Origin: Byssovorax sp.
GTDB taxonomy: Bacteria > Myxococcota_A > Polyangia > Polyangiales > Polyangiaceae
DNA: 44,096 bases
Reading direction: 5' to 3'
Assembly (NCBI GenBank): GCA_025362495.1
Contig: JANYGI010000041.1
Coordinates: 1-44,096 of the forward strand
In this document: piece by piece, positions 1 to 44,096 of the stretch
Position numbering within the stretch: the first letter of the stretch is position 1
Layout: each line of letters starts with the position of its first letter
Program-made: the position numbers and the translations under genes
Notes under the pieces: model-generated
Databases searched by the model: none
Seen by the model: the letters and a program-made list of their open reading frames with translations, nothing else
What the model was told of the DNA's origin: nothing

Positions 1-987
1 GCCCTTGACCTCGACAGTGGGCGCGGGGAGCGCGACGCCGACCGAGGCGTCCCCGCGCAGCGCGACGTGATCGAAGAGCCAGTACCCGGCTCCGGCACGC
101 AGGTAGGGCAAGACCGCCGCGCTGGTGCCGAGCGCCGCGTTCGAGGATTTCACGGCTTCGCCGCTGACGACCGCGAGCAGCGCGCCCAGGCCGAGGCCCG
201 CCGAGACGAAGAGCGGCGAGGCTGGCTCGGTGAACCGGAGATTCGCGGCGAGACCGAGCGTTCCAATGCGCGCGCCGGCTGTCCCGACCACGCCCGGGAC
301 CGCGCTCGCCGTGGTGGGGATGGCGCCCGCGAGCTCCAGATCGATCCGGGTCGCCAGGTTCAGCCGGGCGCCGATCCAGAGGTGGAGTGTGGGATCGACG
401 CTCGAGCTCGTGAGGAGCGCCGGTCCGACGAAGGCCGAGAACGACGATGGCTGCGGCGGCTCGTTCGTGGACCTGGGCGGCGCCGTGGCGGCGTCGCGGG
501 CGTCGGGCGAGCGTCCGGGCGGCGCCGCGTCGGAGGCGCCGCCGTCGGGCGCCGTGGAGGCCTCCGCGGGGACGGGGAGGACGCGACCGTGCAGGAGCTC
601 GACGGCGCGGAGCGCGAGCAGCCCTGGCTCCGAGGTCCCGGCGGAGCCCTCGTCGACGCGGAGGTCGGGGCCGCCGCCGACGTCGGGAAAGCGGATCGGA
701 TCGGTCCAGAGCAGGATGGCCGGGGGATCGGTCCGCACCTCGGCCGCCGCCGTGGCGCCGCGCCGACGCGCGTTGTCGGCGAGGCTGCCGCGCGACTTGC
801 TCGCGGGGACGAACTCGACCTCGAGCCCGAGGATCCGCAGCTCCTGCTCGATGCGCTTCACGCTCGGATCGCTCTCGGTGCGACCGATCAGCACCACGTG
901 CGTCTCGCCCCGCGCGAAGGCGATGGATCCGAGCAAGAGCGCGAGCGCGCCCGGCAAGAGCGCGAGGCCTGTTCGAACACGTTTCAA
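1..987 (-). CDS. Envelope protein with signal peptide and likely beta-barrel C-terminus (partial)
   Basis: This frame is open from a TTG at 987 to the left edge, so the C-terminus is missing. The TTG overlaps the stop of the FecR-like gene upstream, which suggests translational coupling. The product begins with a basic and then hydrophobic stretch (MKRVRTGLALLPGALALLLG), a typical signal peptide. A short alpha/beta-looking part follows (HVVLIGR, RILGLEVEFVPAS), then a Pro/Ala/Ser-rich linker. After that come alternating small and aromatic residues (ARLNLATRIDLELAG, RAGAGYWLFDHVALRG) that look like outer-membrane strands. I recognise no named family. Its place as third gene of an ECF-sigma/FecR operon suggests an envelope target or sensor partner. 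The start codon is uncertain because no good ribosome-binding site is visible. Confidence 0.6.
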   Translation of the reverse strand, partial: MKRVRTGLALLPGALALLLGSIAFARGETHVVLIGRTESDPSVKRIEQELRILGLEVEFVPASKSRGSLADNARRRGATAAAEVRTDPPAILLWTDPIRFPDVGGGPDLRVDEGSAGTSEPGLLALRAVELLHGRVLPVPAEASTAPDGGASDAAPPGRSPDARDAATAPPRSTNEPPQPSSFSAFVGPALLTSSSVDPTLHLWIGARLNLATRIDLELAGAIPTTASAVPGVVGTAGARIGTLGLAANLRFTEPASPLFVSAGLGLGALLAVVSGEAVKSSNAALGTSAAVLPYLRAGAGYWLFDHVALRGDASVGVALPAPTVEVKG

Positions 988-2276
988 CGGGCGAGGACGC
1001 TCCTCGCCAGCCCGGCGTAGGAGCCGCTGGGGTAGCGCGCGACGTAACGTTCCGCCGCTGACCGCGCCGCCGCGGAGTCTTTCTTCGAGAGCTCCATGAT
1101 CCGCCCCAGCGCCTGCTCGGCGAGCGCGCCTGCCGGCTCTTCGCTCAGGTACGTTTCGAACCAGCGGACGCCCTCCGCGGCGTTGCCCTGCTGATCGGCG
1201 GCTGTTTTGCCGATCAGAAACGCGCTCCGCCCGCGCGCTCCGAACCTGCGGCGCTGCGCGAGCAACGCCTCGCGCGCCAGCGCCGGACGCCCGGCGAAGC
1301 GCGCGATGTCCGTGAGCGTCGTGAGGTCGGTCGACGAGGCGCGCTCGACCTCCTGGACGAAGCCGACCCGCTCCGTCGCTGCGAAGGCTTCCTTGTATTT
1401 GCCGGCGCTCGCGAGCTCACGCCAGCCCGGCTCGCGGTCGCTCGTCGTCGCGGTCGCCGTCGCATCCGGGCCTTGCGCGAGCGTCGAGGGCGACCGCGGC
1501 GGGGCGGCGATCGCGCTCGGGCCAGGGAGGATCGGCGGCTCCGCGCTGACAGCCTCGCTCGGCTGTCGAAGCGCGATCGACGCCGCGAGGGGCGCAAGCT
1601 TAGGGCGCGCGTTCGGCTGCGAGGTGTGGAGCGCGAGCTCGCCGTCGCGCACCGAGATGCGGAGATGCTCGCCGGCGACGAGCGCGCGCTCCGACGACAG
1701 CACCGGCCCGCGAACGATGACCGAGCCCTCGCGCATCGTGATCTCGAACGTCTCGCTGGCGGGATCCCACGCGGCCTCGAAGCGCGTCCCCGTCACGCGC
1801 ACGTCGAACGGGCCGGCCCGGAGCGCCCACTGCGTGTCGGCGCCGGTGTGGACGACGCTGGCCTCGACGCTCCCTTGCTCGAGCAGCACGCCGGCGCCGT
1901 GGGGCGTGGTCTCCGTGATCCGGAGCTTCGCGTTCGAAGCGAGGATGAGGCTCGTGCCCTCCGAGAAGCGCACCAGGCGCGACCCCTCGTTGCCCGCCGA
2001 GATCCATTCGCCGACCGTGCCGCTCATCGGCGGCGAGCCGACCGCGAACGAGAGCGCGGTCGGGCGGCGCACCACGAGCCACACCAGCATCGCGCAGACG
2101 GCACACGCGGCCGCGAGGAGGAGCGCGGCGCGGCGGTGGCTCGAGGCCGCCGGCTTCGCCTGCGGCGAGTCCAGCCAGCGGCGGCGCGCCGTGGCGACGA
2201 CGGTCGGATCGGTGAGCTGATCCGAGGTGTCGGAGACGACCTTGCCCAGGTCTTCGAGGCGGTGCTTCAGGTCCAT
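984..2276 (-). CDS. FecR-domain membrane protein with TPR-like C-terminus (anti-sigma/sensor)
   Basis: The product has 430 residues. A cytosolic N-terminus of about 60 residues is followed by one membrane helix (ALLLAAACAVCAMLVWLVV), then a FecR-type domain. The FecR signature is visible in runs such as LEQGSVEAS, RAGPFDVRVTGTRFEA and TMREGSVIVRG. A Pro/Ala/Ser-rich linker leads to a helical TPR-like end (AREALLAQRRRFG, GVRWFETYLSEEPAGALAEQALGRI). The ATG at 2276 lies inside the last codons of the sigma gene (10-base overlap), which fixes the start and implies coupling. In this arrangement FecR proteins usually bind and control the ECF sigma factor; the TPR part may recruit an envelope partner. 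The family call is good; the anti-sigma role is inferred from gene order. Confidence 0.8.
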   Translation of the reverse strand: MDLKHRLEDLGKVVSDTSDQLTDPTVVATARRRWLDSPQAKPAASSHRRAALLLAAACAVCAMLVWLVVRRPTALSFAVGSPPMSGTVGEWISAGNEGSRLVRFSEGTSLILASNAKLRITETTPHGAGVLLEQGSVEASVVHTGADTQWALRAGPFDVRVTGTRFEAAWDPASETFEITMREGSVIVRGPVLSSERALVAGEHLRISVRDGELALHTSQPNARPKLAPLAASIALRQPSEAVSAEPPILPGPSAIAAPPRSPSTLAQGPDATATATTSDREPGWRELASAGKYKEAFAATERVGFVQEVERASSTDLTTLTDIARFAGRPALAREALLAQRRRFGARGRSAFLIGKTAADQQGNAAEGVRWFETYLSEEPAGALAEQALGRIMELSKKDSAAARSAAERYVARYPSGSYAGLARSVLAR

Positions 2277-2920
2277 CGTCCGCCCTCCTCGAGCCAGTGG
2301 CGCAGGATCGTGTCTCCGCGCGCTCCCGCCGCGAATCGCTGCTCGGCGCGCGCCAGCCGACGCTTGATCGTCGCGAGCGAGACGTCGCACACCACGGCGA
2401 GCTGCGCGAGCTCCATGCCGTCGATGTAGCGGAGGGCGAAGGCGATGCGCTCGTCGGCGGGCAAGCGATCGAGCAGCACGTAGGTGCGGCGGTAGGCGTC
2501 GAGGACGCGGTCGTCGACCTCCGGCGCCACCACCTCCGGCAGCGTGGCCGGCGCCCAGAAATGCAGCCAGCGTCGCGCCTTGCGCGCGCGGATGGTCCGG
2601 TACGCGGTGTGCGCGGCGATGGCCTGCATCCACGCGAGCACCGCGCGCGGATCGCGCAGCCGATCGAGCGACGCGAGCGCCTGCACGAAGACGTCGTGGA
2701 GGACGTCGGCGATCTCGGTGCTCTGATCCGGCCCGAGGATCTTGCGGAGCATCCGCTCGATCGGGGTGGCGTAGCGATCGAACAGCGCCGCCCGCGCCCA
2801 GGGCTCGCCCGCGCTCAGGCCTTCGACGAGCGCGGTGTCGTCACGCATCCCCGGCAGCGTCCGCACGTTGCTGCGCGGTCCTGCGTCTTCGGGGGGAACG
2901 GGTGTCGGAGTGGTGCGCAT
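2267..2920 (-). CDS. ECF-family RNA polymerase sigma factor
   Basis: The product is about 217 residues from the ATG at 2920; an internal ATG at 2848 is an alternative. Region 2 is visible as ALFDRYATPIERMLRKILG followed by EIADVLHDVFVQAL, and region 4 as LDRLPADERIAFALRYIDG followed by LAVVCDVSLATIKRRLARAE, a clear helix-turn-helix. No sigma region 1 or 3 is present, as expected for the ECF class. The stop codon lies within the start of the FecR-like gene, so the sigma factor and its presumed regulator are translationally coupled. The target regulon cannot be read from the sequence. Confidence 0.88.
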   Translation of the reverse strand: MRTTPTPVPPEDAGPRSNVRTLPGMRDDTALVEGLSAGEPWARAALFDRYATPIERMLRKILGPDQSTEIADVLHDVFVQALASLDRLRDPRAVLAWMQAIAAHTAYRTIRARKARRWLHFWAPATLPEVVAPEVDDRVLDAYRRTYVLLDRLPADERIAFALRYIDGMELAQLAVVCDVSLATIKRRLARAEQRFAAGARGDTILRHWLEEGGRWT

Positions 2921-3219
2921 CGTCCTGCCGCGGGGAAGTGCCGAGAGGCGCCGCCCACGGCTCACGTGAATTTCAGTGCGTGGAAGAGACTATCATCGCG
3001 GCGCCGACCGCGACGCCGAGATGGCGGGGCGCGGCGTCGCGATCAGGCCGGCGCCGGGCGCGGGCTTCACGCCGCGCGGGGGCGCAGGAAGAAAACGATG
3101 CTCGCCACCAGATAGGTGAGCCGTCTCCACCCCTTGGCGGGCACCCCCCCACGAGCATACCGAAGCCCCACCGCCAGGACGTCGCCTCCTGTGAGGCGCG
3201 ACCCGCTTCAGGAAAGCCA

Positions 3220-3613
3220 ATGTCGAAATCTCTTGCATGGGTTCCTCTCGTAGCAGCGCTCGGCGCCCTGCTCACCACGGGGTGCAGCCACGACATCCAG
3301 AGTCCCACCCCGCTGGGCCACAACGCCTCACCGGATCTCGTCTGCACCGACAAGCCGGTCATCAAGCCGTTCAACGTCGTCAGCATCAACGGCGTCGGGA
3401 TGACGCCGATGCCCTCGAAGACCCTCGAGGACAAGCGCGAGCTCATCCTGCCCACGATCTCGCTCCAGGTGGTGCAACCCCTCGGCGCGACGAAGGCCGA
3501 TGAGACCGTCGTGATCCACGACGAGGCCGCGCACCCCGAGCATCTTCCTGCTCGGAGGCCAAACCGACGAGCCGAGCAACGCGAGCAAGATGACCGAGCT
3601 GGTGATCTGGTGA
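3220..3613 (+). pseudogene. Degraded lipoprotein gene (frame-shifted)
   Basis: The ATG at 3220 opens a convincing lipoprotein: signal peptide MSKSLAWVPLVAALGALLTT with lipobox TTGC, then SHDIQSPTPLG and a coherent stretch up to QVVQPLGATKADETVVIHDE. From about 3530 this frame turns into Arg-rich nonsense that runs on to 3708. The frame one base over then reads sensibly as TPSIFLLGGQTDEPSNASKM and ends LVIW-TGA at 3613. The simplest explanation is a frameshift, probably with a deletion, joining the start and end of a formerly longer envelope lipoprotein. Conserved lipoproteins with this kind of start occur in myxobacteria, but I cannot name the family. Confidence 0.55.
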
Positions 3614-3633
3614 AAGCCCCTTCTGGAGGTGCG

Positions 3634-3708
3634 ATGATGCGACGACTCGTCCTCGCGAGCCTCGGGCTCGCAGGTTGTCTCTGCTCCTCGGCAGCGCCGG
3701 ATAATTGA
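3634..3708 (+). pseudogene. Stop-interrupted lipoprotein start (24 codons)
   Basis: A good ribosome-binding site (CTGGAGG) precedes tandem ATGs near 3634. The product is a mini lipoprotein signal, MMRRLVLASLGLAGCLCSSA, with lipobox LAGC, ending at TGA 3706-3708. Beyond the stop the same frame stays open and reads RCNSIDTPNHAHLALEFEID and AAYFSGRDKALEVV. This looks like the continuation of a mature lipoprotein whose gene gained a stop. It may instead be a genuine 24-residue peptide. Confidence 0.35.
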
Positions 3709-3925
3709 CGCTGTAACTCTATCGACACACCCAACCACGCGCATTTGGCGCTCGAATTCGAGATCGACGCCGCCTATTTCTCTGGGCGAGACAAGGCACT
3801 TGAAGTAGTGTCGTGGCCTCGTCGCTGCGGTCAATCACGGCCGACGGCGTGCGTCGTGCCGGGCGAATACGGGGTGATCAGCCGATCGCCCCGACCGCCG
3901 GCAATCAAGTCAGAGGAGGCGAATC

Positions 3926-4879
3926 GTGAAGCGAGCTGCATTGGGTCTCAGCATTCTTTCGGCGCTCATCATCGGTGGTTGTTACGGCGCGCCGGAGGCC
4001 GGCGACGACGAGGCGATCGCGCAGGGCAACGATGCCGTGCAGAGCATCGACACCCTCCCCAGCGGCAAGGGCCATGGGATCTTCACCAAGTTCCAGAAGC
4101 CGGATGGTCAAGGCAAGCCGGGCACCGGCGGCGGCGGCACCAACGGCATCTCCTACCACGGCGGCCCGGTGATGCTCGGGCAGGTGAACGCCTACTACAT
4201 CTGGTACGGCAACTGGGCGGGCAACTCGGCCACCACCATCCTCACCGACCTCGCCCAGAACCTCGGCGGATCGCCGTACTGGAACATCAACACCACCTAC
4301 AAGAACGGCGCGAACCAGGCCATCTCCAACTCGTTCGCCTACGCTGGCAGCACCACGGACGCGTACTCCCTCGGCACCGCGCTGACGGACGCCAACATCC
4401 AGACCATCGTCTCCTCGGCGATCTCCTCGAACAAGCTGCCCAAGGATACCAACGGCATCTACTTCGTGCTCACCTCGGCCGACGTCAACGCGACGAGCGG
4501 GTTCTGCACGCAGTACTGCGGCTGGCACACGCACGGGACCATCGGCGGGAGCGACATCAAGTACTCCTTCGTCGGTAACCCCGACCGCTGCCCCGCCTCC
4601 TGCGCCGGGCAGACGACGAGCCCGAACGGCAACGCCGGCGCCGACGGCATGGCGTCGATCATCTCCCACGAGGCCGAAGAGGCGACGACCGATCCCGACC
4701 TCAACGCCTGGTACGATACGAAGGGCGCCGAGAACGCCGACAAGTGCGCGTGGACGTTCGGCGCCACGTACAGCGCGGCCGGCGGCGGCCTCGCCAACAT
4801 GAAGCTCGGAACGCGGGATTTCTACATCCAGCAGAACTGGGTCAACGCCAGCGGCGGCTTCTGCGCGAAGAGCCACTGA
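3926..4879 (+). CDS. EXORDIUM/phosphate-induced-protein-1-like lipoprotein
   Basis: The product has 317 residues. The GTG at 3926 follows a strong ribosome-binding site (GAGGAGG). A lipoprotein signal (LSILSALIIGGC) is followed by a low-complexity linker and a Gly-rich patch. The core carries signatures of the Phi_1/EXORDIUM family best known from plants: YHGGPVMLGQVNAYYIWYGN near residues 74-93, a conserved Cys/His segment (FCTQYCGWHTHG) and SIISHEAEEATTDPDLNAWY near 247-266. The His/Glu cluster in the last segment resembles a metal-binding protease helix. The protein is probably anchored on the periplasmic face or cell surface. Its biochemical activity is not established in bacteria. It is well preserved, unlike the two broken lipoprotein genes just upstream. 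Confidence 0.8.
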   Translation: MKRAALGLSILSALIIGGCYGAPEAGDDEAIAQGNDAVQSIDTLPSGKGHGIFTKFQKPDGQGKPGTGGGGTNGISYHGGPVMLGQVNAYYIWYGNWAGNSATTILTDLAQNLGGSPYWNINTTYKNGANQAISNSFAYAGSTTDAYSLGTALTDANIQTIVSSAISSNKLPKDTNGIYFVLTSADVNATSGFCTQYCGWHTHGTIGGSDIKYSFVGNPDRCPASCAGQTTSPNGNAGADGMASIISHEAEEATTDPDLNAWYDTKGAENADKCAWTFGATYSAAGGGLANMKLGTRDFYIQQNWVNASGGFCAKSH

Positions 4880-5097
4880 GCTAACCCGGGGGAGCTACAT
4901 GCCATGACGTCGGGGCGACGGCCGGTCGCTCCGACGCATGGATACCAGCCACTCTCGTGGGTCGGTGACGATCCACGCTGCACATGTGTGAGGCGCCTTT
5001 GCCTCCGCAAAGGGTCTTGCCGCCGCGTCGCACGCGGTGCCAGAGTCCGCTCGCCCTCGATCCCGTACATCACGGCATCCTCGAGCAAGGAACTCCC

Positions 5098-5196
5098 ATG
5101 AGCACCAAGAAGACCGTGGTCGAGCTCGCCACGATCGCCCGCGACGAGTTCCCCCACGGCCAGCTCCAGCACCTCGGCGAGCAGATCCCCTGGTAG
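5098..5196 (+). CDS. Small peptide gene, 32 residues, unknown
   Basis: The ATG at 5098 is preceded at good spacing by AAGGA. The peptide reads MSTKKTVVELATIARDEFPH, then GQLQHLGEQIPW, and ends at TAG. It has no membrane segment and no recognised motif. A perfect 12-bp hairpin begins 26 bases after the stop, so the gene looks like a short transcription unit with its own terminator. A polar, helix-prone N-terminus with a short C-terminal tail is compatible with a peptide precursor or small regulator, but nothing here proves either. It lies 218 bases downstream of the EXORDIUM-like gene. Confidence 0.4.
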   Translation: MSTKKTVVELATIARDEFPHGQLQHLGEQIPW

Positions 5197-5222
5197 TCTG
5201 AGCCGCGCGATACCGATTCTGG

Positions 5223-5252
5223 AGGCCCGTTGATCTCCCGATCAACGGGCCT
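5223..5252. terminator. Bidirectional hairpin terminator
   Basis: AGGCCCGTTGAT (5223-5234) and ATCAACGGGCCT (5241-5252) form a perfect 12-bp stem with a 6-base loop. It sits between the converging small peptide gene (+) and the binding-protein gene (-, ending at 5268) and could serve both strands. Only a short T tract follows. Confidence 0.75.
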
Positions 5253-5267
5253 TCGATCTCTCCGCCT

Positions 5268-7097
5268 CTACTTGCAGAACGAGGCGACGGTCCCGATCAG
5301 CTTGTCGTCCGGGGCGCTGTACGATCGCCCGGAGTTGAGCGCGCTGCCGGCCTTCCCGGTGTTCTGGTCCTTCGGGATGCACCAGATCTGGATGTCCGAC
5401 GGCGCCTCCCCCGTCTTGTTGTCGAAGTTCAGCGGCCCGGAAGCACCGTTGTAATCGATCGCTCCATCGTTGGCGACCTTGAGGAACGTCGAGTTGATGT
5501 CGCCGCCGACATCCACCTTGGGGCCGCTGCTCATCTTCTTCAGCCGCAGCGCCAGGTTCGCTCCGGTGAGGGGGTTGGCCCCGAGGCCCGCCGCGCTGTA
5601 GCCGAGGAGATAGATGATGTCGTAGCCGCCGGCCGCGCCGAAGACGTCGGGGCTCGTCCCGTCCTGGTACTTCGAGAGGTAGCCGGAGCGAAAGGCCTTG
5701 AACAGCGCGTTGTCCGTGCCCGGCACCGTGCCGCGGATCCGGGGGCGGAGCGTGTCGGCCGCGTCGTTCTTGGCGATGTAGTCCCAGAGCTCGGGGATCT
5801 CGCCGGCGTCGGAGAAGATGAACTGAGAGCGATACGACACCATCGGCGCTCCGTTCCACTGCTCCTCGATCTTGGCGAAGATGTCGGTGACACCCTCGTT
5901 GGCGCCGAACACCAGAGTCACGTTGGGCTTGAACGCCAGCGCCTGGGCGACCGTCTGCGGGTACTTCGTGGGGTTCACCGTCGGATCGTCGGGGTTACCG
6001 TAGTCGACGCGCAGGTAGCTCCCGTTGTTCGACTGATCGGTCGCCGGCTTGCCGTTGATGACCAGCTTCTGCTCGAGGGCCTTGGCCAGGCCGCTCCCGT
6101 AGGCATCGCCCTTGTTGAGGATCGCCACCTTGATCTTGTCGCTGGCCATCAGCCCGAGATCCATGCGCACCTGGGCCTCGACCTCCGGCATGTAGAGCGC
6201 GAGCGCCTGCGACTGAATGGTGTCGGTCGGCGACGTCCGCCACACGAGATCGTGGTCGTCGAGAGAGGTTATCGCCACGCTCGTCGCCGAGGGGGAGAAC
6301 AGGAGCACGTTGTCGGGGATCGTCACCGTGTTGGCGATGTCGATGGTGATCCCGCTGAAGGCGCCGCCGACGATCGCCACGACGCCGACGTCTTCGGCGA
6401 GGTGCTTGGCGGCCGTGACTGCCGTCGGGTTATCGCTGTCGTCGCTGCACCCGACGAGCACCATCGGCCGGTGTGCCGTCGACCCGCTGACCGGCGGGAG
6501 GCCGCTCGCGGTCTGGTTGAACTCGTCGAGCGCGAGCTTGAGCGAGTTCTCGATCGGTCGCCCCGTCGATGAGTCGCCGCCCGTCGTCGGGAGGACGGAG
6601 CCGAAGAACACGGCGTCCGGGTTCTTGTAGTCGCCGTAGACCGTCGTGCACTCCTTGCTGAGGAGGCTCACGCACTTCGCGCCGCGGCAGGTGAAGCCCG
6701 CGCCCTGCGCGGCGCACTTGGCCTCTTCGCAGCTCGTCGACGGATCGGTGCACTTGCCGGCGTCGCAGACCTGCCCCGCGATCTTGCAGTCCGTCGCCGT
6801 GGTGCAGATCGTCGCCGGCACGCACGCGCCGCTCACGCAGCTCGATCCGGCCTTGCACGGCGCCGTCATCGAGCACGTCGCGGGGGCGCAAATCGAAGGC
6901 TGGTCGGCGACCTTGCTGCAGATCTGTCCCGCCACCTTGCACTCGGTGTCGGCCGTGCACGCGTCGGCGTTGGTGTCGACGATCAGGGAGCACGACGCCG
7001 TCGTCGCGGCGATCCCGGCCGTCGCGATCAGGGCGAGGACGACGCGCGCGCGACGCCCGCTCGTCTCGCCGAACCCACCAGCTTGCATTGTTCGCAT
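5268..7097 (-). CDS. Branched-chain-amino-acid-type ABC substrate-binding lipoprotein with Cys-rich N-terminal region
   Basis: The product is about 609 residues from ATG 7097; a GTG one codon upstream is equally possible, and GAGGG precedes both. A signal peptide with lipobox (ATTASC) is followed by about 110 residues of spaced cysteines in repeated units (ACTADTECKVAGQICSK, ICTTATDCKIAGQVCDAG). The rest is a type 1 periplasmic ligand-binding (LivJ-like) domain: VFFGSVLPTTGG, ENSLKLALDEFN, VGVVAIVGGAFSG, VWRTSPTDTIQSQAL, VAILNKGDAYGSGLA and AAGGYDIIYLLGYSAAG. It would bind a small solute at the outer face. No permease or ATPase gene is nearby, so it may act as a sensor subunit or serve a distant transporter. 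The Cys-rich insert is typical of large myxobacterial lipoproteins. Confidence 0.82.
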   Translation of the reverse strand: MRTMQAGGFGETSGRRARVVLALIATAGIAATTASCSLIVDTNADACTADTECKVAGQICSKVADQPSICAPATCSMTAPCKAGSSCVSGACVPATICTTATDCKIAGQVCDAGKCTDPSTSCEEAKCAAQGAGFTCRGAKCVSLLSKECTTVYGDYKNPDAVFFGSVLPTTGGDSSTGRPIENSLKLALDEFNQTASGLPPVSGSTAHRPMVLVGCSDDSDNPTAVTAAKHLAEDVGVVAIVGGAFSGITIDIANTVTIPDNVLLFSPSATSVAITSLDDHDLVWRTSPTDTIQSQALALYMPEVEAQVRMDLGLMASDKIKVAILNKGDAYGSGLAKALEQKLVINGKPATDQSNNGSYLRVDYGNPDDPTVNPTKYPQTVAQALAFKPNVTLVFGANEGVTDIFAKIEEQWNGAPMVSYRSQFIFSDAGEIPELWDYIAKNDAADTLRPRIRGTVPGTDNALFKAFRSGYLSKYQDGTSPDVFGAAGGYDIIYLLGYSAAGLGANPLTGANLALRLKKMSSGPKVDVGGDINSTFLKVANDGAIDYNGASGPLNFDNKTGEAPSDIQIWCIPKDQNTGKAGSALNSGRSYSAPDDKLIGTVASFCK

Positions 7098-7199
7098 CAC
7101 CAGATCCCTCGGGGCCGCCGTGGGGCAAACCTTGCGAGATGATAGCCGCGCCTCGTCGATTGCGTCGACAAAACGCGCCGCATTCGGGCTCGGGAAGGC

Positions 7200-11130
<3,931 letters not shown>

Positions 11131-11154
11131 CCCGTCGATCAGCGGGGTCCTCGC

Positions 11155-11182
11155 GGGCGGGCACGGAGGCCCGCCCCACACC
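11155..11182. repeat. Solo copy of the dispersed GC-rich palindrome, between glnB and glnA
   Basis: GGGCGGGC (11155-11162) and GCCCGCCC (11169-11176) form an 8-bp stem around ACGGAG, followed by CACACC. The core is the same as the half-units at 14401-14431 and 24272-24302, and the reverse complement of those at 14264-14289 and 24168-24190. As RNA it would fold into a strong hairpin without a T tract, so it could stabilise or attenuate the transcript rather than terminate it. Confidence 0.75.
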
Positions 11183-11244
11183 CGAGGGCCCCGGAACCAG
11201 ATTCAGAATTTCTGCACGCGAGAGAGAGCGAAAGGGAAAGGACC

Positions 11245-12657
11245 ATGAAGAGCAAAGACGTCATCGCATTCGCCAAGGAGAACGGGGTCAAGTTCGTCGA
11301 CCTGAAGTTCATCGATCTGCCCGGCATCTGGCAGCACACCCAGATCCCCGTCGCTCGTCTCAACGACGATCTCTTCGAGGAGGGCATCGGCTTCGATGGC
11401 TCCTCGGTCCGCGGCTGGCAGCCCATCAACGCCAGCGACATGAACATGACGCCCGACGCGTCGACGGCGCGCCTCGATCCGTTCTACGAGCAGAAGACGC
11501 TGAGCATGATCTGCAAGATCAGCGATCCCGTCACCGGCCAGCCTTACGGCCGCGACCCGCGCTACATCGCCCAGAAGGCCGAGAACCACGTCAAGGCCAG
11601 CGGCATCGCCGACACCATCTACTTCGGCCCCGAGGCCGAGTTCTTCGTGTTCGACTCGGTCCGTTACGACAGCTCCCCGCGCGGCGCCTTCTACGAGATC
11701 GACGCCGACGAGGCCGGGTGGAACAGCGGCAAGGCCGGCCCCAACCTCGGCCACAAGACCCGTCAGAAGGAGGGCTATTTCCCTGTCCCGCCGACTGACC
11801 AGCTCGGCGATTTGCGCGCCCAGATGATGACGTCGCTCATCGAGAGCGGCATCGAGGTCGAGGTCGGCCACCACGAGGTCGCCTCGGCCGGTCAGTGCGA
11901 GATCGGGATGAAGTTCTCGACGCTCACGCACATGGCCGACGATCTCATGTGGTTCAAGTACACCGTGAAGAACGTGGCGCGGAAGGCTGGCAAGAGCGCG
12001 ACCTTCATGCCCAAGCCCGTCTTCGGCGACAACGGCAGCGGCATGCACTGTCACCAGTCCTTCTGGAAGGAGGGCAAGCCCCTCTTCGCCGGCGACGGCT
12101 ACGCCGGCCTCTCGGACATCGGCCTCTGGTACATCGGTGGCATCATCAAGCACGCGAAGTCGCTCGCGGCCCTCACCAACCCGACGACCAACAGCTATCG
12201 TCGCCTGGTCCCCGGCTACGAGGCCCCCGTCAACCTCGCTTACTCGAGCCGCAACCGCTCGGCCTCGATCCGCATCCCGGTCCAGGCGGGCAACTCGCCC
12301 AAGTCGCGCCGCATCGAGGTGCGCTTCCCCGACGCGACCTGCAATCCCTACCTGGCCTTCGCCGCCATGATGATGGCCGGCCTCGACGGCGTGCAGAACC
12401 GCATCGATCCGGGCGATCCGCTCGACAAGGACATCTATGCTCTCTCCCCCGAGGAGCTGAAGGAAGTCCCCCACATGCCCGGCTCGCTCGACGAGGCCCT
12501 CTCGTCGCTCGAGCACGATCACGAGTTCCTCCTCCGTGGCGACGTGTTCACGAAGGATCTGATCAAGACCTGGATCGACTACAAGCGCGAGCGCGAGGTC
12601 GACGCCGTGCGCCTCCGCCCGGTCCCGTACGAGTTCTTCCTCTACTACGACGCTTAG
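11245..12657 (+). CDS. glnA: Glutamine synthetase type I
   Basis: The product has 470 residues and makes glutamine from glutamate, ammonia and ATP in the cytoplasm. Class I motifs are present: [23 protein letters not shown] (metal-binding Glu), [11 protein letters not shown] (active-site His region), [19 protein letters not shown] and NRSASIRIP. Tyr398 in [11 protein letters not shown] matches the tyrosine adenylylated by GlnE in enterobacteria, so covalent control is likely. The start at 11245 has GGGAAAGGACC in front. Upstream glnB supplies the P-II signal. A hairpin terminator follows about 58 bases after the stop. Confidence 0.98.
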
Positions 12658-12715
12658 TCCCGGGAGAGGGCGCGCGCCCTTTCCTCCCGTACCCCGTTCC
12701 GACAGCGATTGAGTG

Positions 12716-12745
12716 AAACGACCTGCCTCTCCGGGTGGGTCGTTT
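12716..12745. terminator. Terminator after glnA
   Basis: AAACGACC (12716-12723) pairs with GGTCGTTT (12738-12745), and T-rich sequence (TGCTTTG) follows. On the opposite strand the A-rich arm gives a T run as well, so it may also stop transcription from the minus-strand gene at 12786-13346. Confidence 0.7.
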
Positions 12746-12785
12746 TGCTTTGTCGCTGCGCCTCACGCACCGGGCGCATGGCGGC

Positions 12786-13346
12786 TCAGCCGAGGCGATA
12801 CTCGTAGTGGACGATGGGATCGCCCACGGAGAAGCCGGCGATCCGCCGCATCGTCACCGCTCTGGCCCCCACGAGCTCGAGCCCGCGCTTGAAATAGGCA
12901 GTGATCGAGTACTCCATGTACACGTGGTGGTGCTCCTCGGGGATGCCGAAGAGGCGGAGCTCGACCTTGTTGTTCCCGGTGATCGTCGTCTCGGCCTGTC
13001 CGACGGTGTAGAAGTTCTGGTAGAGCAGGCGCCCCATCTCGGCGAACTTCTCCAGGCTCTTCGACGCGCGGAGATTCTTGTACGGACCCACGGTGAGCGA
13101 CCACTCGGCGCTCTTCTCGCCGAAGCGGAAGTCGCTCATCCGATCGCCGTTGTAGATGTCGCGCACCATCGCCTCCTGGAACGCGATGAACCGGGCGATG
13201 GGTATCGCCGTCGTCGCGAGGATCGAGCCCTCGAAGAGCGGATCGACGAGCGCGTGCTTCGCGAGGAACTCGGCGCAGCGCGCCTCGCCGATCTCCTGGA
13301 TGAGCATGGCTTTGCGAGCGAGGAACGCGGTGCCCTTCACTTCCAT
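12786..13346 (-). CDS. DUF2378/TIGR02265-like protein
   Basis: The product has 186 residues, starting MEVKGTAFLARKAMLIQEIG. The overall pattern matches my memory of the myxobacterial DUF2378 (TIGR02265) family: a VKG start, a helical first third, then FGEKSAEWSL, a phenylalanine/tyrosine-rich segment (LLYQNFYTVG), and a final beta-rich part ending VGDPIVHYEYRLG. The biochemical role is unknown; these proteins are often scattered in many copies in myxobacterial genomes. There are no membrane segments and no catalytic motif. It stands alone, convergent with glnA across a bidirectional terminator. Confidence 0.6.
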   Translation of the reverse strand: MEVKGTAFLARKAMLIQEIGEARCAEFLAKHALVDPLFEGSILATTAIPIARFIAFQEAMVRDIYNGDRMSDFRFGEKSAEWSLTVGPYKNLRASKSLEKFAEMGRLLYQNFYTVGQAETTITGNNKVELRLFGIPEEHHHVYMEYSITAYFKRGLELVGARAVTMRRIAGFSVGDPIVHYEYRLG

Positions 13347-13460
13347 GGTCGAGCCGTATCAGGCCGGGTCCCGGCCGCAAGCATCATCTCAGGACGTGTG
13401 CGGCACGTTACGTCATGTGTCGCCGCGAGGGCGTGATCCGGCCTCGTCGTCGGCGCCCCC

Positions 13461-13483
13461 TTGACTTAGTGTCCGTTTGACAC
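13461..13483 (+). promoter_or_regulatory. Palindromic operator-like site and -35-like box before the NrtR-like gene
   Basis: GTGTC (13469-13473) and GACAC (13479-13483) form an inverted repeat with a 5-base centre. It overlaps TTGACT (13461) and TTGACA (13477), both plausible -35 hexamers. The start codon is 34 bases downstream. The position suits autoregulation by the encoded Nudix/winged-helix protein, as is common for NrtR. No clean -10 box is seen. Confidence 0.45.
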
Positions 13484-13516
13484 CATTCTTCGTGTACAAG
13501 AAACACGGAGCCCCGG

Positions 13517-14206
13517 ATGACCTTCAGTTACAAGTACGAGCGGCCGGCGCTGGCCGTGGATTGCGTCGTGTTCGGCCTCGACGACGACGATCTCAAGGTC
13601 CTGCTCATCCGGCGCGACATCGAGCCATTCCAGGGCCGCTGGGCGCTCCCGGGCGGCTTCGTCCGCATGGACGAGACCGTCGACGAGGCCGCCAAGCGCG
13701 AGCTCGTGGAGGAGACGGGCGTCGGCCGCGTCTTCCTGGAGCAGCTCTACACCTTCAGCGCGCTCGATCGCGATCCGCGCGAGCGGGTGGTGTCGGTCGC
13801 CTACTTCGCCCTGGTGAACCTCTCCGATCACCGGGTCAAGGCCGCCACCGACGCGCGCGAGGCGGCCTGGTTCGCCACCTCGGATCTCCCCGCCCTGGCC
13901 TTCGATCACGAGATCATCGTCGACAAGGCCCTGGAGCGGCTCCGCGGCAAGGTGCGGTATCAGCCCGTCGGGTTCGAGCTCTTGCCCCCGAAATTCACGC
14001 TGCGGATGCTCCAGCGCCTCTACGAGAAGGTGCTGGAGAAGGCGCTCGACAAGCGGAACTTCCGCAAGAAGGTCCTCGCCATGGGCCTCCTGGAAGAGCT
14101 CGACGAGGTCGAGCAGGACGTGGCCCACCGCGCCGCGCGCCTCTATCGCTTCGACAAGAAGCGATATCGCGAGCTGGAAAAGCAGGGCTTCGACTTCGAG
14201 CTGTAG
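13517..14206 (+). CDS. Nudix-domain regulator, NrtR-like (Nudix plus winged helix)
   Basis: The product has 229 residues. The N-terminal Nudix domain (about 1-145) has a complete Nudix box, [20 protein letters not shown] followed by ETG. The C-terminal part (about 150-229: [39 protein letters not shown]) matches the winged helix of NrtR-type repressors, which control NAD biosynthesis and salvage genes and respond to ADP-ribose or NAD-derived ligands. Because the box is intact, ADP-ribose hydrolysis cannot be excluded. A palindrome lies just upstream, and a nicotinamidase-like gene lies 3 kb downstream on the same strand. NrtR is the likely family; the regulon is inferred. Confidence 0.8.
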
Positions 14207-14223
14207 CCCTCTCTCCCGCTTCT

Positions 14224-14261
14224 TCTGATTCCCATCTGACTCCCTTCTGACTCCCTTCTGA
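14224..14261. repeat. 11-bp tandem repeat bordering element A
   Basis: Three units of the form TCTGAYTCCCW (14224-14234, 14235-14245, 14246-14256) and a fourth TCTGA run straight into the left palindrome at 14264. The array lies just downstream of the NrtR-like stop codon. The second element (24161) also has a short TCTGA-containing repeat array on the same side. Confidence 0.7.
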
Positions 14262-14434
14262 TGTGTGGCGGGCCTCCGTGCCCGCCACATGGAGTCTCTC
14301 GAGCACCACAGACCCTCTGGATCGGGCCAGGAGCACCGGTTTGTGAATGGGTTTGCTCATCAGAGAAGATCCCGGACGGTCTGGGTTGCTATTGCAGTTC
14401 CATGTGGCGGGCACGGAAGCCCGCCCCACACGGA
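14258..14434. repeat. Element A: paired inverted palindromes with spacer (REPIN/MITE-like)
   Basis: The left unit is TGTGGCGGGC, loop CTCCGT, GCCCGCCACA (14264-14289), a 10-bp perfect stem, followed by TGGAGTCTCTC. The right unit, CATGTGGCGGGCACGGAAGC and on to CCCCACAC (14401-14431), is the same motif in inverse orientation. About 110 bp lie between them, including CAGACCCTCTGGATCGGGCC. Element B shares both ends, the GGAGTCTCTC flank and most of this internal block, so the two are homologous. No coding capacity or transposase is present. It lies between the NrtR-like and PP2C genes and would be transcribed if they form one unit. Confidence 0.75.
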
Positions 14435-14467
14435 GGCTCTGACACGCCAGGGCTTCGGGGAGATGTC

Positions 14468-15304
14468 ATGTCCTTTTGCGACCTGTTCCAGATCGCGGGC
14501 GGGAGTGTGCCCGGACGCAGCCACATCACGGTGGGGAAAGGCAATCAGGATGCCTATCACTGGTGCCTCGAAGAGAATTCGCTCGTCGCCGTCGTCTGTG
14601 ACGGCTGCGGCAGCGGCGCGGAGAGCGAGGTCGGCGCGGCGATCGGCGCTCGCCTCCTCGTGGCGGAGATCACCCGGGCGATCCAGCTCGGCCGCGCGAT
14701 CGAGTCGCCTGAGCTCTGGGAGTCCGTCCGGCAAAACGTGCTCGCGCGGCTCTCGGATCTCGTCTCGGCCATGGGGGGAAAGCGCTCGCACCTGGTGTCG
14801 GAGATGTTCCTCTTCACCGTGGTCGGGCTCGCGGTGGCCCCGGATCGTGCGGTGATCTTCGCGGCAGGAGATGGCCTGTTCGCCGTCGGCGACGACGTGG
14901 AGCGGCTCGGGCCCTTCGCGCGCAACGAGCCGCCTTATCTCGGCTATGGCCTCCTCGATCCGGATCCGGTCAGGCCCTCGTCTCCGCGGCTGATCGTTCA
15001 CCGGGCGTTCCCGGCGAGTGAGCTCGATTCCGTCTTGCTCGGCACCGACGGCGCGGCGGACCTGCTCGCGCTCGCCGATAGGGCCTTGCCCGGCGGAGAT
15101 GGAGAGTCGGTGGGCAAGCTGAGCCGGTTCTGGGAGGAGGCGAGTCATTTCACCAATCGAGACGCCGTGCGGCGGCGCCTCGCGCGGATCAACCGCGAGA
15201 TCACCAGGCCTGTCTGGGACGAGCGGCGCCTGGCGAGAGAGCCGGGGTTGCTCGAGGACGACACCACGATCGTCGTCGTCCGGCGTCGTTGTCAGGAGAG
15301 CTGA
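14468..15304 (+). CDS. PP2C-type Ser/Thr phosphatase (YegK-like)
   Basis: The product has 278 residues. The ATG at 14468 is preceded by GGGGAG. PP2C metal-binding motifs are present in a compact form: GNQDAYHW (Asp28), VAVVCDGCGSG (Asp45-Gly46), IFAAGDGLFAVGDD, LLGTDGAADLL and EDDTTIVVVRR (Asp264-Asp265). The enzyme should remove phosphate from Ser/Thr in the cytoplasm. The next gene, an atypical kinase, begins two bases after its stop, and a vWA gene follows in the same run. This is the kinase/phosphatase/vWA triad known from E. coli YegI-YegK-YegL and from ter loci (TerY-P). The phosphatase probably reverses the kinase's action. Confidence 0.86.
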   Translation: MSFCDLFQIAGGSVPGRSHITVGKGNQDAYHWCLEENSLVAVVCDGCGSGAESEVGAAIGARLLVAEITRAIQLGRAIESPELWESVRQNVLARLSDLVSAMGGKRSHLVSEMFLFTVVGLAVAPDRAVIFAAGDGLFAVGDDVERLGPFARNEPPYLGYGLLDPDPVRPSSPRLIVHRAFPASELDSVLLGTDGAADLLALADRALPGGDGESVGKLSRFWEEASHFTNRDAVRRRLARINREITRPVWDERRLAREPGLLEDDTTIVVVRRRCQES

Positions 15305-15306
15305 TC

Positions 15307-17235
15307 ATGCTGGCGCAAATCTTCGGGAAATCCTCCAGGATGGATGTCTACGTCGGCGGCAAGCGGGTCACGGTGAACCCCCAGGCGTCGGTCGGCAAAG
15401 GCGGTGAAGCCGACGTCTTCGATCTCGGCAGCGGGACGGTGCTCAAGCTCTGGAAGACACCGGAGCACGCCGATTTCGAGGGGATGCCGGCCGAGCAAGA
15501 CGCCGCGCGGGCGAGGATCGACCTTCACCAGCAGAAGATCCGCGCCTTCCCCCGCGGGCTCCCGGCGCGGGTGGTCGCGCCCGCCGCGCTCGCCACCGAC
15601 AAGAGCGGTCAACGCATCCTAGGGTACACGATGACCTTCGTCGACGGGGCCGAGGTGCTGATGCGCTTCGGCGATCCCAGGCTCCGCGATCTGGCGGAGT
15701 CGAGCGCGCGGGCCCTGGTCGATCTCCATGGCACGGTGGCCGGGCTGCACGCGATGGGCGTGGTGATCGGGGATTTCAACGATCTCAATGTCCTCGTCAA
15801 GGACGAGCAAGCCTACCTGATCGACGCCGACAGCTTCCAGTTCGGCGGCTTCCTCTGCCGGGTGTTCACCGAGCGCTTCGTCGATCCGATCCACTGCGAT
15901 CCGCTGGAGTCGCGGCCCGTCCTCTGCAAACCATACTCGGTCGACTCCGACTGGTACGCCTTCGCGGTGATGGTGATGCAAACGCTGCTCTCCGTCGGCC
16001 CCTACGGCGGCATTTACAGGCCGAAGTCCGTCGCGGCCCGCCTGCCCGAGTGCGCCCGGCCGCTGCGGCGGATCACGGTGTTCCACCCCGAGGTGCTCTA
16101 TCCCAAGCCCGCTGCGCCGTATGCCGTGCTCCCGGACGATCTGCTCCACCACCTTCATCAGGTCTTCGAGGGTGATCGGCGGGGAGCCTTTCCCCGCGCG
16201 CTGATCGAGGATCTCGGGTGGACGCGCTGCCCCGCCTGCGCGGCCGGCCACGCGCGGGCGGTGTGCCCGTTCTGCGTCACCACCGCTCCTGCGGCCCTGA
16301 AGGAGATCACCGTCGTTCGCGGCGAGGTGACGGCGAGCCGGATCTTCGCGACGAAGGGCGTGATCCTCGCGGCGACGGTCGAGGACGGGGAGCTTCGCTA
16401 TCTCGTCCACGAAGGGCGAGAGTACCGCCGCGAGGACGGCCGCGTGGTCCTGAATGGCCCGCTCGATCTCCTCGCGCGCTTCGCGGTCCGCGGCGATCAA
16501 ACCTTCCTTGCGCGCGGATCGAAGGTGATTATCCTCGAAGGAGGAGCGGTGACGGGCAAGCTCCAGGTCGACCGCGTCGGGATGCGGCCGGTCTTCGCCG
16601 TCAACGCCCACCACCGCTACTGGGTCCAGGGCGGGCGGCTACTGCGCAGCGACGAGGGATCGCGCACAGGCATGCTCCTCGACGCGGCGTCACCCCCGTT
16701 CGCCATCGGCGAGGTGCTCGCGGGGCAGACGCGGATCTGGGTGGGAGAGCGCCATGGATTCGGCTTCTACCGCGCCGGCAACCTGTCCGTGGCCTTCGTC
16801 TTCGACGCCGATCGCCCCGGGATCAAGGACACGGTGAAGCTGCCTTTTCTCGCCGGCCAGCTCGTCGACGCCACCTGCGTCGTCGGCGACGACCGCGCCT
16901 GGGTGCTGCTCGCGGCGCAGTCGGCGGGCCGCACGCGCCATCAATGCGTCGTCGTCGCGCGCACCGGCGAGGTGATCGCCACCGCCGAGGGCGACGCCGA
17001 CGACGGCACCTGGCTCGGCACCCTGCGCGGCAAGTGCGCTGTCGGATCCTTCTTGCTCGCCGCGACCGACAGCGGGTTGGTGCGCGTCGAGGAGAAGCAC
17101 GGCGCTCTCGTCGAGACGCGCCAGTTCCCCGACACCGAGCCCTTCGTCACCCGCGCTTCGACGCTGCTCGCCGGCCCGCGAGCCCTCCACGTCGTCGAGG
17201 CCACCACGATTCACACGCTCCGCATCCGGGCGTGA
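15307..17235 (+). CDS. Atypical protein kinase with zinc ribbon and C-terminal repeat region (YegI-like)
   Basis: The product has 642 residues; the ATG at 15307 has GGAG upstream and starts 2 bases after the PP2C stop. The kinase fold is visible but divergent: glycine loop SVGKGGEADVF, Lys47 in VLKLWK, a catalytic loop VIGDFNDLNVLV replacing HRDLKPEN (Asp156 and Asn161 kept) and IDADSFQ in place of DFG (Asp173). This GDFND/DADS version is typical of the YegI/TerY-P kinases. A zinc ribbon follows (RCPACAAGHARAVCPFC; Cys308, 311, 320, 323). The last 300 residues are beta-rich (GRVVLNGPLDLLARFAVRGD, ALHVVEATTIHTLRIR), like a propeller. Likely partners are the adjacent PP2C and vWA proteins. Confidence 0.82.
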   Translation: MLAQIFGKSSRMDVYVGGKRVTVNPQASVGKGGEADVFDLGSGTVLKLWKTPEHADFEGMPAEQDAARARIDLHQQKIRAFPRGLPARVVAPAALATDKSGQRILGYTMTFVDGAEVLMRFGDPRLRDLAESSARALVDLHGTVAGLHAMGVVIGDFNDLNVLVKDEQAYLIDADSFQFGGFLCRVFTERFVDPIHCDPLESRPVLCKPYSVDSDWYAFAVMVMQTLLSVGPYGGIYRPKSVAARLPECARPLRRITVFHPEVLYPKPAAPYAVLPDDLLHHLHQVFEGDRRGAFPRALIEDLGWTRCPACAAGHARAVCPFCVTTAPAALKEITVVRGEVTASRIFATKGVILAATVEDGELRYLVHEGREYRREDGRVVLNGPLDLLARFAVRGDQTFLARGSKVIILEGGAVTGKLQVDRVGMRPVFAVNAHHRYWVQGGRLLRSDEGSRTGMLLDAASPPFAIGEVLAGQTRIWVGERHGFGFYRAGNLSVAFVFDADRPGIKDTVKLPFLAGQLVDATCVVGDDRAWVLLAAQSAGRTRHQCVVVARTGEVIATAEGDADDGTWLGTLRGKCAVGSFLLAATDSGLVRVEEKHGALVETRQFPDTEPFVTRASTLLAGPRALHVVEATTIHTLRIRA

Positions 17236-17258
17236 TTCACCGAGAGGAGACCAGAACA

Positions 17259-18305
17259 ATGACTCGCACCGAGCTTCCGCTCCCCGCGTTCTACGATCCG
17301 AAATCCACCGAGCGCTGGGGATACCACCCCGATCAACAGGCCGTCTTCAACGCGGCGACCGCGTTCCAGAAGATGCACGCCATCAAGCCTTCGGGCTCCG
17401 ACAAGGAGAACGTTCACCTCCTGCTCATCGACGTCCAGAAAGACTTCTGCCACCCCGAAGGCTCGCTCTACGTGGCCGGGCGGAGCGGGCGCGGCGCCAT
17501 CGACGACAGCCGCCGCCTCGCCGAGTTCGTCTACCGCAACCTGGGCTCGATCACCGCCGTGACCACCACGATGGATACCCACTTTGCGTACCAGATCTTC
17601 TTCCCCTCGTTCTGGGTCGACACGGAGGGCAACGCGCTCCAGCCCTACCGCGAGATCACCATGGCCCAGATCGACGCAGGGGAGGTGCGCCCCAACCCCT
17701 CTGTCGCGAAGTGGCTCTGCGGCGGCAATTACCCCTGGCTGATGGCGCAGGCGCGGCACTACTGCGAATCGCTGGAGAAGGCTGGCAAATACAAGCTCTA
17801 CCTCTGGCCGCCGCACTGCCTGCTCGGGAGCGACGGACACGCCCTCGTCGGGGCCATCCACGAGGCGCGCCTCTTCCACTCGTTCGCGCGAGGAATGCAG
17901 TCGTACGTCGAGGTCAAGGGCGGTAACCCGCTGACGGAGAACTACTCGGTGATGCAGCCCGAGGTGCTGACGCGCCACGACGGGCAGCCGCTGGCGCAAA
18001 AGAACACGCTCTTCCTGAAGACGCTGCTCCAGGCCGACGCGGTGATCATCGCCGGACAGGCCGCGAGCCACTGCGTGAAGAGCTCGATCGACGACATCCT
18101 CCAGGAGATCTGCACCCGGGATCCGGCGCTGGCGAAGAAAGTCTACGTGATGACCGACTGCATGTCTTCGGTCACGGTCCCCGACGGCGCCGGCGGGTTC
18201 TTCGCCGACTACACGAGCGAGGCCGAGGCCGCGCTCCGGCGCTTCGCCGACGCGGGGATGAACCTGGTCAAGAGCACCGACGCGCTCTCGAGCTGGCTCC
18301 GCTGA
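17259..18305 (+). CDS. Nicotinamidase-like cysteine hydrolase (isochorismatase fold, long form)
   Basis: The product has 348 residues, against about 200 for PncA, with an extra N-terminus and inserted segments. The ATG at 17259 follows GAGAGGAGACC. The catalytic triad is present: Asp58 (LLIDVQKDF), Lys220 (VEVKGGNPLTENYS) and Cys272 (AGQAASHCVKSS). A PncA-type metal site is suggested by Asp106 and His108 (TTMDTHF) and by LWPPHCLLGSDGHAL. The expected reaction is nicotinamide to nicotinic acid plus ammonia, the first step of the deamidating NAD salvage route, but the long form could use another amide. It lies inside the PP2C-kinase-vWA run, with only 23 bases after the kinase gene. Confidence 0.8.
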   Translation: MTRTELPLPAFYDPKSTERWGYHPDQQAVFNAATAFQKMHAIKPSGSDKENVHLLLIDVQKDFCHPEGSLYVAGRSGRGAIDDSRRLAEFVYRNLGSITAVTTTMDTHFAYQIFFPSFWVDTEGNALQPYREITMAQIDAGEVRPNPSVAKWLCGGNYPWLMAQARHYCESLEKAGKYKLYLWPPHCLLGSDGHALVGAIHEARLFHSFARGMQSYVEVKGGNPLTENYSVMQPEVLTRHDGQPLAQKNTLFLKTLLQADAVIIAGQAASHCVKSSIDDILQEICTRDPALAKKVYVMTDCMSSVTVPDGAGGFFADYTSEAEAALRRFADAGMNLVKSTDALSSWLR

Positions 18306-18376
18306 ACCGTACTGACGCACCGGACCGCGACTGTCCGGGAGCGGACTCCGACCATCGTGACGCTACAGGAGATCTC

Positions 18377-19198
18377 ATGAACGGCAATGACGACAATGGC
18401 AAGGTTCGCCCCGGCGGCGTGAACATCAAGAAGCTTCTCCAGGATGCCGAGGACGAGGGCAAGCTCTCTCCGGCCGCGGTACAGGCCCTGAACGTCATCG
18501 ATCTCGGCGCGCAGATCCAGGCCGGCCTCGGCGCTTCGGTCGACGACGTGCAGTCGTCGGAGGTGGTGCTGGTGACGATCATGCCCGACGATTCGGGCTC
18601 GATCCAGCACGGCAACAACGCGGAGGCGGTGCGCAGCGGGCACAACCTGGTGCTCGGCGCCCTCGTCGACTCCAGGCAGCGCGACTCGATCCTGGCGCAC
18701 AACCGGTATCTCAACGGGCACGTGCTCTACCCGTATTGCCCCATCGCCAAGGCGATCAAGATGGACAGGAGCAACTACGATCCCAGGCTCGGGACTCCGC
18801 TCTACGACCAGACGGTGGTGCTCCTCGCGACGGTGATCGCCAAGGCCCAGGAGTTCGCCAACAACGGGGTCCCGGCGCGGACGGTGACCCTGATCATCAC
18901 CGACGGCGGCGACGCCGGATCGACCTGGGCCAGGGCCAGGGACGTCAAGGTGCTCGTGCGCGACATGATGCAGTCGGAGAGCCACATCGTCGCTGCGATG
19001 GGCATCGACGACGGGAGCACGAACTTTCGCGACGTGTTCCGGAGCATGGGTATCGACGACCGGTGGATCCTCACGCCCGGCAAGGACGCGGCCGAGATCC
19101 GCAAAGCGTTCCTGATGTTCTCGCAGTCGGCGGTGCGAGCCAGCCAGGGCGGGGCCACGTTCTCTCGCGCCGCGGCAGGTGGGTTTGGCAGCCCGTAG
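18377..19198 (+). CDS. von Willebrand factor A domain protein (TerY/YegL-like)
   Basis: The product has 273 residues; ACAGGAG precedes the ATG. After about 60 residues of helical lead, the vWA domain has a complete metal-ion-dependent adhesion site: Asp71-x-Ser73-x-Ser75 in MPDDSGSIQ, Thr140 in LGTPLYDQT and Asp176 in LIITDGGDAGS. It ends with a Ser/Ala/Gly-rich tail. In the TerY-P triad the vWA protein is thought to act as a metal-dependent scaffold or phosphorylation substrate for the kinase/phosphatase pair. It is the last gene of the run and is convergent with the kinase at 19208 across 9 bases. Confidence 0.85.
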   Translation: MNGNDDNGKVRPGGVNIKKLLQDAEDEGKLSPAAVQALNVIDLGAQIQAGLGASVDDVQSSEVVLVTIMPDDSGSIQHGNNAEAVRSGHNLVLGALVDSRQRDSILAHNRYLNGHVLYPYCPIAKAIKMDRSNYDPRLGTPLYDQTVVLLATVIAKAQEFANNGVPARTVTLIITDGGDAGSTWARARDVKVLVRDMMQSESHIVAAMGIDDGSTNFRDVFRSMGIDDRWILTPGKDAAEIRKAFLMFSQSAVRASQGGATFSRAAAGGFGSP

Positions 19199-19207
19199 GC
19201 TGTCAGA

Positions 19208-20287
19208 CTACCGGTGGCCCATCACGGCCATCACCAGCAGCAGCATCACCACGCCGAGGGCCACGCCGGCGCCGGCGGCGATCAGCACCACGCTGCGGAG
19301 TGAGAGCGCCTTCGAGGGCACCTTGCCGCGGGCGATCGTCCCGACCTCGTCGACGGCGAGATCGCTGGCGCGGCGCTGCGTCTCGCCCACGCTGCGGTCG
19401 GTGGTGCGGCGGCCGAGCGAGCGGAAGCGCACGGCCTTCATCTCGCGCATCGCGCCGTCCATCTGCTTGCTGAGCAGGCCGGAGTTCGACGTGCGCTCGT
19501 CGCGCTCGCGCTTCAGGCAGGCGTCGACGATGGCGCAGACGCTGGGCGGCAGATCGGTCTTGCGCGTCATCACGGGATCGCAGTCCTGCGTGAGGATGCG
19601 GACCATGAGCGCGTTGTAGTTGGCTGCCTGGTGCGGCAGCGTGCCGGTGAGCGCCTCGTACATGACGATGCCGAGCGACCAGATGTCGGCGCGACCGTCG
19701 ATGTCCTCGCGGCCGCCGGCCTGCTCCGGGCTCATGTACGCGGGCGATCCGACGACGGTGCCGGTGCGCGTGAGCGTGAAGTTGTGGCCGGTGTCGAAGA
19801 CCTTGCTGATGCCGAAGTCGAGGATCTTGGCGACAGGCTGGCCCGCGTTGTTCTTGCCGACGAAGATGTTCGCGGGCTTCAGATCGCGGTGAATGATGCC
19901 GTTGGCGTGCGCCAGCTCGAGCGCCTTGGCCACGCCGACGAACATCTCGAGCAGGGGCTCGGGGGCGATGGTGCCCTCGCGGCGGAGCTTCTCGTCGAGG
20001 CCTTCGCCTTCGAGGAGCTCGAACACCAGGAAGGGCGAGCCGTCCTCGGCCTGGCCGAGGTCCAGGATCTCGACGATGCTCGGGCTGCGCACCCGGCCGC
20101 TGGCCTTGGCCTCGTTGAAGAAGCGCTGCAGCGCGACCGCGTCTTCGGCGACGTCGGGGCGCATGATCTTCAGCGCCACGTCGCGGTCGATCAGCTCGTT
20201 GCGCGCGTGCCACACGGCGCCGCTCGCTCCCGAGCCGAGGAGCCGGATGAGACGGTAACGAGACTGGAGCAGATCGCCGGAATTCAA
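19208..20287 (-). CDS. Ser/Thr protein kinase with C-terminal membrane anchor
   Basis: The product has 359 residues. It is a complete Hanks-type domain: LLGSGASGAVWHA, Lys40 in VALKIM, HRDLKPAN from 133, DFG at 157-159 and [12 protein letters not shown] short basic and polar linker (about 290-325) follows, then one membrane helix (VVLIAAGAGVALGVVMLLLV) and only a few residues beyond. There is no sensor domain outside, so input probably comes from cytosolic or membrane partners. It converges on the vWA gene, and whether it belongs to that system is unknown. Confidence 0.9.
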   Translation of the reverse strand: MNSGDLLQSRYRLIRLLGSGASGAVWHARNELIDRDVALKIMRPDVAEDAVALQRFFNEAKASGRVRSPSIVEILDLGQAEDGSPFLVFELLEGEGLDEKLRREGTIAPEPLLEMFVGVAKALELAHANGIIHRDLKPANIFVGKNNAGQPVAKILDFGISKVFDTGHNFTLTRTGTVVGSPAYMSPEQAGGREDIDGRADIWSLGIVMYEALTGTLPHQAANYNALMVRILTQDCDPVMTRKTDLPPSVCAIVDACLKRERDERTSNSGLLSKQMDGAMREMKAVRFRSLGRRTTDRSVGETQRRASDLAVDEVGTIARGKVPSKALSLRSVVLIAAGAGVALGVVMLLLVMAVMGHR

Positions 20288-20450
20288 ACGGATCCTGGAG
20301 CGAGGATGATCATGGGCGGCGCGATGGTCGGACAGGCGTGCGCCAGCGAGAGGATACCCGCAACCCTACCGTAAGCCGCAAGCCCCACGAACGACATACG
20401 GTCCGACGTGACCGAAATGCCGTGAATGCAAGGGCGGCAGCGAGGCGAGC

Positions 20451-22979
20451 TCAGCCTTGAGCGCGGCGAAGAGCGGCGACCTCGTCGCGCGCGGCGGCGA
20501 GGGCGGCCTCGAGCTCGGCCTGGATTTCGGAAGCCGCCGGCGGCTCGGCGGCGTCGCGGGCTTCACGTTCGAGCTGGGCGATCCGCCACGACGCGGCCTG
20601 GAGATCGGCCTGCCCGCGCGCCGCGCTCTGCGCGAGGCGATCGAGCTGAGCCTCCAGCTCGAGGACGTTGACGCTGGTGACGGTGGTGACGGTGTTGACG
20701 ATGGGCGCCGTCGTGGCCGCGCCGTTGGTGGCGCGACCGGCGGTGAGCTCGTCGAGGAGCTCGCGGCCGACGCGCTCGCTCTCGCGGAGATCTTTCTTCA
20801 GCGCGGTGACGACGTGGCCGCGCTCGCGCAGCGCGCCTTCGAGCGTCGTCAGCTCCTCGATCGCGGCGTCGGCGGTGGCGCGGACGCTCTCGATCTCGGC
20901 GGCGCGGGCCAGCGCGTGCGCGAGCTCGGCCTCGAGCTGGACGGGGCGCAGCTCGGCTTTGACGAGGCGCGCGGTGAGCTCGGCGACGTGGCCCTCGGCG
21001 ACGGCGAGGCGTGACTCCAGCACCGGCGTGCGCGCCTGGCCGGCGGCGAGGCGCGACTCCATCTCGGCGACGCGCGCCTGCGTCGAGGCCAGGCGAGACT
21101 CGAGCTCGGTGGCGCGGGCCTGCGCTGCGGCCAGGCGCGGCTCGAGATCGGCGGGGCGCTGCTCGGCGCGCGCGAGCCGAGTTTCCAGGGGAATCAGCGC
21201 GGCGCGGGCCTCGGTGAGCTGCTGCTCGAGGCGGACGACCTGGCCCTGCGCATCGGCGAGCCGGCGCGCGAGCGCGGCGTTCTCGGCGCGCGCTTCGTTG
21301 AGCTGCGCCTCGGTCTGGGTGCGGTGGGCCTCGCTCTCGGCGAGGCGGCGGTGCACGTCGTGGAGGCGCGGGGCCTCGACGGCGACCTGCGTCTCCAGCG
21401 ATCGTTGCTGCTCCAGCAGATCGTTGCGCGCGCTCTCGGCGGTGACGAGCGCGGCCTCGAGCTCGAGCATGCGGTGGGCGCGGGCCTCGCCGCGGCGCGC
21501 GCGCTCCAGCGCGGCGTCGCGCGCGGCGGCGGTCTCGGCGGCCTCGCGCAGCGCAGCGTTCACGGCGCTCTCCAGCTCGTTGAGGCGGTGGAGCAGCTTG
21601 GCGTCGGGCGCGGCCGCGCCGGCGCCGTTGTCGGGGCGCTCGGTCTGCGAGGGCAGGCGGCGCGGCGTATCGACGTGATCCTGCTCCAGCTCGAGGATCC
21701 GGGCGCGCGCGCTGTCGAGGTCGCGCGTCAGCGTGGCGATGCGATCGCGCGCGGCCACGACCTCGAACGCGTCGATCGTCTCGGGGACCGAGCTGCGCGG
21801 CTCGATCGTCGGCATCGCGTCGCTCTGCGGGGGGATCGACGACAGGCCGCGGATCATCCCGAGCTCGACCTCGGCCTTGGTGCGAGCCTTCTTCTCGTCG
21901 TCGAGCTGCTTCGTCAGCCGCGTGCCGCGATCGCGCTGGCGCCGCAGCTCTTCTTCCATGTCGCGGATCTGGTTCGCGAGGCGCTCGGCGCGGACGTGGT
22001 TGTCGCCGGAGCGGCCTTCGAGCTCGCGCAGGCGGCCCTCGCGCGCCTCGCCCGTCAGCTCGAGCTCGACGACGCGCGCCGAGAGCGCCGACGCCGACGC
22101 GGCCCGGGCCTCGACGTCGCGCCCGCTGGCCTGCTGCTGATCGCGGACCTTGTCGAGCTCGGCCGCGACGAGCGCGAGGCGGGTGCGCGCTTCGGTCAAC
22201 GCCAGGCGCTCTTCTTCGCGATCCTCGGCGGCGCGGGCGCTCAGCGCGGGGGCGCTCGCGCCGCTCGACGCGGCGAGGACCTCGGCCCAGGGCAGCTCGA
22301 TCACTGTGTACGCTTCGAGCGCGACGGTGCGCTCGCCCGCGACGGCGATGAAGTACTCGGGCTCTTCCGACGCGGTCAGGAGCGACGTATCGACGCTGAC
22401 CTCGGGCTCGCTGCCCGGCGCGAAGTCGGCCACGGTGTAGCCCACGAACGGGGCCTGGCCGACCATCCGCACCTTCGGGAACTGGAGCGACACGAGATCG
22501 TAGAGCTCGTAATAGCCGGGCGGCGCCGACGATCGCGGCGTGGCCCCGGCCGGCGCTTCGGGGACGAGCAGCCGCGCCCCGGTGCGCGCGTTCGGCGCGA
22601 CGATCACCGCGACGCCGCTCGCCGCGCAGAGCTTGCGGACGCGGCGCATCAGCTCGGCGGGATCGAGGAAGATCGAGAGATCCGGCACGATCACCGCGTC
22701 GAACGCGCCGTCGCGCACCCCGAGATCGCCCGCGAGCACCGCGTAGCTGATCTGGTGCGTCCGCCCGCCTTCGAGCTTTGCCAGCGCCTCGGCCGCGCGC
22801 GCCGGATCGGGATCGTAGGCGTGGACGAGGCGGGCGCCGCGCTGCGCGAGCTCTTCGGCCAGGCCGACGGTCGCGTCCCCGAGCACGGCGACCCGTCGAC
22901 CGCGGATCAGCGGCTCGACATAGGCCGGGAGCACGATCGACGGGTGCAATCCGATGCGGGGAGAGGAGTCCGGCGTCAT
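20451..22979 (-). CDS. Methyltransferase-like domain fused to a long coiled coil with 14-residue repeats
   Basis: The product has 842 residues from the ATG at 22979. Residues 1 to about 210 look like a SAM-dependent methyltransferase core: [20 protein letters not shown] (loop 1), LVHAYDPDP (acidic end of strand 2), [20 protein letters not shown] and VAVIVAPNA. The rest is almost pure coiled coil rich in Ala, Glu, Arg and Leu, interrupted by a Pro/Ser linker with a double-Met patch. Between about 20890 and 21190 the coil is built of tandem 14-residue (two-heptad) units of the type ARxxELESRLAxxQ. Such proteins may be scaffolds in large polar or cytoskeletal assemblies. I do not recognise a named one. 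The methyltransferase may be inactive, since the glycine loop is altered. Confidence 0.75.
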
Positions 22980-23129
22980 GTCCGGCCGTCTTACGGCGCG
23001 TACGCCGTGAAGTCCACAGGGACAGCGGCGCGCGGCCCCGGGCGCTCGGAAGGCCTTCAATCGGTGATGGGGACGTTGCCGCGCCCGCCGGCTTTGAGTA
23101 GCCTCGCCCGCCGCGCCGGAGAAGGACTC

Positions 23130-24113
23130 ATGGAAATCAAGAAGCTGGGACCACTCACTGTTTCCGCCATGGGACTCGGCTGCATGGGGATGAGCGAGTT
23201 CTACGGCCCCGGCGATGAGGCCGAGTCGATCGCCACGATCCACCGGGCGCTGGAGCTCGGGATCACGCTGCTCGACACGGCCGACATGTACGGTCCGTTC
23301 ACCAACGAAGAGCTCGTCGGCCGCGCCCTCCAGGGCAAGCGCGAACAGGCGATCGTGGCGACGAAGTGCGGCATCGTGCGTGATCCCGCGAACCCCACGC
23401 GCCGCGGGATCAACGGGACGCCGGAGTACATCAAGGCCTCGTGCGAGGGCAGCTTGAAGCGCCTCGGCGTCGAGGTGATCGATCTCTACCAGCTCCACCG
23501 CGTCGATCCCGCGACCCCGATCGAGGAGAGCGTCGGCGCGATGGCCGATCTCGTGCGGGCCGGAAAAGTCAGGGCGATCGGCCTCTCGGAGGCCAACTCT
23601 GCCACGCTCCGCCGCGCCCACGCCGTGTACCCGATCGCCTCGGTGCAGACGGAGTACTCGCTCTGGAGCCGCGATCCCGACGGCGATCTCCTCGCCACGT
23701 GCCGCGAGCTCGGCATCGGATTCCTCGCGTACAGCCCGCTCGGCCGCGGCTTCCTCACGGGGCAAATCCAGAGCTTCGACGACTTTGCCGCCGACGATTT
23801 TCGCCGTCACTCGCCGCGCTTCCAGGGCGACAACTTCCAGAAGAACCTCGACCTCGTGGCCAAGCTCGCCGAGATCGCCGCGGCCAAGGCCTGCACGCCG
23901 TCGCAGCTCGCGCTCGCCTGGGTGCTCTCGCGCGGCGAGTTCGTGGTGCCAATCCCCGGGACGAAGCGCCGCAGGTACCTCGATGAAAACTTCGCCGCGT
24001 TCGACGTGGAGATCACCGAGCAGGACGAGTCGTGGATCGACGCGGTGCTCCCGCCCGGCGCCGCCGAGGGCACTCGCTACGCCGAAGCGATGATGAAGTT
24101 CGTCGACGCCTGA
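23130..24113 (+). CDS. Aldo/keto reductase
   Basis: The product has 327 residues; GGAGAAGG precedes the ATG. It is an (alpha/beta)8 NADPH-dependent oxidoreductase of the AKR superfamily, in the subgroup with starts like [20 protein letters not shown]. The catalytic tetrad is intact: Asp in LLDTADMYG, the Tyr of the same motif, Lys in VATKCG and His in LYQLHRVD. The cofactor phosphate-binding end is present ([15 protein letters not shown]). It reduces aldehydes or ketones; the substrate is not predictable. It stands alone, divergent from the coiled-coil gene, with element B downstream. Confidence 0.93.
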
Positions 24114-24115
24114 AG

Positions 24116-24165
24116 CTGATCTGAGCGGATCTGATCTGAGATGATCAGATCTGAGATGATCTGAT
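24116..24165. repeat. Short tandem repeats (GATCTGA type) bordering element B
   Basis: Repeated GATCTGA/ATGATCTGAG units lie between the aldo/keto reductase stop and element B. They include a small hairpin, GATCTGA-N5-TCAGATC (24133-24151). The position matches the 11-bp array next to element A. Confidence 0.6.
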
Positions 24166-24303
24166 GTGGGGCGGGCCTCCGTGCCCGCCGCATGGAGTCT
24201 CTCCAGTGACTCAGACGATCGGGATCCGTGCTGGAGCAGATCTCATCTGGATCTGGCAGCTCCAGCCTGTCCATGCGGCGGGCACGGAGGCCCGCCCCAC
24301 ACC
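24161..24303. repeat. Element B: paired inverted palindromes with spacer (REPIN/MITE-like)
   Basis: The left unit is GTGGGGCGGGCCTCCGTGCC and on to CGCCGCAT (24166-24193), followed by GGAGTCTCTC. The inverted right unit is CATGCGGCGGGCACGGAGGC and on to CCCCACAC (24272-24302). The spacer is about 70 bp. Within it CAGACGATCGGGATCCGTGC lines up with the same block in element A, so both derive from one ancestor. No open reading frame explains the conservation. Confidence 0.75.
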
Positions 24304-24334
24304 GGAGGGAGAAACCTGGTGGCTGGGGGGCCGG

Positions 24335-24394
24335 GTGTTGCCCGGCGTTGGCCGGTGTTACCCGGCGTTGGTCGGTGTTACCCGATGTTTACCA
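24335..24394. repeat. 20-bp tandem repeat, three units
   Basis: Units start at 24335, 24355 and 24375, with consensus GTGTTACCCGGCGTTGGTCG; the third is more diverged. The array begins 4 bases beyond the stop of the small membrane-protein gene at 24398 (minus strand), so it lies in that transcript's 3' end. Confidence 0.75.
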
Positions 24395-24397
24395 GCG

Positions 24398-24649
24398 TCA
24401 ACGGGAGGCGACGTAGATCTCTCGGAGCGTGCGGAAGGCTCCCCACGTGTAGAACAGCGCGCAGGCCACGAGGACGGCCGGGAGGAGGACGCCTGTCCAC
24501 ACGCGGAGGAGGCGCGCTGCCGGGCGGCCTTCGTCGACGAGGACGGCGCGGGCGTGGCGGAGCACCCTGGAGGCGGCGCGTGGATCGAGCGGATCGTCCG
24601 GGAGAAGCGCCAGCTTGGTCGCGAGGGGATCGCCGTTGGGGGGAATCAT
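24398..24649 (-). CDS. Small single-pass membrane protein, candidate anti-sigma factor
   Basis: The product has 83 residues. A cytosolic N-terminal half (SRVLRHARAVLVDEGRPAAR) is followed by one membrane helix (VWTGVLLPAVLVACALFYTW) and a short tail. It overlaps the ECF sigma gene by four bases (ATGA), so it is translationally coupled to it. That arrangement is typical of anti-sigma factors. No zinc-binding HxxxCxxC motif is seen, so if it is an anti-sigma it is of another type. Confidence 0.65.
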   Translation of the reverse strand: MIPPNGDPLATKLALLPDDPLDPRAASRVLRHARAVLVDEGRPAARLLRVWTGVLLPAVLVACALFYTWGAFRTLREIYVASR

Positions 24650-25260
24650 CGGGAGGCTCCGGGGGCGAGGACGCGGGCCACAGCGTTCTCCGTTTCGAGG
24701 GTCGCGGCAAGCTCGGCCCGCGCGCGCGAGAGGCGCTGGCGGACGGCGTCGGGCTTGAGGCCGAGCACCGTGGCGACCTGCGCGGTCTCCAGGCCTTCGA
24801 CCACGACGAGGAGGAGGATCTCGCGGTGCGCGGGGGCGAGGCGCGCGAACGCTTCGGTCACCGCGGCGGCCTCGGCGCGGGCTTCGGCCGAGCGATCGGG
24901 GGAGGGCGCGTGATCGACGGGCTCGTGGGTCAGGCGCTCGCGCTGTGTGAAATCGAGGAAGGCCCAGCGGCGGTGGCTGCGGTAGCGGTTGCGCGCGATC
25001 GTGAAGAGCCAGGCGCCGAGCTCGGTGTCCTCGGTGACGTCGCCGGCGTGGCGCGCCGCCGCGAGCCAGGTGTCCTGGAAGAGATCTTCGGCGAGCTGAC
25101 GGCTCCCCGTGAGCCGCTGCAAGAAGCGGAAGATCCTCGGGTGATAGAGGGCATACACGTCGTCGAACGCGGTCTTGTCGCGCCTGCGCAGGCGCGCAAC
25201 GAGCTCGGCGTCTTCAGCTCCCACGAACCGAGTAACGCTTGATCCGGGGGACCGTGACAA
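24646..25260 (-). CDS. rpoE-like: ECF-family RNA polymerase sigma factor
   Basis: The product is 204 residues from a TTG at 25260; a GTG at 25224 (VGAEDAELVARL) is an equally likely start, and neither has a good ribosome-binding site. Region 2 reads FDDVYALYHPRIFRFLQRL and LAEDLFQDTWLAAARH, then GAWLFTIARNRYRSHRR. Region 4 reads FARLAPAHREILLLVVVEGL and AQVATVLGLKPDAVRQRLSR. A charged Ala/Glu linker joins them. It would direct RNA polymerase to a small regulon under control of the coupled membrane protein downstream. Confidence 0.9.
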   Translation of the reverse strand: MSRSPGSSVTRFVGAEDAELVARLRRRDKTAFDDVYALYHPRIFRFLQRLTGSRQLAEDLFQDTWLAAARHAGDVTEDTELGAWLFTIARNRYRSHRRWAFLDFTQRERLTHEPVDHAPSPDRSAEARAEAAAVTEAFARLAPAHREILLLVVVEGLETAQVATVLGLKPDAVRQRLSRARAELAATLETENAVARVLAPGASR

Positions 25261-25360
25261 GAAAACTATTCTGTGCGAACCCGGTCACGCTCGCGCGGCG
25301 GCTGCGTTGGGTTGAATCGAGGCCCACGGGCGGGCCTGCTGAAGGGAGCGAGAACGGATC

Positions 25361-25720
25361 ATGATGGAGTTCTTCAAAGAGGGCGGCTGGGGCATGTGGC
25401 CGATCCTGGTGCTCGGCCTGATCACGGTCGGGGCCGCAGCCCGCTTCGCCTCGAAGCCCGAACGCCGGCAGATTGGCTTCGTCGCGGCGATGGGGCTCGC
25501 CACGCTGACCACCATCTTCCACGCGACATGGACCGACATCAGCGCGGTGTGCAGGGGGCTCGCCGACGAGAAATTCGTCGCGGAGGCGGACATGCCGCGC
25601 GTCCTCGCCGAGGGGCTCAAGGAGTGCACGCGCCCCGGCGCGATGGGCGGCGTGTTCCTGACGCTCTCGGCCATACTCGTGGCGGTGGGGATGCTGCGGA
25701 TCGATCGAAAAGACGACTGA
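25361..25720 (+). CDS. Small three-helix membrane protein (MotA/TolQ/ExbB-like fragment?)
   Basis: The product has 119 residues. The start MMEFFKEGGWGMWPILVLGL resembles the first helix of MotA/TolQ/ExbB proteins. Two further hydrophobic segments follow (FVAAMGLATLTTIFHATW, GGVFLTLSAILVAVGML). It is far shorter than a true ExbB (about 200 or more residues), and no ExbD partner is nearby, so a transport role is doubtful. It is divergent from the ECF sigma gene with 100 bases between, and may belong to that sigma's regulon. Function unknown. Confidence 0.65.
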   Translation: MMEFFKEGGWGMWPILVLGLITVGAAARFASKPERRQIGFVAAMGLATLTTIFHATWTDISAVCRGLADEKFVAEADMPRVLAEGLKECTRPGAMGGVFLTLSAILVAVGMLRIDRKDD

Positions 25721-25864
25721 CCTCGTCGCTGGGAGGTGGCCAGTCGCGCGGGCCGTCGAGAATTCAACGACGTGAGATTGGCAGTCGCTCCACGGGCTTC
25801 GCGGCGCACCCGGGTTCGCGGCTGGAGGCGCGTAACCGAGGCGAACAGAGCGTCAAAAATAGCA

Positions 25865-25892
25865 CGGATCGCCATGACTCAAGGGCGATCCG
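25865..25892. promoter_or_regulatory. Inverted repeat upstream of the sigma-54-like promoter
   Basis: CGGATCGCC (25865-25873) and GGCGATCCG (25884-25892) are perfect 9-bp inverted repeats 10 bases apart, ending 4 bases before the -24 box. It could bind a regulator or act as a weak terminator of the preceding gene; there is no T tract. Confidence 0.4.
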
Positions 25893-25895
25893 TGG

Positions 25896-25911
25896 TGGCA
25901 CCCCTGGTGCA
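25896..25911 (+). promoter_or_regulatory. Sigma-54-type promoter candidate
   Basis: TGGCACCCCTGGTGCA matches the -24/-12 consensus TGGCAC-N5-TTGCA at 15 or all but one of the informative positions, including the invariant GG-N10-GC spacing. A start site near 25923 would give a leader of about 29 bases before the ATG at 25952. Confidence 0.45.
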
Positions 25912-25951
25912 AGGTCGTCGGGCCGAGCTCCTGCTCGCGAGGGACGATTCG

Positions 25952-26788
25952 ATGATTCGACGCTTCACACGCTATCTCCTGGTCTCGGCTTCATCGCTCG
26001 TCGCGGCGGTGGTCATGCTCCCGGCGGGGTGCATCTTCGGCGGCTCCAGCAACTGCTTGGCCGGTAGCCGGGCCTGCGCCGACGAGCACACCGAGCTCGT
26101 CTGCATGGGGGGCGAGGGGCAGTTCCACTTCTCGCCCAAGCCGTGCGACCCGCAGGAACACTGCGAGTCGTCTCCGCTGGACGGCGAGGGATCCTGCACC
26201 GGCGCGCGCGAAGGGGGGAGCTGCCTCACGCGGCAAGGCTGCGCCGCGTCGCCGCTCTGCCTCGCAGGCAAGTGCGCTCCGCTCCCGCCCGCCGTGGTGA
26301 GCGCGTGCAGCGCGGCGGTGGTGATCGACGCCAAGACGCCGCAGGACGCGCCCGACGGCGTGACGTTCGCGACCAGCTTCGAGCCCGGTCCGCCGGTCGT
26401 GAGCCCGGTGCTCGCGCTCGACACCGAAGAGAGCCCGCTCAGCGTGAGGCCGTGTGGCGCGAAAGCGGCTGGGCCCGAGCGCGTGCTCACGATCAACGTG
26501 CCAACCTCGCCCGAGAACCCCGAAGGCGTTGAGGTCGTGATGACGATCGAAGGGCTCGACTCGACGGCGGTTTCGGCCGTGGCGGGCCTGGCATTCGAGA
26601 CGTGCGGTGATCCCCGGACGTCGCTCGCGAGCTCCTGCGCACCCTCCGGAGGAGAGCTGGTGCTGCACGCTTTCTTCAGGTCGAACGCGGCGGCGGTGTT
26701 TTCCGTCATCCTGCAGAGCACGGGGGAGCTGACGAAATCCGTGCCGTTCACGGTCCGCGCTCGGGTCGCTTCGCTCAACGCCAACTGA
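25952..26788 (+). CDS. Lipoprotein with Cys-rich N-terminal part, unknown function
   Basis: The product has 278 residues. A signal peptide and lipobox (VVMLPAGC) are followed by a Cys-rich stretch with spaced pairs (NCLAGSRACADEHTELVC, SCLTRQGCAASPLCLAGKC), as in many myxobacterial surface lipoproteins. The second half is a beta-rich domain (DGVTFATSFEPG, RVLTINVPTSPENPEGVEVV, LVLHAFFRSNAAAVFSVIL) without a recognised name. It is probably exposed on the periplasmic face or outer surface. A sigma-54-like promoter lies 41 bases upstream. Confidence 0.75.
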   Translation: MIRRFTRYLLVSASSLVAAVVMLPAGCIFGGSSNCLAGSRACADEHTELVCMGGEGQFHFSPKPCDPQEHCESSPLDGEGSCTGAREGGSCLTRQGCAASPLCLAGKCAPLPPAVVSACSAAVVIDAKTPQDAPDGVTFATSFEPGPPVVSPVLALDTEESPLSVRPCGAKAAGPERVLTINVPTSPENPEGVEVVMTIEGLDSTAVSAVAGLAFETCGDPRTSLASSCAPSGGELVLHAFFRSNAAAVFSVILQSTGELTKSVPFTVRARVASLNAN

Positions 26789-26983
26789 GCTGCGGCGAGC
26801 GTGGGAGGTGAGGAGCAGCGGAGTGCAGCGGCGCCTCATGTGACGGTCCTGCGCGGCGCCGCGCCAGGGCTGCGCGGCGATCTTCAGTCGGGGTGGCTTC
26901 AGATTCGCAAGGATCACCGGGATTCGCCGCGACTGTGCGCGCTGGTGCCATAGAGGCACGCGCGATGCACGCGGGCCCCGACC

Positions 26984-27352
26984 ATGGTGAAGTCAGCAAA
27001 GCACACCCCGGTGACTCAGCGACGTGACGCGACCGGGCACTTGAACCCCGCGTACGAGGCTCAGCTCCTGGCCAACAGCCGCGAGATGGCGGCTCCCAGA
27101 GACGACGACGAGGCGTTCCTTCCTTCGGCGATCCGGCGTGATCCGCTCGCCGAAGAGCTCGGAGAAGGGTTCCTTCGCAGCGCGACCGGCGCTGAAGACG
27201 ACGAAGAAGACAGCCTCGAGGAGGTCGTCCCGGAGGAGAGCGGCGGGCCGTTCGTCGAGACGACGGGCGCGGTCGAGTTCGCTCACGACATCGATGCGTC
27301 GAACCCCGAAGGCGCGACGCGTGAGCCGTTTCCGCGGACCTCGTCGCGCTGA
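26984..27352 (+). CDS. Acidic, probably disordered protein, unknown
   Basis: The product has 122 residues. It is polar, with an acidic centre (GAEDDEEDSLEEVVPEESGG) and no hydrophobic segment. The codon pattern (G/C at third positions) fits a real gene. It lies about 100 bases before hflX on the same strand and may be co-transcribed. No clear ribosome-binding site is visible before the ATG. I do not recognise a family. Confidence 0.55.
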   Translation: MVKSAKHTPVTQRRDATGHLNPAYEAQLLANSREMAAPRDDDEAFLPSAIRRDPLAEELGEGFLRSATGAEDDEEDSLEEVVPEESGGPFVETTGAVEFAHDIDASNPEGATREPFPRTSSR

Positions 27353-27451
27353 CGCTCGGTGGTCGGGGAGCGCAAACGCGCCCTCGCGCGGAACCGCCGT
27401 TCGCGTTATGACTCGGCGTGACGTGCGCCGGGGCGCGCGTCCACCCTTGGA

Positions 27452-29341
27452 ATGCCGACAATCTACGGAAACACGACCGGCCTCAGCCCGCACGCGACCA
27501 AGGCCCTCGAGCGCATCTACCGGCGGCGAGTGCCCCTCGAGCACATCGCCACGCCCGAGCTGATCAAGTCGCTCGCCGAGGCGTCGCACGAGTCGGGGCG
27601 TCAAGTCGGCGCGCTCGTGCATCGCTCGGGCGAGATCGACTACGTGATCGCCGGCGACGCGACCAGGCTGATGTTGCCCGACATCGGCCGCCTCCGCGCG
27701 GCGACGGGACGCTTCCGCGCGCTCCGGCTCATCCACACCCACCTCTACAACGAGCCTCTGACGCGCGACGATCTCGTCGATCTGGTGCGGCTGCGCCTCG
27801 ATCTCGTCGCGGCGATCCAGCTCTCGCCCGAGGGCGAGGCGCGGACGATTCACTACGCTTACAACACGCCCGTCGCGGAGCCGTCGAACCCGCGGCGCTC
27901 GCACATCGCGCTGCCGCTGCCCGAGGGCGAGGCGATGCTCCTGTCGGCGGAAGGGTCGCTGCCTTATCGGCAAGTCGGCCCGCTGCCCTTCGGCCGCTCG
28001 GAGGTGAACTTCGGCGAGCTGATCCAGGCGCTCGAAGACGAGTTCGCGCGGCGTACGCGGACCCGCGCGGTGACGGCGAAGGACGGCCGCGCGATCCTCG
28101 TTCACGTGTCGGACAAGGCAAAGGCGCACAACCATTTTGCCGCAGAAGAGAGCCTGCGCGAGCTGTCGGAGCTGTCGCGCACGGCCGGCGTGCAGGTGAT
28201 GGATACGGTGCTGCAGTCGCGCGAGCGCATCGATCCGAAGTTCGTCCTCGGGAAGGGGAAGCTCGACGAGGTGGTGCTGCGCGCGGCCGAGCTCGACGTC
28301 GAGACGCTGATCTTCGATCACAACCTGACGCCCTCGCAGGCGGCGGCGATCGTGAAGCACACCGATCTGAAGGTCGTCGATCGGACGCAGCTGATCCTGG
28401 ACATCTTCGCGCAGCGAGCGGAGTCGAGCGATGGAAAGCTGCAGGTCGAGCTGGCGCAGCTCAAGTATGCTCTGCCGTGGCTGAGCCTGAAGGACAACGC
28501 GCTCTCGCGGTTGACCGGCGGTATCGGCGGGCGAGGCCCCGGCGAGACGAAGCTCGAGGTTGGAAGAAGGCGCGCGAAGGAGCGCGTGTCCTTTCTGGAG
28601 GCGCAGCTGCGGAAGCTATCGAAGCAGCGGACGCAGCGGCGGCGGCGGCGCGGGCGGCAGGACGTTCCCGTGGTGTCCATCGTCGGGTACACCAACGCCG
28701 GGAAGAGCACGCTGCTGAATGCTTTGACGGGCGCGTCGGTGCTCGCGGAAGACAAGCTGTTTGCCACGCTCGATACGCGGTCGCGGAGACTGAGATTCCC
28801 CGAGGAGCGGGAGGTCGTGATCACGGACACCGTCGGATTCATCCGGGATTTGCCGAAGGATCTGTTCTCTGCGTTCAGGGCGACGTTTGAAGAGGCGGCG
28901 GATGCAGATCTGCTGCTCCACGTCGTGGATGCTTCGGATCCGGCGCGGGACCAGCAGATTGAGACGACTGTCGATCTGCTGGAGGAGCTCGGGCTGGGGG
29001 GGATTCCGAGGATCCTTGTCTATAACAAGGTGGATATGATGGAGAAGGAGCAGGCGCGGCTGCTCGGTTGGGGGCGGCCGGACATGGTGGCGATCTCGGC
29101 GACAGATCGGGAGTCGACGCGGGAGCTGCTGGGGAAGATCGCGGAGCGGCTGGAGACGCGGTGGGCGGAGGCGGCGATGGTGCCGCAGTATGGGGTGGAT
29201 GGGGAGGGAGCGGAGGGGGAAGGGGAGGGAGAGGGCGGCTGGGGGGAGCGGGAGCAGGCGGAGGAGGAGGGGAATCCGGAGCTGACTTCGTTGAGTGATC
29301 TGCTGGGGTGGAGCCGGAGGGGGCGGGCGGCGCGGGCTTGA
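27452..29341 (+). CDS. hflX: GTPase HflX with extra N-terminal domain
   Basis: The product has 629 residues, about 200 more than E. coli HflX. The HflX core starts near 205: HVSDKAKAHNHFAAEESLRE, VLGKGKLDEV, the family hallmark GGIGGRGPGETKLEVGRRR and a coiled coil. The G domain follows: G1 GYTNAGKST (from 412), G3 DTVG, G4 NKVD and a G5-like ISAT. HflX binds the ribosome 50S subunit and splits or rescues stalled ribosomes. The added N-terminus (1-200) includes RALRLIHTHLYNEPLTRDDL, which resembles the metal site of a JAMM/RadC-like domain. The C-terminal tail is an unusual Gly/Glu stretch encoded by a purine-rich run (about 29200-29280). Confidence 0.93.
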   Translation: MPTIYGNTTGLSPHATKALERIYRRRVPLEHIATPELIKSLAEASHESGRQVGALVHRSGEIDYVIAGDATRLMLPDIGRLRAATGRFRALRLIHTHLYNEPLTRDDLVDLVRLRLDLVAAIQLSPEGEARTIHYAYNTPVAEPSNPRRSHIALPLPEGEAMLLSAEGSLPYRQVGPLPFGRSEVNFGELIQALEDEFARRTRTRAVTAKDGRAILVHVSDKAKAHNHFAAEESLRELSELSRTAGVQVMDTVLQSRERIDPKFVLGKGKLDEVVLRAAELDVETLIFDHNLTPSQAAAIVKHTDLKVVDRTQLILDIFAQRAESSDGKLQVELAQLKYALPWLSLKDNALSRLTGGIGGRGPGETKLEVGRRRAKERVSFLEAQLRKLSKQRTQRRRRRGRQDVPVVSIVGYTNAGKSTLLNALTGASVLAEDKLFATLDTRSRRLRFPEEREVVITDTVGFIRDLPKDLFSAFRATFEEAADADLLLHVVDASDPARDQQIETTVDLLEELGLGGIPRILVYNKVDMMEKEQARLLGWGRPDMVAISATDRESTRELLGKIAERLETRWAEAAMVPQYGVDGEGAEGEGEGEGGWGEREQAEEEGNPELTSLSDLLGWSRRGRAARA

Positions 29342-29367
29342 GGCGCACATCCGAGCGCGTCACCCTC

Positions 29368-30720
29368 TCAGCGCGGCGGGCGCGTCTCGGGCTCGAACAT
29401 GATCTCGACCCGCGGTGACGGGTGCTCGGTCGGGACGAAGATGGGCTGAGGGATCGATGATGTCAGCGCGGGTCGCTTGCCGTCCCGGCCCATTATCTTC
29501 GCGAAGGCCACGGTGAACTGCACCGCCTCGAGCCAGGCCAGGTGATAGCCTAGACAGAAATGCCCACCGGCGCCGAACTGAGCGATCTCGATCGGCGACG
29601 GTGCAACGCTGCGTCCGAGCCAGCGGGAGGGGCGCAGCTCGTCCGGTCGATCGAAGATCGTGGGATCTCGTCCGATGCTCCACAAGTCGACGGCTACCGT
29701 CGTGCGCGCGGGCACCTTGCGCTCGTGGAGGACGACCTCTTCCTTCGTGACGCGCGTGATCACGCCGAACGGGGGATGCATACGGATCGTCTCGCGAAAC
29801 AGGGCCTCGGCGAAAGGGAAGCGTCGGGCCTCTTCAATCGTGGTCGGCACCTCCGCAGCGGCCGTCACCTCTTCGCGGAGCGTGTCCCAGAGATCGCGGC
29901 GTGCGGCGAGGGTGATGACGATCCAGGCCATTGTGGCCGAGATCGTCTCGTGACCCGCGAGGATGAGCAGGCGGAGGTTGTCGATCAGCTCGTCGTCCGC
30001 CAGCCCGTGGCCTTCTTCGTCGGTCCCCTGCGCGAGCGAACCGAGGAGGGACTCGTCGTGCGGGGTCTCTCGCACGCGCGTCACCAGCTTTCGGAGCTCG
30101 GCGTCGATCCACGCGCGTGCCCGCACCGCGCGGCGCACCGGCGATCCTGGGATGTCGACATCGATCCCGAGGTTCGAGAGAAGCAGCTCGCGGTACTGGA
30201 TTCGCCACGCGGAGAGATCCGCGTCGTGGATGCCGAGGGACCTGAAAATGATGGCGATCGCGACCTCCTGGACGTCCGAGAGGACGCGAGCGCTGCCGCG
30301 CGAGCTCCATCGCTCCACCAGCGCGACGAGGGCGCTCGACATGAGCCGCGCCATGGAGCTTGCGGCCAGGCCTCGGGGCAAGAAGGGGCGGTGCATCGCG
30401 CCGCGCATGCGCTTGTGGATCTCGCCATCCTGCGCGAGCACGGAGCGTCCGACGACGAGCGACGCGCCCTTCTGGAAGTGCAGGCTGGAGAACGCCCGCG
30501 ACTGGAGCACGTCGAGAGCCGGCGCTCCACCGCAGACGAGGAACCACGTCCGTCGCCCGAGCGTGACCCAGAACAGCGGGCCGAGCGTGGCGCGCGATCG
30601 CGCGAGCAAACCCGGCTGATCGCGATACAGGGCAGGCAGGTGGCCGATGAGCGGGAATGCGCCCGGGGCCACGGGGAATCCTCTGCGGAGGCCCGGTGTC
30701 CGGGTGAAAGGGTTCAGCAC
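29368..30720 (-). CDS. Cytochrome P450
   Basis: The product is about 450 residues from a GTG at 30720; the frame is open further upstream (to about 30903) but that would overlap the divergent kinase gene and add low-complexity sequence. All P450 signatures are present: I-helix LLILAGHETISATMAW, the ExxR motif in ALFRETIRMHPP, the PERF-like DELRPSRWLG and the heme loop FGAGGHFCLGYHLA (Cys389 in this numbering). The N-terminal LNPFTRTPGLRRGFPVAPGA lacks a membrane anchor, so the enzyme is soluble. It needs a ferredoxin and reductase, neither of which is here. The substrate is unknown. Confidence 0.93.
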   Translation of the reverse strand: MLNPFTRTPGLRRGFPVAPGAFPLIGHLPALYRDQPGLLARSRATLGPLFWVTLGRRTWFLVCGGAPALDVLQSRAFSSLHFQKGASLVVGRSVLAQDGEIHKRMRGAMHRPFLPRGLAASSMARLMSSALVALVERWSSRGSARVLSDVQEVAIAIIFRSLGIHDADLSAWRIQYRELLLSNLGIDVDIPGSPVRRAVRARAWIDAELRKLVTRVRETPHDESLLGSLAQGTDEEGHGLADDELIDNLRLLILAGHETISATMAWIVITLAARRDLWDTLREEVTAAAEVPTTIEEARRFPFAEALFRETIRMHPPFGVITRVTKEEVVLHERKVPARTTVAVDLWSIGRDPTIFDRPDELRPSRWLGRSVAPSPIEIAQFGAGGHFCLGYHLAWLEAVQFTVAFAKIMGRDGKRPALTSSIPQPIFVPTEHPSPRVEIMFEPETRPPR

Positions 30721-30785
30721 GCGGCGCGCACTTTTGAGAGGGCGGCCCCGCGCCGTCAAGAGCTCACGAAGAAGGGGACCGTCCA

Positions 30786-33700
30786 ATGCTCTCGGTGATT
30801 GATGCTGTCGCGCCGTCGTCGTTGACGCCGTCGCTGGTGGGGGCGCGGTACGCGCTGCTCGAGGAGATTGGCCGGGGAGCGATGGGCGTGGGCCACCGCG
30901 CAACCGATCGCCTCGGCGGCGATACGGTGATCCTCAAGCTGACGATCGCGCCGAGCGCGGGGTCGCCGTCGTCGTCGCTGTCGGGCGATACCCTCGTATC
31001 GCTCGCGCACGAGTTCGCAGTGCTCGCCTCGCTGCGACATCCGAACGTCATCCGCGTCTTCGATTATGGCTTCGACGTCGCGCACGGGCCCTACCTCGTG
31101 ATGGAGCATCGGCCCCCAGGCTGGCACCCTCCTGCTCGCGACGAAGGATTCCACCCATGCTCAGAAGATCGGCTTGCTGCTGGAGCTGCTGCGGGCCCTC
31201 GCGTACCTGCACAGGCGCGGGATCGTTCACCGCGATCTCAAGCCCGAGAACGTGCTCGTCGACGGAGGACACGCGAAGATCATCGATTTTGGTCTGAGTA
31301 TTCCTGTCGATCAAGAGACCAGGGATCTGGTGGGCACCGCCTCGTACTTCGCGCCGGAGCTGCTGAGCTACGGGGATCCGAGTGTGCGCTCCGATCTCTG
31401 GGCCATTGGCATCATCGCGGTCGAGCTGCTCGCCGGCGAACACCCTTTCGAGGGGCCGCAGATGATGCACAACGTGCTCTTCAACGAGCCTCGCCTTCAC
31501 GGGCTCGAGGAGGGGGTCGCGTCGGTCGTGGCGCGGCTCCTCGCGAAGGATCCGGCCGCGCGGTTCGCGTCCGCGCTCGAGGTAGCAGAGGCCTTTGCGG
31601 CGAGCCTGCCCGAACACACGCCCTTCGAGACCGTGGAGACCCGCGAGAGCTTTCTGCAGGCCTCGCGGTTCGTGGGCCGCCTGCGCGAGCTCGACGATCT
31701 CACGGTGGCCTTCGCTCCGCTCGCTGCGGGGCGCGGATCGATATGGCTCCTCGGAGGAGAGAGCGGAGTAGGTAAATCACGGCTGGCGGACGAGGCGGCG
31801 ATTCGCGCTCTCGTGAGCGGGGTTCGCGTGCTGCGAGGGCAGGCGGTGGCGGACTCGGGCAGTCCATACGACGTGTGGCGGCCGATCTTGCGCGGGATCG
31901 CGCTGACGGCGGGGCTCACCGACAGCGAGTCGTCGATCCTGCGATCCGTGGTTGCGGATATCGACGCGCTCGTGGGGCGACCCGTCGCAGCGGCGCCGGC
32001 GACGGACGACGCGGGAGCGCAGACGCGCCTGCTGATCACCGTCGAAGAGGTCGTGGTGCGAGACCGCACCCCGACGCTGGTGATCCTCGAAGATTTGCAG
32101 TGGGCTGGCAGCGAGAGCTTGCGGCTGCTCTCGTGGTTGACGCGCGTGATCGAGCGTTCGCCCGTGATGATCCTCTGCACCTACCGCGATGACGAGGCCC
32201 CGGGCATCCCCTCGATGCTCGAAGGTGCGCGCGTGCTCAAGGTCGCGCGGCTCGACCGCGAAGCCATCGGCGAGCTGGCGATAGCGATCGTCGGGCCCTC
32301 GGCAATGGATGCGCGTCTGGTCGATCGGCTCGTCAGCGAGACCGAGGGCAACCCGTTCTTTCTCGTGGAGACCCTTCGCGAGATCGCCAACGACGTCGGC
32401 CGGCTCGAGGCGTTAGGCACTCATCATTTTCGCGCGTCGATGCCGGCCGAGGGCGTGCGGCGCGTGCTGGATCGTCGCCTCTCGCGCTCTTCGGACGAGA
32501 CTCGGGCGCTGCTGCGGCTCGCCGCCATCGCGGGCCGCAGGCTCGATCTCGCGGTGCTCGCGAGTGCTTGGGGGGCCGACGTCGATCATCACCTTCGTTC
32601 GGCCGCGGAGCTCGCGATCGTCGAGGCCCGAGGGGAGAGCTGGGAGTTCGCGCATGACAAGCTACGTGAAGCGCTTCAAGGCGAAGTCGGTGCGGGCCTC
32701 CGAGTCGACTACCACCGACGCATCGCCGACGGCATAGAGTCGGTCCATGGCGAGCACGTCGATCAGCTCACCGCGCTCGCTCACCACTGGGAGCTCGCGG
32801 CGGACGACGGTAAATCGATGCGCTTCGCCGAGCTCGCCGGGACGCGCGCCCTCGAGGGAGGAGCCTTCGTCGAGGCCGTGAGCCTGCTCGATCGCGCGCG
32901 CGACTACGCTCGACGCCGCGCCGAGGCGGAACGGAAGAATCTCCTCTGGCGTATCGACGCGCAGCTCACCATGGCGCACTACCAGCTTGGCGATCTCCAG
33001 AGCGCGCGCCGCTTTGGCGAGCTCGCCCTCGCGCACGTAGGGGAGCCGATCCCCGAGCGCCCGCTCGGCAAGGCGCTCGCGTCCGCGCGCGAAGTGACGA
33101 CTCGGATCCTCCAGACAATCCGGCCGCCCGCGAAGCCCAGCCTCTCGCCGATCGATCTGGCTCGGTATTCGCGCGTGATCATCATCCTCTCGGAGTGCTT
33201 CATGTTCGGGATGGAGGCGCAGAGCTTCACCATTGCCGCGCTCCGCCTCACCAACCGTACCGCCCCCGCTGGTCCTTCCGTCTCGCTCGCGCGCGGCTGG
33301 CTCGATCTCGGCATGCTCGCGATGACCACGCCCTTCAAGCGCACGGCGCAGCGCTGGGTTGACCGCGCGATCGACATGTCGCGCGAGCACGGAGCCGAGG
33401 ACGATCTGGCCTTCGTCGTGAGCCGCGCCGGCGTGCTCGCGATCACGACCGCGCGCTGGGACGACGCCGAGGCTCTGATCCAGCAGACCGTCGATACTGC
33501 GACGAGCTACTGCGATCGACGGCTCCTCGATGAATGCACCGCGCTTTTCGCCATCATTCTCTTCTTCCGCGGGAGGTACGCCGACTCGCTCGCCAGGTAC
33601 ACCGACGCGCTCGAGGCGGCGAACCGCAGCGGGACACGTCAGGTGGCCCGCTGGGCTGCGCTCGGTCGCGCCGACATCGCGCTGCGCCGCGGTCGGCCCG

Positions 33701-34299
33701 CGGAGGCGATAGACGCGTACGATCGCGAGATCGCCAGCCCGACGGTGATGGCCACGGAGCGAGTGTGGGCGTACGGGATGCGCTCGCTCGCACGGCTCCG
33801 CTCCGGTGATCGCACCGGCGCCCGCGCGGACGCGCTCGCGTCGCTGGCGGTGCTCGATCGCAGCCCGCCCGTTGCGTACTGGACCATGCACGGCGTCCAC
33901 GCCACGAGTCAGGTCCTCCTCGAACTTTCACCTCGAGGGACGCCTGACGCCGCCGCGGTCCGCAGCGTGGTTCACGCGACGGTGCTCAGCAGCATCGTGG
34001 GGCCCGCGCGCCCTGCGGCGGCGCTGCTCCAGAGCGAGCTGCTGCGCCGCCGCGGCAACGTCTCGGCCGCGCGCCGCGTGCTCGAGCGCAGCAAGCGTAC
34101 GGTCGCCGATTTCGGTATGCCCTACGAGTCCGCGATGACCGATTTCGCGCTGGCGGCGTGCGGCGCTGCAGCCGAGCGTCCGCCGCTGTTGCGAAGCGCC
34201 GGCGACAAGCTGCGCGCGATCGGCGCGGACCTCGACGCGGGCGCGACGCAGGAGGCGCTGCTCAATCAAACCAGGGGCTTCGACAGCGCGCGCTGGTAG
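30786..34299 (+). CDS. Ser/Thr kinase - AAA ATPase - TPR giant protein, interrupted by one frameshift
   Basis: The ATG at 30786 opens a kinase N-lobe ([20 protein letters not shown], Lys51 in [19 protein letters not shown]). After VMEH the frame is lost at a run of five C (31113-31117). Removing one C joins it to the downstream frame without any stop, giving 1170 residues: [36 protein letters not shown] and [11 protein letters not shown] complete the kinase. Next come an ATPase with Walker [14 protein letters not shown] and Walker [12 protein letters not shown], and about 500 residues of helical TPR-like repeats. This is the PknK/MalT-like kinase-STAND design common in myxobacteria. The extra C is either a true mutation or a sequence error; the rest is intact. 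Confidence 0.8.
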
Positions 34300-35102
34300 C
34301 GCACCACGACGTCGGCCCAGTGCAGCGTCGTCCCGCCGGTGAAGTCGATGGTTGCGCCGTTCATCCACGCGGTCTTGGGCCCGGCGAGCACGCTGACGAA
34401 ATCGCCGACCTCTTCCGCCGTGCACGCGCGACCGGCCGGGTTGAGATCGCCATGCACTTTGGCCGTGATCTCGGCACCGGCGTCGCCGAACACGCGCCGG
34501 AGCGCCGGGGTGATCACGGCGCTGAATTTGAGGAGATTGACGCGATGGCCCGCTGGTCCGAGCTCGATCGCGAGCTGGCGCACGTAGACCTCGAGCGCGG
34601 CCTTGGCGGCGCCCACCGCGGCACATCCGTCGACGAGCGAGTCGTCCAGCGTGTTGGTGAGCCCGATGATGCGCGCGTTCGGCGCGAGCAGATCGCGCCG
34701 GACGAGCTCCTGCGTCCAGTAGACGAACGAGGTCGCCATCGAGGTGAGCGTCTTGTCGATCTGCTTCGGTCCGAGCCACTCGCCCTTGCCCGACACGAGC
34801 CTTCCGAGCGAGGCGTTGGCGATGGAGTGAACGAAGACCTTGACGCTTCGCTTGCCGGCGACGCGCTCGAGCTCGGGACAGAGCTGCGCTGCGGCCTCCG
34901 CGGTGCCGGCATCCGCGACACAGATCTCGGACTTGCGGTCCATCGCGAGGAGATCTTCGCGCAGCCTGTCGGCGTGCGCCTGGTAATGGCCGCGGTGAAC
35001 ACCGAACACATCGAGCCCCGGATCGCCAGCGAGCGATCGAGCGATCGCCGCGCCGCTGCCCGAGGAGACGCCCAGAATCACCGCCCACTCACGCTCGCTC
35101 AT
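34266..35102 (-). CDS. Enoyl-ACP reductase-like short-chain dehydrogenase with altered active site
   Basis: The product has 278 residues with a Rossmann fold of the FabI type: [15 protein letters not shown] at the N-terminus, [14 protein letters not shown], then [20 protein letters not shown] and [20 protein letters not shown] near the end. In FabI the catalytic Tyr lies seven residues before the Lys; here Lys167 is kept but that position is Cys160, and the second FabI Tyr ten residues earlier is Asn150. The reaction may therefore differ, or the protein may be a non-enzymatic partner. The ATG overlaps the stop of the KAS III-like gene (ATGA), so the pair is coupled. The 3' end overlaps the kinase-AAA gene by 34 bases tail to tail. 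Confidence 0.8.
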
Positions 35103-36094
35103 GACGCTCCCTCCGCTCCATCGAACTCGATCACCATCGCGCCATACGACGCGCCGCCGCCCACGCCGAAGAACAGCCCGAGGTCGCCTCGCTCGACCTG
35201 CCGTGTGCGAAGCAGCGCGTCGAGGCCGATCGGCAGCGCGGCGGCGCCCATGCTGCCTTGCTGGTCGACCACCCGCACGTACTGCGACGAACGCGCGCCG
35301 ACGATATCGAGCATCCGGTCGAGCAGAGGGCCGTTGGGCTGGTGGGGAATGACCCAGCGGATGCGATCGAACGTCGTGCCAGCGCGTCGCAGCGCCTCTC
35401 GCACGGACTCCGCCACGACCTCGAGGCTGCGCCTGCCGATGCGCTCATTGGAATCGCTGAAACGGAGGAGCGATGGCTCCGCCGAGACTCCAGGACGCGC
35501 GATGCGGATGGCGTCGATGTCGGCCGGATCGTTACACAGATAGCTCCCGAGGATCGCCCCGCCGGAGCTTCGTCGTCCCACGATGGTCGCCGCCACGCCG
35601 TCGCCGAAGATGGCGAACGAGCGGGGCTCTCTCGGATCGATGAACCGGGTAGCGAGCTCGATCGTGACGATGGCGATCGTCTCGTAGCCGGTCGCGAGGC
35701 AGCGCGACGCGAGATCGAGCGCGGTGAGGAACCCCATGCAAGCGTTGTTGACGTCGAAGCAATCGAGCGTGCGACCCACGCCGAGCTCGCGCGCGACATG
35801 GTTGGCGCTCGCGGGGCAGAGGTCGTCGCCGCTCGTCGACGTGACGAGACAGATCCTCTGGAGCGCCGACGGCGCGAGCCCCGCAGCGGCGAGCGCGCCG
35901 CGGATCGCCTCGGCGCCGAGCGGACCGAAACGCGCCTCTCGGGGTGCCACGCGTCGAGCGACGATGCCTGTCTTGTCGACGAGGCGAGCCTCACCGACGC
36001 CGAGCTGCGCGGCGATGGTCGCCGTCGACACCGACGGGAACGGGGCCGCTGTGGCGGTCCCGAGGATCGAAAGCGGTAGCCGGCGCGCCTCCAT
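35099..36094 (-). CDS. Ketoacyl-ACP synthase III-like (FabH-like) enzyme
   Basis: The product has 331 residues of thiolase fold: IAAQLGVGEARLVDKTGIVA, VTSTSGDDLCPASANHVARE, nucleophile Cys119 in DVNNACMGFL, SFAIFGDGVAATIVG, His251 in WVIPHQPN and FFGVGGGASYGAMVIEF. The third residue of the Cys-His-Asn triad (Asn274 of E. coli FabH) lines up with Ser281 (DQQGSMGAAALP). Decarboxylation of malonyl-ACP may thus be impaired, and an acyl-transfer or head-to-head condensing role is possible. It is the first gene of a two-gene unit with the SDR. Confidence 0.86.
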   Translation of the reverse strand: MEARRLPLSILGTATAAPFPSVSTATIAAQLGVGEARLVDKTGIVARRVAPREARFGPLGAEAIRGALAAAGLAPSALQRICLVTSTSGDDLCPASANHVARELGVGRTLDCFDVNNACMGFLTALDLASRCLATGYETIAIVTIELATRFIDPREPRSFAIFGDGVAATIVGRRSSGGAILGSYLCNDPADIDAIRIARPGVSAEPSLLRFSDSNERIGRRSLEVVAESVREALRRAGTTFDRIRWVIPHQPNGPLLDRMLDIVGARSSQYVRVVDQQGSMGAAALPIGLDALLRTRQVERGDLGLFFGVGGGASYGAMVIEFDGAEGAS

Positions 36095-36173
36095 GATCGG
36101 GCGGACTTGCGCCTGTCCGGGGCGGAGGTCAACGGGCTTGCGCAGTCACCGAGATCACTGTTACCACGGCAGG

Positions 36174-36617
36174 ATGGACCGAAATGTGGACCGTCGGGCG
36201 ACCTTCGCAGACGCGGAGCAGAGCCCGCTGGAGCATCTGCTCGCGGTCTCCAGCGGGAAGCCGTTCGACAACCTGAGCTGGCGCTTGCTCAAGCTGCTCA
36301 TCGAAGGCGTCAGGGTCGAGCGCCGCGCTCTGGGGGACGGCGACACGCTGAAAATTTCGACCAAGATCGACGCCATTCGTGTGGAGCGGGGCTCTCTCAG
36401 GCTGCGCGAGGACCCTGACGCGAACACCAATCCGCCCAAAGTTCCTCCAGCACCGATGTGGACTCACCCGAGGGAGCTGATGGCCGGCACAACCGGCATT
36501 CCTGTGGATGGCGGCAAGTCATCAAAGTACAACGGCACCACGGCTGTGATGTCCGGGGGCGTGTACGAGGCCCTCGAAGATACGGTCGTCCGACTGTTTT
36601 CCGGCCAGAGCCTGTAG
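36174..36617 (+). CDS. Hypothetical protein, 147 residues
   Basis: The product starts MDRNVDRRATFADAEQSPLE. Its first half is helical (NLSWRLLKLLIEGVRVERRA), and the second is polar with Gly/Thr-rich loops (MAGTTGIPVDGGKSSKYNGT). The start is weakly supported: AGG lies too close to the ATG. The gene is divergent from the KAS III-like gene (79 bases apart) and precedes the patatin gene by 101 bases. No family is recognised. Confidence 0.5.
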   Translation: MDRNVDRRATFADAEQSPLEHLLAVSSGKPFDNLSWRLLKLLIEGVRVERRALGDGDTLKISTKIDAIRVERGSLRLREDPDANTNPPKVPPAPMWTHPRELMAGTTGIPVDGGKSSKYNGTTAVMSGGVYEALEDTVVRLFSGQSL

Positions 36618-36718
36618 GCGCCGGCAAACGCAAGGCGAAGAGCGCAACGCTCAGAGCGAAAAATGGGAGCCGCTGGGAGTGGCTCTGCGCTCGTTCATTG
36701 GTCGCGCGTCGCGCGTTG

Positions 36719-38479
36719 ATGCGAAAAAAGATGCTGGCGCTGGGCACAGGCGGGGAGAAAGTGCTCCTCGAGAGCAAGGACCTCGTCGAGTACCTCCCGG
36801 CGCTGACTGACCTCCTCGCGCAGGCAATGGTCCGTGGAAGCGATCCCGAGGAGCCTGCGCTCCGGGTGTGCGTCGTGCGCTATGATCCAGGCGCTCCTGC
36901 GGCCAAGGGCCCCAGCCCTGACTGGGAGAATCGCCTGTTCGGCGGCGACTGCAAGCTGGATATCGGCACTGCGCGCGACACTACCGAGCTGAAGAAACGG
37001 ATCGAAGACGGAATGCAAAACCACGACTACGTCTTCGTGGATCCCTACGATCGCGCCGCCGATCTCGCCGCGGTGCAGATCAAGAGCCTCACGAGCCGGG
37101 GGCGAGTCTCGGATGGCGTCGTGAACCGGAAGAGGGTCGACCCGATGAGCGCTGGCATGAGCCAGGAGGTCCCCGGGACCACGCTGTCGAGCGAAGACTT
37201 CAACACGCTCATCGGTGACGGCCCCACCGACGGCGTGGATTCGATTGTTCACGTGGCGAGAAACTTCCGCCTCGCACCCCGTCGAACGAACAAGCTCAAC
37301 TTCTACGCCGTGGTCATGGATAGCAGGACGGCGCGCTTCGAGGCCGGGGGGACGCGCGATCGCCGTCAGCGCCGCAGCGCCGACGATCCTGTTCCGCCGA
37401 AGATCGATCAGCCGGAGGGCTGCGAAGACGAGGACGCGCCCACGACGCGTCTGCACGTGAACCTGATGCGATTGAAGAAGGCCTGGGAGCAATCTCCAGA
37501 CCTCTTCGACGTGTGCGATGTGCTCGACGAGCCCAATACGCCCGCAGGCGGCGATCGACGCGGCTACTGGAAGGCGACGGGTTTCTTCGATCGCTGGGTG
37601 CGCGATGTGCGCTTTCGCCGCGTCGGCGTGGCGCTTGGCAGCGGCGGCGCGACGGGCTTTTGCCACGTGGCGTTGCTGCGCGAGCTGCGCTCGCAGAACA
37701 TTCCCATCGATCTCGTCTCGGGCACCAGCTTTGGTGCGCTCGTCGGTGGTTACTACTGCTCGCATGGTCTGGACGGGCTCGACATGCTCGTCGATCAGGC
37801 GCTGCTCCTCACGGGCGTCGCGTCGATGACGATCCTGACGTCTGCCTTTTACGAGCACCTCGTGAATGTCTCCATCGATTATCGCCCGATGTGGGAGCTA
37901 CCGATTCCCTTCTACGCGGTCGCGACGGACATCGAGCGGGGGACCGCCGCGATCTTTCCAGGACCGGCGGTGTCGAATCCCTCCGTGGGCTTCGCCGTTC
38001 GCGCGAGCGGGGCGCTGCCAGGCCTGTTCGCGCCGGCGGTCGCCGGGGACGCCCGGTACATCGACGGTGGCGCGGTCAGCAACGTGCCAGTCCTCGCGCT
38101 GATTCGACGGGGCGTGGACGTCGTGATCGGATCCAACGCCTTCCCGTTCCGGAAGGGCGACGAGAGCTACAAGCCCAATCCGTTTCGCGGTCTGTTGCCG
38201 CCGCCGTTCGGTCGCCTCGCCGAGCGGCTCATCTCGGAGCTCAACCCGGGCAATCGCATGGCCGACGCCGCGCGCGGGCTCACGCTGTCCCTGTCCGATT
38301 CAATGGAAAAGGAGACCACCCTCGCCAGCGCGCTTTACGAGCACAAGAAGTCAGGCGTGAGCTTCTGGGAGTTTCACCGCGTCGCTCGCGTGCTCAGCGA
38401 CACCGTGAAGGAGCTGCAGACGGCCGGCGCCTTGCCCGCTGCGATCAACGCCGTCCGGCTGCTCAACACCCCGGACTGA
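36719..38479 (+). CDS. Patatin-like phospholipase (NTE type) with N-terminal extension
   Basis: The product has 586 residues from the ATG at 36719; the ribosome-binding site is unclear and upstream starts are possible. The C-terminal half (about 300-586) is a patatin lipase: oxyanion loop GVALGSGGATGFCHVALLRE, nucleophile Ser in VSGTSFGALVGG (GxSxG) and the catalytic Asp in YIDGGAVSN. It should hydrolyse acyl esters of phospholipids. The N-terminal half has a stretch (NHDYVFVDPYDRAADLA, then VDSIVHVARNF) similar to the degenerate P-loop-like region seen in NTE-type patatins. The stop overlaps the start of an acyltransferase gene by one base, so deacylation and reacylation are genetically coupled. 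Confidence 0.87.
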   Translation: MRKKMLALGTGGEKVLLESKDLVEYLPALTDLLAQAMVRGSDPEEPALRVCVVRYDPGAPAAKGPSPDWENRLFGGDCKLDIGTARDTTELKKRIEDGMQNHDYVFVDPYDRAADLAAVQIKSLTSRGRVSDGVVNRKRVDPMSAGMSQEVPGTTLSSEDFNTLIGDGPTDGVDSIVHVARNFRLAPRRTNKLNFYAVVMDSRTARFEAGGTRDRRQRRSADDPVPPKIDQPEGCEDEDAPTTRLHVNLMRLKKAWEQSPDLFDVCDVLDEPNTPAGGDRRGYWKATGFFDRWVRDVRFRRVGVALGSGGATGFCHVALLRELRSQNIPIDLVSGTSFGALVGGYYCSHGLDGLDMLVDQALLLTGVASMTILTSAFYEHLVNVSIDYRPMWELPIPFYAVATDIERGTAAIFPGPAVSNPSVGFAVRASGALPGLFAPAVAGDARYIDGGAVSNVPVLALIRRGVDVVIGSNAFPFRKGDESYKPNPFRGLLPPPFGRLAERLISELNPGNRMADAARGLTLSLSDSMEKETTLASALYEHKKSGVSFWEFHRVARVLSDTVKELQTAGALPAAINAVRLLNTPD

Positions 38480-39195
38480 TGCCGCTCTCGGACGATCCCG
38501 TGGTCCGGGCCTGGCTTCGAGCAGGGGACCACCTGCGCTCGTACCATGGCTACGAGGTCGAGGGGCTGGACAACCTGGACTCGGACACCTCGCTCCTGGT
38601 GGTCGGTTACCACGGCCGCCCCGTCGCGATTGACATGATCATGCTCGGGGTCACGATGTTCGAGCGGTTCGGAAAACCGCCGCGTCCGATCCTGCACCAG
38701 AATATCCCTTCGATGCTCAAGGATCGCCTGGGCTGGCTGTCGGGTGACGGCCCCGATCTCGTCGAAGCGCTGGAGCTGGGGCAGCACATTCTCACCTCGC
38801 CGGGCGGCGCTCGCGAAGGGGCCCGCGGCTACCCGACTCGGTATCGCGTCGACTGGGGCTCTCACGCGGGCTACCTGCGCCTCGCGCTGCGCTATGGCCT
38901 GTCGATCGTGCCCGTGGGAGCGTCGGGAGTGGACGATCTCTACCTCGCTCCAATCGACGGGTACGCGCTCGGGAAGAAGCTGGGGTTGCCGAAAGGGACG
39001 CCGATCTGGCCGGCTCTCGGTCTCTTTGGCCTCTTCCCTTTCTCTCCGCCGTTCCCGGTGCGGGTCCGTCAGGTGGTCGGCAAGCCCATCGATCTCACGG
39101 GTCTTCGCGACGATCCGCGCGACCTCGCGGAGGCTCACCGATCCATCATGGCGGAGGTGCAGTGCCTCATGGACGCTGCGCGCGGGCTCGATTGA
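38479..39195 (+). CDS. Phospholipid/glycerol acyltransferase (TMEM68/DGAT2-like)
   Basis: The product has 238 residues. The start is fixed by the TGATG overlap with the patatin gene. The acyltransferase block I is LLVVGYHGRPVAIDMIML (His followed by Asp at a longer spacing than the usual HX4D, as in the TMEM68/DGAT2 branch). Later blocks are HILTSPGGAREGARG, LRLALRYGLSIVPVGASGVDD and FPVRVRQVVGKPIDL. It probably transfers an acyl chain from acyl-CoA or acyl-ACP to a glycerol or lysolipid at the membrane surface. The neighbouring patatin could supply the lysolipid. Confidence 0.85.
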   Translation: MPLSDDPVVRAWLRAGDHLRSYHGYEVEGLDNLDSDTSLLVVGYHGRPVAIDMIMLGVTMFERFGKPPRPILHQNIPSMLKDRLGWLSGDGPDLVEALELGQHILTSPGGAREGARGYPTRYRVDWGSHAGYLRLALRYGLSIVPVGASGVDDLYLAPIDGYALGKKLGLPKGTPIWPALGLFGLFPFSPPFPVRVRQVVGKPIDLTGLRDDPRDLAEAHRSIMAEVQCLMDAARGLD

Positions 39196-39225
39196 TTCAG
39201 CACGTATTCGAGGGAGGAGCTTACC

Positions 39226-39687
39226 GTGTTCGACAGCACTGATATCCTCATGCAGGACGAGATCTTCGCGCTCCGGAAGAAATACCTGGTCGATCCGACC
39301 GCGCTCCAGAACCTCGCCCTCCGGGCCACCGCGGCGCTGTTCTCCGGCGGACGGCAGTTCGTCACCGAGGTCGGCGACGCGCTCTACGGGCAGCGAGCCC
39401 CGACCGCCTTCATCGATCCCGTCGATCGGGAGATACAGCTGCTCACGCTCTTCACGATATCGCGGGAGTGGTCGCAGCTCGCGATTCACTGTTACTGGTC
39501 GATCCTCGTCGGGATGACGCCGTTCGACATCGCGCAGACGCTGCTGCTCGCCTCGATGGGAGCAGGCATCGACGAGTACGTGGCCGCGCTCGGCGTGATG
39601 ACGAAGGTGATGACGCTGTTGAAGCGGCTCGCCCCGACCGAGCCGTCCCCTGAAGAAGTGGTCAGCGAGCTGACCAAGGCGTTTTGA
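39226..39687 (+). CDS. Carboxymuconolactone-decarboxylase/AhpD-like small protein
   Basis: The product has 153 residues from a GTG at 39226 with a strong GGGAGGAGC site. The centre (FIDPVDREIQLLTLFTISRE, WSQLAIHCYWSILVGMTPFD, IAQTLLLASMGAGIDEY) follows the CMD/AhpD helical pattern, but the CxxC redox pair of AhpD is absent; one Cys and a His remain (IHCYW). It may be a decarboxylase-type or structural member. Only 30 bases separate it from the acyltransferase, so they share a transcript. Confidence 0.6.
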   Translation: MFDSTDILMQDEIFALRKKYLVDPTALQNLALRATAALFSGGRQFVTEVGDALYGQRAPTAFIDPVDREIQLLTLFTISREWSQLAIHCYWSILVGMTPFDIAQTLLLASMGAGIDEYVAALGVMTKVMTLLKRLAPTEPSPEEVVSELTKAF

Positions 39688-39715
39688 TCCTCGACCCGCG
39701 CTGGAGGAAATAGAA

Positions 39716-40831
39716 ATGGACTCCCCTCTCAATGATGCTTGCTTCAAGCTCACGAACGCCGACGTCAACCGTGCGCTGCCCGGGTACGACTGCTCGCGTG
39801 CGGAGATCCTGGACTATCTGCTGGCGGAAGGCGCCTTTCCGTCAGACAAGGCTGCAGCGGGGCCATTCGGGTTCGATCTGGGCCGGATCGAGGCCGTTCG
39901 CCAGGCAATCAAGCATATCGTCGCGCCCCGGCACGCCCACCACGCGGATCGCGACAGCCAGCTCACGCCGTTTCGTCGCGAGCTGATCTTCGCGACGGCC
40001 GACGCGACCCGCAGGGACGCGGAACAGCTCGTACTGCATCTCTATCTGGCGCTGATGGAGTGTCACGCCGCGCTGCCGCCGAGCGAGCCGCGCAAGGCGA
40101 CCGACCCTTCAGCAGCAGGTACCTACCTGCTCAAGTGCCTCGTGGTCCAGGCCGCCTACGACAACCTCGCGACGTATCGATTCGTTCTCGAGCAGTTCGC
40201 TCGTGTCGTTGCCGCGATCAAGCTGGTTGACGACGCCGATCAATATGCGCACATGTTCAACCGGCTCTTCCTCGGCATGGCGAAGACGATCCCAGAGCTC
40301 AAGGCAGCGCTCACCGCGCGTCCCGCCTGTGGAGCCGCGAAGACGAGCACGTCGCGTTCTTACATGGTCCTTGTCCCGACGTCTGACAATGATTTGAAAG
40401 ACGACTACGCCAGCACCGAGACGCTACGACAGGCGCGAGAGAATGGCGCCAACCTGGTGACATCGTCCGGAGCGAAGCCGTCGTGTGTGGTGATGTTGAT
40501 CGGGAAAGAAGACGGCTACATCTGGTCGCAGATGAACTTCACCGAGAGAGGTGCAGTGGACGCGGGCGGACGGGTCGTCCGGGTGTTCGTCATCTCCGCC
40601 GCCCGCGCCAAGGTGGGTTGGAGCTCGTCAGGGCAGGTGTTGCGGCTCAGCCTCCCGACAACGGCGGCAATGGCACTCGCCGCCGCGTGCGATCCGCTGC
40701 CTGGTGCGCCGTCTGCGGGCGCCCCGCTGCCCGTGCCTCTGGACTGGGCGCGCATCGACCTCGCGTTGACGGTCCAGGGCATGGAGAAGTTGCGCGAACC
40801 GTTACACCTCTTCCTGGCCGTTCCCGAATGA
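39716..40831 (+). CDS. Hypothetical protein, 371 residues, in lipid-type operon
   Basis: GGAGG lies at good spacing before the ATG. The protein is mostly alpha-helical in its first 200 residues (RRDAEQLVLHLYLALMECHA, YLLKCLVVQAAYDNLATYRF). It has a Ser/Thr/Lys-rich middle and a beta-rich end (RVVRVFVISAARAKVGWSSS, LLRLSLPTT-type strands). There is no signal peptide or membrane helix. I recognise no family. Its stop overlaps the methyltransferase start (ATGA), which supports a shared role in the operon. Confidence 0.7.
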   Translation: MDSPLNDACFKLTNADVNRALPGYDCSRAEILDYLLAEGAFPSDKAAAGPFGFDLGRIEAVRQAIKHIVAPRHAHHADRDSQLTPFRRELIFATADATRRDAEQLVLHLYLALMECHAALPPSEPRKATDPSAAGTYLLKCLVVQAAYDNLATYRFVLEQFARVVAAIKLVDDADQYAHMFNRLFLGMAKTIPELKAALTARPACGAAKTSTSRSYMVLVPTSDNDLKDDYASTETLRQARENGANLVTSSGAKPSCVVMLIGKEDGYIWSQMNFTERGAVDAGGRVVRVFVISAARAKVGWSSSGQVLRLSLPTTAAMALAAACDPLPGAPSAGAPLPVPLDWARIDLALTVQGMEKLREPLHLFLAVPE

Positions 40832-41658
40832 TTGTCGAGGGCCTACTGGACGGTGGTCTCGCCTGCCCCCACTGCCGCGAAGGCCTCACCGGCGTTGGTA
40901 GCCTGTCCCTCGGCTGCTCCGGCTGCGCCGTCGTCTTTCCGATCTTCGACGGCATACCCCACCTCCACCGCGAAAAGGCCATCCGCGGCCCCGATCGCCT
41001 CATGCGGGCCCTCTACGATAGTCTGGGCGCCTTTCACGATCCCGGCGTCCGCTACGCCCTCTCGCTCCTCCAGGGCACCAGCGAATCCACGCTTCGACAG
41101 CGCATCATCGCCTGGCTGGAGCTGGATCAGCTCGACGATGCCAGTCGCGACAGCGGCCCGCTCCGGATCCTCGAGGTCGGCGTCGGCACGGGCGCCAATC
41201 TGCCCTTCCTCGCTGACGCGATCCCTCCCGATCGCGAAGCCATCGTGTGGGGCGTCGATCTCAGCCGGACCATGCTCGCTACCTGCGCTCGCCGCGCGCG
41301 CGCTTCCGGGCTCGACGTCAGCCTCGCCATCGCGGACGCCCACGCGCTCCCGTTCGCGGACGCCTCGTTCGACCGCGTCTTTCACGTCGGCGGGATTGGC
41401 AGTTACCGCGATCCGCGGACGGCGCTCGCCGAGATGGCCCGGGTCGCGAAGCCGGGGACTCCCATCGTCGTCGTCGACGAAGAGCTCGATCGCAGCGCGC
41501 AGCCGGGTATCCTCGCCCACCTGGCGTTTCGCGCGGTGGCCTTCAATCAGTGGCGTCCGCGAGCGCCGGTGGAGGAGCTGCCGGCGGACGCGGTCGATGT
41601 CGAGGTCGCCGCGCTGTCGACCTTCTATTACGTGCTCCGGTTCGCCTGCGGCGAATAG
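40828..41658 (+). CDS. SAM-dependent methyltransferase with N-terminal zinc-finger-like segment
   Basis: The product has 276 residues. The N-terminus is a Trm112-like zinc segment (LACPHCREGL, SLGCSGCAVVFPIFDGIPHL; two CxxC pairs). The class I methyltransferase domain follows: LRILEVGVGTGANLPFL (motif I), VWGVDLSRTML (acidic loop), IADAHALPFADASFDRVFHV (motif IV) and MARVAKPGTPIVVVDEEL. This is the UbiE/Methyltransf_11 type, acting on small molecules such as lipids or quinones. It is last in the patatin-acyltransferase operon and is convergent with the regulator gene across 12 bases. Confidence 0.87.
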   Translation: MIVEGLLDGGLACPHCREGLTGVGSLSLGCSGCAVVFPIFDGIPHLHREKAIRGPDRLMRALYDSLGAFHDPGVRYALSLLQGTSESTLRQRIIAWLELDQLDDASRDSGPLRILEVGVGTGANLPFLADAIPPDREAIVWGVDLSRTMLATCARRARASGLDVSLAIADAHALPFADASFDRVFHVGGIGSYRDPRTALAEMARVAKPGTPIVVVDEELDRSAQPGILAHLAFRAVAFNQWRPRAPVEELPADAVDVEVAALSTFYYVLRFACGE

Positions 41659-41670
41659 CACGCTTCGATT

Positions 41671-43191
41671 TCAACGCTTCCGCTCCAGCCCGAAGGCCTT
41701 GATCAGATTGTATACGTGCGATCGGGCCAGATCGGGCACCCGCGCCGCCTCGCTCACGTTCCAGCTCAGCTCCCCGAGCGTCTTGCCCAGATACTCCTTC
41801 TGGAAATTCCAGGTCGCCTCCTGGAACGTCAGCCGTACCAGGGCGCCGCGCGCTGCCTCGGGATCGCGGAACAGATGTCGCTGCTCCACCTGCGACACCC
41901 CTTCACCTGCCGCGAATATCGCCGCCGCTTGCACCGCGTGCCCGAGCTGCCGCACGTTGCCTGGCCAGGGCGCCGTCTCCGCCGCCAGCAGCGCTCCTGG
42001 AGACATCTCGAGCTCGGGCAGCTTCAGCGTTTCCACGGCGCGCGCGCAGAAGAAGCTCGCCAGCTCGATCACATCACTGGTCCGCTCCGCGAGCGCGGGC
42101 ATGCGCATCGGCAGGACTTCGAGCCGGTAGAACAGGTCCTCCCGGAACTCACCACGGGCCATGGCGGCCCGGAGATCCGTATTGGTCGCCGCGATCACGC
42201 GCACATTGGCCTGCACCGCCTTCGAGCTGCCGAGTGGAAAGTACTCCATCGATTGCAGCAACTGCAGCAGCTTGGCCTGAGCGCCGAGCGCTAGCTCGGC
42301 CACCTCGTCCAGGAACAGCGTACCTCCCTCGGCCGCGGCCACCTTGCCATCGACCTTCCGGGTCGCGGTCGAGTGCGCGCCCTGGGCCGCGCCGAAGAGC
42401 TCGCTCTCCAGCAGGTTTGCTGGCAACGTCGAGCAATTCAGCTCTATGAAGGGGTGCTGTGCTCGAGGGCTGCTATCGTGAATCAACCGTGCAATCTGCG
42501 TCTTCCCCGTCCCCGAAGCGCCGGTGATCAGAACGCTGATATCGAGCGGAGCCACCAGCGTCACCAGCCGCAGTACCTTCGCCACGGCCTCGCTGCGACC
42601 AATCAGTCCTTCGGCGCGGAGCAGCTTGCGAAACGGCCGAGTGGGATCCGAATCGTGGCGAAGACGCCGCTCGAAGAGCAGCCGATCCACGAAGGGCAGC
42701 ACGTCTCGCGCGAAGCGCTCGGCGTCGACACGGTTCTTCTCCGAGAACGGCCCGCGCTCCGCTTTCCCCTGCAGATAGAGAACGCCGAGCGGCCGTGATG
42801 CGCCGATCGGCGCGCAGAGCACCGCCTCGATCCGGTTGCGGCGCACGCTGCCGCGATCCTTGAAGCGCGGATCGTCGAGCGCTGAAGCCGCGAGGATCGT
42901 CTTCCCCGTCGCGAGCGCCTCGGCGATCACGCCGCTCGAGAACGCCGCGCGGATCTCCGCGACCTCGACGTCGGAGCACCCGCGCGCGATCGAGAATGGT
43001 TTGGTAGGACTCGAGGTCGGCCCCCGATCGTCCCTGATCTCCAGATACCCCCGCTGCGCCCCCGCCATCTCCACCACGAGCGCCAGGGCTTCATCGAGGA
43101 ACGGCTCGATCTCCGTCCGGTGACCGAGATCCAGCAACTTGCGATACAGCGCCCGCTCGCGTTGAACATCCTCGAGGCGCTCAGCTTCCAT
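41671..43191 (-). CDS. GAF-AAA+-HTH transcription activator with degenerate GAFTGA loop
   Basis: The product has 506 residues from ATG 43191; a GTG at 43254 would add 21. A GAF sensor domain (about 15-175: EPFLDEALALVVEMAGAQRG, NRIEAVLCAPIGASRPLGVL) precedes an NtrC-type AAA+ domain: Walker A GASGTGKT (224-231), Walker B TLFLDEVAEL (291-300) and the R-finger region EFREDLFYRLEVLP. The sigma-54-contacting loop, normally GAFTGA, reads GAHSTA (271-276), so open-complex formation with sigma-54 is questionable. The end is a Fis-type HTH (WNVSEAARVPDLARSHVYNL). It is divergent from the superoxide dismutase gene and convergent with the lipid operon. Confidence 0.9.
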   Translation of the reverse strand: MEAERLEDVQRERALYRKLLDLGHRTEIEPFLDEALALVVEMAGAQRGYLEIRDDRGPTSSPTKPFSIARGCSDVEVAEIRAAFSSGVIAEALATGKTILAASALDDPRFKDRGSVRRNRIEAVLCAPIGASRPLGVLYLQGKAERGPFSEKNRVDAERFARDVLPFVDRLLFERRLRHDSDPTRPFRKLLRAEGLIGRSEAVAKVLRLVTLVAPLDISVLITGASGTGKTQIARLIHDSSPRAQHPFIELNCSTLPANLLESELFGAAQGAHSTATRKVDGKVAAAEGGTLFLDEVAELALGAQAKLLQLLQSMEYFPLGSSKAVQANVRVIAATNTDLRAAMARGEFREDLFYRLEVLPMRMPALAERTSDVIELASFFCARAVETLKLPELEMSPGALLAAETAPWPGNVRQLGHAVQAAAIFAAGEGVSQVEQRHLFRDPEAARGALVRLTFQEATWNFQKEYLGKTLGELSWNVSEAARVPDLARSHVYNLIKAFGLERKR

Positions 43192-43309
43192 TTTGCCAGA
43201 ATACTGCTCGATCCTGGAAAGTTGGAAGATCGTTCGTTTCAGGGTGGTAGCCACCGATGACACAGCGGAAGCCCCGGGGGTTGCGCGCGGCCGCTCACAG
43301 CGGTAGTGC

Positions 43310-43325
43310 CGGCACCTCTCAAGCA
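43310..43325 (+). promoter_or_regulatory. Weak sigma-54-type promoter candidate before sod
   Basis: CGGCACCTCTCAAGCA keeps the GG-N10-GC spacing and a good -24 half (GGCAC), but the -12 half is poor (AAGC). A start near 43336 would leave only about 11 bases before the ATG at 43347, overlapping the ribosome-binding site. The candidate is tentative. Confidence 0.25.
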
Positions 43326-43346
43326 GTCCCACATCGAGGAGGCGAC

Positions 43347-43955
43347 ATGGCCCGCGAACCGAAGAACTTCGACAATCTCCTGGGCGGCAACGCCAAGGGT
43401 CTCAGCGATCTCCAGCTCAAGGCGCACTTCACGCTCTACCAGGGCTACGTGAAGAAGCTGAACGAGATCCGCGAGAAGCTCGGCGCCGCCGACCGCAGCG
43501 CGCCGAACTACTCGTACAACGAGTACAGCGAGCTCAAGCGCCGCGAGCCCGTCGCCTACAACGGCACCGTGCTCCACGAGATGTACTTCGAGAACCTCGG
43601 CAACGGCTCGACCGCCGCGAGCGAGGGCGCGAAGAAGCTGATCGACCAGAGCTTCGGCAGCTACGACGCGTGGATGGCCGACTCGAAGGCTATCCTGATG
43701 AGCGCCCACGGCTGGCTCGTCACCGTGTTCGATTACAGCGACGGCAAGCTCTACAACAACCTCGTCCGCACCGAGCACGACGTGGGCCTCTTCGCCAACG
43801 TGCACGTGATCGTCGCCGTCGACGCGTGGGAGCACGCCTACTTCGCCGACTACCAGACGAAGAAGGCCGACTACGTCGCCAACGCGCTCTCGGGCCTCAA
43901 CTGGGACGTGCTGAACGCGCGCTTCGCGCAGCTCGGCGGCCACGCGGCCAAGTAG
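43347..43955 (+). CDS. sod: Superoxide dismutase, Fe/Mn family
   Basis: The product has 202 residues; a strong GAGGAGG precedes the ATG. It converts superoxide to hydrogen peroxide and oxygen. The four metal ligands fit the family: His in LKAHFTLYQGYVKKLNE, His in NGTVLHEMYFENLG, and Asp and His in VAVDAWEHAYFADY. It has no signal peptide, so it is cytoplasmic. The sequence is somewhat divergent (NAKGLSDLQLKAHF instead of the usual SAETLxxHHxxHH start), which makes metal preference hard to judge. A strong terminator follows. Confidence 0.92.
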   Translation: MAREPKNFDNLLGGNAKGLSDLQLKAHFTLYQGYVKKLNEIREKLGAADRSAPNYSYNEYSELKRREPVAYNGTVLHEMYFENLGNGSTAASEGAKKLIDQSFGSYDAWMADSKAILMSAHGWLVTVFDYSDGKLYNNLVRTEHDVGLFANVHVIVAVDAWEHAYFADYQTKKADYVANALSGLNWDVLNARFAQLGGHAAK

Positions 43956-43981
43956 AACGACGCCTCACGGCGACGTGATGG

Positions 43982-44016
43982 GATGCCTCCCCCTCCGAAA
44001 AGGAGCGGGAGGCATC
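43982..44016 (+). terminator. Rho-independent terminator after sod
   Basis: GATGCCTCCC (43982-43991) pairs with GGGAGGCATC (44007-44016), a 10-bp perfect stem, followed by TTCGTTTTGC. Confidence 0.85.
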
Positions 44017-44039
44017 TTCGTTTTGCAATCTTATTCACA

Positions 44040-44086
44040 CGGCGAGGGCACGCGCCCTCGCCGCCCCGTCGGCAAAGCCGTCGGGG
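44040..44086. repeat. Two GC-rich hairpins at the right edge
   Basis: CGGCGAGGGC (44040-44049) and GCCCTCGCCG (44054-44063) form a perfect 10-bp stem. Right after it, CCCCG..CGGC-AAA-GCCG..CGGGG (44064-44086) forms a second, imperfect hairpin. They lie beyond the sod terminator and may be another dispersed palindrome family. Confidence 0.5.
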
Positions 44087-44096
44087 CCCCACCACT

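Follow-up and report, generated by a model that had tools for sequence, protein, structure and literature searches.

A candidate NAD-linked kinase-phosphatase-vWA module with a nicotinamidase-like enzyme and a predicted NrtR operator in Byssovorax sp. and distantly related bacteria

Results

Gene content of the locus

The stretch of DNA analysed here (the window; 44,096 nucleotides of contig JANYGI010000041.1 from Byssovorax sp.) contained five intact open reading frames (ORFs) between positions 13517 and 19198, all on the + strand. They encode an NrtR-family regulator (NrtR), a phosphatase (PP2C), a kinase (KIN), a hydrolase (HYD) and a vWA protein (VWA). The features of the locus are:

13468..13484, no strand: predicted NrtR operator 1, AGTGT-N7-ACACC, with 1 mismatch to AGTGT-N7-ACACT
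13491..13507, no strand: predicted NrtR operator 2, CGTGT-N7-ACACG, with 2 mismatches, its first base 23 bases beyond that of operator 1
13517..14206, + strand: NrtR-family regulator, 229 aa, Nudix domain with intact Nudix box and winged helix
14265..14427, no strand: REPIN-like pair of inverted repeats in the NrtR-PP2C gap
14468..15304, + strand: PP2C-type Ser/Thr phosphatase, PphC/YegK-like, 278 aa
15307..17235, + strand: YegI-like Ser/Thr kinase (KIN), 642 aa, kinase domain, zinc ribbon and predicted propeller
16228-16275, + strand: zinc ribbon of KIN, four invariant Cys
about 16306-17226, + strand: predicted C-terminal all-beta, WD40-like propeller of KIN
17259..18305, + strand: large nicotinamidase-like isochorismatase-fold hydrolase (HYD), 348 aa
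18377..19198, + strand: vWA protein with MIDAS residues (VWA), 273 aa

An original prediction, made from the sequence alone, had named these five genes in this order with gaps of 2, 23 and 71 bases along PP2C-KIN-HYD-VWA. The gaps were exact, and the identities and order were borne out by ORFs, profiles and predicted structures. The start that it gave to the region, 13461, is 56 bases upstream of the start codon of NrtR, and both predicted operators fall inside this interval.

The end of the NrtR gene is separated from the start of PP2C by 261 bases. The REPIN-like pair in this gap (fold z-score -8.4) belongs to an element with 44 half-elements across the genome at no more than 1 mismatch (0 for a reversed-pattern control), and probably plays no role in the mechanism discussed below. 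A search of Rfam at gathering scores over 13300-19400 gave zero matches, and a known RNA element within the operon was rejected.

Identity of the encoded proteins

Both domains of an NrtR-family regulator, the NrtR winged helix (NrtR_WHD, PF21906; 94.3 bits, cut-off 27) and the Nudix domain (NUDIX, PF00293; 75.2 bits, cut-off 21.1), were detected above their Pfam cut-offs in the window's NrtR. Its score of 168.9 bits against the NCBIfam NtrR equivalog did not reach the cut-off of 400, which is that of a single equivalog and not family-wide. PP2C matched Pfam PP2C_2 (PF13672) at 73.1 bits (cut-off 24), and its profile matched E. coli PphC at 39.9 bits.

KIN, HYD and VWA all scored below curated Pfam cut-offs, so their identities were derived from profiles of homologues, conserved residues and structure prediction. 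When 18 proteins of the KIN, HYD and VWA groups were scanned with Pfam, a single one, the L050 hydrolase, exceeded a cut-off, and this may explain why the cluster is easy to miss.

The TerY-P triad has been defined by a TerY-like vWA protein, a PP2C and a Ser/Thr kinase with a C-terminal zinc ribbon (PMC11090510). KIN showed no Pkinase match in Pfam, while its profile matched E. coli YegI at 108.9 bits, and residues D156, N161 and D173 as well as cysteines C308, C311, C320 and C323 were invariant in 29 of 29 sequences. In Foldseek, the AlphaFold2 model of KIN (pLDDT 85.9, pTM 0.53) matched kinases and WD40 proteins with TM-scores, by query length, of about 0.3. KIN therefore appears, as judged from its sequence, to be a Ser/Thr kinase fused to a C-terminal zinc ribbon, and the PP2C-like phosphatase adjoins it at a distance of 2 bases. 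VWA had no Pfam match; its MIDAS residues (D71, S73, S75, T140 and D176) were invariant in nine of nine sequences, and its profile aligned with that of YegL-type vWA proteins in hhalign (92% probability, E 6e-7) but scored 4.4 bits by HMM.

HYD scored 26.4 bits against Pfam isochorismatase, just under the cut-off of 27, and 30.6 bits against NCBIfam PncA, far under the cut-off of 174. Residues D58, D106, H108, H186, K220 and C272 were kept in all 131 HYD sequences, and all positions aligned to the catalytic and metal residues of nicotinamidases, including the His of WPxH, were conserved. The top three matches in a PDB sequence search were nicotinamidases, as were all 12 best Foldseek chains for the predicted structure (pLDDT 94.9); maleamate amidase, biuret hydrolase and RutB ranked lower. 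In the alignment to yeast Pnc1, HYD is extended at its N-terminus by approximately 48 residues and is longer in the middle. HYD is thus predicted to combine the fold, the Asp-Lys-Cys triad and the metal site of PncA, and is probably an enzyme that recycles a product of NAD breakdown; its substrate may be nicotinamide or a close relative.

Recurrence of the module

Recurrence was surveyed in 377 genomes of the phylum with author-set thresholds of at least 170 bits for the KIN subfamily and at least 200 bits for HYD, using profiles built from members found as neighbours of each other. Per genome, at most the best five candidates were scored in one pass and at most the best three in another, among matches listed down to about 34 bits; among lower-scoring kinases, those of L136 and L137 alone were examined. 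A further 80 loci included three copies (L154, L156 and L170, of L089, L091 and L104), which were left out of the operator, half-site, tree, residue, correlation and 12/30 counts given here, did not belong to the groups behind the CGTGT-N7 count, and were retained in the ADP-ribosylglycohydrolase count (149 sequences), the 54-genome HYD count and the tandem-site scan.

The KIN subfamily occurred in 35 of the 377 genomes, and in 32 of these HYD was encoded on the same strand within 1.6 kb (at most 1505 bases). The other three were broken at contig ends: G336 and G283 have KIN and HYD on two contigs, both genes close to the end of theirs; G300 has KIN on a 3.4 kb contig, and no HYD was found in this 75%-complete assembly. 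The original prediction had named related triads without the hydrolase and the regulator as the finding that would make the clustering accidental; none without the hydrolase was shown in this subfamily, the three broken loci being undecided, and the expected recurrence of the hydrolase beside homologous kinases was observed. An ordinary VWA-PP2C-KIN triad in G367, used as a negative control, had neither HYD nor NrtR in the 18 kb examined.

HYD was present in 54 of the 377 genomes, with KIN (33 genomes), VWA (33), PP2C (21), NrtR (25) and NAPRT-like genes (7) within 8 kb. Of the 32 HYD loci with both KIN and VWA, 18 had an NrtR-like gene, likewise anticipated as a recurrent neighbour, no more than 8 kb away. 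Beyond this survey, KIN and VWA accompanied HYD at 40 of 77 non-duplicate loci, 25 of which also had NrtR. In cyanobacteria, KIN, HYD and VWA formed a cluster at 12 of the 30 HYD loci. Gene order was stable across several genera; in the type A order HYD lies between KIN and VWA, and in L183 KIN and HYD form a single ORF. Pairwise identities of KIN, HYD and VWA at 59 loci were correlated (0.84-0.91, uncorrected for species relatedness). On a tree of the 131 HYD sequences, the triad label changed 15 times, against 40.5 times when shuffled; its long branches meet, so that gain and loss of the triad are not distinguishable on it. Because the cluster recurs in other genomes, accidental clustering is very unlikely and was dismissed.

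A shared palindrome upstream of the module

Of 55 loci that could be tested, 45 had the palindrome AGTGT-N7-ACACT upstream of either PP2C or NrtR and 10 did not, while 29 permuted half-sites used as controls gave a mean of 0.59 and a maximum of 5 at the same 55 loci. It was also the commonest of 9216 combinations of half-site and spacing (43 of 77 loci). A CGTGT-N7 palindrome preceded Polyangia-type NrtR genes in seven of nine upstream regions, and tandem sites with a spacing similar to that of the window occurred at many other loci. The predicted operator was still present at 7 of the 10 survey loci where PP2C was testable and no NrtR lay nearby. Among type B loci, which mostly fall outside the 55, it was seen at just two (L113 and L122). 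A predicted palindromic operator upstream of its own or target operon is thus a feature of this regulator at the sequence level. Much the same cluster, with this predicted operator, recurs in distantly related bacteria.

The spacer of seven bases is shared with the palindrome of M. smegmatis NrtR (PMC6800001). ADP-ribose or NAD has been reported as effector of the Shewanella, Synechocystis and M. smegmatis NrtRs (PMC4666351, PMC6800001), and the same papers describe impaired Nudix boxes in characterised NAD-type NrtRs. The Nudix box was intact in 36 of 58 NrtR proteins in our set, that of the window among them. AGTGT-N7-ACACT may be bound by NrtR, with ADP-ribose as effector.

Links to NAD-salvage genes

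In 17 genomes the module had no visible NrtR neighbour, and 15 of these had a strong NrtR match elsewhere; the search for NrtR elsewhere covered 20 genomes and gave 18 strong matches. Among 14 distant NrtR loci, five were NAPRT-PRPP synthetase-NadE-NrtR runs, four of them bearing the palindrome. Overall, NAPRT or a remote relative was found at 8 of the 14, NadE at 6 and the palindrome at 4. In G020, from the family of the window, two perfect palindromes separate NAPRT from the divergently oriented PP2C. Additional loci have a NAPRT, NadE or PRPP synthetase gene in the neighbourhood of the module or of HYD.

HYD directly adjoins NAPRT-like genes at L051, L107, L109, L126, L127 and L131. Six of seven NAPRT-like labels in the survey denote remote relatives; the five scanned matched NAPRT families only, at 80-132 bits and below cut-off, as did the NAPRT-like proteins of L051 and L231, again below cut-off. 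The NAPRT2 label was built from L051_6, which itself lacks a Pfam match.

Six NAPRT and nine NadE stretches, nearly all from the window's family, contained no palindrome at up to 1 mismatch, so co-regulation with salvage was not seen in the window's genome. NadE and NAPRT were accordingly rejected as targets of the same operator there, the stretches examined containing no site at that stringency.

Discussion

Proposed role of the module

The combined results are interpreted, with moderate confidence, as a TerY-P/YegI-type phospho-switch that lies within an NrtR-controlled NAD-turnover regulon and has its own nicotinamidase-like enzyme. In this proposal, NAD breakdown would release ADP-ribose and nicotinamide. 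ADP-ribose would free NrtR from the tandem AGTGT-N7-ACACT operators, so that the operon is made, and HYD would deamidate nicotinamide or a close relative and thereby feed NAD salvage. KIN and PP2C may control how far HYD, or else the MIDAS vWA protein that may hold the partners together, is phosphorylated; if so, salvage would be subject to a post-translational gate that responds to a signal sensed by the propeller or zinc ribbon of KIN. The targets of KIN, the phosphorylation itself and the direction of control are putative. Sequence comparison itself revealed that gene set and gene order are conserved, that the palindrome is shared, that the catalytic residues are kept, that part of the loci are linked to NAPRT, NadE and PRPP synthetase genes, and that KIN and HYD are fused in one case. 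Points that weigh against the proposal are the sub-cut-off scores of HYD and of the window's NrtR, the separate PncA-like genes of several module genomes, the lack of the palindrome in the NAPRT and NadE stretches examined, the HYD genomes with no KIN nearby, the loci without the operator, the remoteness of most NAPRT-like relatives, and the intact Nudix boxes.

A bolder version, put forward tentatively, is that a Ser/Thr kinase-phosphatase-vWA switch directly gates a dedicated large nicotinamidase in several phyla, and that NAD breakdown is read twice: as ADP-ribose by NrtR at the promoter, and through a second signal by the KIN propeller or zinc ribbon at the enzyme. If true, one TerY-P branch would gain a concrete metabolic substrate. 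To our knowledge, the physiological targets of TerY-P/YegI-type triads are an open question. One branch of these triads, which occurs in cyanobacteria as well as in named relatives of Myxococcus, is here accompanied almost constantly by a metabolic partner, and its predicted regulator belongs to a kind whose ligand is known, so that one substrate, one effector and one candidate phosphorylation target become open to concrete tests. A literature search of open-licence papers recognised no published description of the cluster.

Comparison with known systems

The module shares with TerY-P triads a PP2C and a kinase whose domain is followed by a zinc ribbon, and it has a vWA protein with MIDAS residues that may correspond to the TerY-like one. 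In contrast to them, it includes a near-constant nicotinamidase-like enzyme and a predicted extra propeller after the zinc ribbon of KIN, and most of its type A operons bear a predicted NrtR operator. A link to tellurite, restriction or defence genes is an association of such triads and does not define them; no tellurite or restriction genes came to notice here, where the scan for defence families covered the five window genes. E. coli YegI and PphC (YegK) are clear homologues of KIN and PP2C and YegL is remotely related to VWA, but no hydrolase or NrtR is annotated alongside them in the 15 kb of E. coli K-12 examined. As in NrtR regulons of NAD metabolism, a Nudix domain is combined with an NrtR winged helix, the palindromic operator has an N7 spacer, and the predicted regulon includes NAPRT, NadE and PncA-like genes in some genomes; however, it also takes in a Ser/Thr kinase-phosphatase-vWA operon, the Nudix box of the window's NrtR is intact, and the half-site differs from that of M. 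smegmatis. HYD resembles PncA and Pnc1 in fold, Asp-Lys-Cys triad and metal residues, but differs from them in its 348 residues, its added N-terminal part and longer middle segment, and its sub-cut-off scores.

Alternative interpretations

HYD might be a paralogue that acts on another pyridine amide or nicotinamide derivative, with the module handling a by-product of NAD turnover and not feeding salvage. This interpretation, which we regard as rather unlikely, would account for the size of HYD (348 aa against about 200), its N-terminal and middle additions and its scores below family cut-offs. It also fits the separate pair of NAPRT and a small PncA-like gene in the window's genome and four relatives (G013, G018, G029 and G367), and the PncA-like genes beside distant NrtR in G379 and other module genomes. 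In such genomes HYD looks redundant as a nicotinamidase; because the pair in the window's genome is free of the palindrome, HYD may there be a second nicotinamidase or serve a nicotinamide relative. Against it, all nicotinamidase catalytic and metal residues are kept, the WPxH His included, and nicotinamidases precede maleamate amidase, biuret hydrolase and RutB in the fold search. In addition, HYD directly adjoins NAPRT-like genes at the six loci listed above, and G020 and G004 encode HYD without a match to the PncA profile, the HYD locus of G020 also containing NAPRT.

The original prediction had inferred a stress or defence-like system that couples NAD breakdown or salvage to Ser/Thr phosphorylation. 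The link of the triad to NAD, through the nicotinamidase-like enzyme and NrtR, was upheld, but the defence-like part found little support. In a PADLOC-DB scan of the five window genes, which lent equally little support to a defence island, the Nudix domain of NrtR matched candidate PDC-S07 at 31.7 bits, KIN matched MkoA weakly (13.8 bits), and HYD, PP2C and VWA had no match; moreover, gene order is stable in several genera and the recurrent identified neighbours are NAD-salvage genes.

A related and improbable reading is a system of biological conflict that responds when cell components are ADP-ribosylated, with the Nudix regulator sensing released ADP-ribose and the vWA protein acting as chaperone, akin to the ARG-centric ADP-ribose systems reportedly described by Iyer et al. 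in 2022. Such systems combine an ADP-ribosylglycohydrolase with a Nudix-HTH regulator, a phosphatase and sometimes a vWA protein, as set out in PMC9503650, and antiphage systems occur among TerY-P-like modules according to PMC11090510. The PDC-S07 match agrees with this reading, and so do the ADP-ribosylglycohydrolase genes inside 10 cyanobacterial modules (tblastn with two queries), which also favour the main proposal above. However, all of these 10, among 149 sequences, were cyanobacterial, and tblastn detected none in the window, nor in any of the non-cyanobacterial loci that it covered. In place of that enzyme, the window and the myxobacterial modules searched have PP2C, a nicotinamidase-like enzyme and a kinase of YegI type, whereas the published core (PMC9503650) has neither a nicotinamidase nor a YegI-like kinase. 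The stable gene order in several genera and the recurrence of salvage enzymes as neighbours also argue against a conflict system.

Finally, a link by transcription only, with NrtR controlling salvage and an unrelated phospho-switch and HYD as a passenger outside the control of the kinase, is very improbable: HYD lacks KIN nearby in 21 of its 54 genomes (in G336 and G283 KIN lies on another contig), seven of which have NrtR or NrtR plus a NAPRT-like gene, but no KIN genome was shown to be without HYD, which adjoins KIN in 32 of 35, lies between KIN and VWA in the type A order, diverges in correlation with both and is joined to KIN in one ORF in L183.

Gene content of the module and conserved residues

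The window forms contig C88 of a 10.8 Mb genome, whose closest named relatives, judged by the large nicotinamidase-like hydrolase (HYD), were Sorangium and Polyangium. The five-gene run of the original prediction was recovered on the forward strand, with intergenic gaps of 261, 2, 23 and 71 bases, the last three in agreement with the sizes first given.

13517-14206, +, NrtR regulator, over the Pfam cut-off
14468-15304, +, PP2C phosphatase (PP2C), over the Pfam cut-off
15307-17235, +, YegI-like kinase (KIN), under the Pfam cut-off
17259-18305, +, HYD, under the Pfam cut-off
18377-19198, +, MIDAS vWA protein (VWA), under the Pfam cut-off

A profile of nine KIN relatives scored 108.9 bits against E. 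coli YegI, and a PP2C profile scored 39.9 bits against E. coli PphC. YegL reached only 4.4 bits against the VWA profile; profile-profile comparison with YegL-type vWA gave a probability of 92%. MIDAS residues D71, S73, S75, T140 and D176 were invariant in 9/9 VWA sequences, as were D156, N161, D173 and four zinc-ribbon cysteines in 29 KIN sequences. The predicted KIN model (mean pLDDT 85.9, pTM 0.53) showed a long, all-beta C-terminal part. Foldseek searches with this model retrieved kinases and WD40 proteins, with LRRK2 as top hit; because TM scores by query length were approximately 0.3, a propeller in this part is a prediction only.

In HYD, residues D58, D106, H108, H186, K220 and C272 were kept in 131/131 sequences. 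We take these to be the nicotinamidase triad and metal site, in part from aligned PDB sequences. The twelve top PDB chains for the predicted HYD model (mean pLDDT 94.9) were all nicotinamidases, some being chains of one entry, and maleamate amidase, biuret hydrolase and RutB ranked below them. On balance, HYD is more probably a nicotinamidase than not.

Two further Ser/Thr kinase genes flanked the run on the reverse strand: one at 19208-20287 (Pkinase, 163 bits), which was not seen as a regular module member at the loci examined, and one within 7789-11181, judged by its sequence.

Recurrence within the phylum

Among 377 genomes of the phylum, a HYD profile found matches in 73 at E <= 0.001, of which 54 reached our chosen threshold of >=200 bits. 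A KIN profile, with at most three candidates scored per genome, matched 269 of the same genomes at E <= 0.001, mostly through other kinases, and 35 at >=170 bits, again our choice of threshold; the next separate kinase below this subfamily scored 128 bits. Both profiles were built from genes found adjacent to each other. Stretches from all 54 HYD genomes, and kinase loci away from HYD, were labelled by six-frame profile search.

Within 8 kb of HYD in the 54 genomes, KIN was present in 33, VWA in 33, PP2C in 21, NrtR in 25 and a NAPRT-like gene in 7. KIN and VWA occurred together in 32, always on the strand of HYD and at distances of at most 1505 and 231 bases from it, respectively. The proposal that hydrolase and regulator are recurrent neighbours of the kinase was borne out: HYD adjoined KIN in 32 of the 35 KIN genomes, and NrtR lay within 8 kb at 18 of the 32 loci with KIN and VWA. 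None of the 35 clearly lacked HYD, the three other cases being fragmentary: KIN and HYD lay on separate contigs, close to contig ends, in G336 and G283, and G300, a 75%-complete assembly with a KIN contig of 3.4 kb, yielded no HYD. No KIN was found near HYD in 21 of the 54 HYD genomes, part of them at contig ends. Two gene orders were observed: PP2C-KIN-HYD-VWA with NrtR before or after, as in the window (type A), and HYD-VWA-(PP2C)-KIN-NrtR (type B).

Genome G367, which carries the NAD-linked module, also has an ordinary triad of YegL-like vWA, PP2C and YegI-like kinase (locus L136, approximately 6384-10281), with neither HYD nor NrtR in 18 kb.

Recurrence in other phyla

A scan of a genome collection gave at least 577 stretches with the pattern. 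Because the sample was cut to the 80 stretches closest to the window (77 after removal of three copies), it is biased to near relatives. KIN and VWA were present at 40 of these 77 loci, 25 of them with NrtR within 8 kb. Within this best 80 of at least 577, the 40 loci comprised 19 from Myxococcota, 12 from Cyanobacteriota, two each from Acidobacteriota and Elusimicrobiota, one each from Pseudomonadota, Uhrbacteria and Minisyncoccota, and two with no phylum given. The sole Pseudomonadota record (L152), titled Comamonas sp. KCTC 72670, carried a module closely resembling those of Myxococcus and may be misnamed or mixed. Since the small groups were mostly MAGs and this record looks myxobacterial, the claim of recurrence is limited to Myxococcota and Cyanobacteriota; the module likely also occurs in Acidobacteriota (two MAGs). 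Of 30 cyanobacterial HYD loci in the same best 80, 12 had KIN and VWA, one was partial and 17 had no profiled neighbour.

Pairwise identities of KIN, HYD and VWA correlated at 0.84 to 0.91 over 59 loci (permutations <=0.32); correlation would also arise from shared species history by itself. In L183 only (6024-9044), KIN and HYD formed one continuous open frame of 1006 codons, and a misassembly may account for this lone example.

A predicted NrtR operator

Upstream of PP2C or NrtR in the 77 loci, AGTGT-N7-ACACT was the commonest of 9216 half-site and spacing combinations, occurring at 43 loci (all combinations: mean 1.25, sd 2.4). Ranks 2-7 were shifted or one-base forms of it, and the GC-rich CGCGC-N3 reached 24. 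A second test took the 55 loci that combine PP2C and KIN with an upstream region of 200 bases or more. With one mismatch allowed, the palindrome lay no further than 350 bases from PP2C or NrtR at 45 of them, a count that is not independent, since mostly overlapping sets of loci served to derive and to test the consensus, uncorrected for relatedness. As a control for composition only, 29 permuted half-sites averaged 0.59 on the same 55 loci and never exceeded 5. The palindrome was not found at L043, L045, L047, L048, L093, L095, L097, L100, L101 and L176. Two predicted operators preceded NrtR in the window:

13468-13484, predicted NrtR operator
13491-13507, predicted NrtR operator

The NrtR palindrome of M. 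smegmatis likewise has an N7 spacer but different half-sites (PMC6800001); NrtR motifs are described as varying between groups in PMC4666351 and PMC5343134.

Ten survey loci had a testable PP2C and no nearby NrtR; the predicted operator was present at seven and absent from L095, L097 and L100. A search for distant NrtR genes covered 20 genomes, three of which had NrtR next to the module and 17 in which none had been observed there, and gave matches at E <= 0.001 in all 20 (18 strong; G172 and G314 weak). Fourteen distant loci were fetched. NAPRT or a relative was found at eight (L219, L220, L222, L223, L224, L225, L226, L231) and NadE at six (L220, L221, L222, L223, L224, L226), with NAPRT, PRPP synthetase, NadE and NrtR in one run at L220, L222, L223, L224 and L226. 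The palindrome (<=1 mismatch) occurred at L220, L222, L223 and L224. Small PncA-like genes followed NrtR in L220 (Pfam isochorismatase 95 bits), L222 (91 bits) and L225 (82 bits) and a longer one in L219, where the score of the stretch, 232.5 bits, exceeded the NCBIfam cut-off for PncA. NrtR was the sole NAD gene labelled in L227, L230 and L232, and gene calling found no NrtR in L228 and L229.

Links to NAD salvage

In L042 and L149 the module adjoined a NAPRT gene that passed the NCBIfam or Pfam cut-off; similarity placed NAPRT next to the module of L148 and close to HYD at L158 and L171. A remote NAPRT relative, whose NCBIfam matches were to NAPRT families alone and under cut-off, adjoined HYD in L051, L107, L126, L127 and L131 and HYD plus VWA in L115; L109 bears this label from profile labelling alone. 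L213 had NAPRT and NadE, both Pfam-confirmed, near NrtR and module. In L167, PRPP synthetase (Pfam-confirmed), NadE (identified by resemblance), NrtR, HYD, PP2C, KIN, a second HYD and VWA formed a single run. Of its two HYD copies (3968-5017 and 7989-9044), one adjoined NrtR and the NadE-like gene and the other lay between KIN and VWA.

Other results ran against the proposed reading. The window genome (G000) has a separate run of NAPRT, small PncA-like, Nudix/NrtR-like and then CoaE-like genes (L245, 3661-7706, contig C178), with counterparts in G013, G029 and G367 and a version lacking the Nudix gene in G018; the small PncA-like gene adjoined NAPRT in all five. Neither these NAPRT runs nor NadE of the window genome had AGTGT-N7-ACACT at <=1 mismatch, so of the module and the NAPRT and NadE stretches of that genome, only the module was a predicted NrtR target. 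A PncA profile gave some match in eight of ten genomes, over cut-off only in G321 and G379; its silence in G020 and G004 is weak evidence, because it failed to list HYD in G000 too. The Nudix box was intact in 36 of 58 NrtRs, including that of the window (13517-14206), unlike characterised NAD-type NrtRs (PMC4666351, PMC6800001), so the window NrtR may, from its sequence, still hydrolyse ADP-ribose.

Proposed mechanism and comparison with known systems

Gene set, gene order, catalytic-residue conservation and the common palindrome were observed directly; the cluster is very likely one functional module, and a link to NAD is likely. In the proposed mechanism, NrtR would bind the palindrome, ADP-ribose would lift its repression, HYD would deamidate nicotinamide or a relative, and KIN and PP2C would control HYD or VWA. 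Control of HYD by the kinase is a tentative element, which we consider possible but less likely than not.

TerY-P triads, defined in PMC11090510 by a TerY-like vWA, PP2C and a kinase with C-terminal zinc ribbon, are tied there to tellurite resistance and restriction; the module has a PP2C, a kinase with a predicted zinc ribbon and a probably related vWA protein, in the different company of HYD and NrtR. With the ARG-centric systems, as PMC9503650 presents them, it shares a Nudix-HTH regulator and sometimes a vWA protein, whereas their core enzyme, ADP-ribosylglycohydrolase, was found here in cyanobacterial loci only: among 149 sequences searched, tblastn located it in ten, all cyanobacterial modules, two such genes in L184 being PF03747. 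No description of an NrtR-nicotinamidase-triad module was recognised in searches of open-licence literature, although one may have been published.

A repeat element in the NrtR-PP2C gap

A 24-base GC-rich repeat occurred in REPIN-like inverted pairs, 107-139 bases apart.

11154-11177, -, single repeat half-element
14265-14288 (+) and 14404-14427 (-), repeat pair in the NrtR-PP2C gap
24168-24191 (+) and 24275-24298 (-), repeat pair

The window genome contained 44 half-elements at <=1 mismatch (reversed-pattern control: 0). The pair in the NrtR-PP2C gap folds with a z-score of -8.4, and the counterpart of this gap in L040 measured 16 bases by gene calls.
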